Made by a program: the position numbers and the translations under genes. Below the pieces are notes generated by a model. The model had not been told where the DNA came from and searched no databases. It saw only the letters and a list, made by a program, of their open reading frames with translations. This document shows, piece after piece, positions 1-59,548 of a stretch of 59,548 nucleotides of DNA. The DNA comes from a virus: positions 1 to 59,548 of IMG/VR virus record IMGVR_UViG_3300009108_000011; one strand, given 5' to 3'. Numbering within the stretch: position 1 is the stretch's first letter; the number at the start of each line of letters is the position of its first letter.

Positions 1-1146
1 TTATGCTATTTGAACTTCAACAAGAGCACCGTTCTTGTGAATTACCGTAAACACACCCTCATTATTTGTGTCTATTTTACGAATGTAAACATCTCTGTCT
101 CCAGAACCACTTGCTAATGTACCTACTGCTGTACCAATAGTTTGTGATTCACCTGTTTGACCAGCATAAGATGTGATTGTTGAGTTTGCAAAGTTATGAA
201 ATAATGTAGAACCTCCACCTGCACTTGCCCATGTAAGACCACCAGTATTACCTGATTGTGCTTGTAGGAATAATCCGTTTGTAGGTGCATTACTTACCTT
301 AAGATTTGCTTCATCAACTATATTATCTGCTATTGTTGTTGCATTACCTGATGAGGTTACTTCACCTGTTAAGTTTGCATTGGTTGTAATAGCAATATTT
401 CCAGTTCCATCAAAAGATGTTCCACCGATAGTCCTTGCTGTTGCTAATGCTGTAGCTGTTGCTGCGTTGCCTGTACAGCTAGCTGAACTGCCTGTTGTAT
501 TTTGGTTTAATGTGGCTACTCTTGCTGCTGCCAAAGTTCCACTTGAAATGTTACTTGCATCAGTTGTGTCTGTTGTTGCACTTGCTGCAAAACCTGCTTC
601 TGTTGGTGTTTGATTTATCCATGTACTAGACGAATTATCATATGCTAAAAGTTCATTATCTCCTACTGATGTAATCGTTACATCTCCCACATCTGCGATT
701 GCGTTAACGACTCCACCACCATATCCATACCAGTAGTTTCCCTTTCTGATCAGGATTGTTGGACTGGTAGTTGAGAGTGTTTCATTTTGACCACTAACTG
801 TTTGAATATGTCCGTCTGCACTAGGACTTGCAGTATGTGTTAAGGTGATTGTGTCACCTGTGTCTGCAAATAAATATACTAAATCATATTGACTTGTGTT
901 TGTTAATGCTAATTTATCAAGTGTGTCTGATGTACCTGATTCGGCTGCTATTACACATATAGAATCTGTTGGTGTTGCTACTCCACTTGCTATTGTAATT
1001 GTTGCGTTTGCTGGTGAGAAACCAAGCATTCCCTGTGCATCAGGATCTTCATTCCATTCATTAGAACCTACAGGTGATGAACCGTCATCTGGATATGACG
1101 AAGTGTTTACCTGTGTTGCGTGTTTATAAAGTGCTTTTCTAGCCAA
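1..1146 (-). CDS. Tail fibre-like protein with Gly/Ser/Thr/Ala-rich shaft
   Basis: This 381-residue protein is probably a virion fibre or fibre-tip component. A central stretch (about residues 185-285) is rich in Ala, Thr, Gly and Asn and contains NTTGSSASCTGNAATAT, followed by TIGGTSFDGTGNI; this pattern is common in trimeric phage tail fibres. The only start that opens the frame is TTG at 1146, overlapping the stop of the 40-residue ORF before it (TTGGCTAG), so translation is probably coupled. If the ends of the window are joined, its TAA is followed at once by the ATG of the 1083-residue adhesin. The fibre role is inferred from composition and position. Confidence 0.7.
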   Translation of the reverse strand: MARKALYKHATQVNTSSYPDDGSSPVGSNEWNEDPDAQGMLGFSPANATITIASGVATPTDSICVIAAESGTSDTLDKLALTNTSQYDLVYLFADTGDTITLTHTASPSADGHIQTVSGQNETLSTTSPTILIRKGNYWYGYGGGVVNAIADVGDVTITSVGDNELLAYDNSSSTWINQTPTEAGFAASATTDTTDASNISSGTLAAARVATLNQNTTGSSASCTGNAATATALATARTIGGTSFDGTGNIAITTNANLTGEVTSSGNATTIADNIVDEANLKVSNAPTNGLFLQAQSGNTGGLTWASAGGGSTLFHNFANSTITSYAGQTGESQTIGTAVGTLASGSGDRDVYIRKIDTNNEGVFTVIHKNGALVEVQIA

Positions 1147-1261
1147 TCTTTATCACCACTGTTTCATGTGTACGAACTTTATCATTAAGACCTTGTTGAG
1201 GTGTATGGTTTATAGCTTCAAGTAATTTGAATATTCCCTTCATTGTGAGTTTCTTAGCCAT
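1139..1261 (-). CDS. 40-residue micro-protein in tail operon
   Basis: This short ORF begins MAKKLTMKGIFKLLEAINHT. Its ATG lies 4 nt after the stop of the upstream gene, with GGAG about 9 nt ahead, and its stop overlaps the TTG start of the fibre gene. The tight fit on both sides and the Shine-Dalgarno match argue that it is translated. No family is recognised; it may simply couple translation of the fibre gene. Confidence 0.5.
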   Translation of the reverse strand: MAKKLTMKGIFKLLEAINHTPQQGLNDKVRTHETVVIKIG

Positions 1262-1265
1262 TTGG

Positions 1266-1814
1266 CTATACTCCATTGAATGTATGATTTACGAAAATTT
1301 TCAGAGTATCTGAAGATGTCTTGTTAAATGATGTGATACTGAAATGAGATAATACTTTTGTACTTGATGCAGGACTTGCTCCTCCTACATGTATACATCC
1401 ACCAATAATTGCGTTTGCATTAAAATCTGATGTTGTCCAACTGGTTCTCCAAGTTACAATATCTGTACCTGAACCAGTGTTGTCAGAGTCACCATCATTA
1501 GTTTTTGGATAAGTAGAATCTATTGCTTTTCTTGATGTTGTTACTGGGGTTGCTACTTCATTATATGTATCTGCTTTTGCTGGTGTTGCTGAACCTGTTC
1601 TTAATTCCATTCTACCACTAGAACCTGCAAAGTCACTTGTTGGTGATTCTCCTGCTGCCTTTTGGGCATAGAATAAATCTCCATCGTTTGTAACAATATT
1701 CTTAGCATATAACCACGATTTATTACCTTCATAATCTTCCTTAACAATACATATATTAAGATCTGGATTTATCCAGTTTGTTCGTGGTGTCTTTGATTCA
1801 AATAATCCAATCAT
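1266..1814 (-). CDS. Putative tail/baseplate structural protein
   Basis: This 182-residue protein is not recognised by motif. It is rich in Ser, Thr, Gly and Asn with beta-strand-like alternation, as in receptor-facing phage proteins, and lies between a Gly-rich adhesin and a fibre gene in the tail operon. A TATA-like TTTAAATAC lies about 28 bp upstream of the ATG, so it may also have its own promoter. Confidence 0.55.
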   Translation of the reverse strand: MIGLFESKTPRTNWINPDLNICIVKEDYEGNKSWLYAKNIVTNDGDLFYAQKAAGESPTSDFAGSSGRMELRTGSATPAKADTYNEVATPVTTSRKAIDSTYPKTNDGDSDNTGSGTDIVTWRTSWTTSDFNANAIIGGCIHVGGASPASSTKVLSHFSITSFNKTSSDTLKIFVNHTFNGV

Positions 1815-1869
1815 ACTAATATCACTGATTCATCAGAGTATTTAAAGATTTTCTAACCTTTATTTATAA

Positions 1870-3201
1870 CTATATCTGGTATGTCTTCTTTATTCCTAGT
1901 CCACCAGCAGATCCAGTAGAACCATCAGCACCAGTACCACCATAAGCAGAAGTACCACCAGTACCAGCAGATCCAGTAGAACCACCATTAACATTTATGC
2001 TTCCATTATTAGTTAATAATTCATATACAACACCAATAAATCCTCCAGAACCACCTCCACCAGAACCAGCACCTCCACCTCCACCAGCAGTATAATTTTG
2101 ACTACCAGAACCAGCAGTTCCATTACCACCATCAGCACCATCAGCACCATTAGATTCTATTATTCCTCCTGATGCTATTGTAATATTTTTAGCAAAAACT
2201 AATAAAGTTCCTCCACCATTTCCACCAGCTCCACCTGTTCCACCATTACCACCACTAGAGTACCCACTAGTACCCCCACCAGCACCTCCACCTGCACCTC
2301 CAGAACCACCAGCTCCATATATCTGTGGTTGTGCTCTTAGTATTTCTGTTGCATCATTAAACCGTGTATCTGCAACTATTCGTAAATCTCCTGACACACC
2401 AGATGTACCACTAGCACCAGAACCAGCACCAGAAGAACCACCAGTACCACCAGCACCAGAAGAACCACTAGCACCAGAAGTTAAATCTGCTCCCCATGAT
2501 TGTATTCCAGTATCTCCTTGACTACCACCAGCACCATTTTGTGTGGTTGCAGAACCACCATCTCCACCAGCTCTACCTTTACCTGTTGCTGACAGAGTTC
2601 CATTAACTGTTAAAGTTCCTTTTACTCGTATTATTGCATTTGTTTGATCAGCACCGTTATAACTCAGTGTTTGACTTGCATTGATTGTCAGATCATTATA
2701 ATTCTTTGGTGTATTAAAAGTTGTACTTGATGATATTGTGACATCTCCATCTGAACCGTCACCAAACCAGAATTCATCATAATCCATGTTTTGATGTGTG
2801 ATAACTCTTTCTGATATATCAACCCCTGTAACACTAGAACCGTTTGTAGTTACCTTTGCAAGTAGTATTGAATCTGTAGGTATTGTACCTGATGTATTTT
2901 TTGAAAAATCCCAAGATTCTGCTTCAGAATTACCATCTCTAGATAATGTAATATATATATAATTACTCGTATTTGCTGTTAAACTCGCTACATTTTCAGT
3001 TGCAGTTGATTCTATATGTAACCCTTTGAGTCTAGCTTCACCTAATGTGATATCCACTGAGAGACCTGTCGCTGATGATACAGTGAATCCTGATACTATA
3101 TAATCTCTAATAAAATCCTGACTAAACATCTTTTCAAAATCAGATGGTTCTACAACCTTAGCTGAAACAGAATCAGATCTAGGAATAAGTATTTTGGTCA
3201 A
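1870..3201 (-). CDS. Gly-rich adhesin-like tail protein
   Basis: The 443-residue product has an N-terminal half (1-190) resembling phage baseplate or fibre attachment proteins and a C-terminal half that is extremely Gly-rich (runs such as GGAGGGAGGGTSGYSSGG). That composition recalls the polyglycine-helix tips of T-even-type gp38 adhesins, which set host range. It overlaps the next gene upstream by 4 nt. A receptor-binding role is an inference; no homology search was possible. Confidence 0.6.
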   Translation of the reverse strand: MTKILIPRSDSVSAKVVEPSDFEKMFSQDFIRDYIVSGFTVSSATGLSVDITLGEARLKGLHIESTATENVASLTANTSNYIYITLSRDGNSEAESWDFSKNTSGTIPTDSILLAKVTTNGSSVTGVDISERVITHQNMDYDEFWFGDGSDGDVTISSSTTFNTPKNYNDLTINASQTLSYNGADQTNAIIRVKGTLTVNGTLSATGKGRAGGDGGSATTQNGAGGSQGDTGIQSWGADLTSGASGSSGAGGTGGSSGAGSGASGTSGVSGDLRIVADTRFNDATEILRAQPQIYGAGGSGGAGGGAGGGTSGYSSGGNGGTGGAGGNGGGTLLVFAKNITIASGGIIESNGADGADGGNGTAGSGSQNYTAGGGGGAGSGGGGSGGFIGVVYELLTNNGSINVNGGSTGSAGTGGTSAYGGTGADGSTGSAGGLGIKKTYQI

Positions 3202-3665
3202 AGGCTAAGTTGCCACTCCACTATAGCTCTCTTTGAAGATGTTTTTACTAATGGAGTAGAATCAATTTGTCTAGCCCACATTAACGGTGAACCTTGGTTA
3301 TCCCTAATAGCAATTTCATTCCATGTAAAATTTGCTTCAGAGTACCCAAAATCAGCACTTAAAAACAATGTAGGTCTAACATAAACCCTGTCAGCAGTTG
3401 ATATTTGTTTCCATAGTTTATTAGTTGATGCCTGTAAGTCTGTTTGACCACTTGCTGCTGCTGTGGTAGAATCTCCTACACCTATATAATCTCCATATCC
3501 CCCACCTGTGATATTACCTATATATTTTAATATTGAATCTTTTCCTACATCAACAACTAGATTCTTTGATACTGTGTCTCTGACTAATTTCTCAGAACCA
3601 TCCTCTTGTTTTTCATATACTTTTACATGAACATGTCCGTTCATAGGAACTATTTCTTTAGCCAT
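3198..3665 (-). CDS. Putative baseplate or tail protein
   Basis: This 155-residue protein contains TRP-free strands and WARQIDSTPLVKTSSKRAIVE, ending in a hydrophobic strand, like small baseplate wedge or fibre-connecting proteins. It overlaps its upstream neighbour by 1 nt and its downstream neighbour by 4 nt, so it belongs to the tail operon between hub and Gly-rich adhesin. No catalytic motif is visible. Confidence 0.55.
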   Translation of the reverse strand: MAKEIVPMNGHVHVKVYEKQEDGSEKLVRDTVSKNLVVDVGKDSILKYIGNITGGGYGDYIGVGDSTTAAASGQTDLQASTNKLWKQISTADRVYVRPTLFLSADFGYSEANFTWNEIAIRDNQGSPLMWARQIDSTPLVKTSSKRAIVEWQLSL

Positions 3666-5773
3666 TATGCTCCACTTCCATATACATCTTGAGATACTCT
3701 AGAACCATAACTGGAACTACCCCAAGTTGCCCTACTCTTATCATATGTATTCACAGTTCTCGATATATTTAAGGTTTCAGTTGTTATATATGTATCTAAA
3801 ATCACTGCATTTGTATTAGCAACAAAATTTAATACTTCTTCCATTGTTTCATAATCTTGTATTTCTTTACTTGTTGTAATAGCAGATTCAAAATCATGTA
3901 GTTTTCTGACTATTTCCTGATCATCCTCAAAGAAGTCAAATAGATACTCACCCACTATTACTCTGGTCTCCATTTTAGGGTATATCCATGATATACTTTT
4001 AATTGCAAAATCACCATCCACTCCTATCGATGTGTTTTTACAATTCACAACATCATTCTCTGATAACCACCCTAATAATGAAGAGAAATTAATTTCTGTC
4101 CTTTCTTGTATCTCACTATATCTATTCAGATATGATTGAATAAATCTTATTCCGTCTTGTCTGTTTGTAATCCAATTCATTATGAGTTTTTTTGAATGAA
4201 TTCCATATTTTGTAATACTTGCTGGTCTTTCACCTTTTACTACCATAGGAATTTCATAATCAAAATTAACTACTATATTTGCACCATTGGATGGTGCTGT
4301 TGTAAATGTTATATCTTTTGACAATGTATCTAATTCATAATCTTTATTTGGGGTTTTTAATGTTCCACCAACCTTCACTTCTAAAGTAGTTGCAGGATAT
4401 AATATTGTGAATACTTTATTATTACCATCACCAGTAAATGATTGTTCATGTTTAAATTCTGTTACTTCACCTACCAATGTTAATTGATTTACAAGTTTTG
4501 TGTCATCAAATCCCTTTTTGTTTATTAATACATTACTTGTTCCATGTGTAAATGTCCTGTTAGTAATATTATTAAGACTTGCTGGCTCAAAGAAAAATTC
4601 TTCATTAGGAGTTGTATAAAATATCCTATTTGTAAATGATGCAAAGTCTCTTATTATATCATATAATTTTCCATCAGCAATGAACTTTTCAACAGTTAAA
4701 TCAGTTGCTATACCCCTATCACTAAATATGAATTGTGTATTATTAGTTATTAGATCATTTAATATATACTCAGGAGATCTATTTGAATAACTCTGACCCC
4801 TGACTTCTGTTTCCACTAATATTTTACCAAAACTCTGTGCAGTTATTTTTTTATGTGAATCATTTATGTCAATTTTTGTTATATAACCACCAAACTTTAA
4901 CGTTGATCTTGGATTAACTTTATCTTTAATAAGAGTGGAAATCTCATCATCTAGTGCTATACCCTTATATATTCTGAGTCTTAATATATTGCCATTAAAA
5001 AAGTTACCAGTAGAACCTACATTATAAGTTGTTGTTGAATCGAATACATTATTCTGAAATACATTTCCCTGAAACAACGTACCTACAGTGTGTGTGTCTC
5101 CTTTTCCTATAAGTAATGCATTAGAATTAGTTCCATTGTATGTTATAGTTGCAGTTCCTTTTGATACTCCATCTACGTATAAAGTTACTAAGTTATCTGA
5201 GTTTCTTGAAACTCTAATTAAATGTTTTTCACCGTCATTATATCCTGCACTTGAACTTCTTATTGTTGTTCCTCCCATTTTAAATGCAACTTCACCAGCA
5301 GTAAGACCGTTTACAGATACAGCATATCCATTTGGATACGAACCTGCTCTTTTATCAAGTAAGTGACCATTAGATGTAGATGTCCATTTTGCCCATATGT
5401 ATATATCAAACTCTCCTGATAGATCTAAGTTATCATTGTCTGGTATTGAAACAAACGAACTACTTCCATTAAATACAGCCTGTTTACCATAAAAATCATC
5501 TTCATCTGTATATGTTAATGATGTTGCAGAACCGTTGTTAAACACACCACTTTCATCTCTAACTCCATTTTGAAAATTTAAACATAATGATAAGTTATTT
5601 AGATCTGCCAAATCCTGTTGATAATATACTTTATCATTAACAGAAGCAGATTCATTTTTTGGTATGGAGAATTCCATTTGGTCAACTGCACGATCGCCTT
5701 CTTTTGTTAGTTTTGATTGTAAGATTGTCTTTGCTGTGTTGTTATCTCCAACCAGAATTTTTACCTTTGCCAT
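3665..5773 (-). CDS. Tail hub-like protein with inserted LamG lectin domain
   Basis: The 702-residue protein has an N-terminal hub-type strand region (1-55) and a main hub-like body (about 290-640, starting near FGGYITKIDINDSHKKITA). Between them sits a concanavalin/LamG-like domain (about 60-285: FNGSSSFVSIPDNDNLDLSG, then WAKWTS and LYVDGVSKGTATI). It is encoded just after the tape measure and a small tail protein, the usual place for hub and baseplate genes. An insert motif GTLFQGNVFQNNVF also occurs in the 346-residue repeat protein. LamG domains bind sugars, so the hub may carry a glycan-binding arm. Confidence 0.7.
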   Translation of the reverse strand: MAKVKILVGDNNTAKTILQSKLTKEGDRAVDQMEFSIPKNESASVNDKVYYQQDLADLNNLSLCLNFQNGVRDESGVFNNGSATSLTYTDEDDFYGKQAVFNGSSSFVSIPDNDNLDLSGEFDIYIWAKWTSTSNGHLLDKRAGSYPNGYAVSVNGLTAGEVAFKMGGTTIRSSSAGYNDGEKHLIRVSRNSDNLVTLYVDGVSKGTATITYNGTNSNALLIGKGDTHTVGTLFQGNVFQNNVFDSTTTYNVGSTGNFFNGNILRLRIYKGIALDDEISTLIKDKVNPRSTLKFGGYITKIDINDSHKKITAQSFGKILVETEVRGQSYSNRSPEYILNDLITNNTQFIFSDRGIATDLTVEKFIADGKLYDIIRDFASFTNRIFYTTPNEEFFFEPASLNNITNRTFTHGTSNVLINKKGFDDTKLVNQLTLVGEVTEFKHEQSFTGDGNNKVFTILYPATTLEVKVGGTLKTPNKDYELDTLSKDITFTTAPSNGANIVVNFDYEIPMVVKGERPASITKYGIHSKKLIMNWITNRQDGIRFIQSYLNRYSEIQERTEINFSSLLGWLSENDVVNCKNTSIGVDGDFAIKSISWIYPKMETRVIVGEYLFDFFEDDQEIVRKLHDFESAITTSKEIQDYETMEEVLNFVANTNAVILDTYITTETLNISRTVNTYDKSRATWGSSSYGSRVSQDVYGSGA

Positions 5774-5779
5774 TTCTCA

Positions 5780-6307
5780 TCACTCTGCTGCAATAGGTGC
5801 ACCAGCTATAAAATTAACAGTCGCTGTCCATGTAATAGGTGTTGTTCCTTGTTTGTTTATATCAATGGATTCTATTAATCCTATTCTAGAGAATCCTATA
5901 TTACCAATTATAATTTGGTATTTGTCTTCAATATATGTTGATTGAAATCCTGATAATGAAGGATTTGTTTCTGCTTGATTATTAATTAAAAACTTCACTT
6001 GATCATCTGCCAATCTATTTGTTGTTAATCCAAACGGAGTAGTTCCTGTATTTTGAGTCTGACCATCTGTATCATAATTATTTGGTAGTATAACATCTGT
6101 CGGTTCATCATGTAATGTCCAAGATACTGATATTCTACATGTATTACCCTCTGCTTTTGTTAATATATTATTAGCATCTCCTGCCAAAGGTAGTGGCATT
6201 GCAGTTGCTGGTGATACCAAATTTATTGATATAGTATTAATATTTCTGATCAGATACCTATACTTTTTACCCGTTTTAAATGATCTAATTTCTATAGTTT
6301 CAGCCAT
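5780..6307 (-). CDS. Putative distal tail protein
   Basis: This 175-residue beta-rich protein (KTGKKYRYLIRNINTIS near the N terminus, WTATVNFIAG at the end) follows the tape measure gene by one base and precedes the hub gene. That is where distal-tail or tail-tube-like adaptor proteins lie in siphoviruses. The assignment rests on position and strand-like composition only. Confidence 0.55.
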   Translation of the reverse strand: MAETIEIRSFKTGKKYRYLIRNINTISINLVSPATAMPLPLAGDANNILTKAEGNTCRISVSWTLHDEPTDVILPNNYDTDGQTQNTGTTPFGLTTNRLADDQVKFLINNQAETNPSLSGFQSTYIEDKYQIIIGNIGFSRIGLIESIDINKQGTTPITWTATVNFIAGAPIAAE

Positions 6308-6308
6308 T

Positions 6309-8405
6309 TTATATTATACCTCTTCTACTGTGTGATTCTCTAAGTGCCCTTTCTACGATGGGTTTTATTTGCTGTAAATCAACATTATTTGCAACTTTAT
6401 CTATTGACACATTTATTACTACGTTATTTCTTTGATCATAATTTTGATTTCCACCTAATGCAGTATTTGGTGTTACATATTCCATACCTCTTTCACCAAA
6501 ACTCCATGTATCTCCCGTGTTTAATCCTACACCAATAACAGGCTCTGTAATCATACCACCAATGGCTCTACTCTTTTTAGTACCTGAAGCTTTCTTTTTC
6601 ATTTTTGCCATCATCTTCTTAACCTCTGAGTATGCAACACCAAAATCTATTGCTGTTGCTCTTATAATTTCTACTATTTCTCTTTCTCTTTCTTCTTTAT
6701 TTGTTGCCAACTTACTTAACACTAAATGTTCTGCTTCTTCTCTTGCAACTTTATCTGTGTATAAAGCTATACCTTCTTTATCTGCTTTTGCAAACTGTGC
6801 TCGTAGTTCTGTCTGTACCGTATTTCCTAAAATTCCTGCCTCTTTCATTGCTTCAAACTCTGCTATTATACCAACAGATTCTGCACTTAATCCAGTCTCT
6901 ATTGTTTTTAATACTTCCTTTACCCTTTCTGTACCCTCAAGCCAACTAGCCATCTTATCTTCACTCATTCCCTGTCCACCACGAGATCCAGTAGTTCCAG
7001 CTTCTGCATTTGCCCAAGCTTCAGGATTATTTGCTTTACTTTCTGCCATTAATCGTTCTAGTTCTGATTGTTGTTCTTCTTTTGAACTATAACCACCGAA
7101 TATACCAGACTTTCTATTTTTATCTTCTTCTAATTTCTTTGCAGCCTCATCTGCTTTGTCTGTTATTACTTTAATTCCATCAATGAATGTAGAGTTTGTG
7201 GATTCAATACCTGATATTATTTGCTGTGATGCCTGTGAAACCATTTGTTCCATTCCTCCTGTAACACCTGCTATTGTTTCCATTTTTTCATCAAAACTAT
7301 CAAGTAGTTTAGCGTAAGCTTCTGTTTTATTAAAAAATGGGTCTGCTAATGCTCTCATTTCTATTGCTATACTTCCTCCAACTCTTTCAGCTAACATACC
7401 AATCACTGCTGCTGGGTCTGTAAATAATGCTAGTGCTGCTATACCTACCTTTTCTCCCATTTTAAATAGATTAGCTCCTGCACCTACATTCTCTGCTCCA
7501 AACTTTAATAATCTAAGTGCTATAGGTTTCATCACACCACCAAAGAAATCCCCTATAGGTCTTAAGATAAGTGTAAATGCTGTTGACATAATCTTCATCA
7601 TTGATTGTGCTATAGGTGATGATTCTATTGCTTTAGTAATAATACTACCACCTATTCCAAGTGCACCTATTCCTCCAATCGCTAAACCTTTTCCATATTT
7701 TTCCATTCCACCTTGCATTTTATCTGAAAATATTTTTGATTTTTTCATTGCATTAACAATTCCTTGTCCTAGTTTATTTTCTCTAAGACCACCCCTTACT
7801 TTTTCGGTTCTTTCCTTTGCTTTTTGATCTCCAAACCCTATAGGTAATCCACCAATGGCTTCTTGATTTTCAGCATCAGACATCATTTCAGATTCTAACA
7901 TGAATGCCCTACCTATTGCTGATTTACCTGCTAATTTTTTACCTGCACCTAATAAACCTTTTACTCCAGATACACCTGCTGAACCACCCATTAATCCAAC
8001 ACCCATCATTTTACCAACTAATGTTCCACTTGTCATTCTTTGTATCATTTCATTAAAATGTCTTGTTTCTTCAAGTCTCATCTTATCTTTCATTCGTTTT
8101 TCTTGCAACAGCATATCTTTCTTGAATTTTACTTCTATTCTATTCAATCTTGCTGCTTCAAGTTGTTGAGAAGTTAACCTTCTATATATTTCTAAATTTT
8201 CGTTTTCTCTGTCTACATTAGCAGTTCTAAATTTTTCTGTCTTATCTCTCAGTTCTGCTGCTTGTAATTCCTTATCACTATCATGTTTATTAGGCTTTTC
8301 CAGAACATTAGTTAATTTCTCTGTTGTATCATTGAATTTTTCTAGTACCTTCTTGAATTTTTCATCAAGAACTATATTTAGATTAACATTATCTTCGTTT
8401 GCCAT
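6309..8405 (-). CDS. Tail tape measure protein
   Basis: The 698-residue protein sets tail length and is threaded through the tail tube. It shows a charged coiled-coil N terminus (about 10-125), a Gly/Ala/Met-rich hydrophobic centre (about 125-345: LVGKMMGVGLMGGSAGVSG, IGGIGALGIGGSI) and a helical charged C terminus. It directly follows the frameshifted chaperone pair, the diagnostic order in tailed viruses. The ATG at 8405 is preferred to an in-frame TTG at 8408. By the usual 1.5 Å per residue it would give a tail of about 105 nm. Confidence 0.85.
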   Translation of the reverse strand: MANEDNVNLNIVLDEKFKKVLEKFNDTTEKLTNVLEKPNKHDSDKELQAAELRDKTEKFRTANVDRENENLEIYRRLTSQQLEAARLNRIEVKFKKDMLLQEKRMKDKMRLEETRHFNEMIQRMTSGTLVGKMMGVGLMGGSAGVSGVKGLLGAGKKLAGKSAIGRAFMLESEMMSDAENQEAIGGLPIGFGDQKAKERTEKVRGGLRENKLGQGIVNAMKKSKIFSDKMQGGMEKYGKGLAIGGIGALGIGGSIITKAIESSPIAQSMMKIMSTAFTLILRPIGDFFGGVMKPIALRLLKFGAENVGAGANLFKMGEKVGIAALALFTDPAAVIGMLAERVGGSIAIEMRALADPFFNKTEAYAKLLDSFDEKMETIAGVTGGMEQMVSQASQQIISGIESTNSTFIDGIKVITDKADEAAKKLEEDKNRKSGIFGGYSSKEEQQSELERLMAESKANNPEAWANAEAGTTGSRGGQGMSEDKMASWLEGTERVKEVLKTIETGLSAESVGIIAEFEAMKEAGILGNTVQTELRAQFAKADKEGIALYTDKVAREEAEHLVLSKLATNKEEREREIVEIIRATAIDFGVAYSEVKKMMAKMKKKASGTKKSRAIGGMITEPVIGVGLNTGDTWSFGERGMEYVTPNTALGGNQNYDQRNNVVINVSIDKVANNVDLQQIKPIVERALRESHSRRGII

Positions 8406-8426
8406 CAAACTATATATATCTAGTTC

Positions 8427-8938
8427 CTATTTAATGTTTTTGGGTAGAGGTGGTGGTTTTACCATCTTCCTTGTTAATTGGTCTTGTATGTCTTTATGAA
8501 TAATTAGGAGGTTTTTGAGGAATTTGACTGGTTGTCTATCTGTTGTTTCTTTATCCCATCCGAAGTTGCTTGCACAGAAGTAGTAGATTGTGGCTGTGGT
8601 TCGTTCTCCGTTGTCGAGCCCATGAATGTCACCATCCAATCCTCTAAGAATTTCGCTAAAGGGTAGTCTACCATCACTCCAGCGATGATCTGTTTAGCAG
8701 TAGATGCTTTCATGTTTCGAAGGGCTGCTGCCGAGCCCATTTCAAAAGGTGCTTTACGAATAACCTTCAATAGGATAGTTTGCCTATAATTTGGTATATT
8801 CACTTTAGGTTTTGTTACATCTGTTAAATCAACACAGTTATTGATTACAGATTCTAATTCTCCAAATGTTAAATCGTCTTCATATTCTATAACTTCTTTC
8901 TTACCTTCCCAATCTATTTCAAAGCTTTTAATTGCCAA
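8427..8938 (-). CDS. Tail assembly chaperone, -1 frameshift (GT-like) fusion
   Basis: A -1 slip at 8657-8663 joins residues 1-94 of the short chaperone to 76 residues in the overlapping frame, giving 170 residues. The added part contains FCASNFGWDKETTDRQPVKF, close to the aromatic-GW...P pattern of gpT-like domains that bind the tape measure. The -1 frame is open from a TAA near 8698 to 8427, covers the slip site, and ends just before the tape measure gene. The 70-codon ATG-started ORF inside it (from 8639) is then not a separate gene. Confidence 0.75.
8504..8938 (-). CDS. Tail assembly chaperone, short (G-like) form
   Basis: This 144-residue product lies between tail tube and tape measure, where lambda-type gpG lies. 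It starts with TTG at 8938, and TTATAAA centred at about 8964 gives a leaderless promoter at the usual 26-bp spacing. Residues 93-94 are encoded by the slippery heptamer CCCTTTA, so a fraction of ribosomes should shift to -1 and make the longer fusion. The zero-frame tail after the site is Gln/Ser/Thr-rich. Confidence 0.75.
   Translation of the reverse strand: MAIKSFEIDWEGKKEVIEYEDDLTFGELESVINNCVDLTDVTKPKVNIPNYRQTILLKVIRKAPFEMGSAAALRNMKASTAKQIIAGVMVDYPLAKFLEDWMVTFMGSTTENEPQPQSTTSVQATSDGIKKQQIDNQSNSSKTS
8657..8663 (-). promoter_or_regulatory. -1 ribosomal frameshift slippery site CCCTTTA
   Basis: On the minus strand the codons read TAC CCT TTA, so the heptamer fits X_XXY_YYZ (C CCT TTA) in the zero frame of the short chaperone. 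The overlapping T-like ORF is in the -1 frame, exactly as needed. Established knowledge: this arrangement is conserved in tail chaperone genes of tailed phages. Confidence 0.75.
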
Positions 8939-8973
8939 TAAGTAACACCACGTAATCGGTCTTATAAATCTTT

Positions 8974-9960
8974 CTACTCTTCTGCTGTTTGGTTGTTTTT
9001 ACATTCTATGGTTACTGATTTTACTCTCCAAGCAATGTTTTCAAACACTGGTTCATTTGGTGCAATTCCTTGAATGTCTAAACTATCTGGTGACAAACCT
9101 GTACCTGTAATTTTAATCTCTTCATTTGCGTTTTTCTGGAATAATATCTCTAGTTCTGGTGAACCTCCAACTGTCTCTGAGAATGTTCCACTTGTTCCCT
9201 TTGACACTTGCTCTAAGACATCTTCTAAGATTGTTTTATTTAAGTGTGATGCTTTGAATGATCCTGTGATATCTAATACCTGTCTGTATGTATCTACAGC
9301 TTGATTTGAGTTTAATCCATATAATAATGTGGTGTTCTGTGCAATTTGTAAGTTTAGGTCTTGTACTTGTGCCAATACACTTCCACCATATTTTAATTGT
9401 GCGTGGGCAAATGTGAATGCTCCGTGATTTAATGTTGGTTCTGATGGTGCAGTTCCAAATGTTGTTGCTGGTGCGTCTTCTTTTCCATATGTTGCTGATA
9501 ATGAACAATCTACTGTTGATCCTATTGATGTTGTTATACCTAATGTAGTCGCTACACATCCTTTTAGTGTTCTTACTATATCTGCGTTAGATGTGTCTCC
9601 TGCGTTAAAACCCACTTCAACCTGAAATGATCTTGGTTGTTTATTAATACCATTTGATGCGTGTGGATAAGTATGAGTATATGGATCTGAACTTCCTGTG
9701 GTACTAGGTGCTCCGAAAAATGCTCCCAAAATCCAAGGATTACTTAATACAAAATCTACTGAAATATCTCCTGCTTGTGTACCATATGCAAAACTTTCAT
9801 ATGTTAATTGATTTAATGCAGGTAAGTCAATTCTATTATGTGTTAAACTCCAAGAACTTAATGCGTCTTTTAAGCCAAATTTCTTATCTACTGTGGCTGA
9901 ACCACCATAAGTTGATTCATATCCATACTTAACATACGATTGTGCACCTGTTCTAACCAT
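8974..9960 (-). CDS. Major tail tube protein
   Basis: The 328-residue protein fits long-tailed-virus tube proteins. It begins AQSYVKYGYESTYGG and carries the family's alternating strands with GDISVDFVLSNPWILGAFFG and SFQVEVGF. It lies between tail-terminator-like connectors and the chaperones, the standard position. TTTAAATATC centred about 26 bp upstream suggests its own strong leaderless promoter, fitting a highly expressed virion protein. No sheath gene is seen nearby, so the tail is probably non-contractile. Confidence 0.8.
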   Translation of the reverse strand: MVRTGAQSYVKYGYESTYGGSATVDKKFGLKDALSSWSLTHNRIDLPALNQLTYESFAYGTQAGDISVDFVLSNPWILGAFFGAPSTTGSSDPYTHTYPHASNGINKQPRSFQVEVGFNAGDTSNADIVRTLKGCVATTLGITTSIGSTVDCSLSATYGKEDAPATTFGTAPSEPTLNHGAFTFAHAQLKYGGSVLAQVQDLNLQIAQNTTLLYGLNSNQAVDTYRQVLDITGSFKASHLNKTILEDVLEQVSKGTSGTFSETVGGSPELEILFQKNANEEIKITGTGLSPDSLDIQGIAPNEPVFENIAWRVKSVTIECKNNQTAEE

Positions 9961-9995
9961 TCTGATATTTAAAGAGGTTGTTGATATTTAAAGAT

Positions 9996-10412
9996 TTAGG
10001 TAGGATTTAACTTTCTATATCTTACACCTAGAGTATGCTTGAACATATTTCTGTATGAATCATTCTCAGATATACTGGTTAAAACCCTAAGATCCACAAA
10101 ATCTGTTCTTCTTATGTTATCTTTTATTATTTTTGCCACTTCTTTTACAACATCATTGTGATAATCATGGTTTTGGAATGTTCTAACTTCCACGTTTATA
10201 TCAACTTCAGATAGATGATCTGTGCCATATAATCCCCAATATTGTATGTTTTCCTTTTTAGGATATATCAGAATTAAATCTCTACGAGCATCTACAAAAC
10301 CAACTGCTTTTTGATCATAACTTTTTGTTAAAATTGGCATATAACCTAGTGACCATTTATCGGTTATAAGATTTATAATGTCATCAAGTGAGTCATATAT
10401 TGCAATACCCAT
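9996..10412 (-). CDS. Tail terminator/completion-like protein
   Basis: This 138-residue protein (IYDSLDDIINLITDKW at the start; VEVRTFQNHDYHNDVVKEVA in the middle) has the size and alternating alpha/beta pattern of gpU or HK97 gp10-neighbour tail completion proteins. It overlaps the preceding connector gene by 1 nt and precedes the tail tube gene. Assigned from position and fold-like pattern. Confidence 0.6.
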   Translation of the reverse strand: MGIAIYDSLDDIINLITDKWSLGYMPILTKSYDQKAVGFVDARRDLILIYPKKENIQYWGLYGTDHLSEVDINVEVRTFQNHDYHNDVVKEVAKIIKDNIRRTDFVDLRVLTSISENDSYRNMFKHTLGVRYRKLNPT

Positions 10413-10933
10413 TATCTATCATACCACCCTAAGATACCTCTTTTTCCTACAGCCACTCTTAATTGTTTTCTTTTCTGCTGTGCTCTTATAATTCTCATTG
10501 CAATTTTTGATACTTCCAGTTCTGGATTTGGTGATGTGTATACTCTTTCTTTTTCATCTTTATTTTCTGGTTGTTCTAACTTTACATCTACAACCCATTT
10601 CTCTATGACACCAACATTACTGGTATCAATAGGTTCATATACGTCAGTCCAATCTTCATCTTCTGGATCTGTAACCATTATTTCATCAACGAATGTCTCT
10701 ACCATATCATTTATACTATCAAAATCAGCCCACTCTATAGTATTTAATAAAACCTCATCTGCTTTTATTGTGAACCCCTCTCCATTATTTATTATCTCAT
10801 ATCTAATATTAGATTTTGCTAACTTTGCATCCATTAATTCAACTGTTTTTTCTGTCATCTCAGTTTTAAAATCATGTAGTGCCCTGTTGAGCAATCCATA
10901 TCTTGAACCAAATGTTGCAAATGACTCACTCAT
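10412..10933 (-). CDS. Neck/head-tail connector protein
   Basis: The 173-residue product sits between the head-tail adaptor and the tail terminator and overlaps both. Its long N-terminal helix (SRYGLLNRALHDFKTEMTEK) and basic end resemble HK97 gp10-type neck proteins. There is no recognised enzymatic motif. Confidence 0.55.
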   Translation of the reverse strand: MSESFATFGSRYGLLNRALHDFKTEMTEKTVELMDAKLAKSNIRYEIINNGEGFTIKADEVLLNTIEWADFDSINDMVETFVDEIMVTDPEDEDWTDVYEPIDTSNVGVIEKWVVDVKLEQPENKDEKERVYTSPNPELEVSKIAMRIIRAQQKRKQLRVAVGKRGILGWYDR

Positions 10934-11553
10934 GGTATGAAAAACACTTCTCTACGGTTCAACACGCACTCTTCTATAGAATCTTTCCAATATTTAATTG
11001 ATTGATCAATATTTAATTGATTACTTCCTATTGGTATTTGATCCATTCTTAGACTTGTTGTTAATAATTCTATTGATGTTAGTTTTATACATGCGTCTTT
11101 TACATCATCTGGTACTGTATCATCCCCATATCTATATGTGACTCTGACTCTGTTTTTCCTCATTATGCTGAATAAGAATCCTCTAAGATATAATCTTCCA
11201 TAAACCTCGTCAAACTCATACCATTCTGTATCGTTTAAAATATCATCATATGATGAGCTTGCACCCTGCCAAATTTCTATCTTATCTCCACTTGCTGAAC
11301 TTAATGGTTTACAATTTCTATGCTGTAACCATAATGGAGTACCCCAGCCGAATGTATAAAGTAATGCTAAATCATGAATTTCTTTTGATATTGTTTTTGT
11401 TCTTCCAAATGTATGTCCAATACGTCTGTCTAATTCTTCCTCTTTTCGATTGATGATTTTTTCAACTTGAGTTTTATTAGGTAAAGTAGTAGGAGTAATG
11501 GGGATTCTGAGAAAATCAGCAACATCTTCCACTGTGCAGTATGTAACAGCCAT
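10930..11553 (-). CDS. Head-tail adaptor (gp6-like connector)
   Basis: This 207-residue protein has the helical pattern of ring-forming connector proteins that sit under the portal. VEDVADFLRIPITP followed by KIINRKEEELDRRIGHTFG, then YRYGDDTVPDDVKDACIKLTS, is typical of the DNA-packaging/head-tail joining family. TTAAATAC centred about 26 bp upstream is a likely leaderless promoter for the connector genes. Confidence 0.7.
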   Translation of the reverse strand: MAVTYCTVEDVADFLRIPITPTTLPNKTQVEKIINRKEEELDRRIGHTFGRTKTISKEIHDLALLYTFGWGTPLWLQHRNCKPLSSASGDKIEIWQGASSSYDDILNDTEWYEFDEVYGRLYLRGFLFSIMRKNRVRVTYRYGDDTVPDDVKDACIKLTSIELLTTSLRMDQIPIGSNQLNIDQSIKYWKDSIEECVLNRREVFFIP

Positions 11554-11583
11554 GATGTAAATAAAGAGGTTGAGTATTTAAGT

Positions 11584-11853
11584 TTATTTAAATACGATGA
11601 CATATTCGGCTGAACCTGTTACATCAGCATATATACCGTTCTCAAATCTTCTATGTAGTTCATCGACATCTTGGACTCCTTCACCATAAATTGTTATTTC
11701 TACAGGAGCACTGGCATTAACACCGTTTTTTAGTTCTATTTTTGCTCCAGATGAGCCTGCTTTAGAAACATGAACAGCGACAAGTACCCCATGTCCTCCT
11801 TTTACAAGGGCATCAGCATTGACATTTGCTACATTATGGTTTAGTTCTACCAT
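11584..11853 (-). CDS. Small capsid decoration-like protein
   Basis: This 89-residue protein is predicted all-beta (GHGVLVAVHVSKAGSSGAKIEL). It lies just downstream of the capsid genes and has its own TATA box (TTTATATATG, 11873-11882) centred 25 bp before the ATG. Small, separately promoted beta proteins in this position are often head decoration or stabilising proteins; this role is inferred. Confidence 0.5.
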   Translation of the reverse strand: MVELNHNVANVNADALVKGGHGVLVAVHVSKAGSSGAKIELKNGVNASAPVEITIYGEGVQDVDELHRRFENGIYADVTGSAEYVIVFK

Positions 11854-11872
11854 GATGATTAATTCACGCTTA

Positions 11873-11882
11873 CATATATAAA
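11873..11882 (-). promoter_or_regulatory. TATA box for the 89-residue gene
   Basis: TTTATATATG on the minus strand is centred 25 bp before the ATG at 11853, the spacing for a leaderless archaeal transcript. Confidence 0.65.
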
Positions 11883-11892
11883 CTTTATGAAG

Positions 11893-11926
11893 AAAAAAAA
11901 GTCGGCTATTTTGGACTCTAGTAGCC
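11893..11926 (-). terminator. Hairpin plus T8 terminator
   Basis: On the minus strand GGCTA...TAGCC pairs around the stop codon of the 118-residue gene and is followed by eight T. It separates that transcript from the next leaderless unit. Confidence 0.6.
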
Positions 11927-12274
11927 TATGACTAGAAACTCGAATATTTTGTTAGCAATGGATGTACTATTTGCTACTTCTGCAAATACTGCACCTGCTG
12001 AACCACCAACGGAATAGAGTTTGATTTTTTCATTTGTCTTGTCATATTCTACTTTGTATAGTGAATCCGTAAATTCAGGGATCACTGAAACGAGTGTAGA
12101 AATTCTTCCCTCTTTGAGGTCGGCTGACACTCCATTTGTTGCATAAGCATCAGAGCCACCAGCAGTGACTTTGACCTTAAATATTCGCAGTTTAGAAACT
12201 AATGCTGCATTGAAAGATAGTGTCTTTCTAACATTAGCTGCTGTCCAATCGGATGAACTGACTGTTACTGCCAT
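11918..12274 (-). CDS. Capsid-associated protein
   Basis: The 118-residue product (AVTVSSSDWTAANVRKTLSF at the start) is encoded immediately downstream of the major capsid gene. It has its own TATA box (12293-12303) and ends in a hairpin followed by a T-run in the transcript. It therefore appears to be a separate, strongly expressed unit, as decoration proteins often are. No family is certain. Confidence 0.5.
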   Translation of the reverse strand: MAVTVSSSDWTAANVRKTLSFNAALVSKLRIFKVKVTAGGSDAYATNGVSADLKEGRISTLVSVIPEFTDSLYKVEYDKTNEKIKLYSVGGSAGAVFAEVANSTSIANKIFEFLVIGY

Positions 12275-12292
12275 ATAAAACTGTATGAACCA

Positions 12293-12303
12293 CCTATATA
12301 TAA
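12293..12303 (-). promoter_or_regulatory. TATA box for the 118-residue capsid-associated gene
   Basis: TTATATATAGG on the minus strand is centred about 24-25 bp before the ATG at 12274. Confidence 0.65.
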
Positions 12304-12308
12304 GTATT

Positions 12309-12317
12309 AAAAAAAAA
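12309..12317 (-). terminator. T9 terminator after the major capsid gene
   Basis: Nine A on the plus strand (nine T in the transcript) lie 18 nt past the capsid stop. Oligo-T is the basic archaeal termination signal, and a new promoter follows at once. Confidence 0.65.
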
Positions 12318-12334
12318 GGAAGTTTGTGGTTTGA

Positions 12335-13555
12335 CTAAAGTTTGATATCTCTAATCTTACCTTGTGACTTGAAGTGTCTACAGACAGTTTCTCCCATTGT
12401 CCTGAATACACCTTTCTCAACAAATGCGTTGTTGACAAATGGATATGCTGGACTTCTGCGTGTTGCTTCATAGTATTCTGTTGGAATTGCGATTGAGATT
12501 CCGATTCTTGGATAACCATATCCTTCTGCATCACTTGTATCAAGTGCGAATAATCTACCAATTTCTGATGAATCACCAGAGTTTGATGGAGCATCCTTGC
12601 TTGGGATGAATGGGATTCCATAAATGGAGTCTACGTGGATTCCGACACCTGTTCCTTTGAAAGTTTGAATTCCGTTAACATCGATTTGTACGAGTGCTTC
12701 ACCGTATGGATTTGGAATACGGACTGAAGGCATGTATAAACCTTGTATTTCGGAGTAAACTTCGTGTGAACCGAGGAATACGTTTGGATCTTTACCTGCT
12801 GCAATACGGATCTTTCTTAAGAAAGTACGTAATGTATCATCGGTAAGGACACCGTTAGTACCTATTGTACCTGAAGCAGATTCTACAGTACAGTCAAAGT
12901 CAGTGCCACTGTCTCTATCGACAGTTGCGTTTGCAGCCCAAGGGTCATAATAACCTGTTTGTGATCCACCAACAGCACCTTCTTCAGCTCCAGAGCTGAT
13001 GATTCTGTCTAGGGTCTCAAAGTCTGTAGTACCAGTGTTAGCACCACTAGCACCTGCTGCTTCTGATTCGACATCTGCTAAGAGCATTCTGTTTAAGAAT
13101 TCTTTGTGTTGGACTGCCATATACAATCGAAGTGAACCAAGTCCACCCCAAATGTCGTCTTTACTGTGAGTTGCGAGCCATTCCATAACTTCAGATGCAC
13201 TGAAAGGCAACTGAGCTGTTTTTGGTCTGATATCGATCTCTTGTAAAGTTGGTTTGACGGTCTCAGCAATAGTACCACCTTCTGAAGTACCACCCAAAGT
13301 AGTGTTACCTTGGTTAGTATTTAGGGTTGGTTTTGCTGTAATTACACGAAATCCAGATTTATCCCAAGGATATTTTGGGAGTATACCGAATGCGTTAGCT
13401 TCTAAGTTAAGTTGTGCCCATGCATATGCACCAAAAATAGCGTTAAAAACGCCAGTTGTTGATGTTGTTACTGGAGCATCAGCTTTTCTAAGGAGATTTC
13501 TGTTATAGCCGTAATAGAGTGCCTCTAGTTCGTCAATAGTCTTTACTTGAACCAA
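12335..13555 (-). CDS. Major capsid protein, HK97-like fold
   Basis: The 406-residue protein forms the shell. Its features fit HK97-type capsids: an N-terminal helical arm, an E-loop region rich in Gly/Thr (about 85-110, GNTTLGGTSEGGTIAETVKP), then LQEIDIRPKTAQLPFSASEV, and a C-terminal P-domain region with YGYPRIGISIAIPTEYYEA. It follows the scaffold-like and protease genes and precedes connectors. The frame opens with TTG at 13555, one base after the preceding stop, so translation is probably coupled. Its codons include more C/G-ending choices than the neighbours, consistent with high expression. Confidence 0.85.
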   Translation of the reverse strand: MVQVKTIDELEALYYGYNRNLLRKADAPVTTSTTGVFNAIFGAYAWAQLNLEANAFGILPKYPWDKSGFRVITAKPTLNTNQGNTTLGGTSEGGTIAETVKPTLQEIDIRPKTAQLPFSASEVMEWLATHSKDDIWGGLGSLRLYMAVQHKEFLNRMLLADVESEAAGASGANTGTTDFETLDRIISSGAEEGAVGGSQTGYYDPWAANATVDRDSGTDFDCTVESASGTIGTNGVLTDDTLRTFLRKIRIAAGKDPNVFLGSHEVYSEIQGLYMPSVRIPNPYGEALVQIDVNGIQTFKGTGVGIHVDSIYGIPFIPSKDAPSNSGDSSEIGRLFALDTSDAEGYGYPRIGISIAIPTEYYEATRRSPAYPFVNNAFVEKGVFRTMGETVCRHFKSQGKIRDIKL

Positions 13556-13556
13556 T

Positions 13557-14162
13557 TTAAATCAATCCTACCTCTTCGTCAGAAGGTTTGTAGTAGTGAC
13601 CACTTTGTATTTTCAGAGCAATGTCTGAAAGTCCATCGTGACCTACTGATCTAGCATCTTTCAAGATTTGTGAATAATCCTGTGTGTAAGATTTGTTCAC
13701 ATTTTCTGGACTTGCGTTAGGGCGAGGTGTTTCGGTATTAAAAGTTTGTGCTTTTCCTACTTCTAAAGTCTTGACTTCATCTGTTTCTGGTTTATCAGTA
13801 ACAGTTTTGTCTCCATCGAGTTTTGCTTGTTCACCTTGTTCGTATGGTGCTTCTGGTACTGAGGGCACTTCTGCTCCAATATCGTCTGCATCTTGAACTT
13901 TAGGTTTCAAGTCTACACTAGCATCTTGTCCACTAGGGGATTTGTATGCTCCATCTTGCTGTGCTTTGTGGATTGCATCTACATTATTAAATAATGTATT
14001 TACATCACTTGCTAAAGCCTTGTGGCTTTCCAAGATAGTTTTTTGTGACTCAACAACTGCTTTCAATGTATCTGCGATAACATCGTAAGCTTTTTCGACT
14101 TCTTCTTCTTCCTCTTCTCTACGGTCTTCTTCGTCTTCTTGTTTAGAATTTTCGTCTGCCAT
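13557..14162 (-). CDS. Acidic scaffold-like protein
   Basis: This 201-residue protein begins with a very acidic coiled coil (many Asp, Glu, Arg up to residue 25), followed by a helix (VIADTLKAVVESQKTILESH) and a disordered Pro/Gln/Lys-rich tail. It lies directly before the capsid gene, after the protease region, which is the position of scaffolding proteins. Scaffold function is inferred from order and composition. Confidence 0.55.
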   Translation of the reverse strand: MADENSKQEDEEDRREEEEEEVEKAYDVIADTLKAVVESQKTILESHKALASDVNTLFNNVDAIHKAQQDGAYKSPSGQDASVDLKPKVQDADDIGAEVPSVPEAPYEQGEQAKLDGDKTVTDKPETDEVKTLEVGKAQTFNTETPRPNASPENVNKSYTQDYSQILKDARSVGHDGLSDIALKIQSGHYYKPSDEEVGLI

Positions 14163-14216
14163 GTTGTTGACTAAAATATATATAGAGGGTTTATAAATAT
14201 TGTGGTTATTTATAGT

Positions 14217-15794
14217 TTATGGAAAATTACCTAAATCTTCTGCTCTTTTACCATATCTATTAGTCTTTCTACCACCATTATGCCTAACATTAAAGGCTTC
14301 TGTATCATTAGTTCCCATAAAATTCCCTCCTCTAGGACTAGTTCCATTGGCTGCATTAGTGCCTTCTTTTAATTCTTCTGTTAATTTCTTAGAAAGTGCT
14401 TTTATTGATAATCTTGCTTTTGCATCTATTTTTGCTTGATTGGCTTTTCTGTCTCTTTCGTTGGCTCGTGATCTTTTTCTTCCTGTTGGCTGTCTCTCAC
14501 TTGACACATATCTTCTATTATATGGATTTGTGGTAATATCACCTACTTCATATCTTCCAATCTTTTTGCTTTTTCCACCTCTTTCTTTACCTTCATGTGT
14601 GTGTACCTTCTCACCCCTTCCTGTTGGCTGTTTTAAACCTTCTACTCCAAAATGATCAGTTCTACCACCTTCTCTTCCTGTCTTTGGACTATAGTCACGC
14701 CATTTTGTACTTTTGAATGGTTTTCTTCCTTCTCTACCACCATCTTCCGAATAACGTCTTGCATCTTCAGCCTGTTGCTGACTATCTGAAGGTTCTTTAC
14801 TTAAGCCTCCTTCAAAGCGTTTTGGCTTTTTTGGTCTTGCTAACATCTCTTGCACATTATCATTACTTACTGCATCTTTTTCAATTCCTAAAGTAAACTT
14901 TCGACCTTTTCTTCTAGATGGAAGACCCCTTCTTCTTCGTTTAATTACATCTGTTGCTTTACGGAATGTTTTCCATTTTTCTGCATTTTCATCTGTATAT
15001 GTTAAAGCATGTGCTATTGTAGCTGCTCTATCTTTTAAGTCATCTGCATCTACATCAGGATTTTCTTTTACTTCATTTTCAACCATTTTCAATCCTATAC
15101 GTTTACCCTGATCTGATACTGTTTTTCTTCCATGTTTCTCTCCTTGGACTCTGGAACGTGGAACTTCACCTAATTCTTCACCGAATTTTTCATCCATGTT
15201 TATTGAATGAGCCCTAAAGCTATCTGTGCGTTTTTTATCTCTTGAATTTTCTTGATGCTCAGTTTGCATTCTTTTTCCATCTTTTTCCCATGCTTCTCTA
15301 TCGAAATTTCCTGCATAATCCCTATACTCGTTGTGTTCATCATCATACTCTGTGTGATCATCATCTCCTCGTTGATCTTCATCAAAATCTTTTGGTGGCT
15401 TTGCTGCTTTTCTATCATTAGGATCTCTTCTTGCTCTTCGTCTATCTTTTTCTTCTCTGTACTTTCTGTATTCATCTCTTTCATCGTCATCCCATTTATC
15501 AGATCTCATTTTTGTTAGTTCCACTGCTCTTAATGCATCTTTTGTTTCTAATGCTAATGCTTTTAATTTTTCTACTTCTTCTAATTCACCATCTGTCAAT
15601 ACCTTCAATGGTTTTTCTTTACTCTCTGATTTACCTTCTGTACCATCATATTGTTCTTGCTGTGCTGAACCTGTTCTTGCATGATCTGCACTTTGTAACT
15701 TTACATGTGTCTCAGGATCTTGGTCATTCTCATAACCTGCAAAACCTTCTCCCTTTAATGTTTCTGCTACCTTGACTAGTTTGTCTAACTTCAA
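14217..15794 (-). CDS. Highly charged, mostly disordered head-region protein
   Basis: The 525 residues are dominated by Lys, Arg, Glu, Asp and Gln, with few hydrophobic segments beyond a short N-terminal helix (KLDKLVKVAETLKGEGF). GRKFTLG at about 300 resembles GEKFTFG in the protease and GFTYG in the 770-residue protein. It follows the protease gene directly. It could be an internal head protein or scaffold; no enzyme motif is visible. Confidence 0.6.
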   Translation of the reverse strand: MKLDKLVKVAETLKGEGFAGYENDQDPETHVKLQSADHARTGSAQQEQYDGTEGKSESKEKPLKVLTDGELEEVEKLKALALETKDALRAVELTKMRSDKWDDDERDEYRKYREEKDRRRARRDPNDRKAAKPPKDFDEDQRGDDDHTEYDDEHNEYRDYAGNFDREAWEKDGKRMQTEHQENSRDKKRTDSFRAHSINMDEKFGEELGEVPRSRVQGEKHGRKTVSDQGKRIGLKMVENEVKENPDVDADDLKDRAATIAHALTYTDENAEKWKTFRKATDVIKRRRRGLPSRRKGRKFTLGIEKDAVSNDNVQEMLARPKKPKRFEGGLSKEPSDSQQQAEDARRYSEDGGREGRKPFKSTKWRDYSPKTGREGGRTDHFGVEGLKQPTGRGEKVHTHEGKERGGKSKKIGRYEVGDITTNPYNRRYVSSERQPTGRKRSRANERDRKANQAKIDAKARLSIKALSKKLTEELKEGTNAANGTSPRGGNFMGTNDTEAFNVRHNGGRKTNRYGKRAEDLGNFP

Positions 15795-17801
15795 TTACAA
15801 TCCCTTTAATACCCATAGTGCTTTCAAAGCTTGTGATATAAAATGCTGTAGTTTTTCTTTTGACATATTTTGAGGATGAGTTTTCTCATGTACATATGCT
15901 TCAACTCTTTGTTGATAATCTTGATCACTTTCATTTTTATTCTGTGTTGGAATTTTACCAAGTTTTGCTGAGTCTCTATGAAATTGCTCTTCGCTACTTG
16001 TTGATGGCTTAACTTCTAATGAATGCCAGTCACCTGCTGTGCCATATCCTCCTCCACGACCAAATGTGAATTTTTCTCCTCTACTTCTCTTTCTTCCACC
16101 TGTACCACCTTTTAGTTTTTCTGCTATTTCAATCAATGCTTTTCTTTTAATATCCTTTGGTGCTTTACCAGTTGGAGGTGTTCTTGCTTGCTCAGAAAAC
16201 AACTCACTTAAACGTGTTTCTTGAGCACTCTCTAATTTATCAAAATCATCACTTGAATTTACCCTTGGTCTCGTTTTTCTCTCTCTTTCAGAAACATCTC
16301 TATATTCTTCAGGAGAATCATGATAATCAGTATGGATAAATTCCCTTGCATTTTGTGCCTGTCCACCAAATGTTTGATTTTCTTCTTGTGGTGTTGCTCT
16401 TGCTGCTCTTAATCTTTCTTTGTTATCAAGTGCATCTTTTACTAAGTCAACAACTTTCCATTGCATATCTAGTTCAAATGCTTTATCTTTAAGGTCATAC
16501 CATGATTCATTCTTGATTAATTTTCTTCTTTTAATTACTTTCTTTTCTCTATCTTCTGGATAAGGACTTCCACTTCCTGTCCATTGTGGAGGTACTTCTC
16601 CTCCTGCTACTCCTTGTTGAACATTAGGTTCTGCTTTCTTAGAGTTAACTCTCTGTTCTGCTCCATTTTGATTATACATACTGCTTGTATCTCCTGCTGT
16701 ATTTGATAAATCTTTACCCTTTTCTAATTCCATTTCTCTTGGTGTATCTGGTGAATGTGCAACTTGTGTTGGATCATGTCCTGTTGGTGCATCTTTCTTT
16801 TTTGGCTTTGGTTTTCCAAAAACATCACCTTCTTCTAATTCAGGATGATTTTCATATACCTCCATTTCCATTGAATCTTTCATATCTTCTTTAGTATGAG
16901 GAATTTCATGATGATGACCACCACCATGATATTCTCCACAATGAGCACATGTTAAATCTCCTCCACAATGAGCACATGTGTCATCATTTCCATCATGTAA
17001 ATATGGATAATCATTCTTTTTAGTAAATGAACCTACAATCTTTTCTGCACTTTCTCTTGATTTACCTTCATCCATAAGTGCTTCTACTTTACCTTCAAAT
17101 GTTTCTATACCAGATAAATCAACTTTATACAAATCAGCTACTGTTGTTGCTTCTTGTAAGACTCTTCTTCCACCTTCAGTTAGTTTTGGTTCTTTCTTTT
17201 TTTCTTCTGCTTTATCTACTACACATCCAAACTTTGAACATTTTATAACCATTTTACCATCTCTGTCTTCAGTATGGTCAGCCATTGCTTTCGCTACTGG
17301 ATTAAAGTCTGTGATCAACGCTAATGGAACGGCTGGATCTTTACATACTGCTACTTCATAATGTTCCAAGTCTGTTAATTGATATGCTACTGAACCATCT
17401 TTCATTACTTTTGGTGTTCTGTTTGACTTTGTTGCACCACCGAATGATAGTCCTTTGTATTCTCCTGATTTAATCTTACTCCATATCTCATTATCTAATT
17501 CATAATTTTTATGTATTTTACCTGTTATTTTAATCGCTGGAATTTCCTGTCCTCCAGATTTGTAAGTTGCTCTTGAAAAATTAATACCTTTGCCTATAAT
17601 ACGATTAGAATGAGTATCACTGATTGGTGCTCCTCTGTCCATCCATACAGGTAGGACTTTGTATAATTCATCCACTACTGTAATTTCTCCCTGTTTATCT
17701 TTAACCTCAACCGTTAAATAACCTTCAAAGAATCTATCTTCAGAGTTTACAGGATCTAGGGATTTAGTTACTATATTACTAAAGAATATATCATCTTCCA
17801 T
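15795..17801 (-). CDS. Prohead maturation protease (S78-like) with long charged extension
   Basis: Residues 1-165 form an HK97-type prohead protease that trims the procapsid. His64 lies in DTHSNRIIGKG and the nucleophile Ser119 in YKGLSFGG, with SGEYKG ahead as in the family. The 668-residue length is about three times the usual. A zinc-knuckle follows (CAHCGGDLTCAHCG, Cys276/279/285/288), then a charged region of about 350 residues ending in a hydrophobic helix (QHFISQALKALWVLKGL). The extension may act as a fused scaffold. A TATA box at 17822-17831 sits 25 bp before the ATG. Confidence 0.85.
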   Translation of the reverse strand: MEDDIFFSNIVTKSLDPVNSEDRFFEGYLTVEVKDKQGEITVVDELYKVLPVWMDRGAPISDTHSNRIIGKGINFSRATYKSGGQEIPAIKITGKIHKNYELDNEIWSKIKSGEYKGLSFGGATKSNRTPKVMKDGSVAYQLTDLEHYEVAVCKDPAVPLALITDFNPVAKAMADHTEDRDGKMVIKCSKFGCVVDKAEEKKKEPKLTEGGRRVLQEATTVADLYKVDLSGIETFEGKVEALMDEGKSRESAEKIVGSFTKKNDYPYLHDGNDDTCAHCGGDLTCAHCGEYHGGGHHHEIPHTKEDMKDSMEMEVYENHPELEEGDVFGKPKPKKKDAPTGHDPTQVAHSPDTPREMELEKGKDLSNTAGDTSSMYNQNGAEQRVNSKKAEPNVQQGVAGGEVPPQWTGSGSPYPEDREKKVIKRRKLIKNESWYDLKDKAFELDMQWKVVDLVKDALDNKERLRAARATPQEENQTFGGQAQNAREFIHTDYHDSPEEYRDVSERERKTRPRVNSSDDFDKLESAQETRLSELFSEQARTPPTGKAPKDIKRKALIEIAEKLKGGTGGRKRSRGEKFTFGRGGGYGTAGDWHSLEVKPSTSSEEQFHRDSAKLGKIPTQNKNESDQDYQQRVEAYVHEKTHPQNMSKEKLQHFISQALKALWVLKGL

Positions 17802-17821
17802 GCTAATTACTCATGATTCTA

Positions 17822-17831
17822 GTATATAAGT
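17822..17831 (-). promoter_or_regulatory. TATA box for the prohead protease gene
   Basis: ACTTATATAC on the minus strand is centred 25 bp before the ATG at 17801. Confidence 0.65.
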
Positions 17832-17837
17832 TTAAAT

Positions 17838-17844
17838 AAAAAAA
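17838..17844 (-). terminator. T7 terminator after the 86-residue membrane gene
   Basis: Seven A on the plus strand lie about 35 nt past the stop at 17876 and just before the protease promoter. Confidence 0.5.
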
Positions 17845-17875
17845 GAATGGATTGGGTGAGGTTATAAACCTACGC

Positions 17876-18136
17876 TTACTCCTTTTTTGCCTTGCTTACA
17901 GCAAAGTCTGCTGCGAATCCCGTTGTAAGTCCTACTAGGGCTAAGCCCACAACTCCAATGGATTCGACTGCGATTGTCTGTGAAACAGCTATTGCAGCGA
18001 ATGTAGAGATGATTAGAGCACCTGCTAGTTTCCTTGCAGAGTAAGTTTCATCCTCACTGTGTAGGTATCCTCTCAAAGTGTTCAATCCTGCTCCGATTAC
18101 TGCTGCGACAACAGTTATCAATACTGGATCGACCAT
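17876..18136 (-). CDS. Small multi-span membrane protein, holin candidate
   Basis: This 86-residue protein has three hydrophobic segments (about 3-18, 38-55 and 60-78: LITVVAAVIGAGLN, LIISTFAAIAVSQTIA, VVGLALVGLTTGFAADFAV) and a lysine-rich end. Size and topology fit holins, and it lies beside another small membrane gene in the late region. There is no homology evidence for lysis. It has its own leaderless promoter. Confidence 0.5.
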   Translation of the reverse strand: MVDPVLITVVAAVIGAGLNTLRGYLHSEDETYSARKLAGALIISTFAAIAVSQTIAVESIGVVGLALVGLTTGFAADFAVSKAKKE

Positions 18137-18155
18137 ACGAATACAGAATAATTCG

Positions 18156-18166
18156 CCTATATAAAC
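18156..18166 (-). promoter_or_regulatory. TATA box for the 86-residue membrane gene
   Basis: GTTTATATAGG on the minus strand is centred 25 bp before the ATG at 18136. Confidence 0.65.
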
Positions 18167-18250
18167 TTATGTGAACCTTTTATTCGCAAGCCTTATAATA
18201 AAGTAACATAGTCAAGTGCATCCCTGACCCATTTACATGATTTCTTTTTT

Positions 18251-18478
18251 TTACTTACGCTTTTTCTTGCCATTTTTACCCCACTCTGCTGCTTCTTTAG
18301 AAATTGATAGACCTGTCACGAATAATGCTGAAATTGCTGCAATTAATAAACTCATCTCAAAAGTTAATCCTACGTCATAGATGGATTCTGCTACATTTCC
18401 TCCTACTAACGGAGAAAAGAAAGAAACACCAAAATTACCTGTGATTCTCGCTATACCTCTTACAAGTGATTGCTCCAT
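18251..18478 (-). CDS. Small membrane protein with basic tail
   Basis: The 75-residue product has a hydrophobic segment (FEMSLLIAAISALFVTGLSI, about 40-58), a weaker one near FFSPLVG, and a basic tail GKNGKKKRK. Together with the 86-residue neighbour it may form a holin/antiholin-type pair, an inference from size and adjacency only. Confidence 0.5.
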   Translation of the reverse strand: MEQSLVRGIARITGNFGVSFFSPLVGGNVAESIYDVGLTFEMSLLIAAISALFVTGLSISKEAAEWGKNGKKKRK

Positions 18479-18497
18479 AAATACAGTTAAAAACCAA

Positions 18498-18506
18498 GTA
18501 TTTAAA
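18498..18506 (-). promoter_or_regulatory. TATA box for the 75-residue membrane gene
   Basis: TTTAAATAC on the minus strand is centred about 25 bp before the ATG at 18478. Confidence 0.6.
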
Positions 18507-18746
18507 TTACTCTATACGTTTTACAAAATTTGTCTTCATGAGATGAAGGAAAATTACTGGTTCTGTAACAAATGCCTGAATAACCTCATCTCTAAATATA
18601 CCAGACGAATCGAATTTTCCACATTTATAACAAACATATATTTTTGATACTCCCTTCTTATATCCATATTTGAATGAACCACATGAGCAGTGTTTTTTAG
18701 TTACAAAATGTCTCTTGGTTTTTCGTTCTGTAGGCATATCACTCAT
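18507..18746 (-). CDS. Zinc-ribbon protein
   Basis: This 79-residue protein carries HCSCGSFKYG and YVCYKCGKFD, that is CxC and CxxC about 17 residues apart, a likely zinc ribbon after a basic N terminus. It diverges from the plus-strand 143-residue gene and shares one symmetric TATA element with it. A nucleic-acid or transcription-factor-binding role is possible. Confidence 0.6.
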   Translation of the reverse strand: MSDMPTERKTKRHFVTKKHCSCGSFKYGYKKGVSKIYVCYKCGKFDSSGIFRDEVIQAFVTEPVIFLHLMKTNFVKRIE

Positions 18747-18763
18747 GATTTAATTGCAAGCAT

Positions 18764-18773
18764 TTATTAATAA
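18764..18773. promoter_or_regulatory. Palindromic TATA element shared by divergent genes
   Basis: TTATTAATAA is its own reverse complement. Its centre is 25 bp from the ATG at 18794 (plus) and 22 bp from the ATG at 18746 (minus), so a single TATA element could start both leaderless transcripts. Confidence 0.6.
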
Positions 18774-18793
18774 GTATTTCTATTATTTTAATT

Positions 18794-19225
18794 ATGGGAA
18801 CGTCTTTTTATCTGTATGAGAATGAAGAAGAACTTAAAAAAATATATGGTGCACAATTAAATGAAGAGACTCATTGCATTAAAATAACCGATATGTACCT
18901 AAAACCTAATGATGTATTATGGATTATTGAAGAATATGATAAGATAAAAGAAAAACCACTTATAGGTAGATCTATAGTTCATTTTAGAAATACAAGTTTT
19001 AATGAATATAAAAACGGGGATGAGAAGTTAATTCTTCATGATAAGTTAGTTTTTGACCCAAAAAGAAGTAAACTACAGGCATTTACTAAAATATTACGAA
19101 AACCAGAGTTTGAAGTAAAAGTAGATAGATATTATGGAGATGAAAAGACAAAAAAATGTAAAATAGACTATAACCATAGATATTATGATTTAACTAGTGA
19201 TAGGGTGAATTTAATCTTAAAATGA
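18794..19225 (+). CDS. Unknown 143-residue protein
   Basis: The product (start GTSFYLYENEEELKKIYGAQ) is rich in Lys, Tyr and Asp with no recognised motif. It opens a three-gene plus-strand operon in which each gene overlaps the next (ATGA, TTGA). A leaderless promoter lies 25 bp upstream. Confidence 0.6.
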   Translation: MGTSFYLYENEEELKKIYGAQLNEETHCIKITDMYLKPNDVLWIIEEYDKIKEKPLIGRSIVHFRNTSFNEYKNGDEKLILHDKLVFDPKRSKLQAFTKILRKPEFEVKVDRYYGDEKTKKCKIDYNHRYYDLTSDRVNLILK

Positions 19226-19347
19226 AGAAATGCAAAGAATGTGGAATATATTCAGAGTTAGCGTTATATTTTGATGAAAGATTTGATATGTGTAAAAAAT
19301 GCTATAATAAAATATCACCTCATACAGTAACGGGGTTAGATGATTGA
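19222..19347 (+). CDS. 41-residue double-CxxC protein
   Basis: The ORF starts at ATG overlapping the preceding TGA (ATGA) and encodes MKKCKECGIYSELALYF followed by MCKKCYNK. Two CxxC pairs 20 residues apart predict a small zinc finger. Confidence 0.6.
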   Translation: MKKCKECGIYSELALYFDERFDMCKKCYNKISPHTVTGLDD

Positions 19348-19499
19348 AAATAGATTTGTTTTTAGGCGATGTAGAGGATAAACTAGACGTAATAAATGGT
19401 AATTTAGAAGACCTAAAAGTACTTTTACGGTTACTTTTAACTCCACCCGACCTAAAAGAGTATGAAAAGTATAAACTAGAAAAAAGAAAAGATGTTTAG
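19344..19499 (+). CDS. 51-residue helical protein
   Basis: It starts with TTG overlapping the preceding stop (TTGA) and reads MKIDLFLGDVEDKLDVINGN, then a Leu/Lys-rich helix. Coupled initiation and clean helical periodicity suggest a real gene; function is unknown. Confidence 0.5.
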   Translation: MKIDLFLGDVEDKLDVINGNLEDLKVLLRLLLTPPDLKEYEKYKLEKRKDV

Positions 19500-19500
19500 G

Positions 19501-19944
19501 TTATCTTTTGTTTTGAGTACCATTTGTCATTAATATCTTCCAATCTTTACCCAATTTTTTCTTCATTTTCAACCAAAATGGATCTGTACCAAACATTCCA
19601 CCTTTTTTATTGTATTCTTTGGTTACATTTGCTATTCTCCTATGACATGTCCTACAAAACCTTGCGTTAATTTGTTCTATTTCAAATTTATAATTTCCAC
19701 AAAAGAAGCATAAACCATACATTTTATGTGTGATTGTCGCTAAAAGTGGCTCTCTACCACGCTTTCCAGCACATTCTCCACAAATATCAGCAATAGTAGC
19801 AGAAGTTGCATCTCTTTTGAAGCAATTTATACATATAGCTTCCTTGTAGTTGTCTACATGAGTGTATTCGTCTTTTTGATGTTTATCCCAAAGTTTTTTG
19901 GTTAAATCATTACTGTTTTTGTTTGTATCTAACTCAGTAGGCAG
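19501..19944 (-). CDS. Four-CxxC zinc protein with non-canonical start
   Basis: The first in-frame ATG (19722) gives only 73 residues, yet the frame is open upstream to a TAG next to 19944. The upstream part adds ICINCFKRD and ICGECAGKR to LCFFCGNYK and FCRTCHRR, giving four evenly spaced CxxC pairs. No ATG, GTG or TTG lies upstream in frame. CTG at 19944, preceded by AAGGTGAAG and overlapping the end of the upstream gene, is the best start. A +1 frameshift from the upstream gene is an alternative. The real start is unproven. Confidence 0.6.
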   Translation of the reverse strand: MPTELDTNKNSNDLTKKLWDKHQKDEYTHVDNYKEAICINCFKRDATSATIADICGECAGKRGREPLLATITHKMYGLCFFCGNYKFEIEQINARFCRTCHRRIANVTKEYNKKGGMFGTDPFWLKMKKKLGKDWKILMTNGTQNKR

Positions 19945-20206
19945 CTAACTTCACCTTTTTCAATGCATCTTGAAGTATAATGTAGATATTATTACATGAA
20001 TAGTGATCACAACCGTTTTTTCTAGACTCTTTTTTGATTTCTTCTATTGTATCATCAATTAATTTGTAATTTGGAGTGTAAACATTTGATATGACTGTTG
20101 TATTTACGTTGTCTGCAATAACTTTTACCTCTTTTTTAGATACAGGAACTTGTCCGAATGGTGTGTTAACTGTTTCTTTTACTTCCTTACTTTTCTTTCT
20201 CGCCAT
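19934..20206 (-). CDS. Unknown 90-residue protein after the portal gene
   Basis: The ATG at 20206 (MARKKSKEVKETVNTPFG) is chosen over one 30 bp upstream because AAGGAGGTG lies 4 nt before it, the strongest Shine-Dalgarno match noted here. It overlaps the portal 3' end by 20 nt. Residues near the C terminus carry NGCDHYSCNN. Function unknown. Confidence 0.65.
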   Translation of the reverse strand: MARKKSKEVKETVNTPFGQVPVSKKEVKVIADNVNTTVISNVYTPNYKLIDDTIEEIKKESRKNGCDHYSCNNIYIILQDALKKVKLAAY

Positions 20207-22064
20207 CTTCCCACCTCCTTGCTTGCTCAAATTCATTTTTAACTAATTCTCTTGCCTGTCTAACAGTCATTCCTGCTGACTTTCTTAATTCATCAACAGT
20301 TTTTGTCTTATTCCATCCAAAATCAACTGCTGTCTGCAATGTATTTTTAACAACTGTAAAATTTGATGGTGTGATTCCATCAGGATAGCTCTTTTTACTC
20401 ATTGTTGTGCCTGTACCTGATGCTGGAAATCCTTCTGCAACTCCACCAGTGTCTGATGGTCTAGAGTTTTCAGGCTCTCCTTGTGATTGTTGTCTTTGTT
20501 CTTCTGCTTCTCCAAGTGAATTACCTCTTCCTCTACCTTCAATCATCGCTGGACTGTTAACTGGATCTTTACTAATCTTATATTCACCTTGATGTGTTCT
20601 TGTAATCTCAAATCCCATGCCTTGTAATGCTTGCATGTTATTAATTTCAACACCATCCTGTTGTAGTTCTCTAAGTTTATCATTCTCTTCACCTGTTTTT
20701 AATTTCAAATCCCAATCATCTACGCCAAACATTTCCGATAATTTCTTGAAAAATGCTTTGTAAAGAATGTCTTGACCCCATTTCACTGCTCTGTTTGTAA
20801 TTGTAACTTGTAAACCTTCTTGTGACCAACCACCAACCATTTCACCGTAGTAAAGTGGCAATACTCCGTAAATTGCACCTATAATTTGTCTTAATTCTTG
20901 TCTAACTGCAATAAATTCAAGTTCTTTTAATGAACCAGTAAAGTCTAACCACTGTGCCATGTTGTTTCCACCTTTTTCTTGTTCTACAAGCAATGGGTGT
21001 ATCATGTAAGGGTCTTCTGTTGCCTTTTGTTCTAATGCATCCCATGACTTTCTAAATGTTTCATAGTTACGAGAAGCAATAACTAACATACCTCTTGGTG
21101 GTCTCATCTTATCAAAGTATTTTCTAACATACTCATCCATATGAGATAATGACATTGCCTTACTCCATACAGAATAAATTGGACTGTAACCGTAAACTAG
21201 AGATGGTTTATACTTTCCTGCCTTCCATATCAGTTCACCCTCACCGTAAATAACACGTTTTGGTTGTGGAATACCGATAGAATAAACAGAGTTAACTTCA
21301 CATACTGCTTTCAATGCTTGAGCACCACATTGATCACAATGATCGGATGAAAGTCGTGTATCTCGGTGTTCAAACCGTGGGCATACGTATACTTTGTTTC
21401 TTTTGTCATCATAACCTATTCTACCATCACTATCTGCAATCATGGCGACTTGAGGTGGGTCTACACGAATAATTTCTTTAATTTCAGTTCTTTTTTGGTC
21501 TATTCTTCCTGTTCTATCATCTACAAAATAATTTTTCAATAATAACATGTAAGCGTTGTCTGCTACCTCTAAATCTCTTTCTAATTGCCTGCAAACATCC
21601 TCCAAGTTCTGCTCGTTACCATTGATTGTTTTTGTCATCAAATCTTCAAGTTGTTTCCTATGTTCTGGTATAGGTCTTCTTAGATTCTTAGAACCACATG
21701 TATCACATACTATAGGCTCTAATTTGCTTTCTGGTGTATCTTCAACTATTCCTGCTGGAGTTGCTTCTGCTGTAGGCTTGTATTGGAATTCTTTACTACA
21801 ATTATTACATTTATACTTAAATCTCTCTGTAATCTCGAATCCATTCTTAAACATCTCCCTATTAATGGTCTCAATAGGTATTCTAAGTGCATCAATGTTA
21901 TCTGCTAATTCATATATCATAATGAGTGGAAATGGAAAAATTGGTAGTTTAGCACCAGTATCTGTGCTCATATATGGCTGTGAGATTGAAGGTCTTACCG
22001 TAGATTCAGTATATCCTTTATTACTGAGCCTAAAAGCACTCTTTAGGCTATCTATAAAACCCAT
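20187..22064 (-). CDS. Portal protein with two zinc-ribbon inserts
   Basis: This 625-residue protein forms the dodecameric DNA gate at the capsid vertex. LWKAGKYKPSLVYGYSPIYSVW followed by MSLSHMDEYVRKYFDKMRPPRG and then IIGAIYGVLPLYYGEM is the clip/stem/wing pattern of the phage portal family. Unusually it has two cysteine modules: Cys86/89 with Cys120/123, and Cys228, 243, 246, 255 (CPRFEHRD...HCDQCG...C). The C terminus is disordered. A leaderless TATA box precedes the ATG. Confidence 0.85.
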   Translation of the reverse strand: MGFIDSLKSAFRLSNKGYTESTVRPSISQPYMSTDTGAKLPIFPFPLIMIYELADNIDALRIPIETINREMFKNGFEITERFKYKCNNCSKEFQYKPTAEATPAGIVEDTPESKLEPIVCDTCGSKNLRRPIPEHRKQLEDLMTKTINGNEQNLEDVCRQLERDLEVADNAYMLLLKNYFVDDRTGRIDQKRTEIKEIIRVDPPQVAMIADSDGRIGYDDKRNKVYVCPRFEHRDTRLSSDHCDQCGAQALKAVCEVNSVYSIGIPQPKRVIYGEGELIWKAGKYKPSLVYGYSPIYSVWSKAMSLSHMDEYVRKYFDKMRPPRGMLVIASRNYETFRKSWDALEQKATEDPYMIHPLLVEQEKGGNNMAQWLDFTGSLKELEFIAVRQELRQIIGAIYGVLPLYYGEMVGGWSQEGLQVTITNRAVKWGQDILYKAFFKKLSEMFGVDDWDLKLKTGEENDKLRELQQDGVEINNMQALQGMGFEITRTHQGEYKISKDPVNSPAMIEGRGRGNSLGEAEEQRQQSQGEPENSRPSDTGGVAEGFPASGTGTTMSKKSYPDGITPSNFTVVKNTLQTAVDFGWNKTKTVDELRKSAGMTVRQARELVKNEFEQARRWEDGEKEK

Positions 22065-22083
22065 GTCTAATCAATAATCTTTA

Positions 22084-22093
22084 CATATATAAA
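22084..22093 (-). promoter_or_regulatory. TATA box for the portal gene
   Basis: TTTATATATG on the minus strand is centred 24-25 bp before the ATG at 22064, identical in sequence to the box of the 89-residue decoration-like gene. Confidence 0.7.
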
Positions 22094-22135
22094 CTTTGTC
22101 CAAATATGTCATCATCTGTAAAGAAAATAAAAACG

Positions 22136-22145
22136 TTTAAATATA
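22136..22145 (+). promoter_or_regulatory. TATA box for the 68-residue gene
   Basis: TTTAAATATA is centred 25 bp before the ATG at 22165. Confidence 0.65.
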
Positions 22146-22164
22146 GGTTCTATTTAGATGATAT

Positions 22165-22371
22165 ATGTCTGCAACTAAAGCAACAACTGAATATTTTCAA
22201 GCATTAGCAGAATTTCAGAGTGAAATTACTGGTGCATTCACAGATATTCAAAAGAAAATAGATCCTAACCATATTGCAAACGATTTTGCTGAATTACAGG
22301 TAAAATTAATGTCTGCAACTATAGAGAATCTAACAAACACTGTAAAAACTTACAGAAAAACTCTCTCTTAG
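22165..22371 (+). CDS. 68-residue helical protein
   Basis: The sequence (TTEYFQALAEFQSEITGAF, then IENLTNTVKTYRKTLS) is predicted to be almost wholly helical, like phasin or coiled-coil accessory proteins. It is a single-gene unit with its own TATA box and a hairpin terminator at its stop codon, so it is likely strongly expressed. No family assigned. Confidence 0.65.
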   Translation: MSATKATTEYFQALAEFQSEITGAFTDIQKKIDPNHIANDFAELQVKLMSATIENLTNTVKTYRKTLS

Positions 22372-22388
22372 AGAGTGTCTTTTTTTTA
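22360..22388 (+). terminator. Hairpin plus T-run terminator
   Basis: ACTCTCT and AGAGAGT form a perfect 7-bp stem with a CTT loop spanning the stop codon, followed by a T-run. A bacterial-style intrinsic terminator is unusual in archaea, where oligo-T alone usually suffices. Confidence 0.7.
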
Positions 22389-22493
22389 TCCACCATGTTC
22401 AGAACAATCAATATCTCTACCCTGTTCTGTGCATGAACAAGATGTAGATACTTCTTCGGTTTCTTTACGGGTATTACGGTCTAGTATACTCAT
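22386..22493 (-). CDS. 35-residue Cys/His micro-protein
   Basis: The ORF MSILDRNTRKETEEVSTSCS ends with Cys-Ser-Cys, Cys and His, a possible metal site. Its stop overlaps the terminator of the facing gene. TTTATTAAT (22515-22523) is centred 26 bp before the ATG, which supports expression. Confidence 0.5.
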   Translation of the reverse strand: MSILDRNTRKETEEVSTSCSCTEQGRDIDCSEHGG

Positions 22494-22529
22494 AAAAATA
22501 ATTATAAAGGTTGATTAATAAAGATTTGT

Positions 22530-22594
22530 GTACCATTGGTGTGAGTCTGCATACTGCGAAAGGCAGAGGACTGCTGTGACGAGGCAGGTGGTAC
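22530..22594. other. Structured GC-rich element between divergent promoters
   Basis: This 65-nt segment is much more GC-rich than its surroundings and can fold as a closed structure. GTACCA (22530-22535) pairs with TGGTAC (22589-22594), AGTC (22544-22547) with GACT (22569-22572), and CTGC/GCAG closes a GAAAG loop (22554-22566). An alternative CTGC/GCAG pairs at 22571-22587. No ORF starts in it. It could be a small RNA gene or a regulatory DNA site. Confidence 0.4.
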
Positions 22595-22606
22595 TTTATA
22601 TATAGG
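22595..22606 (+). promoter_or_regulatory. TATA box for plus-strand small-gene operon
   Basis: TTTATATATAGG is centred 24 bp before the ATG at 22624 and probably drives the run of small genes up to about 24407. Confidence 0.65.
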
Positions 22607-22623
22607 AAGATATAACAAAACAT

Positions 22624-22800
22624 ATGGTAGAAATCAACAGTAAAGAATATGGTATAATATTCAGATGGTTTGAGAGGGCTTTTGGCTTAAAAGAGCCGAC
22701 AGAGATACCATTAGAAGACAAACGAGTGTTCTGGAAACTCACATTTCTCGCAGAAGATAGAATAGAAGAGGATAAACTAACTAACAAGGATGAGTCATGA
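22624..22800 (+). CDS. 58-residue unknown protein
   Basis: This leaderless ORF (MVEINSKEYGIIFRWFERAF) opens a chain of overlapping small genes; its TGA overlaps the next ATG. It is acidic and helical with no motif recognised. Confidence 0.55.
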   Translation: MVEINSKEYGIIFRWFERAFGLKEPTEIPLEDKRVFWKLTFLAEDRIEEDKLTNKDES

Positions 22801-22979
22801 AATGTGACTACTGTAACGAAAAAACAACTGCAATAATAACTTTTCCACATCCTAATGGTGAGGTTAAGGTAATGTGTTTTGCGTGTATAGACAATATGGA
22901 GTCAGAGAGCCTGCGAGCCAAAGGCGAGCCTTTAAAAAAAGAGGTTGGTAGAAAAGACTGTCTTTCAAAAGATTTATAA
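22797..22979 (+). CDS. 60-residue zinc-finger protein
   Basis: KCDYCNEKT and MCFACIDNM give two CxxC pairs about 25 residues apart, as in treble-clef or ribbon zinc fingers. The ATG overlaps the upstream stop by 4 nt. Confidence 0.6.
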   Translation: MKCDYCNEKTTAIITFPHPNGEVKVMCFACIDNMESESLRAKGEPLKKEVGRKDCLSKDL

Positions 22980-23002
22980 GTATAGACCCTGTTATACAAA
23001 CA

Positions 23003-23188
23003 ATGAATAAAACAAAGTATGATTACATTTATGATGAGTTGCAAGAAATTGCCCAAGATTACACAAGACTCGGAAATAGACTTCATTCCTTAAAGATTCA
23101 CGTTATGAGATTGAAGGATAATAAGAATTATGAAACGGAACTATTAGAATTTGACGACCCTATATTGGAGGATGTAGGACATGGATAA
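23003..23188 (+). CDS. 61-residue coiled-coil protein
   Basis: NKTKYDYIYDELQEIAQDYT and the following residues form a long helix with heptad-like Leu/Ile/Tyr spacing. It overlaps the next gene by 8 nt. Function unknown. Confidence 0.5.
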   Translation: MNKTKYDYIYDELQEIAQDYTRLGNRLHSLKIHVMRLKDNKNYETELLEFDDPILEDVGHG

Positions 23189-23405
23189 TAGTTCTGATCC
23201 TATTAGAACTGTCAAGCAGAGAGGCAAGTGGTATTTTGATTGGCATGTTTTATTGGCGTTCTTTTTTATCGGTACTGGTATAGGTATTCCTTTGGGTGTA
23301 GCAATGTTATGTTGGAGGGCATGGAATGAATATAAAGGACATAACTGGGAACGTAAGGTTGAGCAGGGAGATTTTAGCACAAAGTCTGCATGGGAGATGA
23401 AGTAG
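23181..23405 (+). CDS. 74-residue single-span membrane protein
   Basis: A hydrophobic segment (LLAFFFIGTGIGIPLGVAML, about residues 24-43) is flanked by charged regions, predicting one transmembrane helix. It belongs to the small-gene operon; role unknown. Confidence 0.55.
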   Translation: MDNSSDPIRTVKQRGKWYFDWHVLLAFFFIGTGIGIPLGVAMLCWRAWNEYKGHNWERKVEQGDFSTKSAWEMK

Positions 23406-23406
23406 T

Positions 23407-23559
23407 ATGGCTAATAGTGCTGTGAGAGATATGCTTGATTTGTTACACGAGGATTGGCTACCAGAAAGTAACAAGAAGGATCTACAGAGTATTATCATAG
23501 AACTAATAGAAAACATGGTAGATGACCGTAAAGGAATTGACGAGAGGTTTAAATATTGA
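23407..23559 (+). CDS. 50-residue helical protein
   Basis: The ORF (NSAVRDMLDLLHEDWLPESN) follows the preceding stop at once and shares its TGA with the next start (TGATG). It is acidic and helical, with no recognised motif. Confidence 0.5.
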   Translation: MANSAVRDMLDLLHEDWLPESNKKDLQSIIIELIENMVDDRKGIDERFKY

Positions 23560-23810
23560 TGGGTTATAAACAACTGGCAAAGGTAATATGTGTGGCGTGC
23601 AGCGAGCCGTTAGGCGAGCACTCGAAAAGAGATTTGGTGCGTTGTTTATTTCGGGTTCAAGGTACGATGGTTAGTGATGGTATTGAAAATACCAGTGATG
23701 GCATTTCTGCCCAAGAGGGCATTTCTGCCCAAGATGGTTATTCAGATGAGGATTTAGCAGATGGAAGAAATGAAGGACATATAAGGGGGTTTGATTCACA
23801 CATTGGTTAA
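23559..23810 (+). CDS. 83-residue protein with short internal tandem repeat
   Basis: The ATG at 23559 overlaps the upstream stop; a TTG 3 nt earlier is possible. VICVACSEP is a lone CxxC. The middle holds a duplicated 18-bp unit encoding GISAQ(E/D), and the C-terminal part contains GRNEGHI, encoded by a 23-nt sequence found again in the 166-residue gene at 34215. Function unknown. Confidence 0.5.
   Translation: MGYKQLAKVICVACSEPLGEHSKRDLVRCLFRVQGTMVSDGIENTSDGISAQEGISAQDGYSDEDLADGRNEGHIRGFDSHIG
23700..23735 (+). repeat. Tandem 18-bp repeat inside the 83-residue gene
   Basis: Two copies of GGCATTTCTGCCCAAGA(G/T) lie head to tail and in frame, differing only at the last base. Confidence 0.75.
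23763..23785 (+). repeat. 23-nt dispersed repeat, copy 1
   Basis: This 23-nt segment, beginning GGAAGAAATGAAGGAC, is identical to 34371-34393 and encodes GRNEGHI in frame in both genes. Confidence 0.7.
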
Positions 23811-23811
23811 G

Positions 23812-23886
23812 ATGGAGACCCTGAGAGACTTTGAGATGTATCAGATGTTTAAGGGTAAGAAAAAGAAGAAGGTTAAGAAGAAATGA
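23812..23886 (+). CDS. 24-residue lysine-rich micro-ORF
   Basis: METLRDFEMYQMFKGK is followed by a run of lysines. The start follows the upstream stop by 1 nt and its TGA overlaps the next ATG, so it may be translated or may only couple translation. Confidence 0.35.
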   Translation: METLRDFEMYQMFKGKKKKKVKKK

Positions 23887-24023
23887 AAATTGATCTAGAT
23901 ATACCGAAAGGATTTGAAGCTGAAATCAGATTATATTGTTCTACTTGTCAAGAAGAAGTAGTAGGAGATGATTATAAGAGACATGAATGTGAGGAATGGA
24001 GAAGATATGCCAAGAGAACATAA
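23883..24023 (+). CDS. 46-residue C2HC-type zinc finger protein
   Basis: YCSTCQEEV followed by YKRHECEEW gives Cys-x2-Cys...His-x-Cys, a compact zinc finger. It overlaps both neighbours (4 nt upstream, 17 nt with the HicA-like gene). Confidence 0.55.
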   Translation: MKIDLDIPKGFEAEIRLYCSTCQEEVVGDDYKRHECEEWRRYAKRT

Positions 24024-24237
24024 GATCAGTACAAAGAAAGTTATCAAGTTCTTGATGAAACATGATTGGGCAATATGGGATATGAGGGGATCACATTATA
24101 TAATGCGTAAGTCTAATTCAGACATGCAGTTACAGTTGCCATATAGGAAGGAGTTGGGTAAAACAACTCTGGTTCATACTATGGAACGTGCTGGTTTTAC
24201 AGTGGAAGATTTATATAAGGAACTGGGGTATAGATAG
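24007..24237 (+). CDS. HicA-like toxin-fold protein (orphan)
   Basis: The 76 residues match the HicA/YcfA mRNA-interferase pattern: an N-terminal helix (KVIKFLMKHDWAIWDM), then RGSHYIM with the catalytic-position His, a strand (MQLQLPYRKELGK) and a C-terminal helix (LVHTMERAGFTVEDLYK). HicA toxins are small double-stranded-RNA-binding-fold RNases neutralised by HicB. No HicB-like gene is adjacent. The start at 24007 follows GAGGAATGGAG and gives the family's usual length; an upstream ATG at 23968 is less likely. Confidence 0.7.
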   Translation: MPREHKISTKKVIKFLMKHDWAIWDMRGSHYIMRKSNSDMQLQLPYRKELGKTTLVHTMERAGFTVEDLYKELGYR

Positions 24238-24239
24238 GT

Positions 24240-24407
24240 ATGGTAGTTTATGATGATGAGAAGACTTGGAAACAGCATTATGATGACTGGTGTAATATCC
24301 TTGAAAGATTACAGGGTGATAATATTCAGATTACCTTTAGACGTAAAATCATTCAAGGTATGATCAATGACTATGAACGTGGACATAAAAGAACTGGTAA
24401 TGATTAG
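24240..24407 (+). CDS. 55-residue unknown protein
   Basis: The ORF (VVYDDEKTWKQHYDDWCNIL) follows the HicA-like gene by 2 nt. It is the last gene of this operon. It is not HicB-like in length or sequence, but adjacency makes a regulatory partner possible. Confidence 0.5.
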   Translation: MVVYDDEKTWKQHYDDWCNILERLQGDNIQITFRRKIIQGMINDYERGHKRTGND

Positions 24408-24726
24408 AATGCTTCAATCCCCCCTTTTATATACTAAATAAATCTAAGATAAAATTTAGACTTTCTATTAAAATAGGATGAAGAATTTGAACCAATTACA
24501 CATTATCTTTGTTTCTGACTTGTAGTATATTAAGTTTCGTTGTTTTGTTCGATTTGTATCTAACTTGTATTTATAAATGTTTCTAATTTTTGGTTTTTCT
24601 CCATATCGCCCTGATGCGAATTTTTCCTGTTTAAAACACTGTGGAAATAAAAAAAAATTAAAAAGAAGAGTTGGGCACGTCTGCCCGTTGTGCGTTTTTA
24701 ATTCCCTACAGCTATAACTTCAGGAA
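24408..24726. other. Intergenic region between convergent genes
   Basis: This 319-bp AT-rich stretch has no ORF that can be supported (the longest with ATG is 15 codons). It contains A- and T-runs and, near its end, a GGGCA/TGCCC hairpin that acts as a terminator in both directions. Confidence 0.6.
24645..24701. terminator. Bidirectional terminator hairpin
   Basis: GGGCA (24673-24677) pairs with TGCCC (24682-24686) around a 4-nt loop. T-runs follow on the plus strand (about 24695-24699) and, past A-runs at 24647-24665, on the minus strand. It separates convergent genes ending at 24407 and 24727. Confidence 0.6.
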
Positions 24727-25128
24727 TTAAGAAACGACTTTTTGAACTTCAGCCACATTTACGAAGGTAATAATAGATTTGCCAGAGTTTAAACCAGAAG
24801 ATTTCAACTGTTCACCAGATTTGAAAATTGCGTCAAAGTCGCCTTTCTCGCTGTCTGTCATTGAATGGTTTTTACCTTCTTTGGTTTTGAAAGAATAGCC
24901 CGTAATTTCCCAAGCAATTAAACCGTAATCTTCGCAAAAGTTACGAAGTTGTTCGTTTTGCTCCTCAATCAGTGCTTCTCTTTCTTTCTCTGTCATTTCT
25001 GTTTTAACCTCTGTTTGTGGTTCGTTCTGTGACATTTTGGCTAAAAGCTCGAATATTCTAGAGTTAGTTTGCTCTAGGGCTGTCAAGCGTTTTTCCAAAG
25101 TCTCTTTAGTTTTTGTTGTGCGTGCCAT
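24727..25128 (-). CDS. 133-residue coiled-coil protein
   Basis: An N-terminal coiled coil (TLEKRLTALEQTNSRIFELL) and acidic helix precede a compact C-terminal domain (AWEITGYSFKTKEGKNH, then KSIITFVNVAEVQKVV). The ATG at 25128 is preferred because a TATA box ends about 26 bp upstream. Codon use is less AT-biased than its surroundings, suggesting high expression. It might be a nucleoid-like or single-strand-binding accessory protein, but no family is recognised. Confidence 0.6.
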   Translation of the reverse strand: MARTTKTKETLEKRLTALEQTNSRIFELLAKMSQNEPQTEVKTEMTEKEREALIEEQNEQLRNFCEDYGLIAWEITGYSFKTKEGKNHSMTDSEKGDFDAIFKSGEQLKSSGLNSGKSIITFVNVAEVQKVVS

Positions 25129-25153
25129 GTTCTTACTTATTTTATGTATAATA

Positions 25154-25163
25154 CCTATATATA
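25154..25163 (-). promoter_or_regulatory. TATA box for the 133-residue gene
   Basis: TATATATAGG on the minus strand is centred about 30 bp before the ATG at 25128. Confidence 0.55.
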
Positions 25164-25711
25164 CAAAGACCAACGATTCATACGGTGAAAGGTAGGAAAC
25201 TAAATCCTCTCAGAGAACGCCAAAAACCCACGCCATATATATCCCTATATATCTGTACACCGAATATTTATTTATATATGTATATATGTACACCATATAT
25301 ATTTATATATATATGTATATATTATATATATATATACGAGGCACGGCTGGGCTCATATATATTATATATATATATATTATATTATATGTATATATATTTC
25401 ATATATAATATATTTACTTAGTGCCTACGGCACGCTGGCTCTACTGCTTATGTGTATAGTATTGGTATAGTATGAGACTTGTAGTCACAAACTCGTTGCG
25501 AAAGGTATATATAGGTATGGCGCTGCTGGATATGGTATATCTGATAGGTTCGATAGGCATAGCCTATATACAATTATTGATTCTATTGTACCTATTGTGT
25601 ATAGTATTGTTAGTTATAGGGTTATTGTTAATTATTATTATTAATTATTATTACAAGTATGGTTCATGTTCCCACGACTAACACCCTTTTCACCTGATTA
25701 TTTGTTGGTAA

Positions 25712-25725
25712 AGATTTATAAATCT
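25712..25725. promoter_or_regulatory. Palindromic TATA element of the early plus-strand operon
   Basis: AGATTTATAAATCT is a perfect 14-bp palindrome centred 27 bp before an ATG at 25746. It probably starts the transcript carrying the 213-residue gene and the genes after it. Confidence 0.5.
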
Positions 25726-25745
25726 ACTCTTCCTTATATTGACTA

Positions 25746-25841
25746 ATGACTTGTTCACAAGTTCTAAGCCTTTTCGGCAAAGTCCACACAACTACGGTAT
25801 GCTATGCATATGCATATGGGAGATGTTCCTATGATATCTAG
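25746..25841 (+). CDS. Possible 31-residue leader peptide
   Basis: MTCSQVLSLFGKVHTTTVCY starts at the expected leaderless distance from the palindromic TATA element and ends inside the next gene. It may be a leader peptide or merely untranslated leader; the only support is promoter spacing. Confidence 0.25.
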   Translation: MTCSQVLSLFGKVHTTTVCYAYAYGRCSYDI

Positions 25842-26445
25842 GAAGAAGAGTGTAAGGTACGTAAGCCTATCATTCGAGAAGCCTAATCCTAAGAACATGG
25901 CTAGCGACCTTGATGATACAATACGTAATGTTCGTGCCAGACGTAAGGGTATCATCTATAGGAGAGCACAAGCAGAAGCCCGTAAGCTTATGGGTATACC
26001 CGACTTGCATACCAAGAAGTTTGTACGTAAGCATAGAAGACAAGTAAGAAGTATACTATCTATTGTTGATGGTGTCGCTGACTATATCTATGAGTCTGCT
26101 TATGATATAAATGGTTCATGGGCATATGGTAATGAAGCAAGGATGAAAGAGATAAACGATAAGATTAAAAGTGCTAATCAATATCGTAGTCAAAATCCTC
26201 TATTGCTTATGCTTATCCCTGAACTAAGAGAGATTGATATAGAGCAACTTAACTCTATAGTATCTTTCTTTTTGGTAGATAAGGATGGTCGTTTAATAGG
26301 CAACACAACTCACTCTGAACCTAGTATGGTATACAACAAGAAAGAGTTATCTAAACTATGGGTATCTCCTCACTTGGTTAATGGTATACCATATGTATTA
26401 GGTTGTAAGAAGTGTGGATTAGATATGGAGGGTCGTCTGGTATGA
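25804..26445 (+). CDS. 213-residue unknown early protein
   Basis: A basic helical N-terminal half (IRNVRARRKGIIYRRAQAEA; KFVRKHRRQVRSILSIVD) suggests nucleic-acid binding, and the end has GCKKCGLDMEG, a CxxC. Three ATGs lie in ATGCATATGCATATGG, so the exact start is uncertain. It leads a long run of coupled plus-strand genes whose codon use (more CGT Arg codons) differs from the late genes. Confidence 0.6.
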   Translation: MHMHMGDVPMISRKKSVRYVSLSFEKPNPKNMASDLDDTIRNVRARRKGIIYRRAQAEARKLMGIPDLHTKKFVRKHRRQVRSILSIVDGVADYIYESAYDINGSWAYGNEARMKEINDKIKSANQYRSQNPLLLMLIPELREIDIEQLNSIVSFFLVDKDGRLIGNTTHSEPSMVYNKKELSKLWVSPHLVNGIPYVLGCKKCGLDMEGRLV

Positions 26446-26585
26446 CTCCCATACCTTTCCTTTTTATTATGCATATCACCATAGTAGGTATGATAAACCT
26501 AATGGAAATGATGCAGCATAAGCTACGTCTACATGGTACAGAAGTACCACGCCTTATGGGCAGGAACGGTGATGTCATGTCGTAG
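26442..26585 (+). CDS. 47-residue Met-rich membrane-like protein
   Basis: The ATG overlaps the upstream TGA. The N-terminal half is hydrophobic (MTPIPFLFIMHITIVGMINL) and the rest basic, which suggests a small membrane-associated peptide. It contains nine methionines in 47 residues. Confidence 0.45.
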   Translation: MTPIPFLFIMHITIVGMINLMEMMQHKLRLHGTEVPRLMGRNGDVMS

Positions 26586-26618
26586 GTAGATGTATAATAA
26601 TAGAAGAGGTTAAGTAAA

Positions 26619-27080
26619 ATGACCGAAACATTTGACGAAGTAAATAAGACCTGCAAGGTTAGTCTTAACAGTTCTTATGTATACTCATTCGTTAGACCAC
26701 AAGCAGAGATAGAACGTAAAGAGCCTGTCACTATTGATGTAAGAAATATTAACGCACAGTTAATAGTAAATAATGATAGTGCTGGAACTTCAATAGATAA
26801 TATCACTACGAACTTTACAACTAGACCAGTTACCTTTGAGTGTAATGATTGTAACTGTGAAGTTGAACAATCAGTAACATTCAATGAGGCTATAGATATA
26901 ATAGAATCAGGTGGCTCATGTGAATGTTGTACTAGTGGTGAGCATGATATAGATATTGAAGAGATTAGGAGTGAAGCACATGAATTTAGTACATGTTCAG
27001 ATGAAATGTATGGTACAGTAAAATGTAAACGCTGTCATGAAGACGTAGATGTATCACTAAGAATGGAGGTACAAAGTTAA
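26619..27080 (+). CDS. 153-residue Cys-rich protein
   Basis: The C-terminal half holds several metal-binding-like clusters: FECNDCNCEV, GSCECCTSGEH and VKCKRCHEDV. GAAGAGGTTAAG precedes the ATG. It ends on the start of the AAA+ gene (1-nt overlap), so it is translationally linked to it. Confidence 0.6.
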   Translation: MTETFDEVNKTCKVSLNSSYVYSFVRPQAEIERKEPVTIDVRNINAQLIVNNDSAGTSIDNITTNFTTRPVTFECNDCNCEVEQSVTFNEAIDIIESGGSCECCTSGEHDIDIEEIRSEAHEFSTCSDEMYGTVKCKRCHEDVDVSLRMEVQS

Positions 27081-28162
27081 TGAGATATAAAAACTCACGT
27101 AGTACTGAACCAACTGGTGTTACTAGTAAACTAGGAAATGGTGAAGATAACGAACACATTGTTAAAGCTTGTGATATTGCAGAAAACCTTGCAATTAATA
27201 CAACAGCAACCAATGACGATGTAACATATGCACCCGTTGACTATGAGAATGCATTCATTCCATATAGAATAGGTAAGTATGAAGATGTTATGGGATTAAA
27301 GCATGAGTTATACAACCATGCTATGACCAGTGACCAACCTATACTTTTGATAGGTGATAAAGGTTCAGGTAAAACTATGACTGTTCATGACTTGGCTCGT
27401 GATTTATATGATGATGGTGTACTTGGTGGTATGATATCCATGCAAGGTAACTTCAACACAAGTGATAAACATATGATATCTTATAATAGATTGAAGGGTT
27501 TATCTGGTGAGACTGTTAAAGGCTTTGGTATTAATGTAGTATGCTTAGGCAATCACTTTAGTGAGGGTAAGTATGCTAACAATCCAAAGTTAGTCATAGC
27601 ATATGTTGATGAACTTCCTAACATGCCAACAGAAACTAGTATTATACTCGCATCATTATTAGATGGTAGACGTATGATACAGACACAAGATGGTCATACA
27701 TGGAGACTCAATGATAATGCTAGAGTAATATTCATTGCAAGTGGAAACCCTAGTCATTATGCTGGTGTAAATACATTGCAAGAAGCATTGATGTCTAGAT
27801 TCACTGGATATTATATTGGTTATCCAAGTGACGATAGTATCTGTAAGATGATTGACTTTGATAAGTATGGTGTGCCTGAAGATGTGGTTAATCCATTGCT
27901 TACATTGTGTAGTGACATACATAGTATGAAACAGAAACAGGATGTTGATTATGTTATCAGCCCTCGTGACCTATCATACTTTGCACAAGAGTATAGTAAT
28001 AGGATGAATAAGTATGAACCTAAAGAGACAGCCGAACAAGCATTGGCTGGTGCTTTAGAGAAAACTATACTTATTAACTATCAAGACTTGCAAGAGAGAC
28101 AGTTAGTTAAGACATCTATCGAAGAGACCTTTGGCATATCTATGCAGACCAAGTACTCTTAG
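27080..28162 (+). CDS. MoxR/CobS-type AAA+ ATPase
   Basis: This 360-residue ATPase has Walker A GDKGSGKT (92-99), Walker B LVIAYVDELPNM, a sensor-1 region IFIASGNPSHYAG and EALMSRFTGYYIGYP with the arginine finger. This is the MoxR clade, whose members remodel metalloproteins or complexes together with a VWA-domain partner. The VWA partner is encoded two micro-genes downstream. Similar pairs in phages are often labelled cobS/cobT, but no other cobalamin gene is present. Confidence 0.8.
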   Translation: MRYKNSRSTEPTGVTSKLGNGEDNEHIVKACDIAENLAINTTATNDDVTYAPVDYENAFIPYRIGKYEDVMGLKHELYNHAMTSDQPILLIGDKGSGKTMTVHDLARDLYDDGVLGGMISMQGNFNTSDKHMISYNRLKGLSGETVKGFGINVVCLGNHFSEGKYANNPKLVIAYVDELPNMPTETSIILASLLDGRRMIQTQDGHTWRLNDNARVIFIASGNPSHYAGVNTLQEALMSRFTGYYIGYPSDDSICKMIDFDKYGVPEDVVNPLLTLCSDIHSMKQKQDVDYVISPRDLSYFAQEYSNRMNKYEPKETAEQALAGALEKTILINYQDLQERQLVKTSIEETFGISMQTKYS

Positions 28163-28164
28163 AC

Positions 28165-28335
28165 ATGCAAGGTAAATTGTCCAGAGTTATGAACGTCACT
28201 ATTGAGACAGCATATATATTCTGTGTTAATTGTGGTGAACAAAACAACATAGGTAATGATAAGTGTCATGTATGTGATAGTGTATTAGTTACAAGCAACG
28301 ATGACTACTGTTGTTTATGTGGTTGTGAACAATGA
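28165..28335 (+). CDS. 56-residue double zinc-ribbon protein
   Basis: FCVNCGEQN, CHVCDSV and CCLCGCE give three CxxC-type pairs. It lies between the AAA+ ATPase and the VWA gene, starting 2 nt after the ATPase stop, and may bind that complex. Confidence 0.6.
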   Translation: MQGKLSRVMNVTIETAYIFCVNCGEQNNIGNDKCHVCDSVLVTSNDDYCCLCGCEQ

Positions 28336-28478
28336 AGATAAAGTTATGGTTTTACAACCATCTCTTTTATCCTTTGTATAAGGATTACATTCAAGAGGAA
28401 TGTGATGACTATCTTTCAGAGAATGCTAAAGAATATGCACATGAATATATGTCAGACATGTGGAACGATAGGGATTAG
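28332..28478 (+). CDS. 48-residue acidic helical protein
   Basis: The ATG overlaps the preceding TGA. WFYNHLFYPLYKDYIQEECD is followed by an acidic helix. It sits 6 nt before the VWA gene. Confidence 0.5.
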   Translation: MKIKLWFYNHLFYPLYKDYIQEECDDYLSENAKEYAHEYMSDMWNDRD

Positions 28479-28484
28479 TTAGAG

Positions 28485-30671
28485 ATGCCTTTCAAAAAGA
28501 GTGCAGTTAAACGCACTAAATCTACAGACATATTGTCAGCTAACGAATACAATCGTAAACGTACTGATGTAGTTGAGGAACTAAAGAACAAACGTATCAA
28601 TGTAGCATACAGGAATACTAATAGGAACTATGTTACAGCAGACAGTTATAGTAATGATATCATGCACGTAACATTAGCATCGCCAGCAGTTAAAGGCATA
28701 CCAATACGCACTGCCTTATGGCATGAGTTATCACATGTGTTACATAATTCATTTGCTACTAGTTTCTTTAATGCATCCCATGACTTGGCAAAGAAACAAG
28801 TGGATAGAATACTGGATAAGAATCCAATATTTGCTGAGGTTGATAAAGCATTACGTTCTGTTAGAGATCCATTTACAAATGCTCCAGATAGTTTAGATAA
28901 GTCTCAGTATGTGAATCAACTCATGCAACTATATCGTATGGGTTTTAATGCTATTGAAGACCAACGTATTGAATCATTAACTGGTAGTGTATGGTTAGGC
29001 ACTGGTAAGATGTTCAATAAGATGCGTGACTCATTAGGTGAAAGACTGTTAGAAAACTTGAAGAGTAATGTCAACAGTGAGGATGGTATGGATAACCCAA
29101 TCAATCATTTGTTATTGATAAGATTCAATCAAGCAGGTGCAGTAAGAGCAGACCATAAATTACATAAGGCTATGACTGATGTGGCAGGTAAAGATGAGTT
29201 CGGTTCTATAGTAATATGGAAACGTTATGTTAAACCAGTCATAGATAAATGGTTTACTAAAAGGATAGAGAAACAAGCAGAGAAATATAATGAGTCTTTA
29301 TCTAAAAACATTGAGCAATTAGAACAGACTAAATCTAAAGAAGAGGAGTGTGAAGAAAAGTCCACTGCCCTCGAAAAGATATCAAACTTTGGTCAAGATT
29401 ATGTATACGAAAAGATGAATGACTATGATAAGATGTTAAATAGGATTGGTACTGAAGAGACAAAAACAATACGAGATAAAGAAAACCGATATGATAAATC
29501 CGAGAGAGTTTATCGTAAACTCAATGTGCATAAGTATGATAAACGTGAGGAGCTTGATGAACTGAAGAGAGAAATCAATAGTTCTAGAACTTCAATGTTG
29601 AATGAAGTACATGATATGGGAAAAGAGACCACAAGGGATGGTGTAAATACTTCTGTATCAAAACAAACTGGTATGGATAGAAACCAATGTGATATAGGTG
29701 AGGATGATGAAGATGCATTATCTGAACGTTGTAAGGAAGAAGCCTTAGACCTAGACTCTGAAGATATTGATGAAGATAACATGGATACTATGTTAGCAGA
29801 GTCTGAAGAAGGTGGTACTGGACAAGTTAAAGAGATAAAGAATGGATTGTCTGGTATGGCTATACCTAAAGAACCTTCTAACATACATATTGTTTCTAGA
29901 GTACAGAAAGATAACAACGTTGATTCAACATTAGTTACTGGTCTTAGAACCATAGTTAGTAAGTTGAAGGAACGAAACGTACCAACCTTATCTGATACTG
30001 GTGATGAGTTTGATGAGGATGAATACATTAACCTTAAGCAACGTGGCTATGGTGATGTGTTTAAACAAAACAAACTACAGAATGGTATAGATATACTTGT
30101 GAGTATTGATGGCTCTGGTAGTATGGAATCTAATGAGAATATAGTTGAGGCACGTAAGTTAGTGTCTAGTTTGTTTAAGGTTGCTCAAACTATATCAGAG
30201 TTAACTGTTGAAGCAAACGTATGGTCATCTAATACTGATGGTGATGTTGGTATGACAACAATCAGAACACTAGCAGAGTGTAAGAACATATCAACCAGTG
30301 TTTCAGGTGGTAGATACTATGAGACACCAACACATGAAGCAATGGCATATTCAGCACGCAGGTTAAAAAGAATGCAAGGCAGACATAAGATGTTGATACT
30401 TATCACTGATGGTTATCCACAGTTCAGTAAGGGTGGCGTTCATATGTCAAACAAAGCAATAGTAACTGCATGCAAGAAGAATCTTCGTAAAGTTTTACAG
30501 GTAACAGACAATGTTATATGTATTAACGTTGAGCCTCGTGGTTATACAACTTGTGAGATGCTTAAGGATATCTTTGGTAAAAGATATGTTGAGTATGAGG
30601 GTGTGAAGAAAGCAAATGAATTCGTATCTAAAACATTGAAGCGTAAGTTCATTGAGGTATTAAGGAGATGA
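28485..30671 (+). CDS. HExxH metallopeptidase-like/VWA protein, partner of MoxR ATPase
   Basis: The 728-residue protein has WHELSHVLHNSF at 79-90 (HExxH, His80/Glu81/His84), a helical and very acidic centre (about 265-440), and a C-terminal von Willebrand A domain with MIDAS motif DGSGS (542-546), TPTHEAM and LILITDGYPQ. This layout resembles the predicted metallopeptidase-plus-VWA family that works with MoxR ATPases, and CobT/BchD-type subunits. Location after the AAA+ gene supports a joint machine. Substrate unknown. Confidence 0.75.
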   Translation: MPFKKSAVKRTKSTDILSANEYNRKRTDVVEELKNKRINVAYRNTNRNYVTADSYSNDIMHVTLASPAVKGIPIRTALWHELSHVLHNSFATSFFNASHDLAKKQVDRILDKNPIFAEVDKALRSVRDPFTNAPDSLDKSQYVNQLMQLYRMGFNAIEDQRIESLTGSVWLGTGKMFNKMRDSLGERLLENLKSNVNSEDGMDNPINHLLLIRFNQAGAVRADHKLHKAMTDVAGKDEFGSIVIWKRYVKPVIDKWFTKRIEKQAEKYNESLSKNIEQLEQTKSKEEECEEKSTALEKISNFGQDYVYEKMNDYDKMLNRIGTEETKTIRDKENRYDKSERVYRKLNVHKYDKREELDELKREINSSRTSMLNEVHDMGKETTRDGVNTSVSKQTGMDRNQCDIGEDDEDALSERCKEEALDLDSEDIDEDNMDTMLAESEEGGTGQVKEIKNGLSGMAIPKEPSNIHIVSRVQKDNNVDSTLVTGLRTIVSKLKERNVPTLSDTGDEFDEDEYINLKQRGYGDVFKQNKLQNGIDILVSIDGSGSMESNENIVEARKLVSSLFKVAQTISELTVEANVWSSNTDGDVGMTTIRTLAECKNISTSVSGGRYYETPTHEAMAYSARRLKRMQGRHKMLILITDGYPQFSKGGVHMSNKAIVTACKKNLRKVLQVTDNVICINVEPRGYTTCEMLKDIFGKRYVEYEGVKKANEFVSKTLKRKFIEVLRR

Positions 30672-30988
30672 CTGATGAATTTAAACTTGATAAAGAAGCA
30701 ATGGATATGACAAGAATGCTTAACATTGAAGAGGTTAAGGTTATCACTCATCTATGGAAAATGTTAGATGTTAAGGGTGTGCCAATAGATGATATACCTG
30801 AAGATCTTATCCATATGGATGCAGTAAAGTATCTAATGAACCAGCTATGTAATGCAGGAAAGAAGTATAACCTCAGTCGTGCTGAGATGGTAATCGCTGT
30901 TAGATGTGCATTGTTTGATGTCCTATGGAATTATACATTGGTTGATACTGAAGTAGCCAAACAAAAATTCCAACATGATAACAAATAG
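30668..30988 (+). CDS. 106-residue helical unknown protein
   Basis: It overlaps the VWA stop by 4 nt (ATGA) and is predicted all-helical (KEAMDMTRMLNIEEVKVITH). Being translationally coupled to the VWA gene, it may be a third subunit. No family recognised. Confidence 0.55.
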   Translation: MTDEFKLDKEAMDMTRMLNIEEVKVITHLWKMLDVKGVPIDDIPEDLIHMDAVKYLMNQLCNAGKKYNLSRAEMVIAVRCALFDVLWNYTLVDTEVAKQKFQHDNK

Positions 30989-30990
30989 AT

Positions 30991-31245
30991 ATGAAACGTA
31001 AACCTGATTACTGTGTATGGTATTGCAAGTGCAGAAAAAGTACAGGCAAACCTATCGCAGTATTCACACCAATAGATAAGAAATTGACATGGCATTCAAC
31101 ATTACCTAAGAAGATAACAAATTCATTAATTAGTGTGGAAATGTCATTCAATAATTCTATACCTATAGCTAAGAAGTCTGGTGCTACAACCATACTTAAC
31201 ATATGGTGTTTTACCAACACCTGTCTGTGCAGTGACTGTGACTAG
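30991..31245 (+). CDS. 84-residue Cys-containing unknown protein
   Basis: YCVWYCKCRKS at the N terminus and NTCLCSDCD at the C terminus could jointly bind a metal. It follows the previous stop by 2 nt. Confidence 0.5.
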   Translation: MKRKPDYCVWYCKCRKSTGKPIAVFTPIDKKLTWHSTLPKKITNSLISVEMSFNNSIPIAKKSGATTILNIWCFTNTCLCSDCD

Positions 31246-31260
31246 CAGTTGTACACCATA

Positions 31261-31821
31261 ATGAATGAAGTAACTAGAGAATCTCCATATGTATACAGTA
31301 TGATTTCTCGTAGTGATTCAACTACACGCCATATAATAATACATGAGCCAACTGATGATAGACTTGTGTGTGACTGTAAAGGCTTTACATATAAAAGCAA
31401 CTGTTATCATATACGTGATGTACGAGAATTTATATCTATAAACCCACATGTGAATACAATGATAAGAGAAAAACCAAAAGAAGCAAAACATATCAAAGAA
31501 TTAAAAGATAAACCTGATGGTGAATACAGAGACCCATATGACCAACCCGTATTGGTAGAGACAGACAAACTTGATGGTACAATAAAGAGATTATATGCTA
31601 TGAGCCTTGACCCAGCAGTAGAAGGGCTATGGATTCCTCGTATTGAACTATCAATACAAGAACGCAGGCGTATAATTAAAGGCATACTTGATATGGAAAA
31701 GAATGTATGGATTATCAATCAGCGAAAGAAGGCTGTTGATATTGAATGGCTGTCTGATTCTGACCTGTTCAGATACTATAAGATGATGAACGAGTTAGTA
31801 GGCAATGACGTTACAGCGTAA
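31261..31821 (+). CDS. SWIM zinc-finger protein
   Basis: Near residue 40 lies LVCDCKGFTYKSNCYHIRDV, a CxCx(n)CxH SWIM finger, a DNA- or protein-binding module. The remainder is basic and helical (IELSIQERRRIIKGILDME). An in-frame TTG at 31249 would add four residues; the ATG at 31261 is used here. Confidence 0.65.
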   Translation: MNEVTRESPYVYSMISRSDSTTRHIIIHEPTDDRLVCDCKGFTYKSNCYHIRDVREFISINPHVNTMIREKPKEAKHIKELKDKPDGEYRDPYDQPVLVETDKLDGTIKRLYAMSLDPAVEGLWIPRIELSIQERRRIIKGILDMEKNVWIINQRKKAVDIEWLSDSDLFRYYKMMNELVGNDVTA

Positions 31822-31897
31822 CTTGCTATTTCTTATAGCAATACCATTTGTTATATTCTTTGGTAAAAGAATACTAGGTATGGTGAAGAAACAATGA
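31805..31897 (+). CDS. 30-residue membrane micro-protein
   Basis: MTLQRNLLFLIAIPFVIFFG forms one transmembrane helix with a basic tail. It overlaps the upstream gene by 17 nt and the downstream one by 4 nt (ATGATGG), consistent with coupled translation. Confidence 0.45.
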   Translation: MTLQRNLLFLIAIPFVIFFGKRILGMVKKQ

Positions 31898-32508
31898 TGG
31901 AACATGGCTTCTATGGGTGCACTACCCATAAGCAAGCACTCAAAAGAATTAAAGCACTTGCGAAATATGACATGGTAGAGATACTAGGTGAAGATTTCAA
32001 TACTGATGGCTTTAATGCTCAAAAGGTACAAGACTGGTTACGTGATTACCACCTTAGTAACAGCATGAAATTGATGAACATGTTCTTTGAAAAAACAATT
32101 AAAGAACGCAGAAGAGGGGGTTGGTTAAAAGGTAAACCTGATCTTACACTGAATGGTTTATGGAACGTTGCATATCTTATGAGATGTAAACCATACTGGA
32201 CAGATTTAGTTACAGAACTTATGAAACACTTTGATGTAGAATATCAGGACTATCAAGATGTATGTAAAGGTCTGTCAATGGTTGCATGGTTCATGTCTAA
32301 TGACCATGAAAGAAGCATGGCAAAAGCTCACAAACAATCTGTTATAGAAGGAGAGTACCATGGATATATTACATACATGGCATTATCATGTGCATGTGAA
32401 ATATTAGGTACAAAGAGAACCAACAAACGTGCAGAAGCAAAGCTTAAGAATAACTTAATATATGTTGGGCAGATAACAGAGGAAGTATATCAGGAGATTA
32501 AGAATTGA
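31894..32508 (+). CDS. 204-residue helical unknown protein
   Basis: The protein is basic and helical (YLMRCKPYWTDLVTELMKHF). No catalytic motif is recognised. It is the third largest of the presumed early genes. Confidence 0.55.
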   Translation: MMEHGFYGCTTHKQALKRIKALAKYDMVEILGEDFNTDGFNAQKVQDWLRDYHLSNSMKLMNMFFEKTIKERRRGGWLKGKPDLTLNGLWNVAYLMRCKPYWTDLVTELMKHFDVEYQDYQDVCKGLSMVAWFMSNDHERSMAKAHKQSVIEGEYHGYITYMALSCACEILGTKRTNKRAEAKLKNNLIYVGQITEEVYQEIKN

Positions 32509-32527
32509 ACGCATTGGATGTATAGAT

Positions 32528-32620
32528 ATGAACACTCAAAGAAAATACTGTGTCAAATGTGGGTTGAAACGAACAACTAAGAAGAAACTACATTTCCACT
32601 GTAAGTGTAAACATGGCTGA
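32528..32620 (+). CDS. 30-residue zinc-finger micro-protein
   Basis: YCVKCGLKR and FHCKCKHG provide four cysteines and two histidines in 30 residues. Its stop overlaps the start of the next gene by 8 nt. Confidence 0.5.
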   Translation: MNTQRKYCVKCGLKRTTKKKLHFHCKCKHG

Positions 32621-32762
32621 AGAATATAGTCATCCAACATACATAACAAAGTGTGATGATTGTGGTCATACTGATAACTTCATAGTTATTCACGCACCAC
32701 ATGACTATAAGCATATAGTAAAATGCAAGTGTGGAGGATATAAGATTGACCTCTTCTACTGA
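32613..32762 (+). CDS. 49-residue zinc-ribbon protein
   Basis: ITKCDDCGHTDNF and IVKCKCGGYK form a typical CxxC/CxC ribbon of about 25 residues, as in rubredoxin-like or transcription-factor ribbons. Confidence 0.55.
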   Translation: MAEEYSHPTYITKCDDCGHTDNFIVIHAPHDYKHIVKCKCGGYKIDLFY

Positions 32763-32937
32763 CCCAGCAACAGACCATATGTTATGTATGGCTGTTGACT
32801 GTGAGTCAATCGCTACTAAAAGCGTACTCGCAATAGTTGACGTTGAGGGTAAGGAAGAGAAGCATAAGATAAACTTCTGTCGTGACCACTATCTAAAACA
32901 AATGGCATATCAATATGCAAAGGAAGAAGAGAAATGA
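32731..32937 (+). CDS. 68-residue Cys/His protein
   Basis: The frame opens with GTG at 32731; TTG at 32746 or ATG at 32779 are alternatives. MLCMAVDCESIAT and FCRDHYLKQ look like a small zinc finger, similar to those found in archaeal and phage genomes. It overlaps both neighbours. Confidence 0.5.
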   Translation: MEDIRLTSSTDPATDHMLCMAVDCESIATKSVLAIVDVEGKEEKHKINFCRDHYLKQMAYQYAKEEEK

Positions 32938-33425
32938 CCACCGAAGAATACGGTGGCTCTTCTCCTGCCTTCCATACAATGACTGATGCATATAATGGTG
33001 CATTAAATAGTAGAACACAGAACATGAAAGTTAGACGAGTGAATAAAACAACACTTGGTATGTTTACTGTAAGTACATTAAGATTACCACGAGACATGGA
33101 TGACTTTCATCACGGAAAAGTATATGAAACTATGATATGGTATAATGAATTTGGTTCTGATAAAGAAATGAATCCGAAATACCATTTCACCGAAAGACCT
33201 GTTGACACATGGATGAACTATCAAGAAAGATGTCGTACATATAGTGAGGCAGTGCAACAACACAAAGATGCTGTTATGTATATAGAACTCTTCGTTAATT
33301 ATGATGAGCCTGATGAGGAGACATGTCAATGTGGTAATAAAAAACCAGAGGGTGATAAACTCTGTTTACATTGTTGGTGTGAAGAACATAATATGTCTTG
33401 TACTTGTGGGTGCGAATCGAAATGA
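32934..33425 (+). CDS. 163-residue protein with C-terminal zinc cluster
   Basis: The first 120 residues show no known motif. The end has TCQCGNKKPEGD, LCLHCWCEEHN and SCTCGCESK, a dense double zinc site. It ends in the junction sequence AATCGAAATGA, the first of five in a row. Confidence 0.55.
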   Translation: MTTEEYGGSSPAFHTMTDAYNGALNSRTQNMKVRRVNKTTLGMFTVSTLRLPRDMDDFHHGKVYETMIWYNEFGSDKEMNPKYHFTERPVDTWMNYQERCRTYSEAVQQHKDAVMYIELFVNYDEPDEETCQCGNKKPEGDKLCLHCWCEEHNMSCTCGCESK

Positions 33426-33730
33426 AAGAAGAATTCACAGAAGAAGATTATGAAATCGAAATGAAATGTGAAATATGTGGAGAACCATCTGGTTGTGGAG
33501 ATTACCATGAAACCTGTCAATGTGCTGAACCTATTAGAGATAAACATTCTAGTGAAACGTGTAAAATATGCGAGAAAACATTATGGGATGATGATCCAAT
33601 TTATGAAGAATGTGAACAATGTAAGAAAATTGTAGAATCTATTAATGATGAAGGTAAATGTGAGGAATGTGAAACACACATTTCAATGGAAGATATAAGG
33701 CAAATAGCTATGAGGAATCGAAATGAATGA
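33422..33730 (+). CDS. 102-residue multi-zinc-finger protein
   Basis: Cysteine pairs MKCEICGEP, TCKICEKT, ECEQCKKI and KCEECETH suggest two or more zinc fingers. The N terminus MKEEFTEED recurs in the gene at 34048. An internal AATCGAAATGA precedes an in-frame ATG at 33461 (MKCEICGEP), so a shorter product may exist or the N terminus may have been added by recombination. Confidence 0.6.
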   Translation: MKEEFTEEDYEIEMKCEICGEPSGCGDYHETCQCAEPIRDKHSSETCKICEKTLWDDDPIYEECEQCKKIVESINDEGKCEECETHISMEDIRQIAMRNRNE

Positions 33731-33875
33731 CTATATTATAGAGCAAATAGATAGTATAATGCAAAAACTATCATTGGTTAGATGTCAAGGTATGAATATT
33801 GGAATCAAAGATGAAGTCAATTTTGATTTAGATAATCTAAGAGATTGGATTATAGGTAGTGAGGAATCGAAATGA
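33723..33875 (+). CDS. 50-residue unknown protein
   Basis: The ORF MNDYIIEQIDSIMQKLSLVR lies between two copies of the junction sequence and overlaps both neighbours. No motif. Confidence 0.5.
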   Translation: MNDYIIEQIDSIMQKLSLVRCQGMNIGIKDEVNFDLDNLRDWIIGSEESK

Positions 33876-34051
33876 CTAGATACTATGTAACGGAATACCA
33901 AGATCAGATTACTGATGAGTATGTAGTATTAAATCCACCTGAAGTAATTCATGCAGAACAAGGGTGCGTTCAATGTGCAATAAGTAAATACACTGAATTA
34001 CATCCTGACCGTTGGACATTTCATGGTGCTGTTACGGAGGAATCGAAATGA
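33872..34051 (+). CDS. 59-residue unknown protein with CxxC
   Basis: It begins TRYYVTEYQDQITDEYVVLN, contains GCVQCAISK and ends EESK at the junction sequence. It starts on the preceding TGA (ATGA). Confidence 0.5.
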   Translation: MTRYYVTEYQDQITDEYVVLNPPEVIHAEQGCVQCAISKYTELHPDRWTFHGAVTEESK

Positions 34052-34209
34052 AAGAAGAATTCACAGAAGAAGATTGTGAATCTTGCTACAATCTAGGGAA
34101 AAGTTATTGTAATCATGGTCATCAGGTTGGTTGTTGCTGTTCTGAATGTACTGCTGATTGGCGACATGATAACAACCTAGATGAAAATGATGAACCTATG
34201 AAGGATTAA
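34048..34209 (+). CDS. 53-residue Cys-rich protein
   Basis: The start MKEEFTEEDCESCYNLGKSY shares its first nine residues and about 36 nt of DNA with the gene at 33422. CESC, YCNHGHQ and CCCSECTAD suggest a zinc site. Confidence 0.55.
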   Translation: MKEEFTEEDCESCYNLGKSYCNHGHQVGCCCSECTADWRHDNNLDENDEPMKD

Positions 34210-34214
34210 TCGAA

Positions 34215-34715
34215 ATGAGCCGTAAGATATCAGAGGAAGCTTGTCAAGCTTTACTCTTGGGTAAACCATATAAGAAAAGTAACACAGTAGTTGAAAGATT
34301 AGATGTATTTACATGGATAATGAAATTGTTTGGTAATCCTATAGCTCATTGTAGACCTCGGGGTACATTAGGAAGAAATGAAGGACATATAAGTAGTACG
34401 CCTGAATATCTTCAGATATGTGATGGTCGACACCAATCAATGACTACTAAAGAACGTCTTAATGTATTACCTAACGTTAGCATACATCAGGATAACTTTC
34501 AATGGTATATCAATGACTGTAAATGGGAAGATGCAGCATACGATAATAAAAAGTCTAATCCGTATGGATGGATTAATGTCATAGTAGATTATAACTATAT
34601 GAGATTCAAGAAGAATATACCACCCGTAGTAATCACACAGATAAAGTATTCAGCAAAAACATATGAGGAACTACGCAATCAGTATAGATATAAATATGGA
34701 GAAGACAATAAATGA
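34215..34715 (+). CDS. 166-residue unknown protein
   Basis: It starts at the fifth junction copy. LGRNEGHISSTPEYLQICDG includes the GRNEGHI peptide shared at DNA level with the 83-residue gene at 23559. Conserved-looking His, Arg and Asn residues around it could be catalytic, but no nuclease family can be claimed. Confidence 0.55.
   Translation: MSRKISEEACQALLLGKPYKKSNTVVERLDVFTWIMKLFGNPIAHCRPRGTLGRNEGHISSTPEYLQICDGRHQSMTTKERLNVLPNVSIHQDNFQWYINDCKWEDAAYDNKKSNPYGWINVIVDYNYMRFKKNIPPVVITQIKYSAKTYEELRNQYRYKYGEDNK
34371..34393 (+). repeat. 23-nt dispersed repeat, copy 2
   Basis: Identical to 23763-23785, within the 166-residue gene, in the same reading frame. Confidence 0.7.
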
Positions 34716-35032
34716 ATATGAAACCTAAACCATTGAAGAATTTCTTTGTGCAATATAGAAAAGTAACGAATAAGGGATTTGGTAGAATGCAAAACTCTAA
34801 ATGGTTTGACGAGGCAGGAGCAGATAAATTCGCTATGAAAGTATTCAGAGAGAATAAAGACAGAGCACTCGTTCATATAATACAGGTTGATGAATTCAAT
34901 CCCAGCAGGCAGATAAAGTATAAGTTTGTTGACCTTATGGGAGAAATTCAACTATGGAATGATTTCTATATGCCTGACCAACTAGTAGACGTAAACGTGC
35001 AGAAAGTACAAAGACTAAATACAAACAGGTAG
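34712..35032 (+). CDS. 106-residue unknown protein
   Basis: The ATG overlaps the preceding stop (ATGA). It is basic with an alternating pattern (KNFFVQYRKVTNKGFGRMQN). A T-run follows after the stop. No motif recognised. Confidence 0.5.
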   Translation: MNMKPKPLKNFFVQYRKVTNKGFGRMQNSKWFDEAGADKFAMKVFRENKDRALVHIIQVDEFNPSRQIKYKFVDLMGEIQLWNDFYMPDQLVDVNVQKVQRLNTNR

Positions 35033-35033
35033 A

Positions 35034-35041
35034 CTTATATC
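35034..35041 (+). promoter_or_regulatory. TATA box before the 37-residue zinc gene
   Basis: CTTATATC is centred 26 bp before the ATG at 35063. Confidence 0.5.
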
Positions 35042-35062
35042 TATCATTACCTTTTTTTTATT

Positions 35063-35176
35063 ATGATTTGCCACATTTGTTTAGCTGAAATTAAAGAATC
35101 TAATACATTAGATAAATTAGATTTATGTAAAACTTGTTTTAAAAAAGTTGGTGATATTATTAATGAAAAATCTTAA
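35063..35176 (+). CDS. 37-residue CxxC zinc micro-protein
   Basis: MICHICLAEIKES and LCKTCFKKV give two CxxC pairs about 19 residues apart. It has a leaderless TATA box and overlaps the next gene by 14 nt. Confidence 0.55.
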   Translation: MICHICLAEIKESNTLDKLDLCKTCFKKVGDIINEKS

Positions 35177-35498
35177 GTGTATGTATTGTATGGGAAAAGT
35201 ACCCGTAACATATAAAGGAAGACAAAAAAAATTCTGTACTGAAAAATGCCGTTATACATATAAGAAAAAAAATGGTCTCCTTACATATCAAAAGAAAAGA
35301 TTAACCAATCATAAAAAATGTTTTATTTGTAACCGTGTTATATCTAGTGTAGGTCTGAGAAAAAAAATTTTTAAATACTGCTCAAAAAAATGTATGATTA
35401 TAGGAACAAGGCAAAGAGACAGAAACCAGAAGAACGTATATGTAAAGATACCTATTAATATGTATTATAAACTGTTCGAGAATAGACCACCCATATAG
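35163..35498 (+). CDS. 111-residue two-finger zinc protein
   Basis: Two modules of the same type follow each other: KCMYCMGKV with FCTEKCRYTY, and KCFICNRVI with YCSKKCMIIG, each Cys-x2-Cys...Cys-x3-Cys as in FCS/MYM-like fingers. The ATG at 35163 (MKNLKCMYC) is favoured over 35148. The finger matches the 42-residue protein at 45522 closely (YKGRQ(K/R).(F/Y)C). Confidence 0.6.
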   Translation: MKNLKCMYCMGKVPVTYKGRQKKFCTEKCRYTYKKKNGLLTYQKKRLTNHKKCFICNRVISSVGLRKKIFKYCSKKCMIIGTRQRDRNQKNVYVKIPINMYYKLFENRPPI

Positions 35499-35507
35499 TT
35501 GTACACC

Positions 35508-35536
35508 AAAAAAATCATAAAAATACTATTTTTTCT
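35508..35536. terminator. Bidirectional oligo-T/A terminator
   Basis: A7 and A5 runs followed by T6 lie between convergent genes ending at 35498 (plus) and 35549 (minus), giving T-runs to both transcripts. Confidence 0.5.
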
Positions 35537-35548
35537 AGAAGACGTTAG

Positions 35549-35773
35549 CTATGCTACAGTCAAATGTGCCCAAGCCATATTATATATCAATGCTTCCTCT
35601 TGTGCCTCGTCTATTGTTTCATCAAAATCATCTATGCATTTATGAATAAATTCATGGGTTATGGTAGATAAGATATCGTCTAGGGTCTCATGGTTATTAA
35701 GATATATTAATATCCTGCCTGTTTCTGAGTAATATACTCCCCTCTCATCACAACCTGTAGTTTTTAAGTCCAA
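35549..35773 (-). CDS. 74-residue HExxH mini-metalloprotease-like protein
   Basis: ITHEFIHKCIDDFDE contains HExxH (His40, Glu41, His44) on a helix after a short strand region (GRILIYLN). An acidic helix follows that may supply a third ligand. The frame opens with TTG at 35773. It is very short for a peptidase, so activity is uncertain. Confidence 0.55.
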   Translation of the reverse strand: MDLKTTGCDERGVYYSETGRILIYLNNHETLDDILSTITHEFIHKCIDDFDETIDEAQEEALIYNMAWAHLTVA

Positions 35774-35790
35774 CCTAATTCTAGTAAAAG

Positions 35791-35796
35791 TTATAA
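35791..35796. promoter_or_regulatory. Palindromic TTATAA shared by divergent genes
   Basis: TTATAA is centred 25 bp from the ATG at 35819 (plus) and 20 bp from the TTG at 35773 (minus), similar to the shared element at 18764. Confidence 0.45.
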
Positions 35797-35818
35797 GATA
35801 AGATAAAGTTTTCGTTTT

Positions 35819-36061
35819 ATGTGGAAGGAATTTTGGTCATGGTATGAGAGGCATACGACTGAGAGCCTATTAATAACAGCCATAATCATATATATACAAA
35901 TTCCCCATATGGTGTGGGCAGGAGATGCAATATTACAAACAGGAGTAGTGTGGGGAGTCAATCCAATTCTTGATTTTTTTCTATATGGTATTGATTTGAT
36001 TGAGATTATACCTATGATAAACCTAGGAATGCTTATTTACTCCAGAATTAGAAGAAAATAG
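35819..36061 (+). CDS. 80-residue two-span membrane protein
   Basis: Hydrophobic segments at about 18-33 (LLITAIIIYIQIPHMVW) and 50-74 (FFLYGIDLIEIIPMINLGML) predict two membrane helices, with a basic end. Leaderless promoter upstream. Role unknown. Confidence 0.55.
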   Translation: MWKEFWSWYERHTTESLLITAIIIYIQIPHMVWAGDAILQTGVVWGVNPILDFFLYGIDLIEIIPMINLGMLIYSRIRRK

Positions 36062-36207
36062 TGGAATTAAAAGCATGGTTAATATTATCGGCAGGAGTTA
36101 TAGTGTTTTATGGTGTGGCGATTTTTAGTGGTAATTTTCCAGAAAATAAGGAAGTTATTGAAGAATGTGGACAGTTGGCTATGGCAATGACTAAAATATG
36201 TCCGTAA
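36061..36207 (+). CDS. 48-residue membrane-anchored protein
   Basis: A GTG start overlaps the preceding TAG by one base. LILSAGVIVFYGVAIFSGNF is a membrane or signal segment, followed by a short outer part with two cysteines. Confidence 0.5.
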   Translation: MELKAWLILSAGVIVFYGVAIFSGNFPENKEVIEECGQLAMAMTKICP

Positions 36208-36216
36208 GTTTATAAG
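36208..36216 (+). promoter_or_regulatory. TATA box for the 79-residue gene
   Basis: GTTTATAAG is centred 26 bp before the ATG at 36238. Confidence 0.6.
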
Positions 36217-36237
36217 AAAGAAGAAAATATATAAAAT

Positions 36238-36477
36238 ATGGCAGATGAAGATACAAATCACCCAGCACCTAGGTGGGATGTAGTTACTAAGGGATATGAT
36301 AAAGTGGATTCTGTTATTGATGATTTTGTAACCAAGGATAAAATGAATATCTTAGAACTATCTATAATATTTATGATGGTTAATAAGCGTTTAAATCAAC
36401 AAGATATAGGTATGTATATGGAATATGTAAAAGAAGAGGCTGATAAAAATGCACAAGACAGTGGACTCTACAAATGA
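36238..36477 (+). CDS. 79-residue unknown protein
   Basis: It is acidic and helical (NILELSIIFMMVNKRLNQQD) with a leaderless promoter. It overlaps the following zinc gene by 29 nt. No family recognised. Confidence 0.55.
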   Translation: MADEDTNHPAPRWDVVTKGYDKVDSVIDDFVTKDKMNILELSIIFMMVNKRLNQQDIGMYMEYVKEEADKNAQDSGLYK

Positions 36478-36625
36478 TATAAAACTACCTTGGTCTGACC
36501 ACAAGGATGTTAATATTAATATACCGTGTAAATTATGCAGAGAACAAGCAATAAGTGCCAGTGGTTGTAAATATTGTTCTTTATGTTATAAGGAATTACT
36601 TTCTACCGAGATTCTTGGTAAGTGA
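36449..36625 (+). CDS. 58-residue zinc-finger protein
   Basis: PCKLCREQA and CKYCSLCYKEL form a likely zinc finger. Its 3' end overlaps the facing nuclease-like gene by 30 nt, marking the convergence of early plus-strand and replication minus-strand units. Confidence 0.5.
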   Translation: MHKTVDSTNDIKLPWSDHKDVNINIPCKLCREQAISASGCKYCSLCYKELLSTEILGK

Positions 36626-37009
36626 TAGTGCAGATTTTACTTCTTTGACAGATTCTAGATTGTTTAAGTCTTTGAATAGAATTGGACACTCTTGTTCTAG
36701 TAAATCTACAACTATACAGTTATTCCATTCTAATGTACGTTTCTGTATTATATCTCTATATGAAAGACCATATCCGTTATGTCTTTTATCCTGAACCCTT
36801 ACTACAATCTTTCTGTCGTCTTTATATATAACTATATCTAGTGTTTCTTTATCCTGTCTTTCTGTGACCGTATCTTTCCATTCATCTGTTAAAAGATCTT
36901 TGAATGGAACTTGTGTTTTAAATTCTGCACCATTAAATTCTTTTTTAAGTATATCTAATGCTACATCTTCACCTCTTCCTATAAACTGACCCTTCTTATT
37001 CTTATACAA
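36596..37009 (-). CDS. PD-(D/E)XK nuclease-like protein A
   Basis: This 137-residue protein has the minimal restriction-fold pattern: a helix with Glu (GRGEDVALDILKKEF), LDIVIYKDDRKIVVRVQDKRH with Asp and a Q-x-K variant of the E-x-K motif. It ends the MCM-RadA operon next to a second similar gene. Recombination or Holliday-junction processing is plausible; sequence divergence keeps this tentative. Confidence 0.55.
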   Translation of the reverse strand: MYKNKKGQFIGRGEDVALDILKKEFNGAEFKTQVPFKDLLTDEWKDTVTERQDKETLDIVIYKDDRKIVVRVQDKRHNGYGLSYRDIIQKRTLEWNNCIVVDLLEQECPILFKDLNNLESVKEVKSALSLTKNLGRK

Positions 37010-37012
37010 TAG

Positions 37013-37357
37013 TTAAGTACTGTCATATCCCCTTAATAAAACTTCCCACACCTTCTCTTTCTTTTTGACGTTTATTGACATGACTAACAGTGATTTATCT
37101 GACATAAAATCTATGATGTCTTTATTACTAGCCCATGCGTTTGTTTTTATCTGTAGATACACTGCCTCACCATCAGGATTAAAACATATACCATCGAATA
37201 GATTCCACAAGTCTAATGCTCTATACCATTCTCCTCTTGTATAAACTAAATCTTGTCTCCTAACATGTGGTTTTAACCATATTTCATCATACCCATTTTC
37301 TAATAACCATTCAACTGCTTTCCTATTAGAGAATCGCATTCTCTGTCTAGGGTTCAT
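37013..37357 (-). CDS. PD-(D/E)XK nuclease-like protein B
   Basis: In 114 residues, LDLWNLFDGICFNPDGEAVY followed by LQIKTN gives the Asp...Q-x-K core of the restriction fold, after a basic N-terminal helix. It overlaps radA by 4 nt. Like protein A it may cut branched or damaged DNA during viral replication. Confidence 0.6.
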   Translation of the reverse strand: MNPRQRMRFSNRKAVEWLLENGYDEIWLKPHVRRQDLVYTRGEWYRALDLWNLFDGICFNPDGEAVYLQIKTNAWASNKDIIDFMSDKSLLVMSINVKKKEKVWEVLLRGYDST

Positions 37358-38376
37358 TCAGGATCTTTTATACCTTCTACACTTAAAACGAATTCTGCAT
37401 CTGCTTGTGGATGTTCAGGAGAGTCAACCATTCTTGCTATTCTTTTCTTACCTGATTTCTTAAAGTATATTCTATATGTTGAGGCATGTCCAACAACGTT
37501 ACCTCCTATAGGTTTAATTGGATCACCAAACATCATTGCAGGATCAGATTGAACCTGATTAGTAAACACAACTGTGTTTCTGAAATAATATGATATGTTT
37601 TTGAGATGTGTCATTAATCTAGCTAACTGCATTTGCCTCTCAGCTAGTGTACCTCTACCTAAATATTCTTCTCTAAACTGTCCTATTGCACCATCTAATA
37701 TTAATAAAGGTGGTGCTTTATCCATAAGTATATTTGATAAGTTATTAATAGTACCCATTAATTGTTCTGTGTTAGGACAATAGAAATAAAATATCCTGTT
37801 AATATATTCCATTGCTTGCTCTTTATCTTCAACATATCCTCTAGCCATAAGTATCTCTACTATTCTTCTAGGTTTGAACGTGTCTTCACAATCAATCCAT
37901 ATAACATTATGCCCATCATGTATTGTTTCCACTGTAAGACTATTACAAAATTGTGTCTTACCTGATCCAAATTCTCCATATACTTCATATGTTGCTTCAG
38001 GTTTTATACCACCACCTAATAAATCATCTACGCCTTTAGCTTTAGTTTCTATTGCTGGTAGATTCTCTTGGTATTCCATTAATTCTGCTGTTGACATATC
38101 AGACTTCCTAATGAAACCTTTATCTTCTAAAATCTTTTGGCAACCAAATACCCAACTATCTGCCTTGTGTTTGTCTACTCCTGCTATCTCAGATACTTCT
38201 TTAGCACCTCTTACACATATATCTATAATTGATGTTAAACCAAACGCTTCTAGTTTCTTTTTAGTAACAGCTCCAACACCCTCTAATTGATCTACACTAT
38301 AATCCAGTGTTTCTTCTTCAATTTCTGTCTCTCTGACATCTTCTAAATCCACATTATCTTCTTTGTTTCTCGCCAT
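37354..38376 (-). CDS. radA: RadA-family recombinase
   Basis: The 340-residue protein is an archaeal-type strand-exchange recombinase. An N-terminal helix-hairpin-helix (QLEGVGAVTKKKLEAFGLTS, 30-50) precedes the RecA core with Walker A GEFGSGKT (134-141), Walker B LLILDGAIGQF and loop-2 region NQVQSDPAMMFGDP. The length matches cellular RadA. It probably promotes recombination-dependent replication and repair of the viral genome. It follows mcm by 11 nt. Confidence 0.9.
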   Translation of the reverse strand: MARNKEDNVDLEDVRETEIEEETLDYSVDQLEGVGAVTKKKLEAFGLTSIIDICVRGAKEVSEIAGVDKHKADSWVFGCQKILEDKGFIRKSDMSTAELMEYQENLPAIETKAKGVDDLLGGGIKPEATYEVYGEFGSGKTQFCNSLTVETIHDGHNVIWIDCEDTFKPRRIVEILMARGYVEDKEQAMEYINRIFYFYCPNTEQLMGTINNLSNILMDKAPPLLILDGAIGQFREEYLGRGTLAERQMQLARLMTHLKNISYYFRNTVVFTNQVQSDPAMMFGDPIKPIGGNVVGHASTYRIYFKKSGKKRIARMVDSPEHPQADAEFVLSVEGIKDPE

Positions 38377-38387
38377 AATAAACCTTC

Positions 38388-40358
38388 CTATATCTTTTGG
38401 AATGACCCATCCTTATTTAGTTTAACGATACAATTCTGCTCCCATAATCCAAATATCTTTTTAGCCTGTTCTTCGGTAAACCCATCCTCTTTGCCTAACA
38501 TCTGAATAAACAATGTATGTCTAACTTTACCATCTTTGTTTTTACATTCATTCCACACCCTATGTGCTGTTTGTTCCTTTGATTCTGACCTTGTAGTAGA
38601 ACCAACAGTGTTACCATTCTTATTCTTACCTGTCTCAAAATCAAATCCAAATGATTCAAACATACTCTTAATGATAGTTTCAACGGCATCTACATCGTTT
38701 TTATTAATTTCATTTCTAAGGTGAAGTTTTGCATGTGCAGTAGATAATCTTACGATAGCCTCTAACTGTCTAGTACCTATAGTAATACTTGAATCCTCTT
38801 TTGCAGATATATCTCTCATCTTTTTATATATATTTAAGATGTGATCTTGTGACTCTGAAGTTAAAACAGGGCTGATTGTTCTTGCATGGTTTAAATACGC
38901 AGATAATAATTCTGGTTCTAATAACACATGTGATTTTTCTATGCCATCAACAAATGTATTAAGGATAAATTTTGCCTTACGTTCATCATCATCAATGTTA
39001 ATAGTATCTCTAATTAAGAATATTAGATCAAACCTTGATAATAATGGTGGTGGAACATCTATGTTTGTCGCCAAAGATTCCTCTATGTCATATGTACCAA
39101 ACTTTGGATTGGCTGCTGCCAGTATTGCTGTCTTTGCTGGTAATGTCATTCTAAACCCTGCTTTTGCTATAGATACTGTTTGTTGCTCCATAGCCTCATG
39201 TAAACCTGATCTATCTATAGTATTCATTTTGTCAAATTCATCAATAAAAGCAAAACCACCACTACATAATGGTAATACACCTGCCTGTGCTACATGTTTT
39301 CCATTATCCAGTTTAACTAAACCTATTGTGAGACCTGCTGCTGATGAACCTTTACCAGACGTATAGATGGATTTTTGAGTTATTTTATTTGCAAATTTCA
39401 ACAACTCTGATTTAGCCATTGATGGATCTCCAACTAACAGAACATTAATATCACCACGCTTTAATCCACCTACACCCCCCACTAATTGAAGTAAGATAGA
39501 CTTCTTTAGTGTCTCATATCCGTAAATTTGTGGTGCAAAACTACTACAAATCTTAGTTAAAAAATCATCCTGATCAACTAAATTATTAATAACTTTTAAC
39601 TCCTCATCTGTTAATAACACATCACATGAATTATCTAAGTTACTCTCTGTTATTATATCTATGAGAATTTTGTTTTCGTTGGTCTTTGTATTAAAGACAG
39701 ATCTATACAAACCTGTAATTCTTTTCTTTTGACCCACAAACACATTACCAACTAACCCACCTGTTACTAAGCCCTCTAATATTACAGGTGAACTTGATAT
39801 AGAATCCTCCATAAACTCCTGTAGTAAGACATGTTGAAGATTATCTGTTTTTGCTGTTTCCTCATCTACCTCTAATAATGCTTTTTTACATGAAAAATTA
39901 TCACAGTGAATAGTAGGTAACTTCTTATTTATGTTACATTTAACAAAAGTCCTCTTATAGCACTTTGGGCAAACAAGGTCACATTCAGTAGTATATGTCA
40001 TTTGGTTCTCTGCTGCAATTACATCACAATCGAAGGTTACTATCAGATTCTCATGATTCTTAGAATTAAGATCATGCATAAATAACTTATTTGACGTAAC
40101 AACCCTAAATTGAAGATTTTTGTATATTTGCTCGACATCAATATCAGACTTTTTTTCAGAGATAATTCTTAAAACCACAGTGCGTAATATATCAATAAAT
40201 TTACCATTAGTATCTGAATATATGTCAAGAATGACATCATTATTAATTTCTAGTGTATATGTTGAATTTGGTCGTAATGCATCAATAATAGTTGTATGCT
40301 CAACTGCTGATAAATAATCATATAATTCGCCTTCCATATAGGATATTGTGTTCATCAT
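38388..40358 (-). CDS. mcm: MCM replicative helicase
   Basis: This 656-residue MCM has all main parts: N-terminal domain with a zinc site (CDLVCPKCYK, then IHCDNFSC), Walker A GDPSMAKS (310-317), GKGSSAAGLT, Walker B FAFIDEFDKM (Asp373/Glu374), sensor 1 AAANPKFGTYD, the arginine finger LLSRFDLIFLI, and a C-terminal winged-helix region. It unwinds the viral origin and probably recruits host polymerase. It overlaps the stop of the 106-residue gene, so the two are coupled. Confidence 0.95.
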   Translation of the reverse strand: MMNTISYMEGELYDYLSAVEHTTIIDALRPNSTYTLEINNDVILDIYSDTNGKFIDILRTVVLRIISEKKSDIDVEQIYKNLQFRVVTSNKLFMHDLNSKNHENLIVTFDCDVIAAENQMTYTTECDLVCPKCYKRTFVKCNINKKLPTIHCDNFSCKKALLEVDEETAKTDNLQHVLLQEFMEDSISSSPVILEGLVTGGLVGNVFVGQKKRITGLYRSVFNTKTNENKILIDIITESNLDNSCDVLLTDEELKVINNLVDQDDFLTKICSSFAPQIYGYETLKKSILLQLVGGVGGLKRGDINVLLVGDPSMAKSELLKFANKITQKSIYTSGKGSSAAGLTIGLVKLDNGKHVAQAGVLPLCSGGFAFIDEFDKMNTIDRSGLHEAMEQQTVSIAKAGFRMTLPAKTAILAAANPKFGTYDIEESLATNIDVPPPLLSRFDLIFLIRDTINIDDDERKAKFILNTFVDGIEKSHVLLEPELLSAYLNHARTISPVLTSESQDHILNIYKKMRDISAKEDSSITIGTRQLEAIVRLSTAHAKLHLRNEINKNDVDAVETIIKSMFESFGFDFETGKNKNGNTVGSTTRSESKEQTAHRVWNECKNKDGKVRHTLFIQMLGKEDGFTEEQAKKIFGLWEQNCIVKLNKDGSFQKI

Positions 40359-40675
40359 AGTAATTGATTCACCCTTCTCCTAATAATTGTATCTATCTGT
40401 CCATGTCTGATTTGTAGTTTTTTCAACTCTTCTGGAGACATTTTTTCAACAGTTTTTTTCCATTTAGAAATATCACAGAAGAAATTAGGTATATTATTTG
40501 AGACATTCTCATTAGTGAACTCAGATATCTTTGCGTTACCCATAAGTTTTATATATTCTTGAGCACATATTGCTAACATTCTACTAAATGATATGTCTGA
40601 TGGTTTCTTCTTCAAGAGTTCTTTAAATACTTTATCTACATCATTAGGACAACTAATAGTTCTTGTGTTTGTCAT
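40355..40675 (-). CDS. 106-residue protein preceding MCM
   Basis: The helical, basic product (SFSRMLAICAQEYIKLMGNA; IRRRVNQLL) opens the replication operon and overlaps mcm by 4 nt. It could load the helicase, bind the origin or repress the operon. No family recognised. Confidence 0.6.
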   Translation of the reverse strand: MTNTRTISCPNDVDKVFKELLKKKPSDISFSRMLAICAQEYIKLMGNAKISEFTNENVSNNIPNFFCDISKWKKTVEKMSPEELKKLQIRHGQIDTIIRRRVNQLL

Positions 40676-40696
40676 AGGATTACTTACTAGTCACAT

Positions 40697-40704
40697 AATA
40701 TAAA
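40697..40704 (-). promoter_or_regulatory. TATA box of the MCM operon
   Basis: TTTATATT on the minus strand is centred 25 bp before the ATG at 40675; the palindromic operator lies just upstream. Confidence 0.65.
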
Positions 40705-40722
40705 GCTAGCTTTGATTATTAG

Positions 40723-40748
40723 TTAATTAAGTAACTTAATTAAGTAAC
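40723..40748. promoter_or_regulatory. 21-bp perfect palindrome within a 13-bp tandem repeat, operator candidate
   Basis: TTAATTAAGT-A-ACTTAATTAA (40723-40743) has 10-bp perfect arms. It also equals two copies of TTAATTAAGTAAC in tandem (40723-40735, 40736-40748). It lies between the MCM-operon TATA box and the facing 48-residue gene's promoter, so a dimeric regulator bound here could control both. Confidence 0.7.
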
Positions 40749-40782
40749 TTCCGTTTCTAGCTTATCTATTATATTATCAAAG

Positions 40783-40790
40783 TATTATAA
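40783..40790 (+). promoter_or_regulatory. TATA box for the 48-residue gene
   Basis: TATTATAA is centred 25 bp before the ATG at 40811. Confidence 0.5.
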
Positions 40791-40810
40791 TCAGTTTAAT
40801 TTAAATAGGG

Positions 40811-40957
40811 ATGAATAGTAATGCCTTTATGTTCATTAATATTTGTTGGAAAAAAAACAATGAAGTTAAAAAAACACTAGTTCATATATCAAAACTACCT
40901 CCTATGGTCAGAGAATTAGAATCACAAGGCGTTCATACATGGTTACAAACCGAATGA
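40811..40957 (+). CDS. 48-residue protein divergent from MCM operon
   Basis: SNAFMFINICWKKNNEVKKT and the following LPPMVREL faintly resemble the effector domain of Lrp/AsnC regulators, in truncated form. It is leaderless and shares the regulatory region with the MCM operon. It converges on the winged-helix gene at 40965. The Lrp-like reading is weak. Confidence 0.5.
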   Translation: MNSNAFMFINICWKKNNEVKKTLVHISKLPPMVRELESQGVHTWLQTE

Positions 40958-40964
40958 CACCCCC

Positions 40965-41228
40965 CTATTTTATTCTTTTAAATATAACAACTCTGGATAT
41001 CTTACCATTTATATTTATATTACCCATCTCCGAAGAGAAATACCCTCCCTTTTCTAACTCCCTAAGATAACCCAAACTTCTTCTTGAGTGTAGTTTTAAA
41101 ACCTTTGTTACTAGGGTTGCTGTTGTTGTTTTATTCTTTGGAATCATCTCTAAAATCTTTTCCTTTGCTGTCATAGTCCTAAATATAACATCGTTATCTT
41201 CGAGTGTTATTGAGTATTTTTTCTTCAT
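40965..41228 (-). CDS. Winged-helix DNA-binding protein
   Basis: In 87 residues, TAKEKILEMIPKNKTTTATL, then LVTKVLKLHSRRSLGYLREL and a wing (YFSSEMGNININGKISRVV), follow the winged helix-turn-helix pattern. It lies at the end of the minus-strand unit beside the 21-bp palindrome and could regulate the MCM operon. Confidence 0.6.
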   Translation of the reverse strand: MKKKYSITLEDNDVIFRTMTAKEKILEMIPKNKTTTATLVTKVLKLHSRRSLGYLRELEKGGYFSSEMGNININGKISRVVIFKRIK

Positions 41229-42070
41229 TAGAAGTGTCTCACCAAAGGTTTAATTTCCAAGTCTGCAATATGTTTCTTAACAATTATATCTTCATTAGGT
41301 TCAATAATAAACTCAACACAACCAATATCAGGAGTAGTACCTGCAACACCACCTCTAAATAGATGTGCATCAGGGAACTTCCAACTTGGTGTAGAAACAC
41401 CATGAGTGTGTGGAAATTCTACATGTACAAAATAATGAACGTGACTTCTGACTATGACATCTGATTTATGTAATTTACTTGCTTCAAAATGCATACCTGC
41501 TAACTCTCTTGCTATGGCAGTTGTTCTATATGCAGCCCATTTATTAAAACCTACATGGTGTGTAAAGTTAAACATCTTATCATGTATCTTAACAAATGCA
41601 TAGTAATCTGTAAGTCCACTACCACCATATGCTTTGTAACCTGTTGCACCCATACGTTTTGCTAATACTTCTTCATAGTTAGTAGCACCTACTTGAACGT
41701 GATAACCTGAACCTCTTACGAACATAAGGTTCTTTGTTGGTATCATCTTTATCAATTTAGCAGAGTCTTCCATCTGATCTTGAATATCAGTTGACCATGA
41801 TTGTTGTCCTAACTGTCTAGGATTAGCACCATCCATAGGCTCACCATTAATTACTAACAAGTCAGCTTTCTTAGATAATGAATCTATACTATCAGTCCAA
41901 GCTTCATATAAAACCCTCTGTAATTTATTAGGTTTGTATGAACCACCACTCTCACCTATTGTAGGTTCTGGTGAACAGACAGATGTAAAAGATCCGTCAT
42001 GTATATCTGAATAAACCACTATTGATTTTGAAGAACCTTTTCTTCCAGACAGTTTTACCATGTTTGTCAA
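41228..42070 (-). CDS. Calcineurin-like metallophosphoesterase
   Basis: The 280-residue protein has the ordered metal motifs of the family, some altered: DIHDG (DxH), LVINGEPMDG (in place of GDxxD), GSGYH (in place of GNHE/D), THHVG and SHVHYF (GHxH-like). Such phage enzymes hydrolyse phosphodiesters in nucleic acids or nucleotides. The start overlaps the upstream stop by 4 nt; an ATG at 42061 is also possible. Confidence 0.65.
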   Translation of the reverse strand: MTNMVKLSGRKGSSKSIVVYSDIHDGSFTSVCSPEPTIGESGGSYKPNKLQRVLYEAWTDSIDSLSKKADLLVINGEPMDGANPRQLGQQSWSTDIQDQMEDSAKLIKMIPTKNLMFVRGSGYHVQVGATNYEEVLAKRMGATGYKAYGGSGLTDYYAFVKIHDKMFNFTHHVGFNKWAAYRTTAIARELAGMHFEASKLHKSDVIVRSHVHYFVHVEFPHTHGVSTPSWKFPDAHLFRGGVAGTTPDIGCVEFIIEPNEDIIVKKHIADLEIKPLVRHF

Positions 42071-42369
42071 TCATTATCACCCTTTATAACTGTTTGTTGA
42101 GTTGTATTCTCTTCAACCGTACTTCTTAATTTTTTTTTCAACGCCTTCCAATGTTCTTGTTTTCTTTTTGTTGATTTATAATCATCAGGGAGATGATGTA
42201 TACATGGTTCGGCTAACGTATATTCACCACAAACATCACACACTTGTATTATTTTAGCCATTTTTTTCTTTGCTTTTTTCCACCAAGGAGAGTGCCAACC
42301 ATAGTCAATAAAATTACTAGGTTTTTTTATCTTCCACTTACCGTTACTCTGTCTTTCCCAATCGATCAT
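42067..42369 (-). CDS. 100-residue basic zinc-motif protein
   Basis: VCDVCGEYTLAEPCIHHLPD gives Cys-x2-Cys...Cys-x2-His, a compact zinc finger between Lys/Trp-rich helices (SPWWKKAKKKM; WKALKKKL). Likely nucleic-acid binding. It overlaps both neighbours. Confidence 0.55.
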   Translation of the reverse strand: MIDWERQSNGKWKIKKPSNFIDYGWHSPWWKKAKKKMAKIIQVCDVCGEYTLAEPCIHHLPDDYKSTKRKQEHWKALKKKLRSTVEENTTQQTVIKGDND

Positions 42370-42895
42370 CGTTTCTTCCGTTAGTCAAGTCAGATATATC
42401 AACCCCAATATATTTCAGTTTTCTTCTAAATCTTGATGGAACTTCATACTGTTTTATACTACCTTCTGCTAATCTATCATGTATCTCAGACGAAAAGAAC
42501 TTACGTTGGTCTCCTGCCTTACCGTAGAAATCATCATATCTTTGGTTGGTTAATTTATCAGGGTAATACACTTGAAGTATCATATGTGCCAACTCATGAC
42601 ATATCACAGTCATGTTTTGTAAGAAGATTAATGGGTTTGTACTATCAGTTATGTAACATAACACATCTCCCTTTCCCGTAACACCATGAGGTATATCATA
42701 ATCTAATCTATCATTAGGTACGCCACTATAAAACATTCTATCAAATTCTTTTGTTGAAGCTATGGTTATTTTCCAGTGGTCTTGTGCTACTATTCTACTA
42801 TAATCCTTAAAATAATAATGTCTATAAATATAATCTAAAATACATTTCTCATATAGTTTTTCATCTATCTTATCAGTCTCAAACTGTATTATCAT
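42344..42895 (-). CDS. HExxH metallopeptidase-like protein
   Basis: In 183 residues, MTVICHELAHMILQVYYPDK has HExxH (His100/Glu101/His104), with later acidic residues that may be the third ligand. The ATG at 42895 (MIIQFETDK), two bases after the upstream stop, is preferred over an earlier overlapping start. Substrate unknown; it could act in host envelope breakdown or protein processing. Confidence 0.6.
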   Translation of the reverse strand: MIIQFETDKIDEKLYEKCILDYIYRHYYFKDYSRIVAQDHWKITIASTKEFDRMFYSGVPNDRLDYDIPHGVTGKGDVLCYITDSTNPLIFLQNMTVICHELAHMILQVYYPDKLTNQRYDDFYGKAGDQRKFFSSEIHDRLAEGSIKQYEVPSRFRRKLKYIGVDISDLTNGRNDDRLGKTE

Positions 42896-42896
42896 A

Positions 42897-43136
42897 TTAG
42901 TCAGAAGCATTTCCTACATATAAACATTTCATATTTTTTGTTCTCTGTCTTTTACTTTTATTTTTATATCTAATATAGGTTGATAACTTTCTTTTACAAC
43001 ATTGACATTTCAAATTATCAGTCTTAATTGATATGCAACATGTTCTGCACTTCTTCCAGCCCTCTCCTAGGCTAGCAAATCCCATAGTAAATGCTTTTGT
43101 ATTCATTCTCTCACATAAGTTTTTACACATATTCAT
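42897..43136 (-). CDS. 79-residue Cys-rich basic protein
   Basis: KKCRTCCISIKT and LKCQCCKRKL form a CxxC/CxxC zinc site, followed by a strongly basic stretch. Probably binds nucleic acid. Confidence 0.5.
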   Translation of the reverse strand: MNMCKNLCERMNTKAFTMGFASLGEGWKKCRTCCISIKTDNLKCQCCKRKLSTYIRYKNKSKRQRTKNMKCLYVGNASD

Positions 43137-43259
43137 TTACCAAACACATCCTTTATCTGAACAATCCATATGCGATCCACAATTTGTACATATCAAATGA
43201 CACTCTGTCATCTTTCTCATACTCTTAAAATTACACTTAGGACATTCCTGTTCCTTCAT
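43137..43259 (-). CDS. 40-residue zinc-ribbon protein
   Basis: MKEQECPKCNFKSMRKM, then CHLICTNCGSHMDC, gives a ribbon similar in size to TFIIB-type N-terminal ribbons. GTATTAAAT (43281-43289) is centred 26 bp upstream of the ATG, and the stop nearly touches the next ATG. Confidence 0.55.
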   Translation of the reverse strand: MKEQECPKCNFKSMRKMTECHLICTNCGSHMDCSDKGCVW

Positions 43260-43293
43260 AATAAAAAGAAAGAGTGGTGGGTATTAAATGTTT

Positions 43294-43629
43294 CTATTCC
43301 TTTTTAGGAGGAAACATTGAAAGTGCAATCATGGTTCTATTACTACCTTCGGCTTGTCTTTCAACAACCCAAACGTCAAGACCATCAGAAGCATCTTTCT
43401 CCACACATTTATTTACAAGATCATTCCAATACTCACTCTTTGCTTGACCAACAACGGTCTTACCAAATGAGTGTTTCAAACCACTTGTGGTTTTCAACTC
43501 TGCAACATCTGCTCCAACACCCTCAACGAACTTTACGCTAAGACCTTGGACTGTGATTTTATCACCAGCAGCAAGCTTCTCAGATCCTGTAAACGAACCT
43601 TCTATGTCTAATACTTCAGAGACATTCAT
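43294..43629 (-). CDS. 111-residue OB-like beta protein
   Basis: The strand pattern (DKITVQGLSVKFVEGVGADV; WVVERQAEGSNRTMIAL) is compatible with a small OB-fold, as in single-strand-binding proteins, but no signature is certain. It is a single gene with TTTATATT 27 bp upstream and has codon use suggesting high expression. Confidence 0.5.
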   Translation of the reverse strand: MNVSEVLDIEGSFTGSEKLAAGDKITVQGLSVKFVEGVGADVAELKTTSGLKHSFGKTVVGQAKSEYWNDLVNKCVEKDASDGLDVWVVERQAEGSNRTMIALSMFPPKKE

Positions 43630-43652
43630 TGATTATAATACAGTACTAGGGT

Positions 43653-43660
43653 AATATAAA
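43653..43660 (-). promoter_or_regulatory. TATA box for the 111-residue gene
   Basis: TTTATATT on the minus strand is centred 27 bp before the ATG at 43629; the same octamer serves the MCM and Cas4-like operons. Confidence 0.6.
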
Positions 43661-43661
43661 C

Positions 43662-44054
43662 CTAGTCTTTTTGTAGTCTAGTGATGTAACATAACTGGTC
43701 TAGAATCCTTGATCTTATCTGACCAAAAACATGTGTGTTCACATCTTGCTCAGGATACATTGCTTTTGTTAGGTGGTGTGCCGTTACAAAGAACTGCATC
43801 CAATCATCAGCAACTGACTTTACACTATCACTTACTGTGACTTCAGGAATTTTTGTTATAATAATATCCTTGTTTTCCTTAAATGTAGCTTGGGTATATG
43901 TCGAGATTGTTCCACCCTGTCCTTGAGTAAAACATTCTTTATCACCACATATTGCCTTTGGTGCTTTTTGATAATATATATTATCACCTACAGCCCAGCT
44001 CTCTCCACATATCTTACAACCACCAGCAAATTTTGCACTGATTATAGAACCCAT
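43662..44054 (-). CDS. 130-residue protein with N-terminal zinc finger
   Basis: The ATG at 44054 gives GSIISAKFAGGCKICGESWA, then ICGDKECF, a four-cysteine finger at the N terminus of an otherwise helical protein. An ATG 168 nt upstream is rejected because the added peptide is the antisense of the matrixin signal region. TTTATATTATG lies 26 bp upstream. Confidence 0.6.
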   Translation of the reverse strand: MGSIISAKFAGGCKICGESWAVGDNIYYQKAPKAICGDKECFTQGQGGTISTYTQATFKENKDIIITKIPEVTVSDSVKSVADDWMQFFVTAHHLTKAMYPEQDVNTHVFGQIRSRILDQLCYITRLQKD

Positions 44055-44058
44055 GAAA

Positions 44059-44084
44059 TTTATAAATAACACACATAATATAAA
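44059..44084. promoter_or_regulatory. Divergent promoter pair
   Basis: TTTATAAAT (44059-44067, plus) is centred 26 bp before a TTG at 44089, and TTTATATTATG (44074-44084, minus) is centred about 25 bp before the ATG at 44054. The two TATA boxes nearly touch, each lying close to the other gene's start. Confidence 0.55.
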
Positions 44085-44088
44085 CGTA

Positions 44089-44922
44089 TTGGATCTCGTT
44101 GAAAAGTTAATATGGATAGTATGCATAGTATCGTTAGTATGCTTTTTTGGCATAGTATCAGCAGAAGCTGAGATACCAAAAGGTGATAAATATGAGACAC
44201 TTGGTATAAGGCATGACACCAAACCTGATGTTTGTCTGTTTGAACCAAACCCAACACATGTTGATTGGGATTATTGGAAGTCCGTGGAACATGAATCATG
44301 GAGAGCAATTCTAGAATGGCAAATTCAAATGTCAGAATTTTTACCTGAAGGTGATTGGTCTATGTTTATTCACCCAACAGTACCATATCACGAACATTGG
44401 AATAAAACACCAGATGATTATAGGCATTGTACTATATTTCTTACCTACGAATACACAAACGAAGATTCAGATAGTGGTGCACTCGGTAAGACTGCAATCG
44501 ATTTCAGAAAAAGCTCACATAAATTTACATATATAGTTGTTTACCTATATGCAGAAGAGAGAAATAAGATCGTTATTGATTTAGAAAATACTGAAAGAGA
44601 TGAAAACGGAGTTATTAGATTTAACCTAGATCTTACTAAGAAACCCATTCCTCTTAATTCAATTCATAATATAGTTTTACATGAACTAGGGCATGGCTTA
44701 GGATTAGGACACTATATATCAAGTGTAAATAATGATAGGTCTGTGATGGTTAGATCACTTGACCCGTTTGATGAAGAACAGTTATTTGAAATACAAATAT
44801 CAGATAAGTTTATGCTCAGTAAAATCTATGGTATAAATGGATATTATAAACCACACCCACATTTCATATACGACCTCTGTGTATTTACAGAGAAGGGTAC
44901 AAAGTCAAATGGATGTTACTAG
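44089..44922 (+). CDS. Secreted matrixin-type metalloprotease
   Basis: HELGHGLGLGH (numbered from the upstream ATG, His210/Glu211/His214/His220) is the full metzincin zinc motif HExxHxxGxxH, and SVMV fits the Met-turn. A signal peptide (LIWIVCIVSLVCFFGIVSA) leads the protein out of the cell. TTG at 44089 matches TATA spacing; ATG at 44053 adds 12 residues but would overlap the divergent gene's start. The enzyme may degrade S-layer or envelope proteins at entry or release, or be host-derived. It is about 277 residues. Confidence 0.8.
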   Translation: MDLVEKLIWIVCIVSLVCFFGIVSAEAEIPKGDKYETLGIRHDTKPDVCLFEPNPTHVDWDYWKSVEHESWRAILEWQIQMSEFLPEGDWSMFIHPTVPYHEHWNKTPDDYRHCTIFLTYEYTNEDSDSGALGKTAIDFRKSSHKFTYIVVYLYAEERNKIVIDLENTERDENGVIRFNLDLTKKPIPLNSIHNIVLHELGHGLGLGHYISSVNNDRSVMVRSLDPFDEEQLFEIQISDKFMLSKIYGINGYYKPHPHFIYDLCVFTEKGTKSNGCY

Positions 44923-44927
44923 AAAGA

Positions 44928-44937
44928 TTTATATATC
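44928..44937 (+). promoter_or_regulatory. TATA box for the 85-residue gene
   Basis: TTTATATATC is centred 25 bp before the ATG at 44957. Confidence 0.65.
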
Positions 44938-44956
44938 TAATAAATAATAGAATCCT

Positions 44957-45214
44957 ATGGCTAGAATGAAAAAAGATAATAAAAATACAACAATTTCTAT
45001 ATCTTGGGAAAACAAAACAGAGTTTAGAAGACATGCTAAATTACTAAAGAAGACTAAATCTGGAGACAGATATGAGAGTGATGCTATTTTGTTCGGAAGA
45101 GTATTAGCATTCTATGTCAGAAATCATATAGATGATTGTGACCAAGAACCTAAGTCAACGTACCCTTCTCTAAATAAATCCCAGCCAAGTTCCGATTCCT
45201 CCGAATCCAACTAA
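44957..45214 (+). CDS. Small basic DNA-binding-like protein
   Basis: The 85-residue product has a strand-helix start (TTISISWENKTEFRRHAKLL) reminiscent of ribbon-helix-helix regulators, then a helix and a Ser/Pro-rich tail. It is leaderless. The 3' end overlaps the facing RNase H gene by 65 nt. Confidence 0.5.
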   Translation: MARMKKDNKNTTISISWENKTEFRRHAKLLKKTKSGDRYESDAILFGRVLAFYVRNHIDDCDQEPKSTYPSLNKSQPSSDSSESN

Positions 45215-45518
45215 TCTTTATATTCTTTCTAATTTTTCTATCACATTTTTCATATAATGGCATAAGATGATCAGTAGTCACTCTCCATTTACCATTCATC
45301 TGATTCACGACTAACTGTGAGTCACTACATATAAGGACAGGTTTATTCTTATAGTTATTATTAGTATATTCCAGAGCATAAATAAGAGCCAAGTATTCTA
45401 ATTCGTTATTTGTAAGTAAACCATCTCTTTTTTTAACTATTATTTTATCGTTTAAATTTCTATCTACTAGGCATATTTCACACCTCTTTGTTCCTCCATC
45501 AACATGTAGAACAATCAT
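45150..45518 (-). CDS. RNase HI-like protein
   Basis: In 122 residues, LHVDGGTK (Asp7), LLTNNELEYLALIYALE (Glu41) and LICSDSQLVVNQMNGKW (Asp66) are the first three catalytic positions of RNase HI. At the fourth, where RxxNxxAD is usual, it reads RNRNLAGIYLEKG with Gly in place of Asp. The enzyme removes RNA from RNA-DNA hybrids; the loss may reduce or alter activity. Confidence 0.75.
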   Translation of the reverse strand: MIVLHVDGGTKRCEICLVDRNLNDKIIVKKRDGLLTNNELEYLALIYALEYTNNNYKNKPVLICSDSQLVVNQMNGKWRVTTDHLMPLYEKCDRKIRKNIKISWIRRNRNLAGIYLEKGTLT

Positions 45519-45521
45519 ATA

Positions 45522-45650
45522 TTATTCTTTTTTTCTCTTGTTATAATTCTTTCTGCAAAAGTCTGAGCAATATATTCTCTGTCTTCCTTTATATCTGAAT
45601 GGTAAATCTGTACCACACTCAATACATTTATATGGTTCGTCTTTTTTCAA
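45522..45650 (-). CDS. 42-residue zinc-finger protein
   Basis: The only usable start is TTG at 45650. YKCIECGTDLPFRYKGRQR, then IYCSDFCRKNY, gives Cys-x2-Cys...Cys-x3-Cys, closely resembling each finger of the 111-residue protein at 35163. It ends 4 nt before the RNase H gene. Confidence 0.55.
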   Translation of the reverse strand: MKKDEPYKCIECGTDLPFRYKGRQRIYCSDFCRKNYNKRKKE

Positions 45651-45685
45651 TAATTTGCTTTATAAATACTTTCTAATAAAGGTTT

Positions 45686-47014
45686 CTAATCGTAACCATA
45701 ATCACGTTGTCTCTTTTTAGGATTAGCGTGGTATGCTTGTCTTTCTATTCCTTTATTATCTTTCCAATAAACACCACCACCTTCTTTATCTGCTATTTTA
45801 TTTGCTTCATCATAATCTTTTGTTTCATGTGAACCATTTACTCCATTTCTAGTCCATCTTACTTGCCATGTCGTTCCACCTTCTGGTTCTCTAATATCTG
45901 AAAACGAATCTTTCTTTACACCTTTCTTACTTCTACCTGTAAACTCTTGACCACACATATTACATCTGCTTGTGTCATCATCTATTTCTAAAAATTCTGG
46001 TGAACCTACTGGTGTGAAGTTTGAACTTGCTCTTCCTTCTCTTGGTGACTCGTGCCACTCTTTATGTTTTCTTGTTTGGTCTTCAAAAGTTACTGGTTTT
46101 TTTTTATCTTCTTTAACTGTAAATTGTTTCATTCCCCATGTACTTGCTTGCGTTTCTGGAACTCCTTTTGTTCTATACTTTGTAGATTCAGTGTAAACAA
46201 ATTCTCCTCTCATTCTTGGTTCTTCTGTTTTAATCTTATCTTTCTTCTGATCAAATGGTCGATGATTAGGATCTGCTCTAACTTTCTTTTGATGTTCTTC
46301 ATCTGTTTTGTTTACATATTCAGCGTGTTTTTTTGTTTCTTTTCCTTTACCTTCATCTGTCTTTGGTTTCTTTTCTTCATGTTGGAACTCTACTTTTTCT
46401 TGTGCATCTCTCTCTTTACTTCTACCTTCATAGTCATCATCTGCTTTGATAGGTGTACCTGTTGAGATAGGTGCATAAGGTGCTCCTGCTACTGCTCCAT
46501 GTCCTGCTGCTTCAAAGTCAGTTTTCAGTGTATTTTGAATTGCTTCTCTTAGTTCAGGTGGTAGTTGCTCCCATTCTTTTACTAAGTATCTTGGACTTGG
46601 TGCATGTACTTTTTGTAATATTTCCACTCTTTCTGGTGGAGTCATATCATTCCATGATTTGTTAATTAGTATGTCTTTTACAAAGAATGTATCATTTACA
46701 TGGACATCTGTGAATGATCCATCCTGTTTGAATATTGTTATATAAGAGTTGTTCATTTTGGCTACAACGCCACTATCTTCTACTCCATTTGCAAAGTATC
46801 TGATCTCATCCCCTACTCTTGTATTGGATATTTTGTTCATATCTGTCTTAGTTGTAGTAAGTTTTCCTATATAAGTTTCATGCTTGTTGCCGATTTTAGG
46901 TGGTTTTCCCACAGGTTTTCCCACATATGTATCGTCTTCATTTACCTCTGTCTTTGCATCTACGTTTTGAGATTCAAGACCTCCTAATCCATAGCCATCC
47001 TTCTTAACTTTCAT
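45686..47014 (-). CDS. 442-residue charged, disordered protein with C-terminal zinc motif
   Basis: Most of the protein is Lys/Glu/Asp/Arg-rich and lacks hydrophobic cores, apart from a segment around 80-175 (VGDEIRYFANGVEDSGVVAK; PPERVEILQKVHAPSPRYLV). RCNMCGQEFTGRSKKG has a CxxC near 350. It overlaps the 770-residue gene by 4 nt and ends the terminase operon. A role in packaged DNA or head assembly is speculative. Confidence 0.6.
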   Translation of the reverse strand: MKVKKDGYGLGGLESQNVDAKTEVNEDDTYVGKPVGKPPKIGNKHETYIGKLTTTKTDMNKISNTRVGDEIRYFANGVEDSGVVAKMNNSYITIFKQDGSFTDVHVNDTFFVKDILINKSWNDMTPPERVEILQKVHAPSPRYLVKEWEQLPPELREAIQNTLKTDFEAAGHGAVAGAPYAPISTGTPIKADDDYEGRSKERDAQEKVEFQHEEKKPKTDEGKGKETKKHAEYVNKTDEEHQKKVRADPNHRPFDQKKDKIKTEEPRMRGEFVYTESTKYRTKGVPETQASTWGMKQFTVKEDKKKPVTFEDQTRKHKEWHESPREGRASSNFTPVGSPEFLEIDDDTSRCNMCGQEFTGRSKKGVKKDSFSDIREPEGGTTWQVRWTRNGVNGSHETKDYDEANKIADKEGGGVYWKDNKGIERQAYHANPKKRQRDYGYD

Positions 47015-49254
47015 CCTGCATCCTCACCTCTTCTATAACCTGCACCTCTACCTCTACCTCTACGTGTAGATCTTGTCTTACCAGATGTGTTTTTTGAAGG
47101 ATTTTTAAATCTTGCTCTTGTACTTCTTCTCAATCTTTTCAAATTTTCATCATGATTTTCTGGTTTAATTTTTTTACCTCTACCTCTACGTGTAGAACCT
47201 TTTTTACCAGTCTCACCAGTCTTAGGTTTACGTTCAGTTTTCTTTTCCTCTGGTTTCTTTCCTTCTTCTCTCTTAAAAGGCACATCATCTTCCCTGTTTC
47301 TTTCTTCTTTATTCCATTCTCTAGTAGGATCATTATCAGGTGGTCTTTCAGATCCCGTTCCCTGACTAGTACGTGATGGTTTGAATTCCTTTTCAGGTTC
47401 TGCTGGTGATTTTTTACCAGACATACTTCCCCGTGTAGATGTTTTATGTGGGGTAACTCTATTTATTTTTTTATCTGCTCCTCCTCCTTGTTGTTTCTTA
47501 TATGGTGCATCACCATAAGTAAATCCTTCTAGTTTCTCTTTTGCCGTACTTAATTTCTTACCTGCACTATCTCTTACTCTATCTTTAAATCTACTCAGAC
47601 CACCTCTAACTCTCTGAGTAGAACGTTTTTCTTCTTTAGTTGGTTTTCTTTTATGAGTTATATCATCCATTTCATAATCTTCTTTATCTGGTCTACTCTC
47701 AGATAATGCTCCCTTATTACCTCCTCCTGACTGTTGACTTGTTTGTAATTGTGCTGCTTGTCCACCACGACCTGTTGTTTTTGGTAATGCTCCACCTGCT
47801 CCTGACTGTTGTGGTTGCTGTGGTTTTGTTTGATTTTCACCCACACCCCAAGGACTTTTACTTTCTCCAAATGCTGGTTTTAAAGATGATGTTGCTGCTG
47901 TACCTCTTGGTGTTACTGTTGTTGGTGGCTTTGGATTAGCGTGTTGAATTCTTTCTGTATCTGCATCACCACTTGCTAACTTTACTACCTGTGTTAATAT
48001 TTTTAATTCTCCTATAGATTTTCCTAATCTTCTTTTTCGTCTTAATGATCCTATTTTGGCTGTCTTAGGTTCTGGTTTAGTTGTTGTTCTTTTTTCTGCT
48101 TGTAGTTCAGGTGTACTACCCACATTACCAAAGTGTGAGCCTTCTTTTATTGGTTGTTCTTTTAAGTTCTCTTTCCAGAATCCTGCACCTTTCACCTTCT
48201 TCTGATCTGCCAATGACAACTGATCATAGTCTGCTATACTTGATAATCCTAATAGGTTTCTATGTTCGTTCCTAACACCAGTGTCCATTCTATTCCATGA
48301 TGTGTATTTACTTTTATGTGCTTTTTCCTTATCATCAACTATACCCTTTGTCCATCCTAAACCTACGTTATCTCTTTTCGCTTGGTCAATGATTTTTTTC
48401 TTTCTTTTAACTGCTGCTGCGTGTAAAGGGTCTGTGTTCTCTTCCTCATCAAATGATGACTGTCTGTCTTTAAGTATGTCTAGTCTTTTCAATATTGAGT
48501 CTAATGATTTTAATGCTTCTAATCCTTCTTTAATTTGTTTATCTTTTCCTTCTTGTAATTTTCTTCGCATGAATTTTCTACTTTGTGGTTTAACATCATA
48601 GTCATCACCTGTTAATTTTGTTGCTCTTTTACCTTCTCGTCTTAAATCTTCTGCTGTTTGAAATACGTCTTCTTTTTTTGGGTCTATTTCTTTACTCCAG
48701 CTTCCACCACTTCTTCCTCCACCCAATGATACTATTTGTTTTCCATCAGCAATGTCTGTAACACCTACTCTTCCTATTGTATCCTGCTCAAGGTCTTTAC
48801 GATTTCTTTTATCTGAATCAAATACATCATCTATTCTTGCTTTTAATTTCTCTGCCTCCTCTTCAAATAAATCTGATTGTCTAGTTTCTTTCTTCTGTCC
48901 ATGATGTATGTTTTGTGGTTTGTATTTTCCTGCAATTTGTGCCTCAAGTTCGTCTTTCATAGCACCTGTTGCTTTTTCTAGTTCTGCTATATCTCTATCT
49001 AAAGTCTGCTGTCTACCTTTGGCATTAGCATATTCTTCTAGTTCAGGACTAACTGCTGCTGTTTGAAAATCTGTTTCTTCTCCTATGGTTAAGTCTTTTT
49101 CATCTTGACCTCTATGTGATAAATCACCACCGTCTTTCTTACCCGTTCCTTCTACGACAGGAGTTGGAACTCGCCTATCACCACGAGCCCTATCAGCTAA
49201 TCTTTCATCAATATTTTCTCTTCCATCAGTAGGCATATTATATAACCCACTCAT
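47011..49254 (-). CDS. Very charged protein with Arg/Gly-rich tail, encoded after TerL
   Basis: From the ATG at 49254 the product has 747 residues. It is rich in Lys, Arg, Glu, Gln and Gly with little hydrophobic content. A short helical segment (IGELKILTQVVKLASGDADT) and a Gln-rich linker precede a basic end with STRRGRGKK and STRRGRGRG. The tail resembles RGG or protamine-like nucleic-acid binders. It directly follows terL and resembles the 525-residue and protease-extension regions in composition. Function unknown. Confidence 0.6.
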   Translation of the reverse strand: MSGLYNMPTDGRENIDERLADRARGDRRVPTPVVEGTGKKDGGDLSHRGQDEKDLTIGEETDFQTAAVSPELEEYANAKGRQQTLDRDIAELEKATGAMKDELEAQIAGKYKPQNIHHGQKKETRQSDLFEEEAEKLKARIDDVFDSDKRNRKDLEQDTIGRVGVTDIADGKQIVSLGGGRSGGSWSKEIDPKKEDVFQTAEDLRREGKRATKLTGDDYDVKPQSRKFMRRKLQEGKDKQIKEGLEALKSLDSILKRLDILKDRQSSFDEEENTDPLHAAAVKRKKKIIDQAKRDNVGLGWTKGIVDDKEKAHKSKYTSWNRMDTGVRNEHRNLLGLSSIADYDQLSLADQKKVKGAGFWKENLKEQPIKEGSHFGNVGSTPELQAEKRTTTKPEPKTAKIGSLRRKRRLGKSIGELKILTQVVKLASGDADTERIQHANPKPPTTVTPRGTAATSSLKPAFGESKSPWGVGENQTKPQQPQQSGAGGALPKTTGRGGQAAQLQTSQQSGGGNKGALSESRPDKEDYEMDDITHKRKPTKEEKRSTQRVRGGLSRFKDRVRDSAGKKLSTAKEKLEGFTYGDAPYKKQQGGGADKKINRVTPHKTSTRGSMSGKKSPAEPEKEFKPSRTSQGTGSERPPDNDPTREWNKEERNREDDVPFKREEGKKPEEKKTERKPKTGETGKKGSTRRGRGKKIKPENHDENLKRLRRSTRARFKNPSKNTSGKTRSTRRGRGRGAGYRRGEDAG

Positions 49255-49271
49255 ATAATATATAAAGTTGC

Positions 49272-50654
49272 CTAGAACCCAAGAGCCTTCTTTATCCCCT
49301 CTCCAACTGGTAAAACATGCCAACCTTCACCAGATGTTACAGCCCTACAGGCTAGAACAAGACTATCTGGATAGTCATCATGCTCATCTGATTTAATTTT
49401 CATTATACCTGTCTCGGTATATTCTCGTCTTAAATATGATAATTGGTAGACCATTTTATTGATTTGTTTTAATGTTATTTTATGATTTTCAAATAATAAT
49501 CTCAAGTTTTTATACATATCAGCCTTCTCTTGTAGAGTAAACATGACACCTCTACATGGTAATCCTTGCTCCCTAGCAAGATCTATAAGTCCACCACCAA
49601 GTCCTGTCTCATCACAATATATTGTTTCTACATTATAATCTGCTGCCAACTGACCCATTCTTCCACATACATCTACGACATTAGATTGTGATTCTGATTC
49701 TACAGACTCTAGAAATGCATGGTCTTTTTCATCAACTGCTAATAAAGTATATACAGTTTCATCCCTTCCTGTCCTTGCAACATCCACACCCATATAATAT
49801 CTTACCCTACCATATGGTTTCTTATCATTTATAGCTTCCATAATTAATGAGTTTGGTATCAATGCGTCACCAATATCTAGGAACTCACCCTCGACTTCCT
49901 GAACATATTCCTCTCTCGTAAGTTTTTTAATCTCTTCTATAAATACAGGATCTTCTTTTACTAATGGGTTTTCTATTGATTTAACATGGAATTCTGTCCA
50001 CATACCATCAGAATTTGTGGGTTTTGAATTCATACAAGCTTCATAGAAATAACCAGATTTTGAGAAAGGTGTAGATGTAAGCCATACCTTTGCATGAGTA
50101 GCCATACCAGAAGGCAAGAATGCTCTAAGTATATCAGTCTTAATGAAAGAACACTCGTCAGCTATAATAACATGAGGAGAATAACCTCTGAGAGAAACAC
50201 CAGTTTCACCTGTTGCCCTCGTGATAATTTTCGTAGTTCCTGAACCGTCTAAGAATCCAACTGTCATTTCTGTCTGAGTATTTCTTAATACATATCCAGA
50301 CAAGAAATCATTCTTCATTATAAGATCTCTTATTCTATTAAACATGATAGAAGATTGATTTTGTGTAGGTGCTGCTATAACTATAATACACTCATGCTTT
50401 ACAGTATCCATAAGTATTGGTGCAAAGAATGCAAAGTGTATCGTCTTTACAGCAGTCGACATAGTTTTTCCTACCTGTCTTCCAGACCTATATACTATGA
50501 ACCTGTCATCACAGTCAACATATTTTACATTATATGGAAATAACTCATGCCCTAGAAATATCTTACTAAAAATACTTGGTGATTTAGCACAGTCAGCTAT
50601 AGTCTGCATGAAATTTTTTCGTTCTTCTATGACTTCTTGATCTGGTCTTGCCAT
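49272..50654 (-). CDS. terL: Terminase large subunit
   Basis: This 460-residue motor packages DNA into proheads and cuts the concatemer. The ATPase has Walker A GRQVGKT (58-64), Walker B HVIIADECSF and coupling motif WLTSTPFS. The RNase H-fold nuclease has YMGVDVARTGRDET, TIYCDETGLGG and DDYPDSLVLA with the expected acidic residues. Its ATG overlaps the stop of the preceding C2H2 micro-gene. Confidence 0.95.
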   Translation of the reverse strand: MARPDQEVIEERKNFMQTIADCAKSPSIFSKIFLGHELFPYNVKYVDCDDRFIVYRSGRQVGKTMSTAVKTIHFAFFAPILMDTVKHECIIVIAAPTQNQSSIMFNRIRDLIMKNDFLSGYVLRNTQTEMTVGFLDGSGTTKIITRATGETGVSLRGYSPHVIIADECSFIKTDILRAFLPSGMATHAKVWLTSTPFSKSGYFYEACMNSKPTNSDGMWTEFHVKSIENPLVKEDPVFIEEIKKLTREEYVQEVEGEFLDIGDALIPNSLIMEAINDKKPYGRVRYYMGVDVARTGRDETVYTLLAVDEKDHAFLESVESESQSNVVDVCGRMGQLAADYNVETIYCDETGLGGGLIDLAREQGLPCRGVMFTLQEKADMYKNLRLLFENHKITLKQINKMVYQLSYLRREYTETGIMKIKSDEHDDYPDSLVLACRAVTSGEGWHVLPVGEGIKKALGF

Positions 50655-50761
50655 TAATTAGCCCTCGTGTGTGTTGTTTTTATATGTTCTACTACTTCCT
50701 GTGAGTCCTTAAATCCCTTTTTTCCACACCAAATACAATGCTTTATGTCATACGCTATCAT
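50654..50761 (-). CDS. 35-residue C2H2 zinc-finger protein between terminase genes
   Basis: MIAYDIKHCIWCGKKGFKDS continues to HIKTTH, a single classical C2H2 finger. Both ends use TAATG overlaps, with the gene before and with terL, so it is translated as part of the chain. It may assist terminase or regulate late genes. Confidence 0.6.
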   Translation of the reverse strand: MIAYDIKHCIWCGKKGFKDSQEVVEHIKTTHTRAN

Positions 50762-50883
50762 TAATCCCACCTACCATCTCCACGATTCTTACGTGAATCT
50801 CTCCATTTTGGTATATAATATCCTATAGTTAAACCACCAACAAAATAAGCAACATTAATGAATATTAATAAAGCGTCTTCCAT
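50761..50883 (-). CDS. 40-residue membrane micro-protein between terminase genes
   Basis: MEDALLIFINVAYFVGGLTI forms one membrane helix, followed by a basic tail. Its ATG overlaps the small-terminase stop (TAATG) and its own stop overlaps the next ATG. Confidence 0.55.
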   Translation of the reverse strand: MEDALLIFINVAYFVGGLTIGYYIPKWRDSRKNRGDGRWD

Positions 50884-51395
50884 TAGTCATTCTTCCTCGC
50901 TTTTAATTCCCTGAATATATTTACGAGGTCTCCTTCCTTTGAATACTCTTTTTTCTCTGTAACTGTAATTTTACTACTAACTTCAGACATTAATTTTACT
51001 AGATTTATTAGTGTGTTGGTCTGTGCTTGCGTATTTCTATCGGGTATATTACCATCCATTTTTGCTTGAGCAAATGCCATCATGACATTTTCAAATGCCT
51101 GTTTTGATAAAAAGTCTAACATTTGTTTTAGATCTTCAGGATCTCTTGTATCTAATTCTGTTAAGAAGCCTTTAATATCATCACGTATTGCACAAACAGC
51201 ACCCTTCTCATATGCAGAGCATTTACCATTACCACCGTCATCTATAGATCTATAAACACATTTGTTACATTCTGCTGGTAAGTCAGCATACTTGAAATTC
51301 TTTATTCTATTATAGACAGATACCGTTTGTCTCTTGTTTTCTTTTACTCTTATTCCATTTGACACAGGCTCAATCTTAAATATATTATCATCCAT
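50883..51395 (-). CDS. Putative terminase small subunit with four-Cys site
   Basis: The gene lies two micro-genes before terL in one coupled operon, the usual place for TerS. It has a helical C-terminal half with an oligomerisation-type helix (TNTLINLVKLMSEVSSKITV). An N-terminal site ECNKCVYRS...KCSAYEKGAVC could bind zinc or iron-sulfur. ATG at 51395 is preferred over TTG at 51404. TerS identity is inferred from position. Confidence 0.6.
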   Translation of the reverse strand: MDDNIFKIEPVSNGIRVKENKRQTVSVYNRIKNFKYADLPAECNKCVYRSIDDGGNGKCSAYEKGAVCAIRDDIKGFLTELDTRDPEDLKQMLDFLSKQAFENVMMAFAQAKMDGNIPDRNTQAQTNTLINLVKLMSEVSSKITVTEKKEYSKEGDLVNIFRELKARKND

Positions 51396-51412
51396 ACATG
51401 ACAATTATTGAT

Positions 51413-52180
51413 TCAGTTAATAAAGTTTTCCTTATATATATTTAAACGCTTACACATAGGTATAAATAATAGAGGAAATGATATCTTTAATAATGAATAA
51501 TATTCATTCTCTAAAACATCAGATTTCTGAATATTTACTTTTTCTAGATTGTCACTATACATCTCCAAAGCATGTTGTAGTTGTGGCTTCATATTCTTAC
51601 CCTTCTCCCCAAAAAACATTGAGTAAGTAGAAGAACCATTCCAAACCTCACATTTTTTAGACATGGCAGCAGATATCCACCCACTAGTATCAAGAGAATC
51701 AAACAGTCTTTTTTCTAAGTATTGTCCTTTTGCGAGACCATGATATTTTATATTTCTAGGAAGTTTTCTTATTTGATCTTCAGTTTCTAACTTACCATGT
51801 ATTTCACCCAAACAAACATAGTCATCTTTTTTTGGTCTTAACAGACTTAGGTGATTAAGATAGTTTTCCTGTAACACTGGTAAAGTCCAATCTATACCCA
51901 TATCTCTTTCCTTCTCTAAATATGACATTGTTTCTTTCATGTTGTAGTATACATCATACTGTGTGGCGTAGTCATATAGGTCTCTCTTCTTTTTTAGGAA
52001 CTCATGATATTTATCAGGATCTGATTTTGTACCAGCCACCATAAATATAGAGTCAAACTTATCCCTGAATTTGGCGATATTAGCATATGAATATCTAAAT
52101 GAAAGCATGACATTTTTTACACCACATTCCTGCAATGCTTCTAAATGTGCTTTATTATTAGCATTAAAATATATCTTCAT
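51413..52180 (-). CDS. TIM-barrel protein resembling tRNA-guanine transglycosylase/DpdA
   Basis: The 255-residue protein shows an alternating strand-helix pattern (VKNVMLSFRYSYANIAKF; SIFMVAGTKSDPDKYHEFLK; YDVYYNMKETMSYLEKERDM; DYVCLGEIHGK; IKYHGLAKG) and SLDTSGWISAA. This recalls phage TGT-fold proteins that insert 7-deazaguanines in DNA, whose usual active-site DSG appears here as AGT. No preQ0 synthesis gene was found. The reading is tentative. Confidence 0.4.
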   Translation of the reverse strand: MKIYFNANNKAHLEALQECGVKNVMLSFRYSYANIAKFRDKFDSIFMVAGTKSDPDKYHEFLKKKRDLYDYATQYDVYYNMKETMSYLEKERDMGIDWTLPVLQENYLNHLSLLRPKKDDYVCLGEIHGKLETEDQIRKLPRNIKYHGLAKGQYLEKRLFDSLDTSGWISAAMSKKCEVWNGSSTYSMFFGEKGKNMKPQLQHALEMYSDNLEKVNIQKSDVLENEYYSLLKISFPLLFIPMCKRLNIYKENFIN

Positions 52181-52380
52181 CTTAATTCATCATCTAGTTC
52201 TTCGGCTACCCATCTAAGTGCACGAATAAATCCCCTTCTTTCACAGTCAGGCATGGTGATGAATTTATCTGGTATCATATATGTCTCCATTTCAGATACG
52301 TCTTCATGAAGTAGTTTTTCTTTACTATATAATAAGAGATATCTTATCTCATCATCCTTCTTCAATAGTATCTCCATCAT
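52177..52380 (-). CDS. 67-residue helical protein
   Basis: MMEILLKKDDEIRYLLLYSK and the acidic end (RALRWVAEELDDELR) are helical. Starts at 52380/52377 overlap the nuclease gene's end; a longer frame opening at 52491 is rejected because it is antisense-like to nuclease codons. Function unknown. Confidence 0.5.
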   Translation of the reverse strand: MMEILLKKDDEIRYLLLYSKEKLLHEDVSEMETYMIPDKFITMPDCERRGFIRALRWVAEELDDELR

Positions 52381-53116
52381 CTGTGAAACATTTTGTTGCA
52401 TATGGACAAAATCCATCACATAGGAAACACTTAGTTCGTTCAGGCAATAAACGTTTCTCAAAAATACCCTTAATTGTTCTAGCTTTTTCAACCATATCAG
52501 CCAAGGTTTCTTCTATATCTGCAAGTTTAAAAGGCTTTACTTGTGGTTTGTCCTTCTTTTCCTTTTCTACACCATTTGATAAATAGATTACAGCACCAAA
52601 TTTTGCATCTATATTATAGCATTTCTTGAGTAAAACTCTATAACGATTTATCTGATCTACGTGAGATTCACTTGCAGATGATCTTGCCTTACTAAAGTAA
52701 TCTATAGAACCAGTAGTTTTTTTATCACAAATGACCCACTCACTACCAACTTTAACCAAATCATCTATACTTCCATATATTATATCAAGTTGCCTAGGGT
52801 CATCTTGTGGTATTTTTAACGCTTCCTCTCTGGTTAATGCTTCATCTTTAACATAGTCATATGCTAGAAACATTTCATTATGTTCTTCATCATTCAACAT
52901 TGTTATATTGTGTATAGCCTGACCAAAAAACAAACTCTTAATATCCTCGGTATCAGACATCTTTGGCGTATATTTACTGTATGCAACATATCTCATACAT
53001 GGTTTTATGAGATCAGAAACATGAATTTTACCAAGTCTCTCGGTATGCATGCCCTCAACCTGTGCTTTTCTAAAATCAAAATATACTTTAGATGCTACAT
53101 CGTCTAGTTTTATCAT
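52352..53116 (-). CDS. Cas4/RecB-like nuclease with Fe-S cysteines
   Basis: The 254-residue protein has the RecB-nuclease motifs: His69 (FGQAIHN), Asp118/119 (YGSIDDLV), Asp131 and Lys133 (WVICDKKTTG), and HVDQINRY. Cys40 and a C-terminal cluster (CFLCDGFCPYATKCF) supply four cysteines for a 4Fe-4S cluster as in Cas4 and AddB. Such phage enzymes trim DNA ends for recombination or replication. TTTATATT lies 26 bp upstream. Confidence 0.8.
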   Translation of the reverse strand: MIKLDDVASKVYFDFRKAQVEGMHTERLGKIHVSDLIKPCMRYVAYSKYTPKMSDTEDIKSLFFGQAIHNITMLNDEEHNEMFLAYDYVKDEALTREEALKIPQDDPRQLDIIYGSIDDLVKVGSEWVICDKKTTGSIDYFSKARSSASESHVDQINRYRVLLKKCYNIDAKFGAVIYLSNGVEKEKKDKPQVKPFKLADIEETLADMVEKARTIKGIFEKRLLPERTKCFLCDGFCPYATKCFTDDGDTIEEG

Positions 53117-53138
53117 GTAGAGTATTTAATTAAAACCT

Positions 53139-53146
53139 AATATAAA
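53139..53146 (-). promoter_or_regulatory. TATA box of the nuclease-terminase operon
   Basis: TTTATATT on the minus strand is centred 26 bp before the ATG at 53116. Confidence 0.65.
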
Positions 53147-53147
53147 C

Positions 53148-53249
53148 CTAGTTATTACACTCACAATGAACATTTCCTTGATCATCATGATTAAATTTTT
53201 TCTTACAAACACCACAAACACCAGATGTGACTATTTTAATATCTACCAT
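53148..53249 (-). CDS. 33-residue zinc micro-protein
   Basis: MVDIKIVTSGVCGVCKKKFN continues to HCECNN, giving CxxC and CxC. Its ATG overlaps the stop of the 117-residue baseplate-type gene and it is the last gene of the long tail operon. Confidence 0.5.
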   Translation of the reverse strand: MVDIKIVTSGVCGVCKKKFNHDDQGNVHCECNN

Positions 53250-53602
53250 TAGTAACTTTCCTCTATTACAAAATTAAATGTGGATGTTTGTTCTGAGATA
53301 TTACCATTTGAATCTTTTAATTCCACTTCACCTTCCCATATACCAGCATTTCCTATTGCTGTATCTGTTGATGATAATGAATAAGTAATAATTCCATTAG
53401 TTCTATCATCAAATACTATAGCACCATCAATAATTAATGTTCCATCTGGTTTCCATACCTTCCATTTACCTGAAGCATATGTTGTGGTATTAGATAGACT
53501 TTTTGCAGAGTTACTAGAATCAGTAATAGTTAACTGTAAAGTTGCCCTACTACCAGCTTTTACTCTATATTCATCTGCTCGTGGTGTCATATTCATACTC
53601 AA
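53249..53602 (-). CDS. Ig-like baseplate/fibre domain protein
   Basis: This 117-residue all-beta protein (RVKAGSRATLQLTITDSSNS; GIWEGEVELKDSNGNISEQT) matches the pattern of BppU N-terminal-like domains that join baseplate and fibres. It lies at the 3' end of the fibre gene cluster. Confidence 0.6.
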   Translation of the reverse strand: MSMNMTPRADEYRVKAGSRATLQLTITDSSNSAKSLSNTTTYASGKWKVWKPDGTLIIDGAIVFDDRTNGIITYSLSSTDTAIGNAGIWEGEVELKDSNGNISEQTSTFNFVIEESY

Positions 53603-53604
53603 TT

Positions 53605-54645
53605 CTAATTACCTGCACCCTTTATTCTTCTCGACCTATTAAATATTCTGGATGATCTAGCTCGTGAGAACACACTCATAGTCTTGGATCTTACCCTTGT
53701 TCTTATCCTTCCTGCTGATATTGTTACTCTACCACCTTGGAATTTAGTTAATAATGCGTCTGCTATATTCATTCCTTCATTTATACGTAATACTATTGTT
53801 TCAAACACCTGTCTTACTTCTGACATTTCTATTGATTCATTGATAATTCTTGCCAAAGTCCTTGGTAATCCTGATAATGCTTCAATATTTACAGTCTCAT
53901 TTAATACTCTAAACATAACCCTTGATGCTAATTTAGATTCTACTAACTGAACAGTCTCACTCACTAATCTAACTAAGACTCTTGGTAATGTTTGAATATC
54001 TTCAAGTCTTTCGGTTTCATTTATATACCTACATAAGTTTGATAATCTATTCTGTGTTTCTGATAACTGTATAGTATCAGAGATTACCCTAGCTAAACCA
54101 CCAAATCCTAATACCCCATCTGATAACTGTAACGTACTATTTAATATTCTTACTAATGTTCTTGTTGTTAATGATGCATCTGACAACTGTATGTTTTCTG
54201 CTAATATTCTAACTAAAGTTCTAACACTACTTGCACTTTCTGATACTTGTAACACATCTGCTATCGTTCTTATTAATGTTCTAACCGTTATTGGTGATTC
54301 TGATATTTGTAATGTATCAGATACAAGTCTGAACATTATACGTGTTCTTTCATCAAAGTCCTGTATATTCTCTGACTCTGATAGTATTCTACATAGAGTT
54401 CTTGCACTTGCTAGCTGTTCATTTAATGCTTCTGTTTCACTTATATGTTTGAATAGACCTATTATTCTTACATTAGCATCTGCTATACTTAATGAGTCTG
54501 TAACTATTTTTATAAGTTCTGCTTTTAATTCAAATACATTTTCTTGAAATATACCTCTTTGAAACACCCCTCTTGTTCCCCATTGTCCTTGGTATACGTT
54601 ATTTTGAAAAACGTTACTTTGGAATGCTGCTGATATGACTGCCAA
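53605..54645 (-). CDS. Virion protein with thirteen exact 20-residue repeats
   Basis: After an FQxNVFQ-type start (FQSNVFQNNVYQGQ), residues about 43-305 form thirteen consecutive 20-residue units without insertions, consensus LxRIxxExLQLSExxxxxRT. A basic tail rich in Arg/Ser follows. An exact 60-bp unit length suggests a regular solenoid or fibre. It lies among fibre genes, so a rod or spacer is inferred. Units have diverged in sequence, so the repeat is old. Confidence 0.7.
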   Translation of the reverse strand: MAVISAAFQSNVFQNNVYQGQWGTRGVFQRGIFQENVFELKAELIKIVTDSLSIADANVRIIGLFKHISETEALNEQLASARTLCRILSESENIQDFDERTRIMFRLVSDTLQISESPITVRTLIRTIADVLQVSESASSVRTLVRILAENIQLSDASLTTRTLVRILNSTLQLSDGVLGFGGLARVISDTIQLSETQNRLSNLCRYINETERLEDIQTLPRVLVRLVSETVQLVESKLASRVMFRVLNETVNIEALSGLPRTLARIINESIEMSEVRQVFETIVLRINEGMNIADALLTKFQGGRVTISAGRIRTRVRSKTMSVFSRARSSRIFNRSRRIKGAGN

Positions 54646-55239
54646 CTATGCAATCTCTGTCCACGTATTCGTAGTCGAGTTCCAAATTTGGTGTTTACCT
54701 GTATCAGTTTCTTCCCAAATGGAATTATCTTGTAAATTTATTGACGAAACAAATGCACTTTCATTGTAGCCATATACTGTTAACTCTGAACCTACGTCAA
54801 ATGAACCTGTACCACCGTTATTTGCTGTTATTGTTGTTATTTGAGCTGATGTATTAGACCACTTGCCTACCATCTCTTTCCTTTCAGGTGCATTACCAGC
54901 TCCACTTGCACTTTCTAATCCTTCTGATACGAATAGTTTTTCTTTTGATGATTCATTAATTATGTATAATGTAGCACTAACATCACCTGTTACTGTACCT
55001 GTTAGATTATCTGTGTTTGCTTGACTCACATTTGTTGAATCACTACCACCATTTATAGATTCTCTTATTGCGTAGTTAGTACCTGTGTCGGAATTAAATG
55101 TCATATTACAGTTTATTGTTCCACCTGTACCAATACCATGAAGCTGAACCATCAAATGCTTCTTTGCTGTTATATCTGACACTGTTATGGTATCTCCAGC
55201 AGATGTTAATTTAGTAGATCCTAATTTTTCCCAGCCCAA
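54646..55239 (-). CDS. Fibre-tip module protein (one copy)
   Basis: The 197-residue protein carries one copy of a beta-rich module (WEKLGSTKLTSAGDTITVSD; MTFNSDTGTNYAIRESINGG; VGKWSNTSAQITTI) that occurs twice in the next gene upstream. It likely forms a trimeric lectin-like tip. The end has WEETDTGKHQIWNSTTNTW. Confidence 0.65.
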   Translation of the reverse strand: MGWEKLGSTKLTSAGDTITVSDITAKKHLMVQLHGIGTGGTINCNMTFNSDTGTNYAIRESINGGSDSTNVSQANTDNLTGTVTGDVSATLYIINESSKEKLFVSEGLESASGAGNAPERKEMVGKWSNTSAQITTITANNGGTGSFDVGSELTVYGYNESAFVSSINLQDNSIWEETDTGKHQIWNSTTNTWTEIA

Positions 55240-55256
55240 TTACATTTCACACTCCA

Positions 55257-56309
55257 TTAGTCAAAACCCCATACTTTGATACTACCTGTCATATTTCCAG
55301 ATGTACCTAGGTTGTATTGAACTGATGTTATTTGTGATGATGTATTTGCCCATTTACCTACATACTCTCTCCTTTGTGGTGCAGTACCAGAACTTGTTGT
55401 ACTAGATGTTACTGTTTGAATAATACCTATTTTCTCTTTATCTGATTTGTTTATAATAAAAATATTATCAAAAAATTCAACATCACTACCTTCAGCGTTA
55501 TTTATAAAAGCATTAGTTGAAGTAGCAGTAGAATCACTACCACCATTTGTTGAACGTCTATGACTGTAATTATTTCCAGTATCACTATTAAATTGTAAAT
55601 TAGGATCATTACCACTTGTGTATCTATATCTTGCTTGAATCATTAAATATTTTTTAGCTGTAAATGTACCAGAAGAAATAGAATTGCCTGCCGATGTATC
55701 ATCTACACTAGCTAATTCTTCCCATACTGATGTTCCAGTATCTGCTGGATCATATCCTAATACTACAACTTCTGATACTGATTGAAAACTATTACCATCT
55801 CTATCAAATAATTGAACGGAAGTTATATTATTGCTAGTGTTAGCCCATTTACCAACTATTTCTCTACGTCTTGGTGCAGATCCACTTCCAGTTGAACCAC
55901 CATCTGATATTACATGTGACATAGTTAGTTTTTCATTAGATGATGAATTATTTAGAAATGTTGTGCTAAAATGATACTCGCTTGCATAACCATTACCATT
56001 GAGTATGCTGGTTTCACTTGTACCTGTTCCATCTGCACCACCGTCTGTTGATTGTCGTCTTGCATAATTTGAACCTGTATCGGAATTAAATCTCAATCCA
56101 CCAGTTGAAGCAGAAGAATGACCATTATATTCTGCTAATATCATCATGTATGGTTTTGTTGTAAATGTTCCTGTGTCAAGTGATGATGATGAACCACTGG
56201 ACAATGTATATCTATCAAGTTCCTGCCAGTGTGGTATTGATAGAATTGGGCGTTCTGCTTCTGTTCCAACAATGCGTTTACTTGCTTTGTAATCTGTCAT
56301 TCTAACCAC
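55257..56309 (-). CDS. Fibre-tip module protein (two copies)
   Basis: The 350 residues hold two tandem modules with the shared landmarks FNSDTGxNYxxRxSxxGG and RREIVGKWANTSxxIxSVQ. The same module appears once in the 197-residue gene. Repetition of a receptor-binding module is common in tail fibres. Start overlaps the 1083-residue adhesin by 13 nt. Confidence 0.65.
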   Translation of the reverse strand: MVRMTDYKASKRIVGTEAERPILSIPHWQELDRYTLSSGSSSSLDTGTFTTKPYMMILAEYNGHSSASTGGLRFNSDTGSNYARRQSTDGGADGTGTSETSILNGNGYASEYHFSTTFLNNSSSNEKLTMSHVISDGGSTGSGSAPRRREIVGKWANTSNNITSVQLFDRDGNSFQSVSEVVVLGYDPADTGTSVWEELASVDDTSAGNSISSGTFTAKKYLMIQARYRYTSGNDPNLQFNSDTGNNYSHRRSTNGGSDSTATSTNAFINNAEGSDVEFFDNIFIINKSDKEKIGIIQTVTSSTTSSGTAPQRREYVGKWANTSSQITSVQYNLGTSGNMTGSIKVWGFD

Positions 56310-59300
56310 GTTGTCCTTCCTTTTTGTAATTGAATTTTAGAAACGTAGAATTTTGTTTCATTTGTTGCGTTTGAACTTGCTTTAAGCCATATATATCGTA
56401 TATCCGTTCCAGATGAAGCAGTAAACGTATTTTGAGTTGAACCACTAGAATATGTCGAATCCGTTCCATATTTTTTCAATGTGCCACTCGTGCCATCTTT
56501 AATTAATTCCCAATAGTACCACTGATCCCCTGTAATTGAATATGCAGTTGATGGATCTCCTAATGATGAAGTACCATCTGCCTTATTAGTTCCACCTGAC
56601 CAATAGAACCACACACCATCAGTTCCATTTACAGTTGTTGCATCTTGTATTCCAAAGTAATTATAGTTAGATGGTTTAGTTGTTGAATCAAACTTAGTTC
56701 TAAATCTCATAATCCATTTTGATGGTAATGCTGAACCTATATCATAATAAACAACTGGTTGAGCAGAAGCACTAGATGAATTACATTTACCCCAAATACC
56801 TGTCGTATCAACACCACCGTTTGATGTAGAACCACCATTATATGATTCTGCTGTCCAACCTGATTGACTATTTGCAAAATCAGATTCATATGTCATTGTA
56901 ATCCCATCTAATTTCCATGTCGTACCATCATACCACCAGTAAGAAGGCGTATCATCTGTTTGTTGGAAGATAGAATTTGTCCTTACACCTGTTAATCCAT
57001 CCAAGTCACTTGTTGATGAAAAGTCGTTTTTACAACCATCTAGTGATGTGACACCATTATAAAATTCTACATCATCCACAGTACCAGCGAAAGCAGAACT
57101 TCCTCCAGAATTTCCTTGAAAGTGGATAGTAAAGTATCTTAAATCACCTAATGAAGCTCCACCTGTATCTGTAACTGTTGATTGATACACACCTGTGTAA
57201 TCTGAATTATTATATAATGTAACTTCTGTATTTGCACTAGTTAGTCTTTTCATTTCCATATAATATGTTTTCACTTCTGGTGCAACTAATGAAGCACCTG
57301 AACCACTTGTTGGCATACCATTAACTTCTGAATCAAACCACGCATTATTATTTGGGGAAGCTTGAACTCTCCACCTTATACCAACATAATCAACATTTTG
57401 ACCACCTGTTCCACTTTTCATACCTATGAAGAATTGCTTTCCTACACCACCACTTGCAGTAAGTGTTGTAACATCAATCTTTGCTCTTAATACCCATTTT
57501 GTTGTATTTACTACATTTTCACCAAAGTCATATCTAATTTGTCTAACAGTGTTAGAATCTGTCGGTGCTTCAAACTCTATTTGATTATTTGTAATGTCTA
57601 TGTAACTTGAATCAGGTATTGTCCAACCTGTATTACTACTAAAATCCGTATCAAGAAGTGCTGTTGCACCCAAACTTGTACTATCCATAGTATAATTTGC
57701 CTTGAGATTTGACTTGTCACTCAATGATGAAACTAATGCTCCTGTTGGTGTTGTTACTGATGTTGTACCATTCCATATTTTTATATCACCATACAATTTT
57801 GAACCTGTTGCTGTGCCACCATTTTGTTCAGAATCATTTAAAATTTTCAAATATCTTAAACCTGATATACCTGTTTTAGTTACGCTATTAGAACCTGATT
57901 GTGTGGTATATTCATCTGAATATGTTTTTACAGTAAACACATCACCATTTCTACTCATTTCAATCCAATAATCTTTACTAGCAACTAAAGGAGTTAATAC
58001 TTCGCTTGTTACTCTATTAGTTCCCGATTCAAGATTATTTGTTGTACCATACGCAAAAAACCCACCTTCAGTTGTGGAAAAGTTAATATTTGTAAACACT
58101 GATTGTTGTGATTCACCTGAATCAGCACCACTACTGTTTGAAAAACCAATGAAAAACATCACATTACCTGATGATGCTAATGTACCTGTTGTAAACTTAC
58201 CTAATCTTACTACCCACTTACTTGCGTGAAGGTTATTATTAGTTCCTAAATAATCAGAATCTTGTAAATCAATATACATTTCTTGTGATGTTGTACTTCT
58301 TCTGATTGTTGCAAAATCCAAATAATCCGATGTGTTATACTCCCAATCACTTGTATTAGATGCCCAACCCTTATCGGTTGTTAGATCATCTGTAACATCT
58401 GTTGCCTTATCTGTTTCATTTACTAAATCTGAAATTTCTGTTGCAGTAAGGACACGATTCCAAATTCCCATATCATCAATCCTTCCTTCAAAATAATTCT
58501 GATTAGCATAGTATTTTCCTATTAATGGTTTGTTGCTTGTTGTTCCTGATTGTGTTGTAGATGGTAAACCACTAGATACTGTATCTTTTAATACACCATT
58601 AAGATATAATTTCAATTCCCCTGCTGAACCATCAAAAGTCACTGCCACATGATTCCATGCGTTCATTGTTAATTCTGCTTCAAAACCATCACCTGCGTAT
58701 ATGTTGGTGCTTGAACTACCGTTTCTAAGACCACCAATAATATATAAATTTCCACTATTTACATCAGTATAGAAATGTATAATTCTCGAATTTGCTGTTG
58801 CTGACCATTGTGAAAAAACTATACCTGATTGAACGTCTGTAGGATATATCCACCCTGCAACTGTAAATGTAGAAGCACCAAGTAGCATATTATCACCAAG
58901 TTGAACATAATCATCACTTCCATCAAAACTATAACAACCTGTGCCGAGTTTTACTGCATTTGAGTCTAATATTGAAATACCAACATTATATTTTCCACCA
59001 TCAGAACCATCATCTGCTGATGGATCAGTAAATGCTGTGCTAGAACTATAAGTAATTGAGTTTTTAATTTTCTGTCCAGTTGCACCACCTGTATCAGCGT
59101 ATAGATACATATTTTCATTTGACCATACAGCTAACCAATACACACTACCTGACGTTATAGTAGTATTAGGGATAGTAAATGACTGCCAATCAGTAGTATT
59201 TGCTGGTGTGTATTCACTTGATGAGTTCAATAAGTTATTTGGTGTAGAAGAATCACCATCATATATTGCCACACGAACACGTTGACTTGCACTATACTGG

Positions 59301-59548
59301 TAAAATTTCATTTGTATTGCGTTTGCTGTACCTGATACACTAGCAGTTATTTTCCAAGCTGATATACGATCAGCATTGGCAGCTCCACTACTGTTACTGC
59401 CATTGTTAGCATATTGTGATGTAACATCAGAAGTTGTTACTAATGTAATTCCAGTGTTTGTTCCATCAGCACTTGAACCTAGTGAATCACTAACTCTATC
59501 AGTTTTAATTCCACTGTAAAGTTTTGATCCGAGATTTTCTATAGCCAT
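56297..59548 (-). CDS. Large multi-domain adhesin with LamG domain
   Basis: This 1083-residue protein has an N-terminal beta domain (about 45-200, SVYWLAVWSNENMYLYADTG), a LamG/concanavalin-like domain (about 205-380: YSFDGSDDYVQLGDN, WNHVAVTFDGSAGELKLYLN, IDDMGIWNRVL), and three further similar beta modules marked by SKWVVRLGKF, TKWVLRAKID and SKWIMRFRTKF. These fit sugar-binding receptor proteins. The ATG is the last base triplet of the window; in circular form it follows the stop of the gene at 1-1146 directly. Confidence 0.75.
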   Translation of the reverse strand: MAIENLGSKLYSGIKTDRVSDSLGSSADGTNTGITLVTTSDVTSQYANNGSNSSGAANADRISAWKITASVSGTANAIQMKFYQYSASQRVRVAIYDGDSSTPNNLLNSSSEYTPANTTDWQSFTIPNTTITSGSVYWLAVWSNENMYLYADTGGATGQKIKNSITYSSSTAFTDPSADDGSDGGKYNVGISILDSNAVKLGTGCYSFDGSDDYVQLGDNMLLGASTFTVAGWIYPTDVQSGIVFSQWSATANSRIIHFYTDVNSGNLYIIGGLRNGSSSTNIYAGDGFEAELTMNAWNHVAVTFDGSAGELKLYLNGVLKDTVSSGLPSTTQSGTTSNKPLIGKYYANQNYFEGRIDDMGIWNRVLTATEISDLVNETDKATDVTDDLTTDKGWASNTSDWEYNTSDYLDFATIRRSTTSQEMYIDLQDSDYLGTNNNLHASKWVVRLGKFTTGTLASSGNVMFFIGFSNSSGADSGESQQSVFTNINFSTTEGGFFAYGTTNNLESGTNRVTSEVLTPLVASKDYWIEMSRNGDVFTVKTYSDEYTTQSGSNSVTKTGISGLRYLKILNDSEQNGGTATGSKLYGDIKIWNGTTSVTTPTGALVSSLSDKSNLKANYTMDSTSLGATALLDTDFSSNTGWTIPDSSYIDITNNQIEFEAPTDSNTVRQIRYDFGENVVNTTKWVLRAKIDVTTLTASGGVGKQFFIGMKSGTGGQNVDYVGIRWRVQASPNNNAWFDSEVNGMPTSGSGASLVAPEVKTYYMEMKRLTSANTEVTLYNNSDYTGVYQSTVTDTGGASLGDLRYFTIHFQGNSGGSSAFAGTVDDVEFYNGVTSLDGCKNDFSSTSDLDGLTGVRTNSIFQQTDDTPSYWWYDGTTWKLDGITMTYESDFANSQSGWTAESYNGGSTSNGGVDTTGIWGKCNSSSASAQPVVYYDIGSALPSKWIMRFRTKFDSTTKPSNYNYFGIQDATTVNGTDGVWFYWSGGTNKADGTSSLGDPSTAYSITGDQWYYWELIKDGTSGTLKKYGTDSTYSSGSTQNTFTASSGTDIRYIWLKASSNATNETKFYVSKIQLQKGRTTWLE

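Follow-up and report, generated by a model that had tools for sequence, protein, structure and literature searches.

An 11-nt word at consecutive start codons as a probable joint for gene exchange in the early operon of a tailed virus

The early region of the virus analysed here holds five consecutive genes whose start codons are all supplied by exact copies of one 11-nt word, AATCGAAATGA. We consider it probable that the word is an extended stop-start joint of a mosaic early operon, whose genes would be exchanged start to start by short-homology recombination. The word array is of a known kind, the boundary sequences of phages, and is an unusually clear variant of it.

The virus and the word array

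The window, that is, the whole stretch of DNA that was analysed, is the 59.5-kb record IMGVR_UViG_3300009108_000011 of an uncultured virus (Table 1). Judging from its genes, the virus is probably tailed and its host archaeal. The terminase has its best named match in Halogranum tailed virus 1 (31%), and the named matches covering most of RadA are from haloarchaeal tailed viruses (about 25%), which together make an archaeal host likely; regarding the host, two scans of genome contigs for RadA found none. RadA is the sole recombinase among the ten window proteins scanned. Relatives, all metagenomic contigs with genes called by a simple custom caller, were collected through RadA (about 100 contigs) and the MoxR-like ATPase encoded in the early region (34 contigs), and in the closest of them RadA identity is no higher than about 75%. 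Single-query searches with window genes 34215 and 27080 were uninformative. At 27080-30671 the window carries the gene of the MoxR-like AAA ATPase and, behind it, that of a large protein with a VWA domain; in the relatives this pair constitutes the conserved frame of an otherwise variable early region. A candidate matrixin-type metalloprotease, just under the Pfam cut-off, lies at 44053-44922.

The six exact copies of the word lie within 33415-34218, all on the plus strand, and no other exact copy was found on either strand of the whole 59.5-kb window. A previous inspection of the letters, hereafter the sequence-only reading, had described five consecutive junctions built on the word, each providing the next start, and one further copy inside a gene; both descriptions were confirmed at the exact positions, the internal copy being in frame. 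AT dinucleotide runs aside, at least four copies within 1 kb are reached by the word and its one-base shifts and by no other 11-mer; across 60 order-3 Markov sequences, such 11-mers stayed at three copies per kb or fewer. These controls, with the junction permutations given below, rule out a chance origin of the array.

Table 1. Coordinates of window features (genes of the array are named by their first position)
Feature	Position	Strand	Remarks
Gene two upstream of array start	32731..32937	+	joint here AAGAGAA before ATGA
F80 in window	23883..24023	+	46 aa; 95.7% identical over 116 nt to word-led L209 copy
41-nt block, copy 1	33414..33454	+	shared head of gene 33422; includes word
Word copy 1	33415..33425	+	ATG of gene 33422; overlaps stop of gene 32934-33425
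Word-led gene	33422..33730	+	102 aa, several CxxC
Internal word copy	33454..33464	+	in frame inside gene 33422, at end of 41-nt repeat
Word copy	33716..33726	+	ATG of gene 33723; upstream ORF crosses in another frame, stop 33728-33730
Word-led gene	33723..33875	+	50 aa, C-terminus EESK
Word copy	33865..33875	+	ATGA overlap; ATG of gene 33872
Word-led gene	33872..34051	+	59 aa, C-terminus EESK
41-nt block, copy 2	34040..34080	+	shared head of gene 34048; one mismatch to copy 1
Word copy	34041..34051	+	ATGA overlap; ATG of gene 34048
Word-led gene	34048..34209	+	53 aa, Cys-rich
Word copy	34208..34218	+	ATG of gene 34215; upstream gene's TAA (34207-34209) overlaps word
Word-led gene	34215..34715	+	166 aa, Pfam Kyano_Gp96 match, E=6e-11
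RadA/Rad51 recombinase	37354..38376	-
MCM helicase	38388..40358
Terminase large subunit	49272..50654

At three of the five joints the word's own TGA builds a strict 4-nt ATGA stop-start overlap. With respect to the upstream gene, three reading frames of the word occur: the commonest reads ESK and stops at TGA, the copy at 33716 is read through, and at 34208 the upstream stop is TAA. Constant across the copies is the position of the downstream ATG. The 41-nt block that heads genes 33422 and 34048 starts a single base ahead of the word and, in gene 33422, reaches the first base of the internal copy at 33454. The two genes had been said to share about 36 nt after the word; the sharing stands, with a measured extent of 29 nt beyond it. 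This arrangement suggests that an 89-aa cassette, to which a 13-codon head has since been fused, once started at the internal copy.

The sequence-only reading further took the small genes to encode zinc proteins. The description suits 33422 and 34048 and does not suit 33723, and CxxC motifs are not enriched in word-led genes (10 of 19, versus 204 of 526; p=0.24), so that zinc proteins as a cargo class are not supported. The Pfam family Kyano_Gp96, matched by the last word-led gene, was named from cyanophages and is encountered here in a probably archaeal virus.

The word in related viruses

All related loci together contain 22 distinct exact copies of the word, in 11 viruses, and each of the 22 opens an ORF of at least 35 aa. 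An upstream ORF (at least 30 aa) ends at the word's TGA in 19 of them. Nearly all copies are placed at overlaps or gaps of a few nucleotides, and most carry a Shine-Dalgarno-like stretch that, in this collection of exact copies, is more variable than the spacer. The genes so started are non-homologous, the same word standing before unrelated genes in deep lineages. Among the long relatives 8 of 45 have the word (14 copies), and the reversed control gave none. When 1068 distinct tight junctions were considered, AATCGAA preceded the ATG 15 times, against a mean of 0.2 and a maximum of 4 for its permutations. Near-matches of AATCGAA at these junctions showed no excess (7 versus 4.6 with one mismatch, 34 versus 34 with two). 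The invariance of each column of the word is partly given by construction, exact copies having been collected, while the absence of near-matches is an independent statement; such an absence is unexpected of an ancient footprint subject to drift and could instead reflect a strong constraint.

The distribution of the word is patchy. Most relatives lack it, and in the operons that have it the word occupies a minority of the junctions. Its carriers are scattered on the RadA tree, with 7 changes for 9 carriers (mean of shuffled trees, 8.2), so that inheritance of the word with a clade is unsupported. Word-led genes are neighbours far beyond expectation, forming 10 adjacent pairs versus 1.1 expected, a number that 0 of 20000 shuffles reached. 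At coding-strand gene starts, no other junction word attained a density of three copies per 1.5 kb in several relatives.

Two explanations other than the extended joint bear directly on these data. In the first, AATCGAA, standing between the Shine-Dalgarno and the ATG, would be a signal dedicated to initiation or regulation; the ribosome, an RNA or a viral protein would recognize it, and the expression of certain small genes would be set in this way. The constant distance to the ORF in 22 of 22 copies, the recurrence before unrelated genes in deep lineages, the lack of near-matches expected under strict constraint and, partly by construction, the lower variability of the spacer all agree with it. 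Against it stand the minority of junctions served within the same operons, the absence from most relatives and the clustering of the word where a signal would be spread. Moreover, the spacer brings no gain in pairing with the anti-Shine-Dalgarno sequence, since 69 of 210 permuted spacers pair more strongly; better pairing through the spacer was hence discarded. The dedicated coupling or initiation signal that the sequence-only reading had offered as its other option is not shown, given that most junctions lack the word, that pairing is not improved and that the distribution is patchy; we judge it possible, less supported than the extended joint, and on balance unlikely.

In the second explanation a functional C-terminal EESK would be common to unrelated proteins and the DNA word would simply follow from it. 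Most upstream genes do end in ESK, but TCG accounts for 3.5% of the serine codons in these viruses and appears in 14 of the 34 ESK-stop endings, all of them GAATCGAAATGA, which implies that DNA letters and not the peptide are shared. The word is also found in two other frames. The conserved peptide tail was rejected on codon use and frames, and we attach hardly any probability to it.

Gene exchange at joints with and without the word

The window array has no close relative, so cassette turnover at word joints has to be read from the relatives, where the comparisons support it. Three word-joint swaps can be read at the nucleotide level. L207 and L208 are the closest word-carrying pair. In them gene F79 is highly identical up to ..GAACGTGAGAGGAAATCGAAATGAC, homology stops right after ..GGAAATCGAAATGAC, and it is back at GAATCGAA(A/T)TGAGTAGATACTGC (also read GAATCGAA(A/T)TGAG), the start of F81. 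Between both genes L207 harbours genes of 43 and 53 aa, and L208 genes of 66, 156 and 84 aa.

The 43-aa gene of L207 is F80, a cassette of 41-46 aa present in three viruses (L207, L209 and the window) in three gene contexts, its edges mostly at start-codon joints. In L209 it also comes after the word, in another gene order. In the window it lies about 9.5 kb from the array, preceded by AAGAAGAA followed by ATGA, without the complete word, and its edges fall inside the joint. The segment common to L209 and the window has its left edge 3 nt ahead of the ATG and its right edge within the GAGGA of the following junction; its DNA is 95.7% identical although the RadA proteins of both viruses are about 72% identical. 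The comparison shows that at least one cassette was recently transferred between the window virus and a relative. No further F80 copies were found in IMG/VR beyond the two known ones. The L213 orthologue of the window gene at 32731 has the word as its tail, and different genes come next. The proposal that cassettes are swapped at the junctions, which was to be checked by gain, loss or reordering of genes exactly at the copies, was therefore supported in the relatives by L207/L208, F80 and L213, whereas the 11-mer did not prove to be a necessary site.

Indeed, the word is not required for precise gene swaps. Many neighbours differ between L214 and L217, both lacking it. At their readable joints the homology often reaches 4-5 nt beyond the A of the ATG, stopping right after ATGA, and at the opposite end its start is mostly located 0-13 nt upstream of the ATG (cases with indels are not placeable). 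Two neighbouring single-gene segments, at 6679-6975 in L220 and 2207-1634 in L249, are 98% and 97% identical in otherwise divergent viruses, with three of their four edges at start codons and no word. L214 and L298 have in common a 421-nt segment, 95% identical, both edges of which are 3 nt from a start codon. Altogether, 15 of the 47 edges of short shared segments fall within 8 nt of a start codon, compared with 9.5% expected (p=2e-5). The precision of swaps is the same whether or not a joint carries the word, the word joints being too few for a comparison of rates. Equal swaps without the word indicate that a start codon overlapped by the upstream stop constitutes the general joint, of which the 11-mer is an extended form. 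A second, longer joint repeat was observed in L207, where two consecutive unrelated genes (oriented positions 9104 and 9523) share a 33-nt tail with one mismatch, CATGATGATCC(T/G)AATGAGGGTATAACAAG followed by ATGA, ending in TAACAAG before the ATGA.

Taking into account that: (i) the L207/L208 swap is bounded by the word, and F80 is shared by divergent viruses; (ii) word copies bound the 41-nt repeat, word-led genes are adjacent, carriers are scattered on the RadA tree, and the word is either exact or absent; and (iii) start-to-start cassettes occur without the word, segment edges concentrate near starts, and the L207 tail is duplicated, we favour the extended joint. In this model, each small gene contains, within its last codons, a Shine-Dalgarno-like sequence that serves the gene behind it (often GGAGG, followed by AATCGAA). 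The upstream stop usually overlaps the next ATG, and translation of both genes would be coupled. With the Shine-Dalgarno in the upstream tail and a shared start codon, a unit from ATG to ATG would be self-sufficient, and its insertion, replacement or loss would leave translation intact. Units would be exchanged between viruses by recombination within the short identity of the joints, comprising at least ATGA and the Shine-Dalgarno, 11-16 nt when both partners carry the word and at times 37-41 nt, with RadA as one candidate enzyme. Insertion at an existing copy would leave one copy on either side, and copies would in this way accumulate side by side.

Precise edges at joints without the word imply that the same pattern could arise if breaks were random and selection then kept the intact genes. 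The word would then be a passenger of mosaicism by selection only, a chance tail that hitch-hiked with the survivors broken at gene edges and was duplicated in tandem. Besides the equal precision of wordless swaps, this explanation draws on the reuse of junction heptamers in other viruses. In 181 loci fetched by pattern, heptamers of any spacer were reused 14 times more within a locus than between loci, the chosen heptamers being left out and the between-locus comparison made at similar GC. Reuse within a locus never exceeded two occurrences, and genome-specific letter preferences contribute part of it. A passenger accords poorly with a single word standing before non-homologous genes in 11 viruses, and with no other junction word equalling its density in several relatives; we hold it to be improbable. 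Recombination at boundaries and illegitimate recombination followed by selection are not fully separated by the present data, the edges being precise with and without the word. More tentatively, the extended joint could be part of an integrase-free cassette platform in which the stop-start overlap is a universal joint and AATCGAAATGA, attachment-like and common to many viruses, actively concentrates insertions and builds arrays of accessory mini-genes, a possibility that we regard as doubtful. If true, any gene cut start to start would drop in functional, no integrase being needed.

An exact 23-nt repeat, GGAAGAAATGAAGGACATATAAG, occurs at 23763-23785 of the window, some 100 nt ahead of F80, and again at 34371-34393, within the gene that the last word copy starts. 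Both copies read GRNEGHI, and the repeat may be another exchanged fragment.

Relation to boundary sequences and other known systems

Mosaicism of phage genomes has been attributed either to homologous recombination at boundary sequences or to illegitimate recombination plus selection (PMC3233612, PMC3029335). In the boundary sequences of the Brujita and Island3 mycobacteriophages, as here, a short shared sequence lies at the edges of modules, and two consecutive Island3 genes share a tail of about 50 bp, as do the two genes of L207 (PMC3029335, PMC3233612). In the present viruses, different genomes do have one short sequence in common where exchanged modules begin and end (L207/L208; F80 in L207/L209). 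The present case differs in that one exact word is present in tandem arrays and across many viruses, with edges at the stop-start overlap and probably archaeal hosts. This virus group therefore bears on the dispute, as it offers a named word, tandem arrays, a close pair whose swap is bounded by the word on both sides and recently transferred single-gene cassettes cut at start codons, with matched wordless swaps as an internal control. It also suggests a design rule, by which placing the ribosome site of the next gene in the tail of the previous one makes genes interchangeable. The old question of how viruses shuffle their genes becomes testable at these start-codon joints.

By analogy, the closest regulatory parallel would be the start-associated sequences (SAS) of cluster K mycobacteriophages, whose consensus GGGATAGGAGCCC is located 3-7 bp upstream of the ATG and whose copies, mismatches being tolerated, are distributed across the right half of the genome, mostly ahead of genes with gaps above 50 bp (PMC3203893, PMC12699233). 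Both are short oriented repeats with a Shine-Dalgarno part beside the ATG of non-structural genes of different families, and all 22 word copies are oriented at translation starts of several families. In contrast to SAS, the word differs from the consensus and is continuous with the ATG, its copies are adjacent and exact or absent, and they are located in overlaps or very tight junctions instead of after gaps of more than 50 bp.

In overlapping gene pairs of archaea and bacteria, reinitiation depends on the Shine-Dalgarno to a varying degree (PMC6728339), in keeping with a joint able to function with several spacer words. In the ATGA termination-reinitiation pairs (PMC6728339), as in three of the five window joints, stop and start overlap, with a Shine-Dalgarno inside the upstream gene; the recurring spacer word is particular to the present case, and coupling here is a prediction from the letters. 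The nin region of lambda and P22 likewise has a row of small accessory genes with ATGA joints and recurring last letters, such as GCCGC or AGGCCGC before ATGA, although its word is different and looser and the hosts are bacterial. The word itself was not found in the fetched lambda and P22 sequence.

Among the matches listed in IMG/VR for GAGGAATCGAAATGA, 98 of 128 are junctions, and several phages have two or three copies. A one-base control was nearly as common at junctions among the matches listed (65% versus 73% for the word, with 5 versus 13 multi-copy loci; p=0.08), so the word was rejected as special among all phages, and most of the junction signal comes from the Shine-Dalgarno-ATGA frame. 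Unrelated, GC-richer phages (L016, L028, L078, L109, L024 and L052) have two or three joints of the GGAGGAATCGAAATGA type; similarity searches of L028 against named phages and E. coli records were uninformative. In these six, the same upstream joint is followed by different genes in different contigs.
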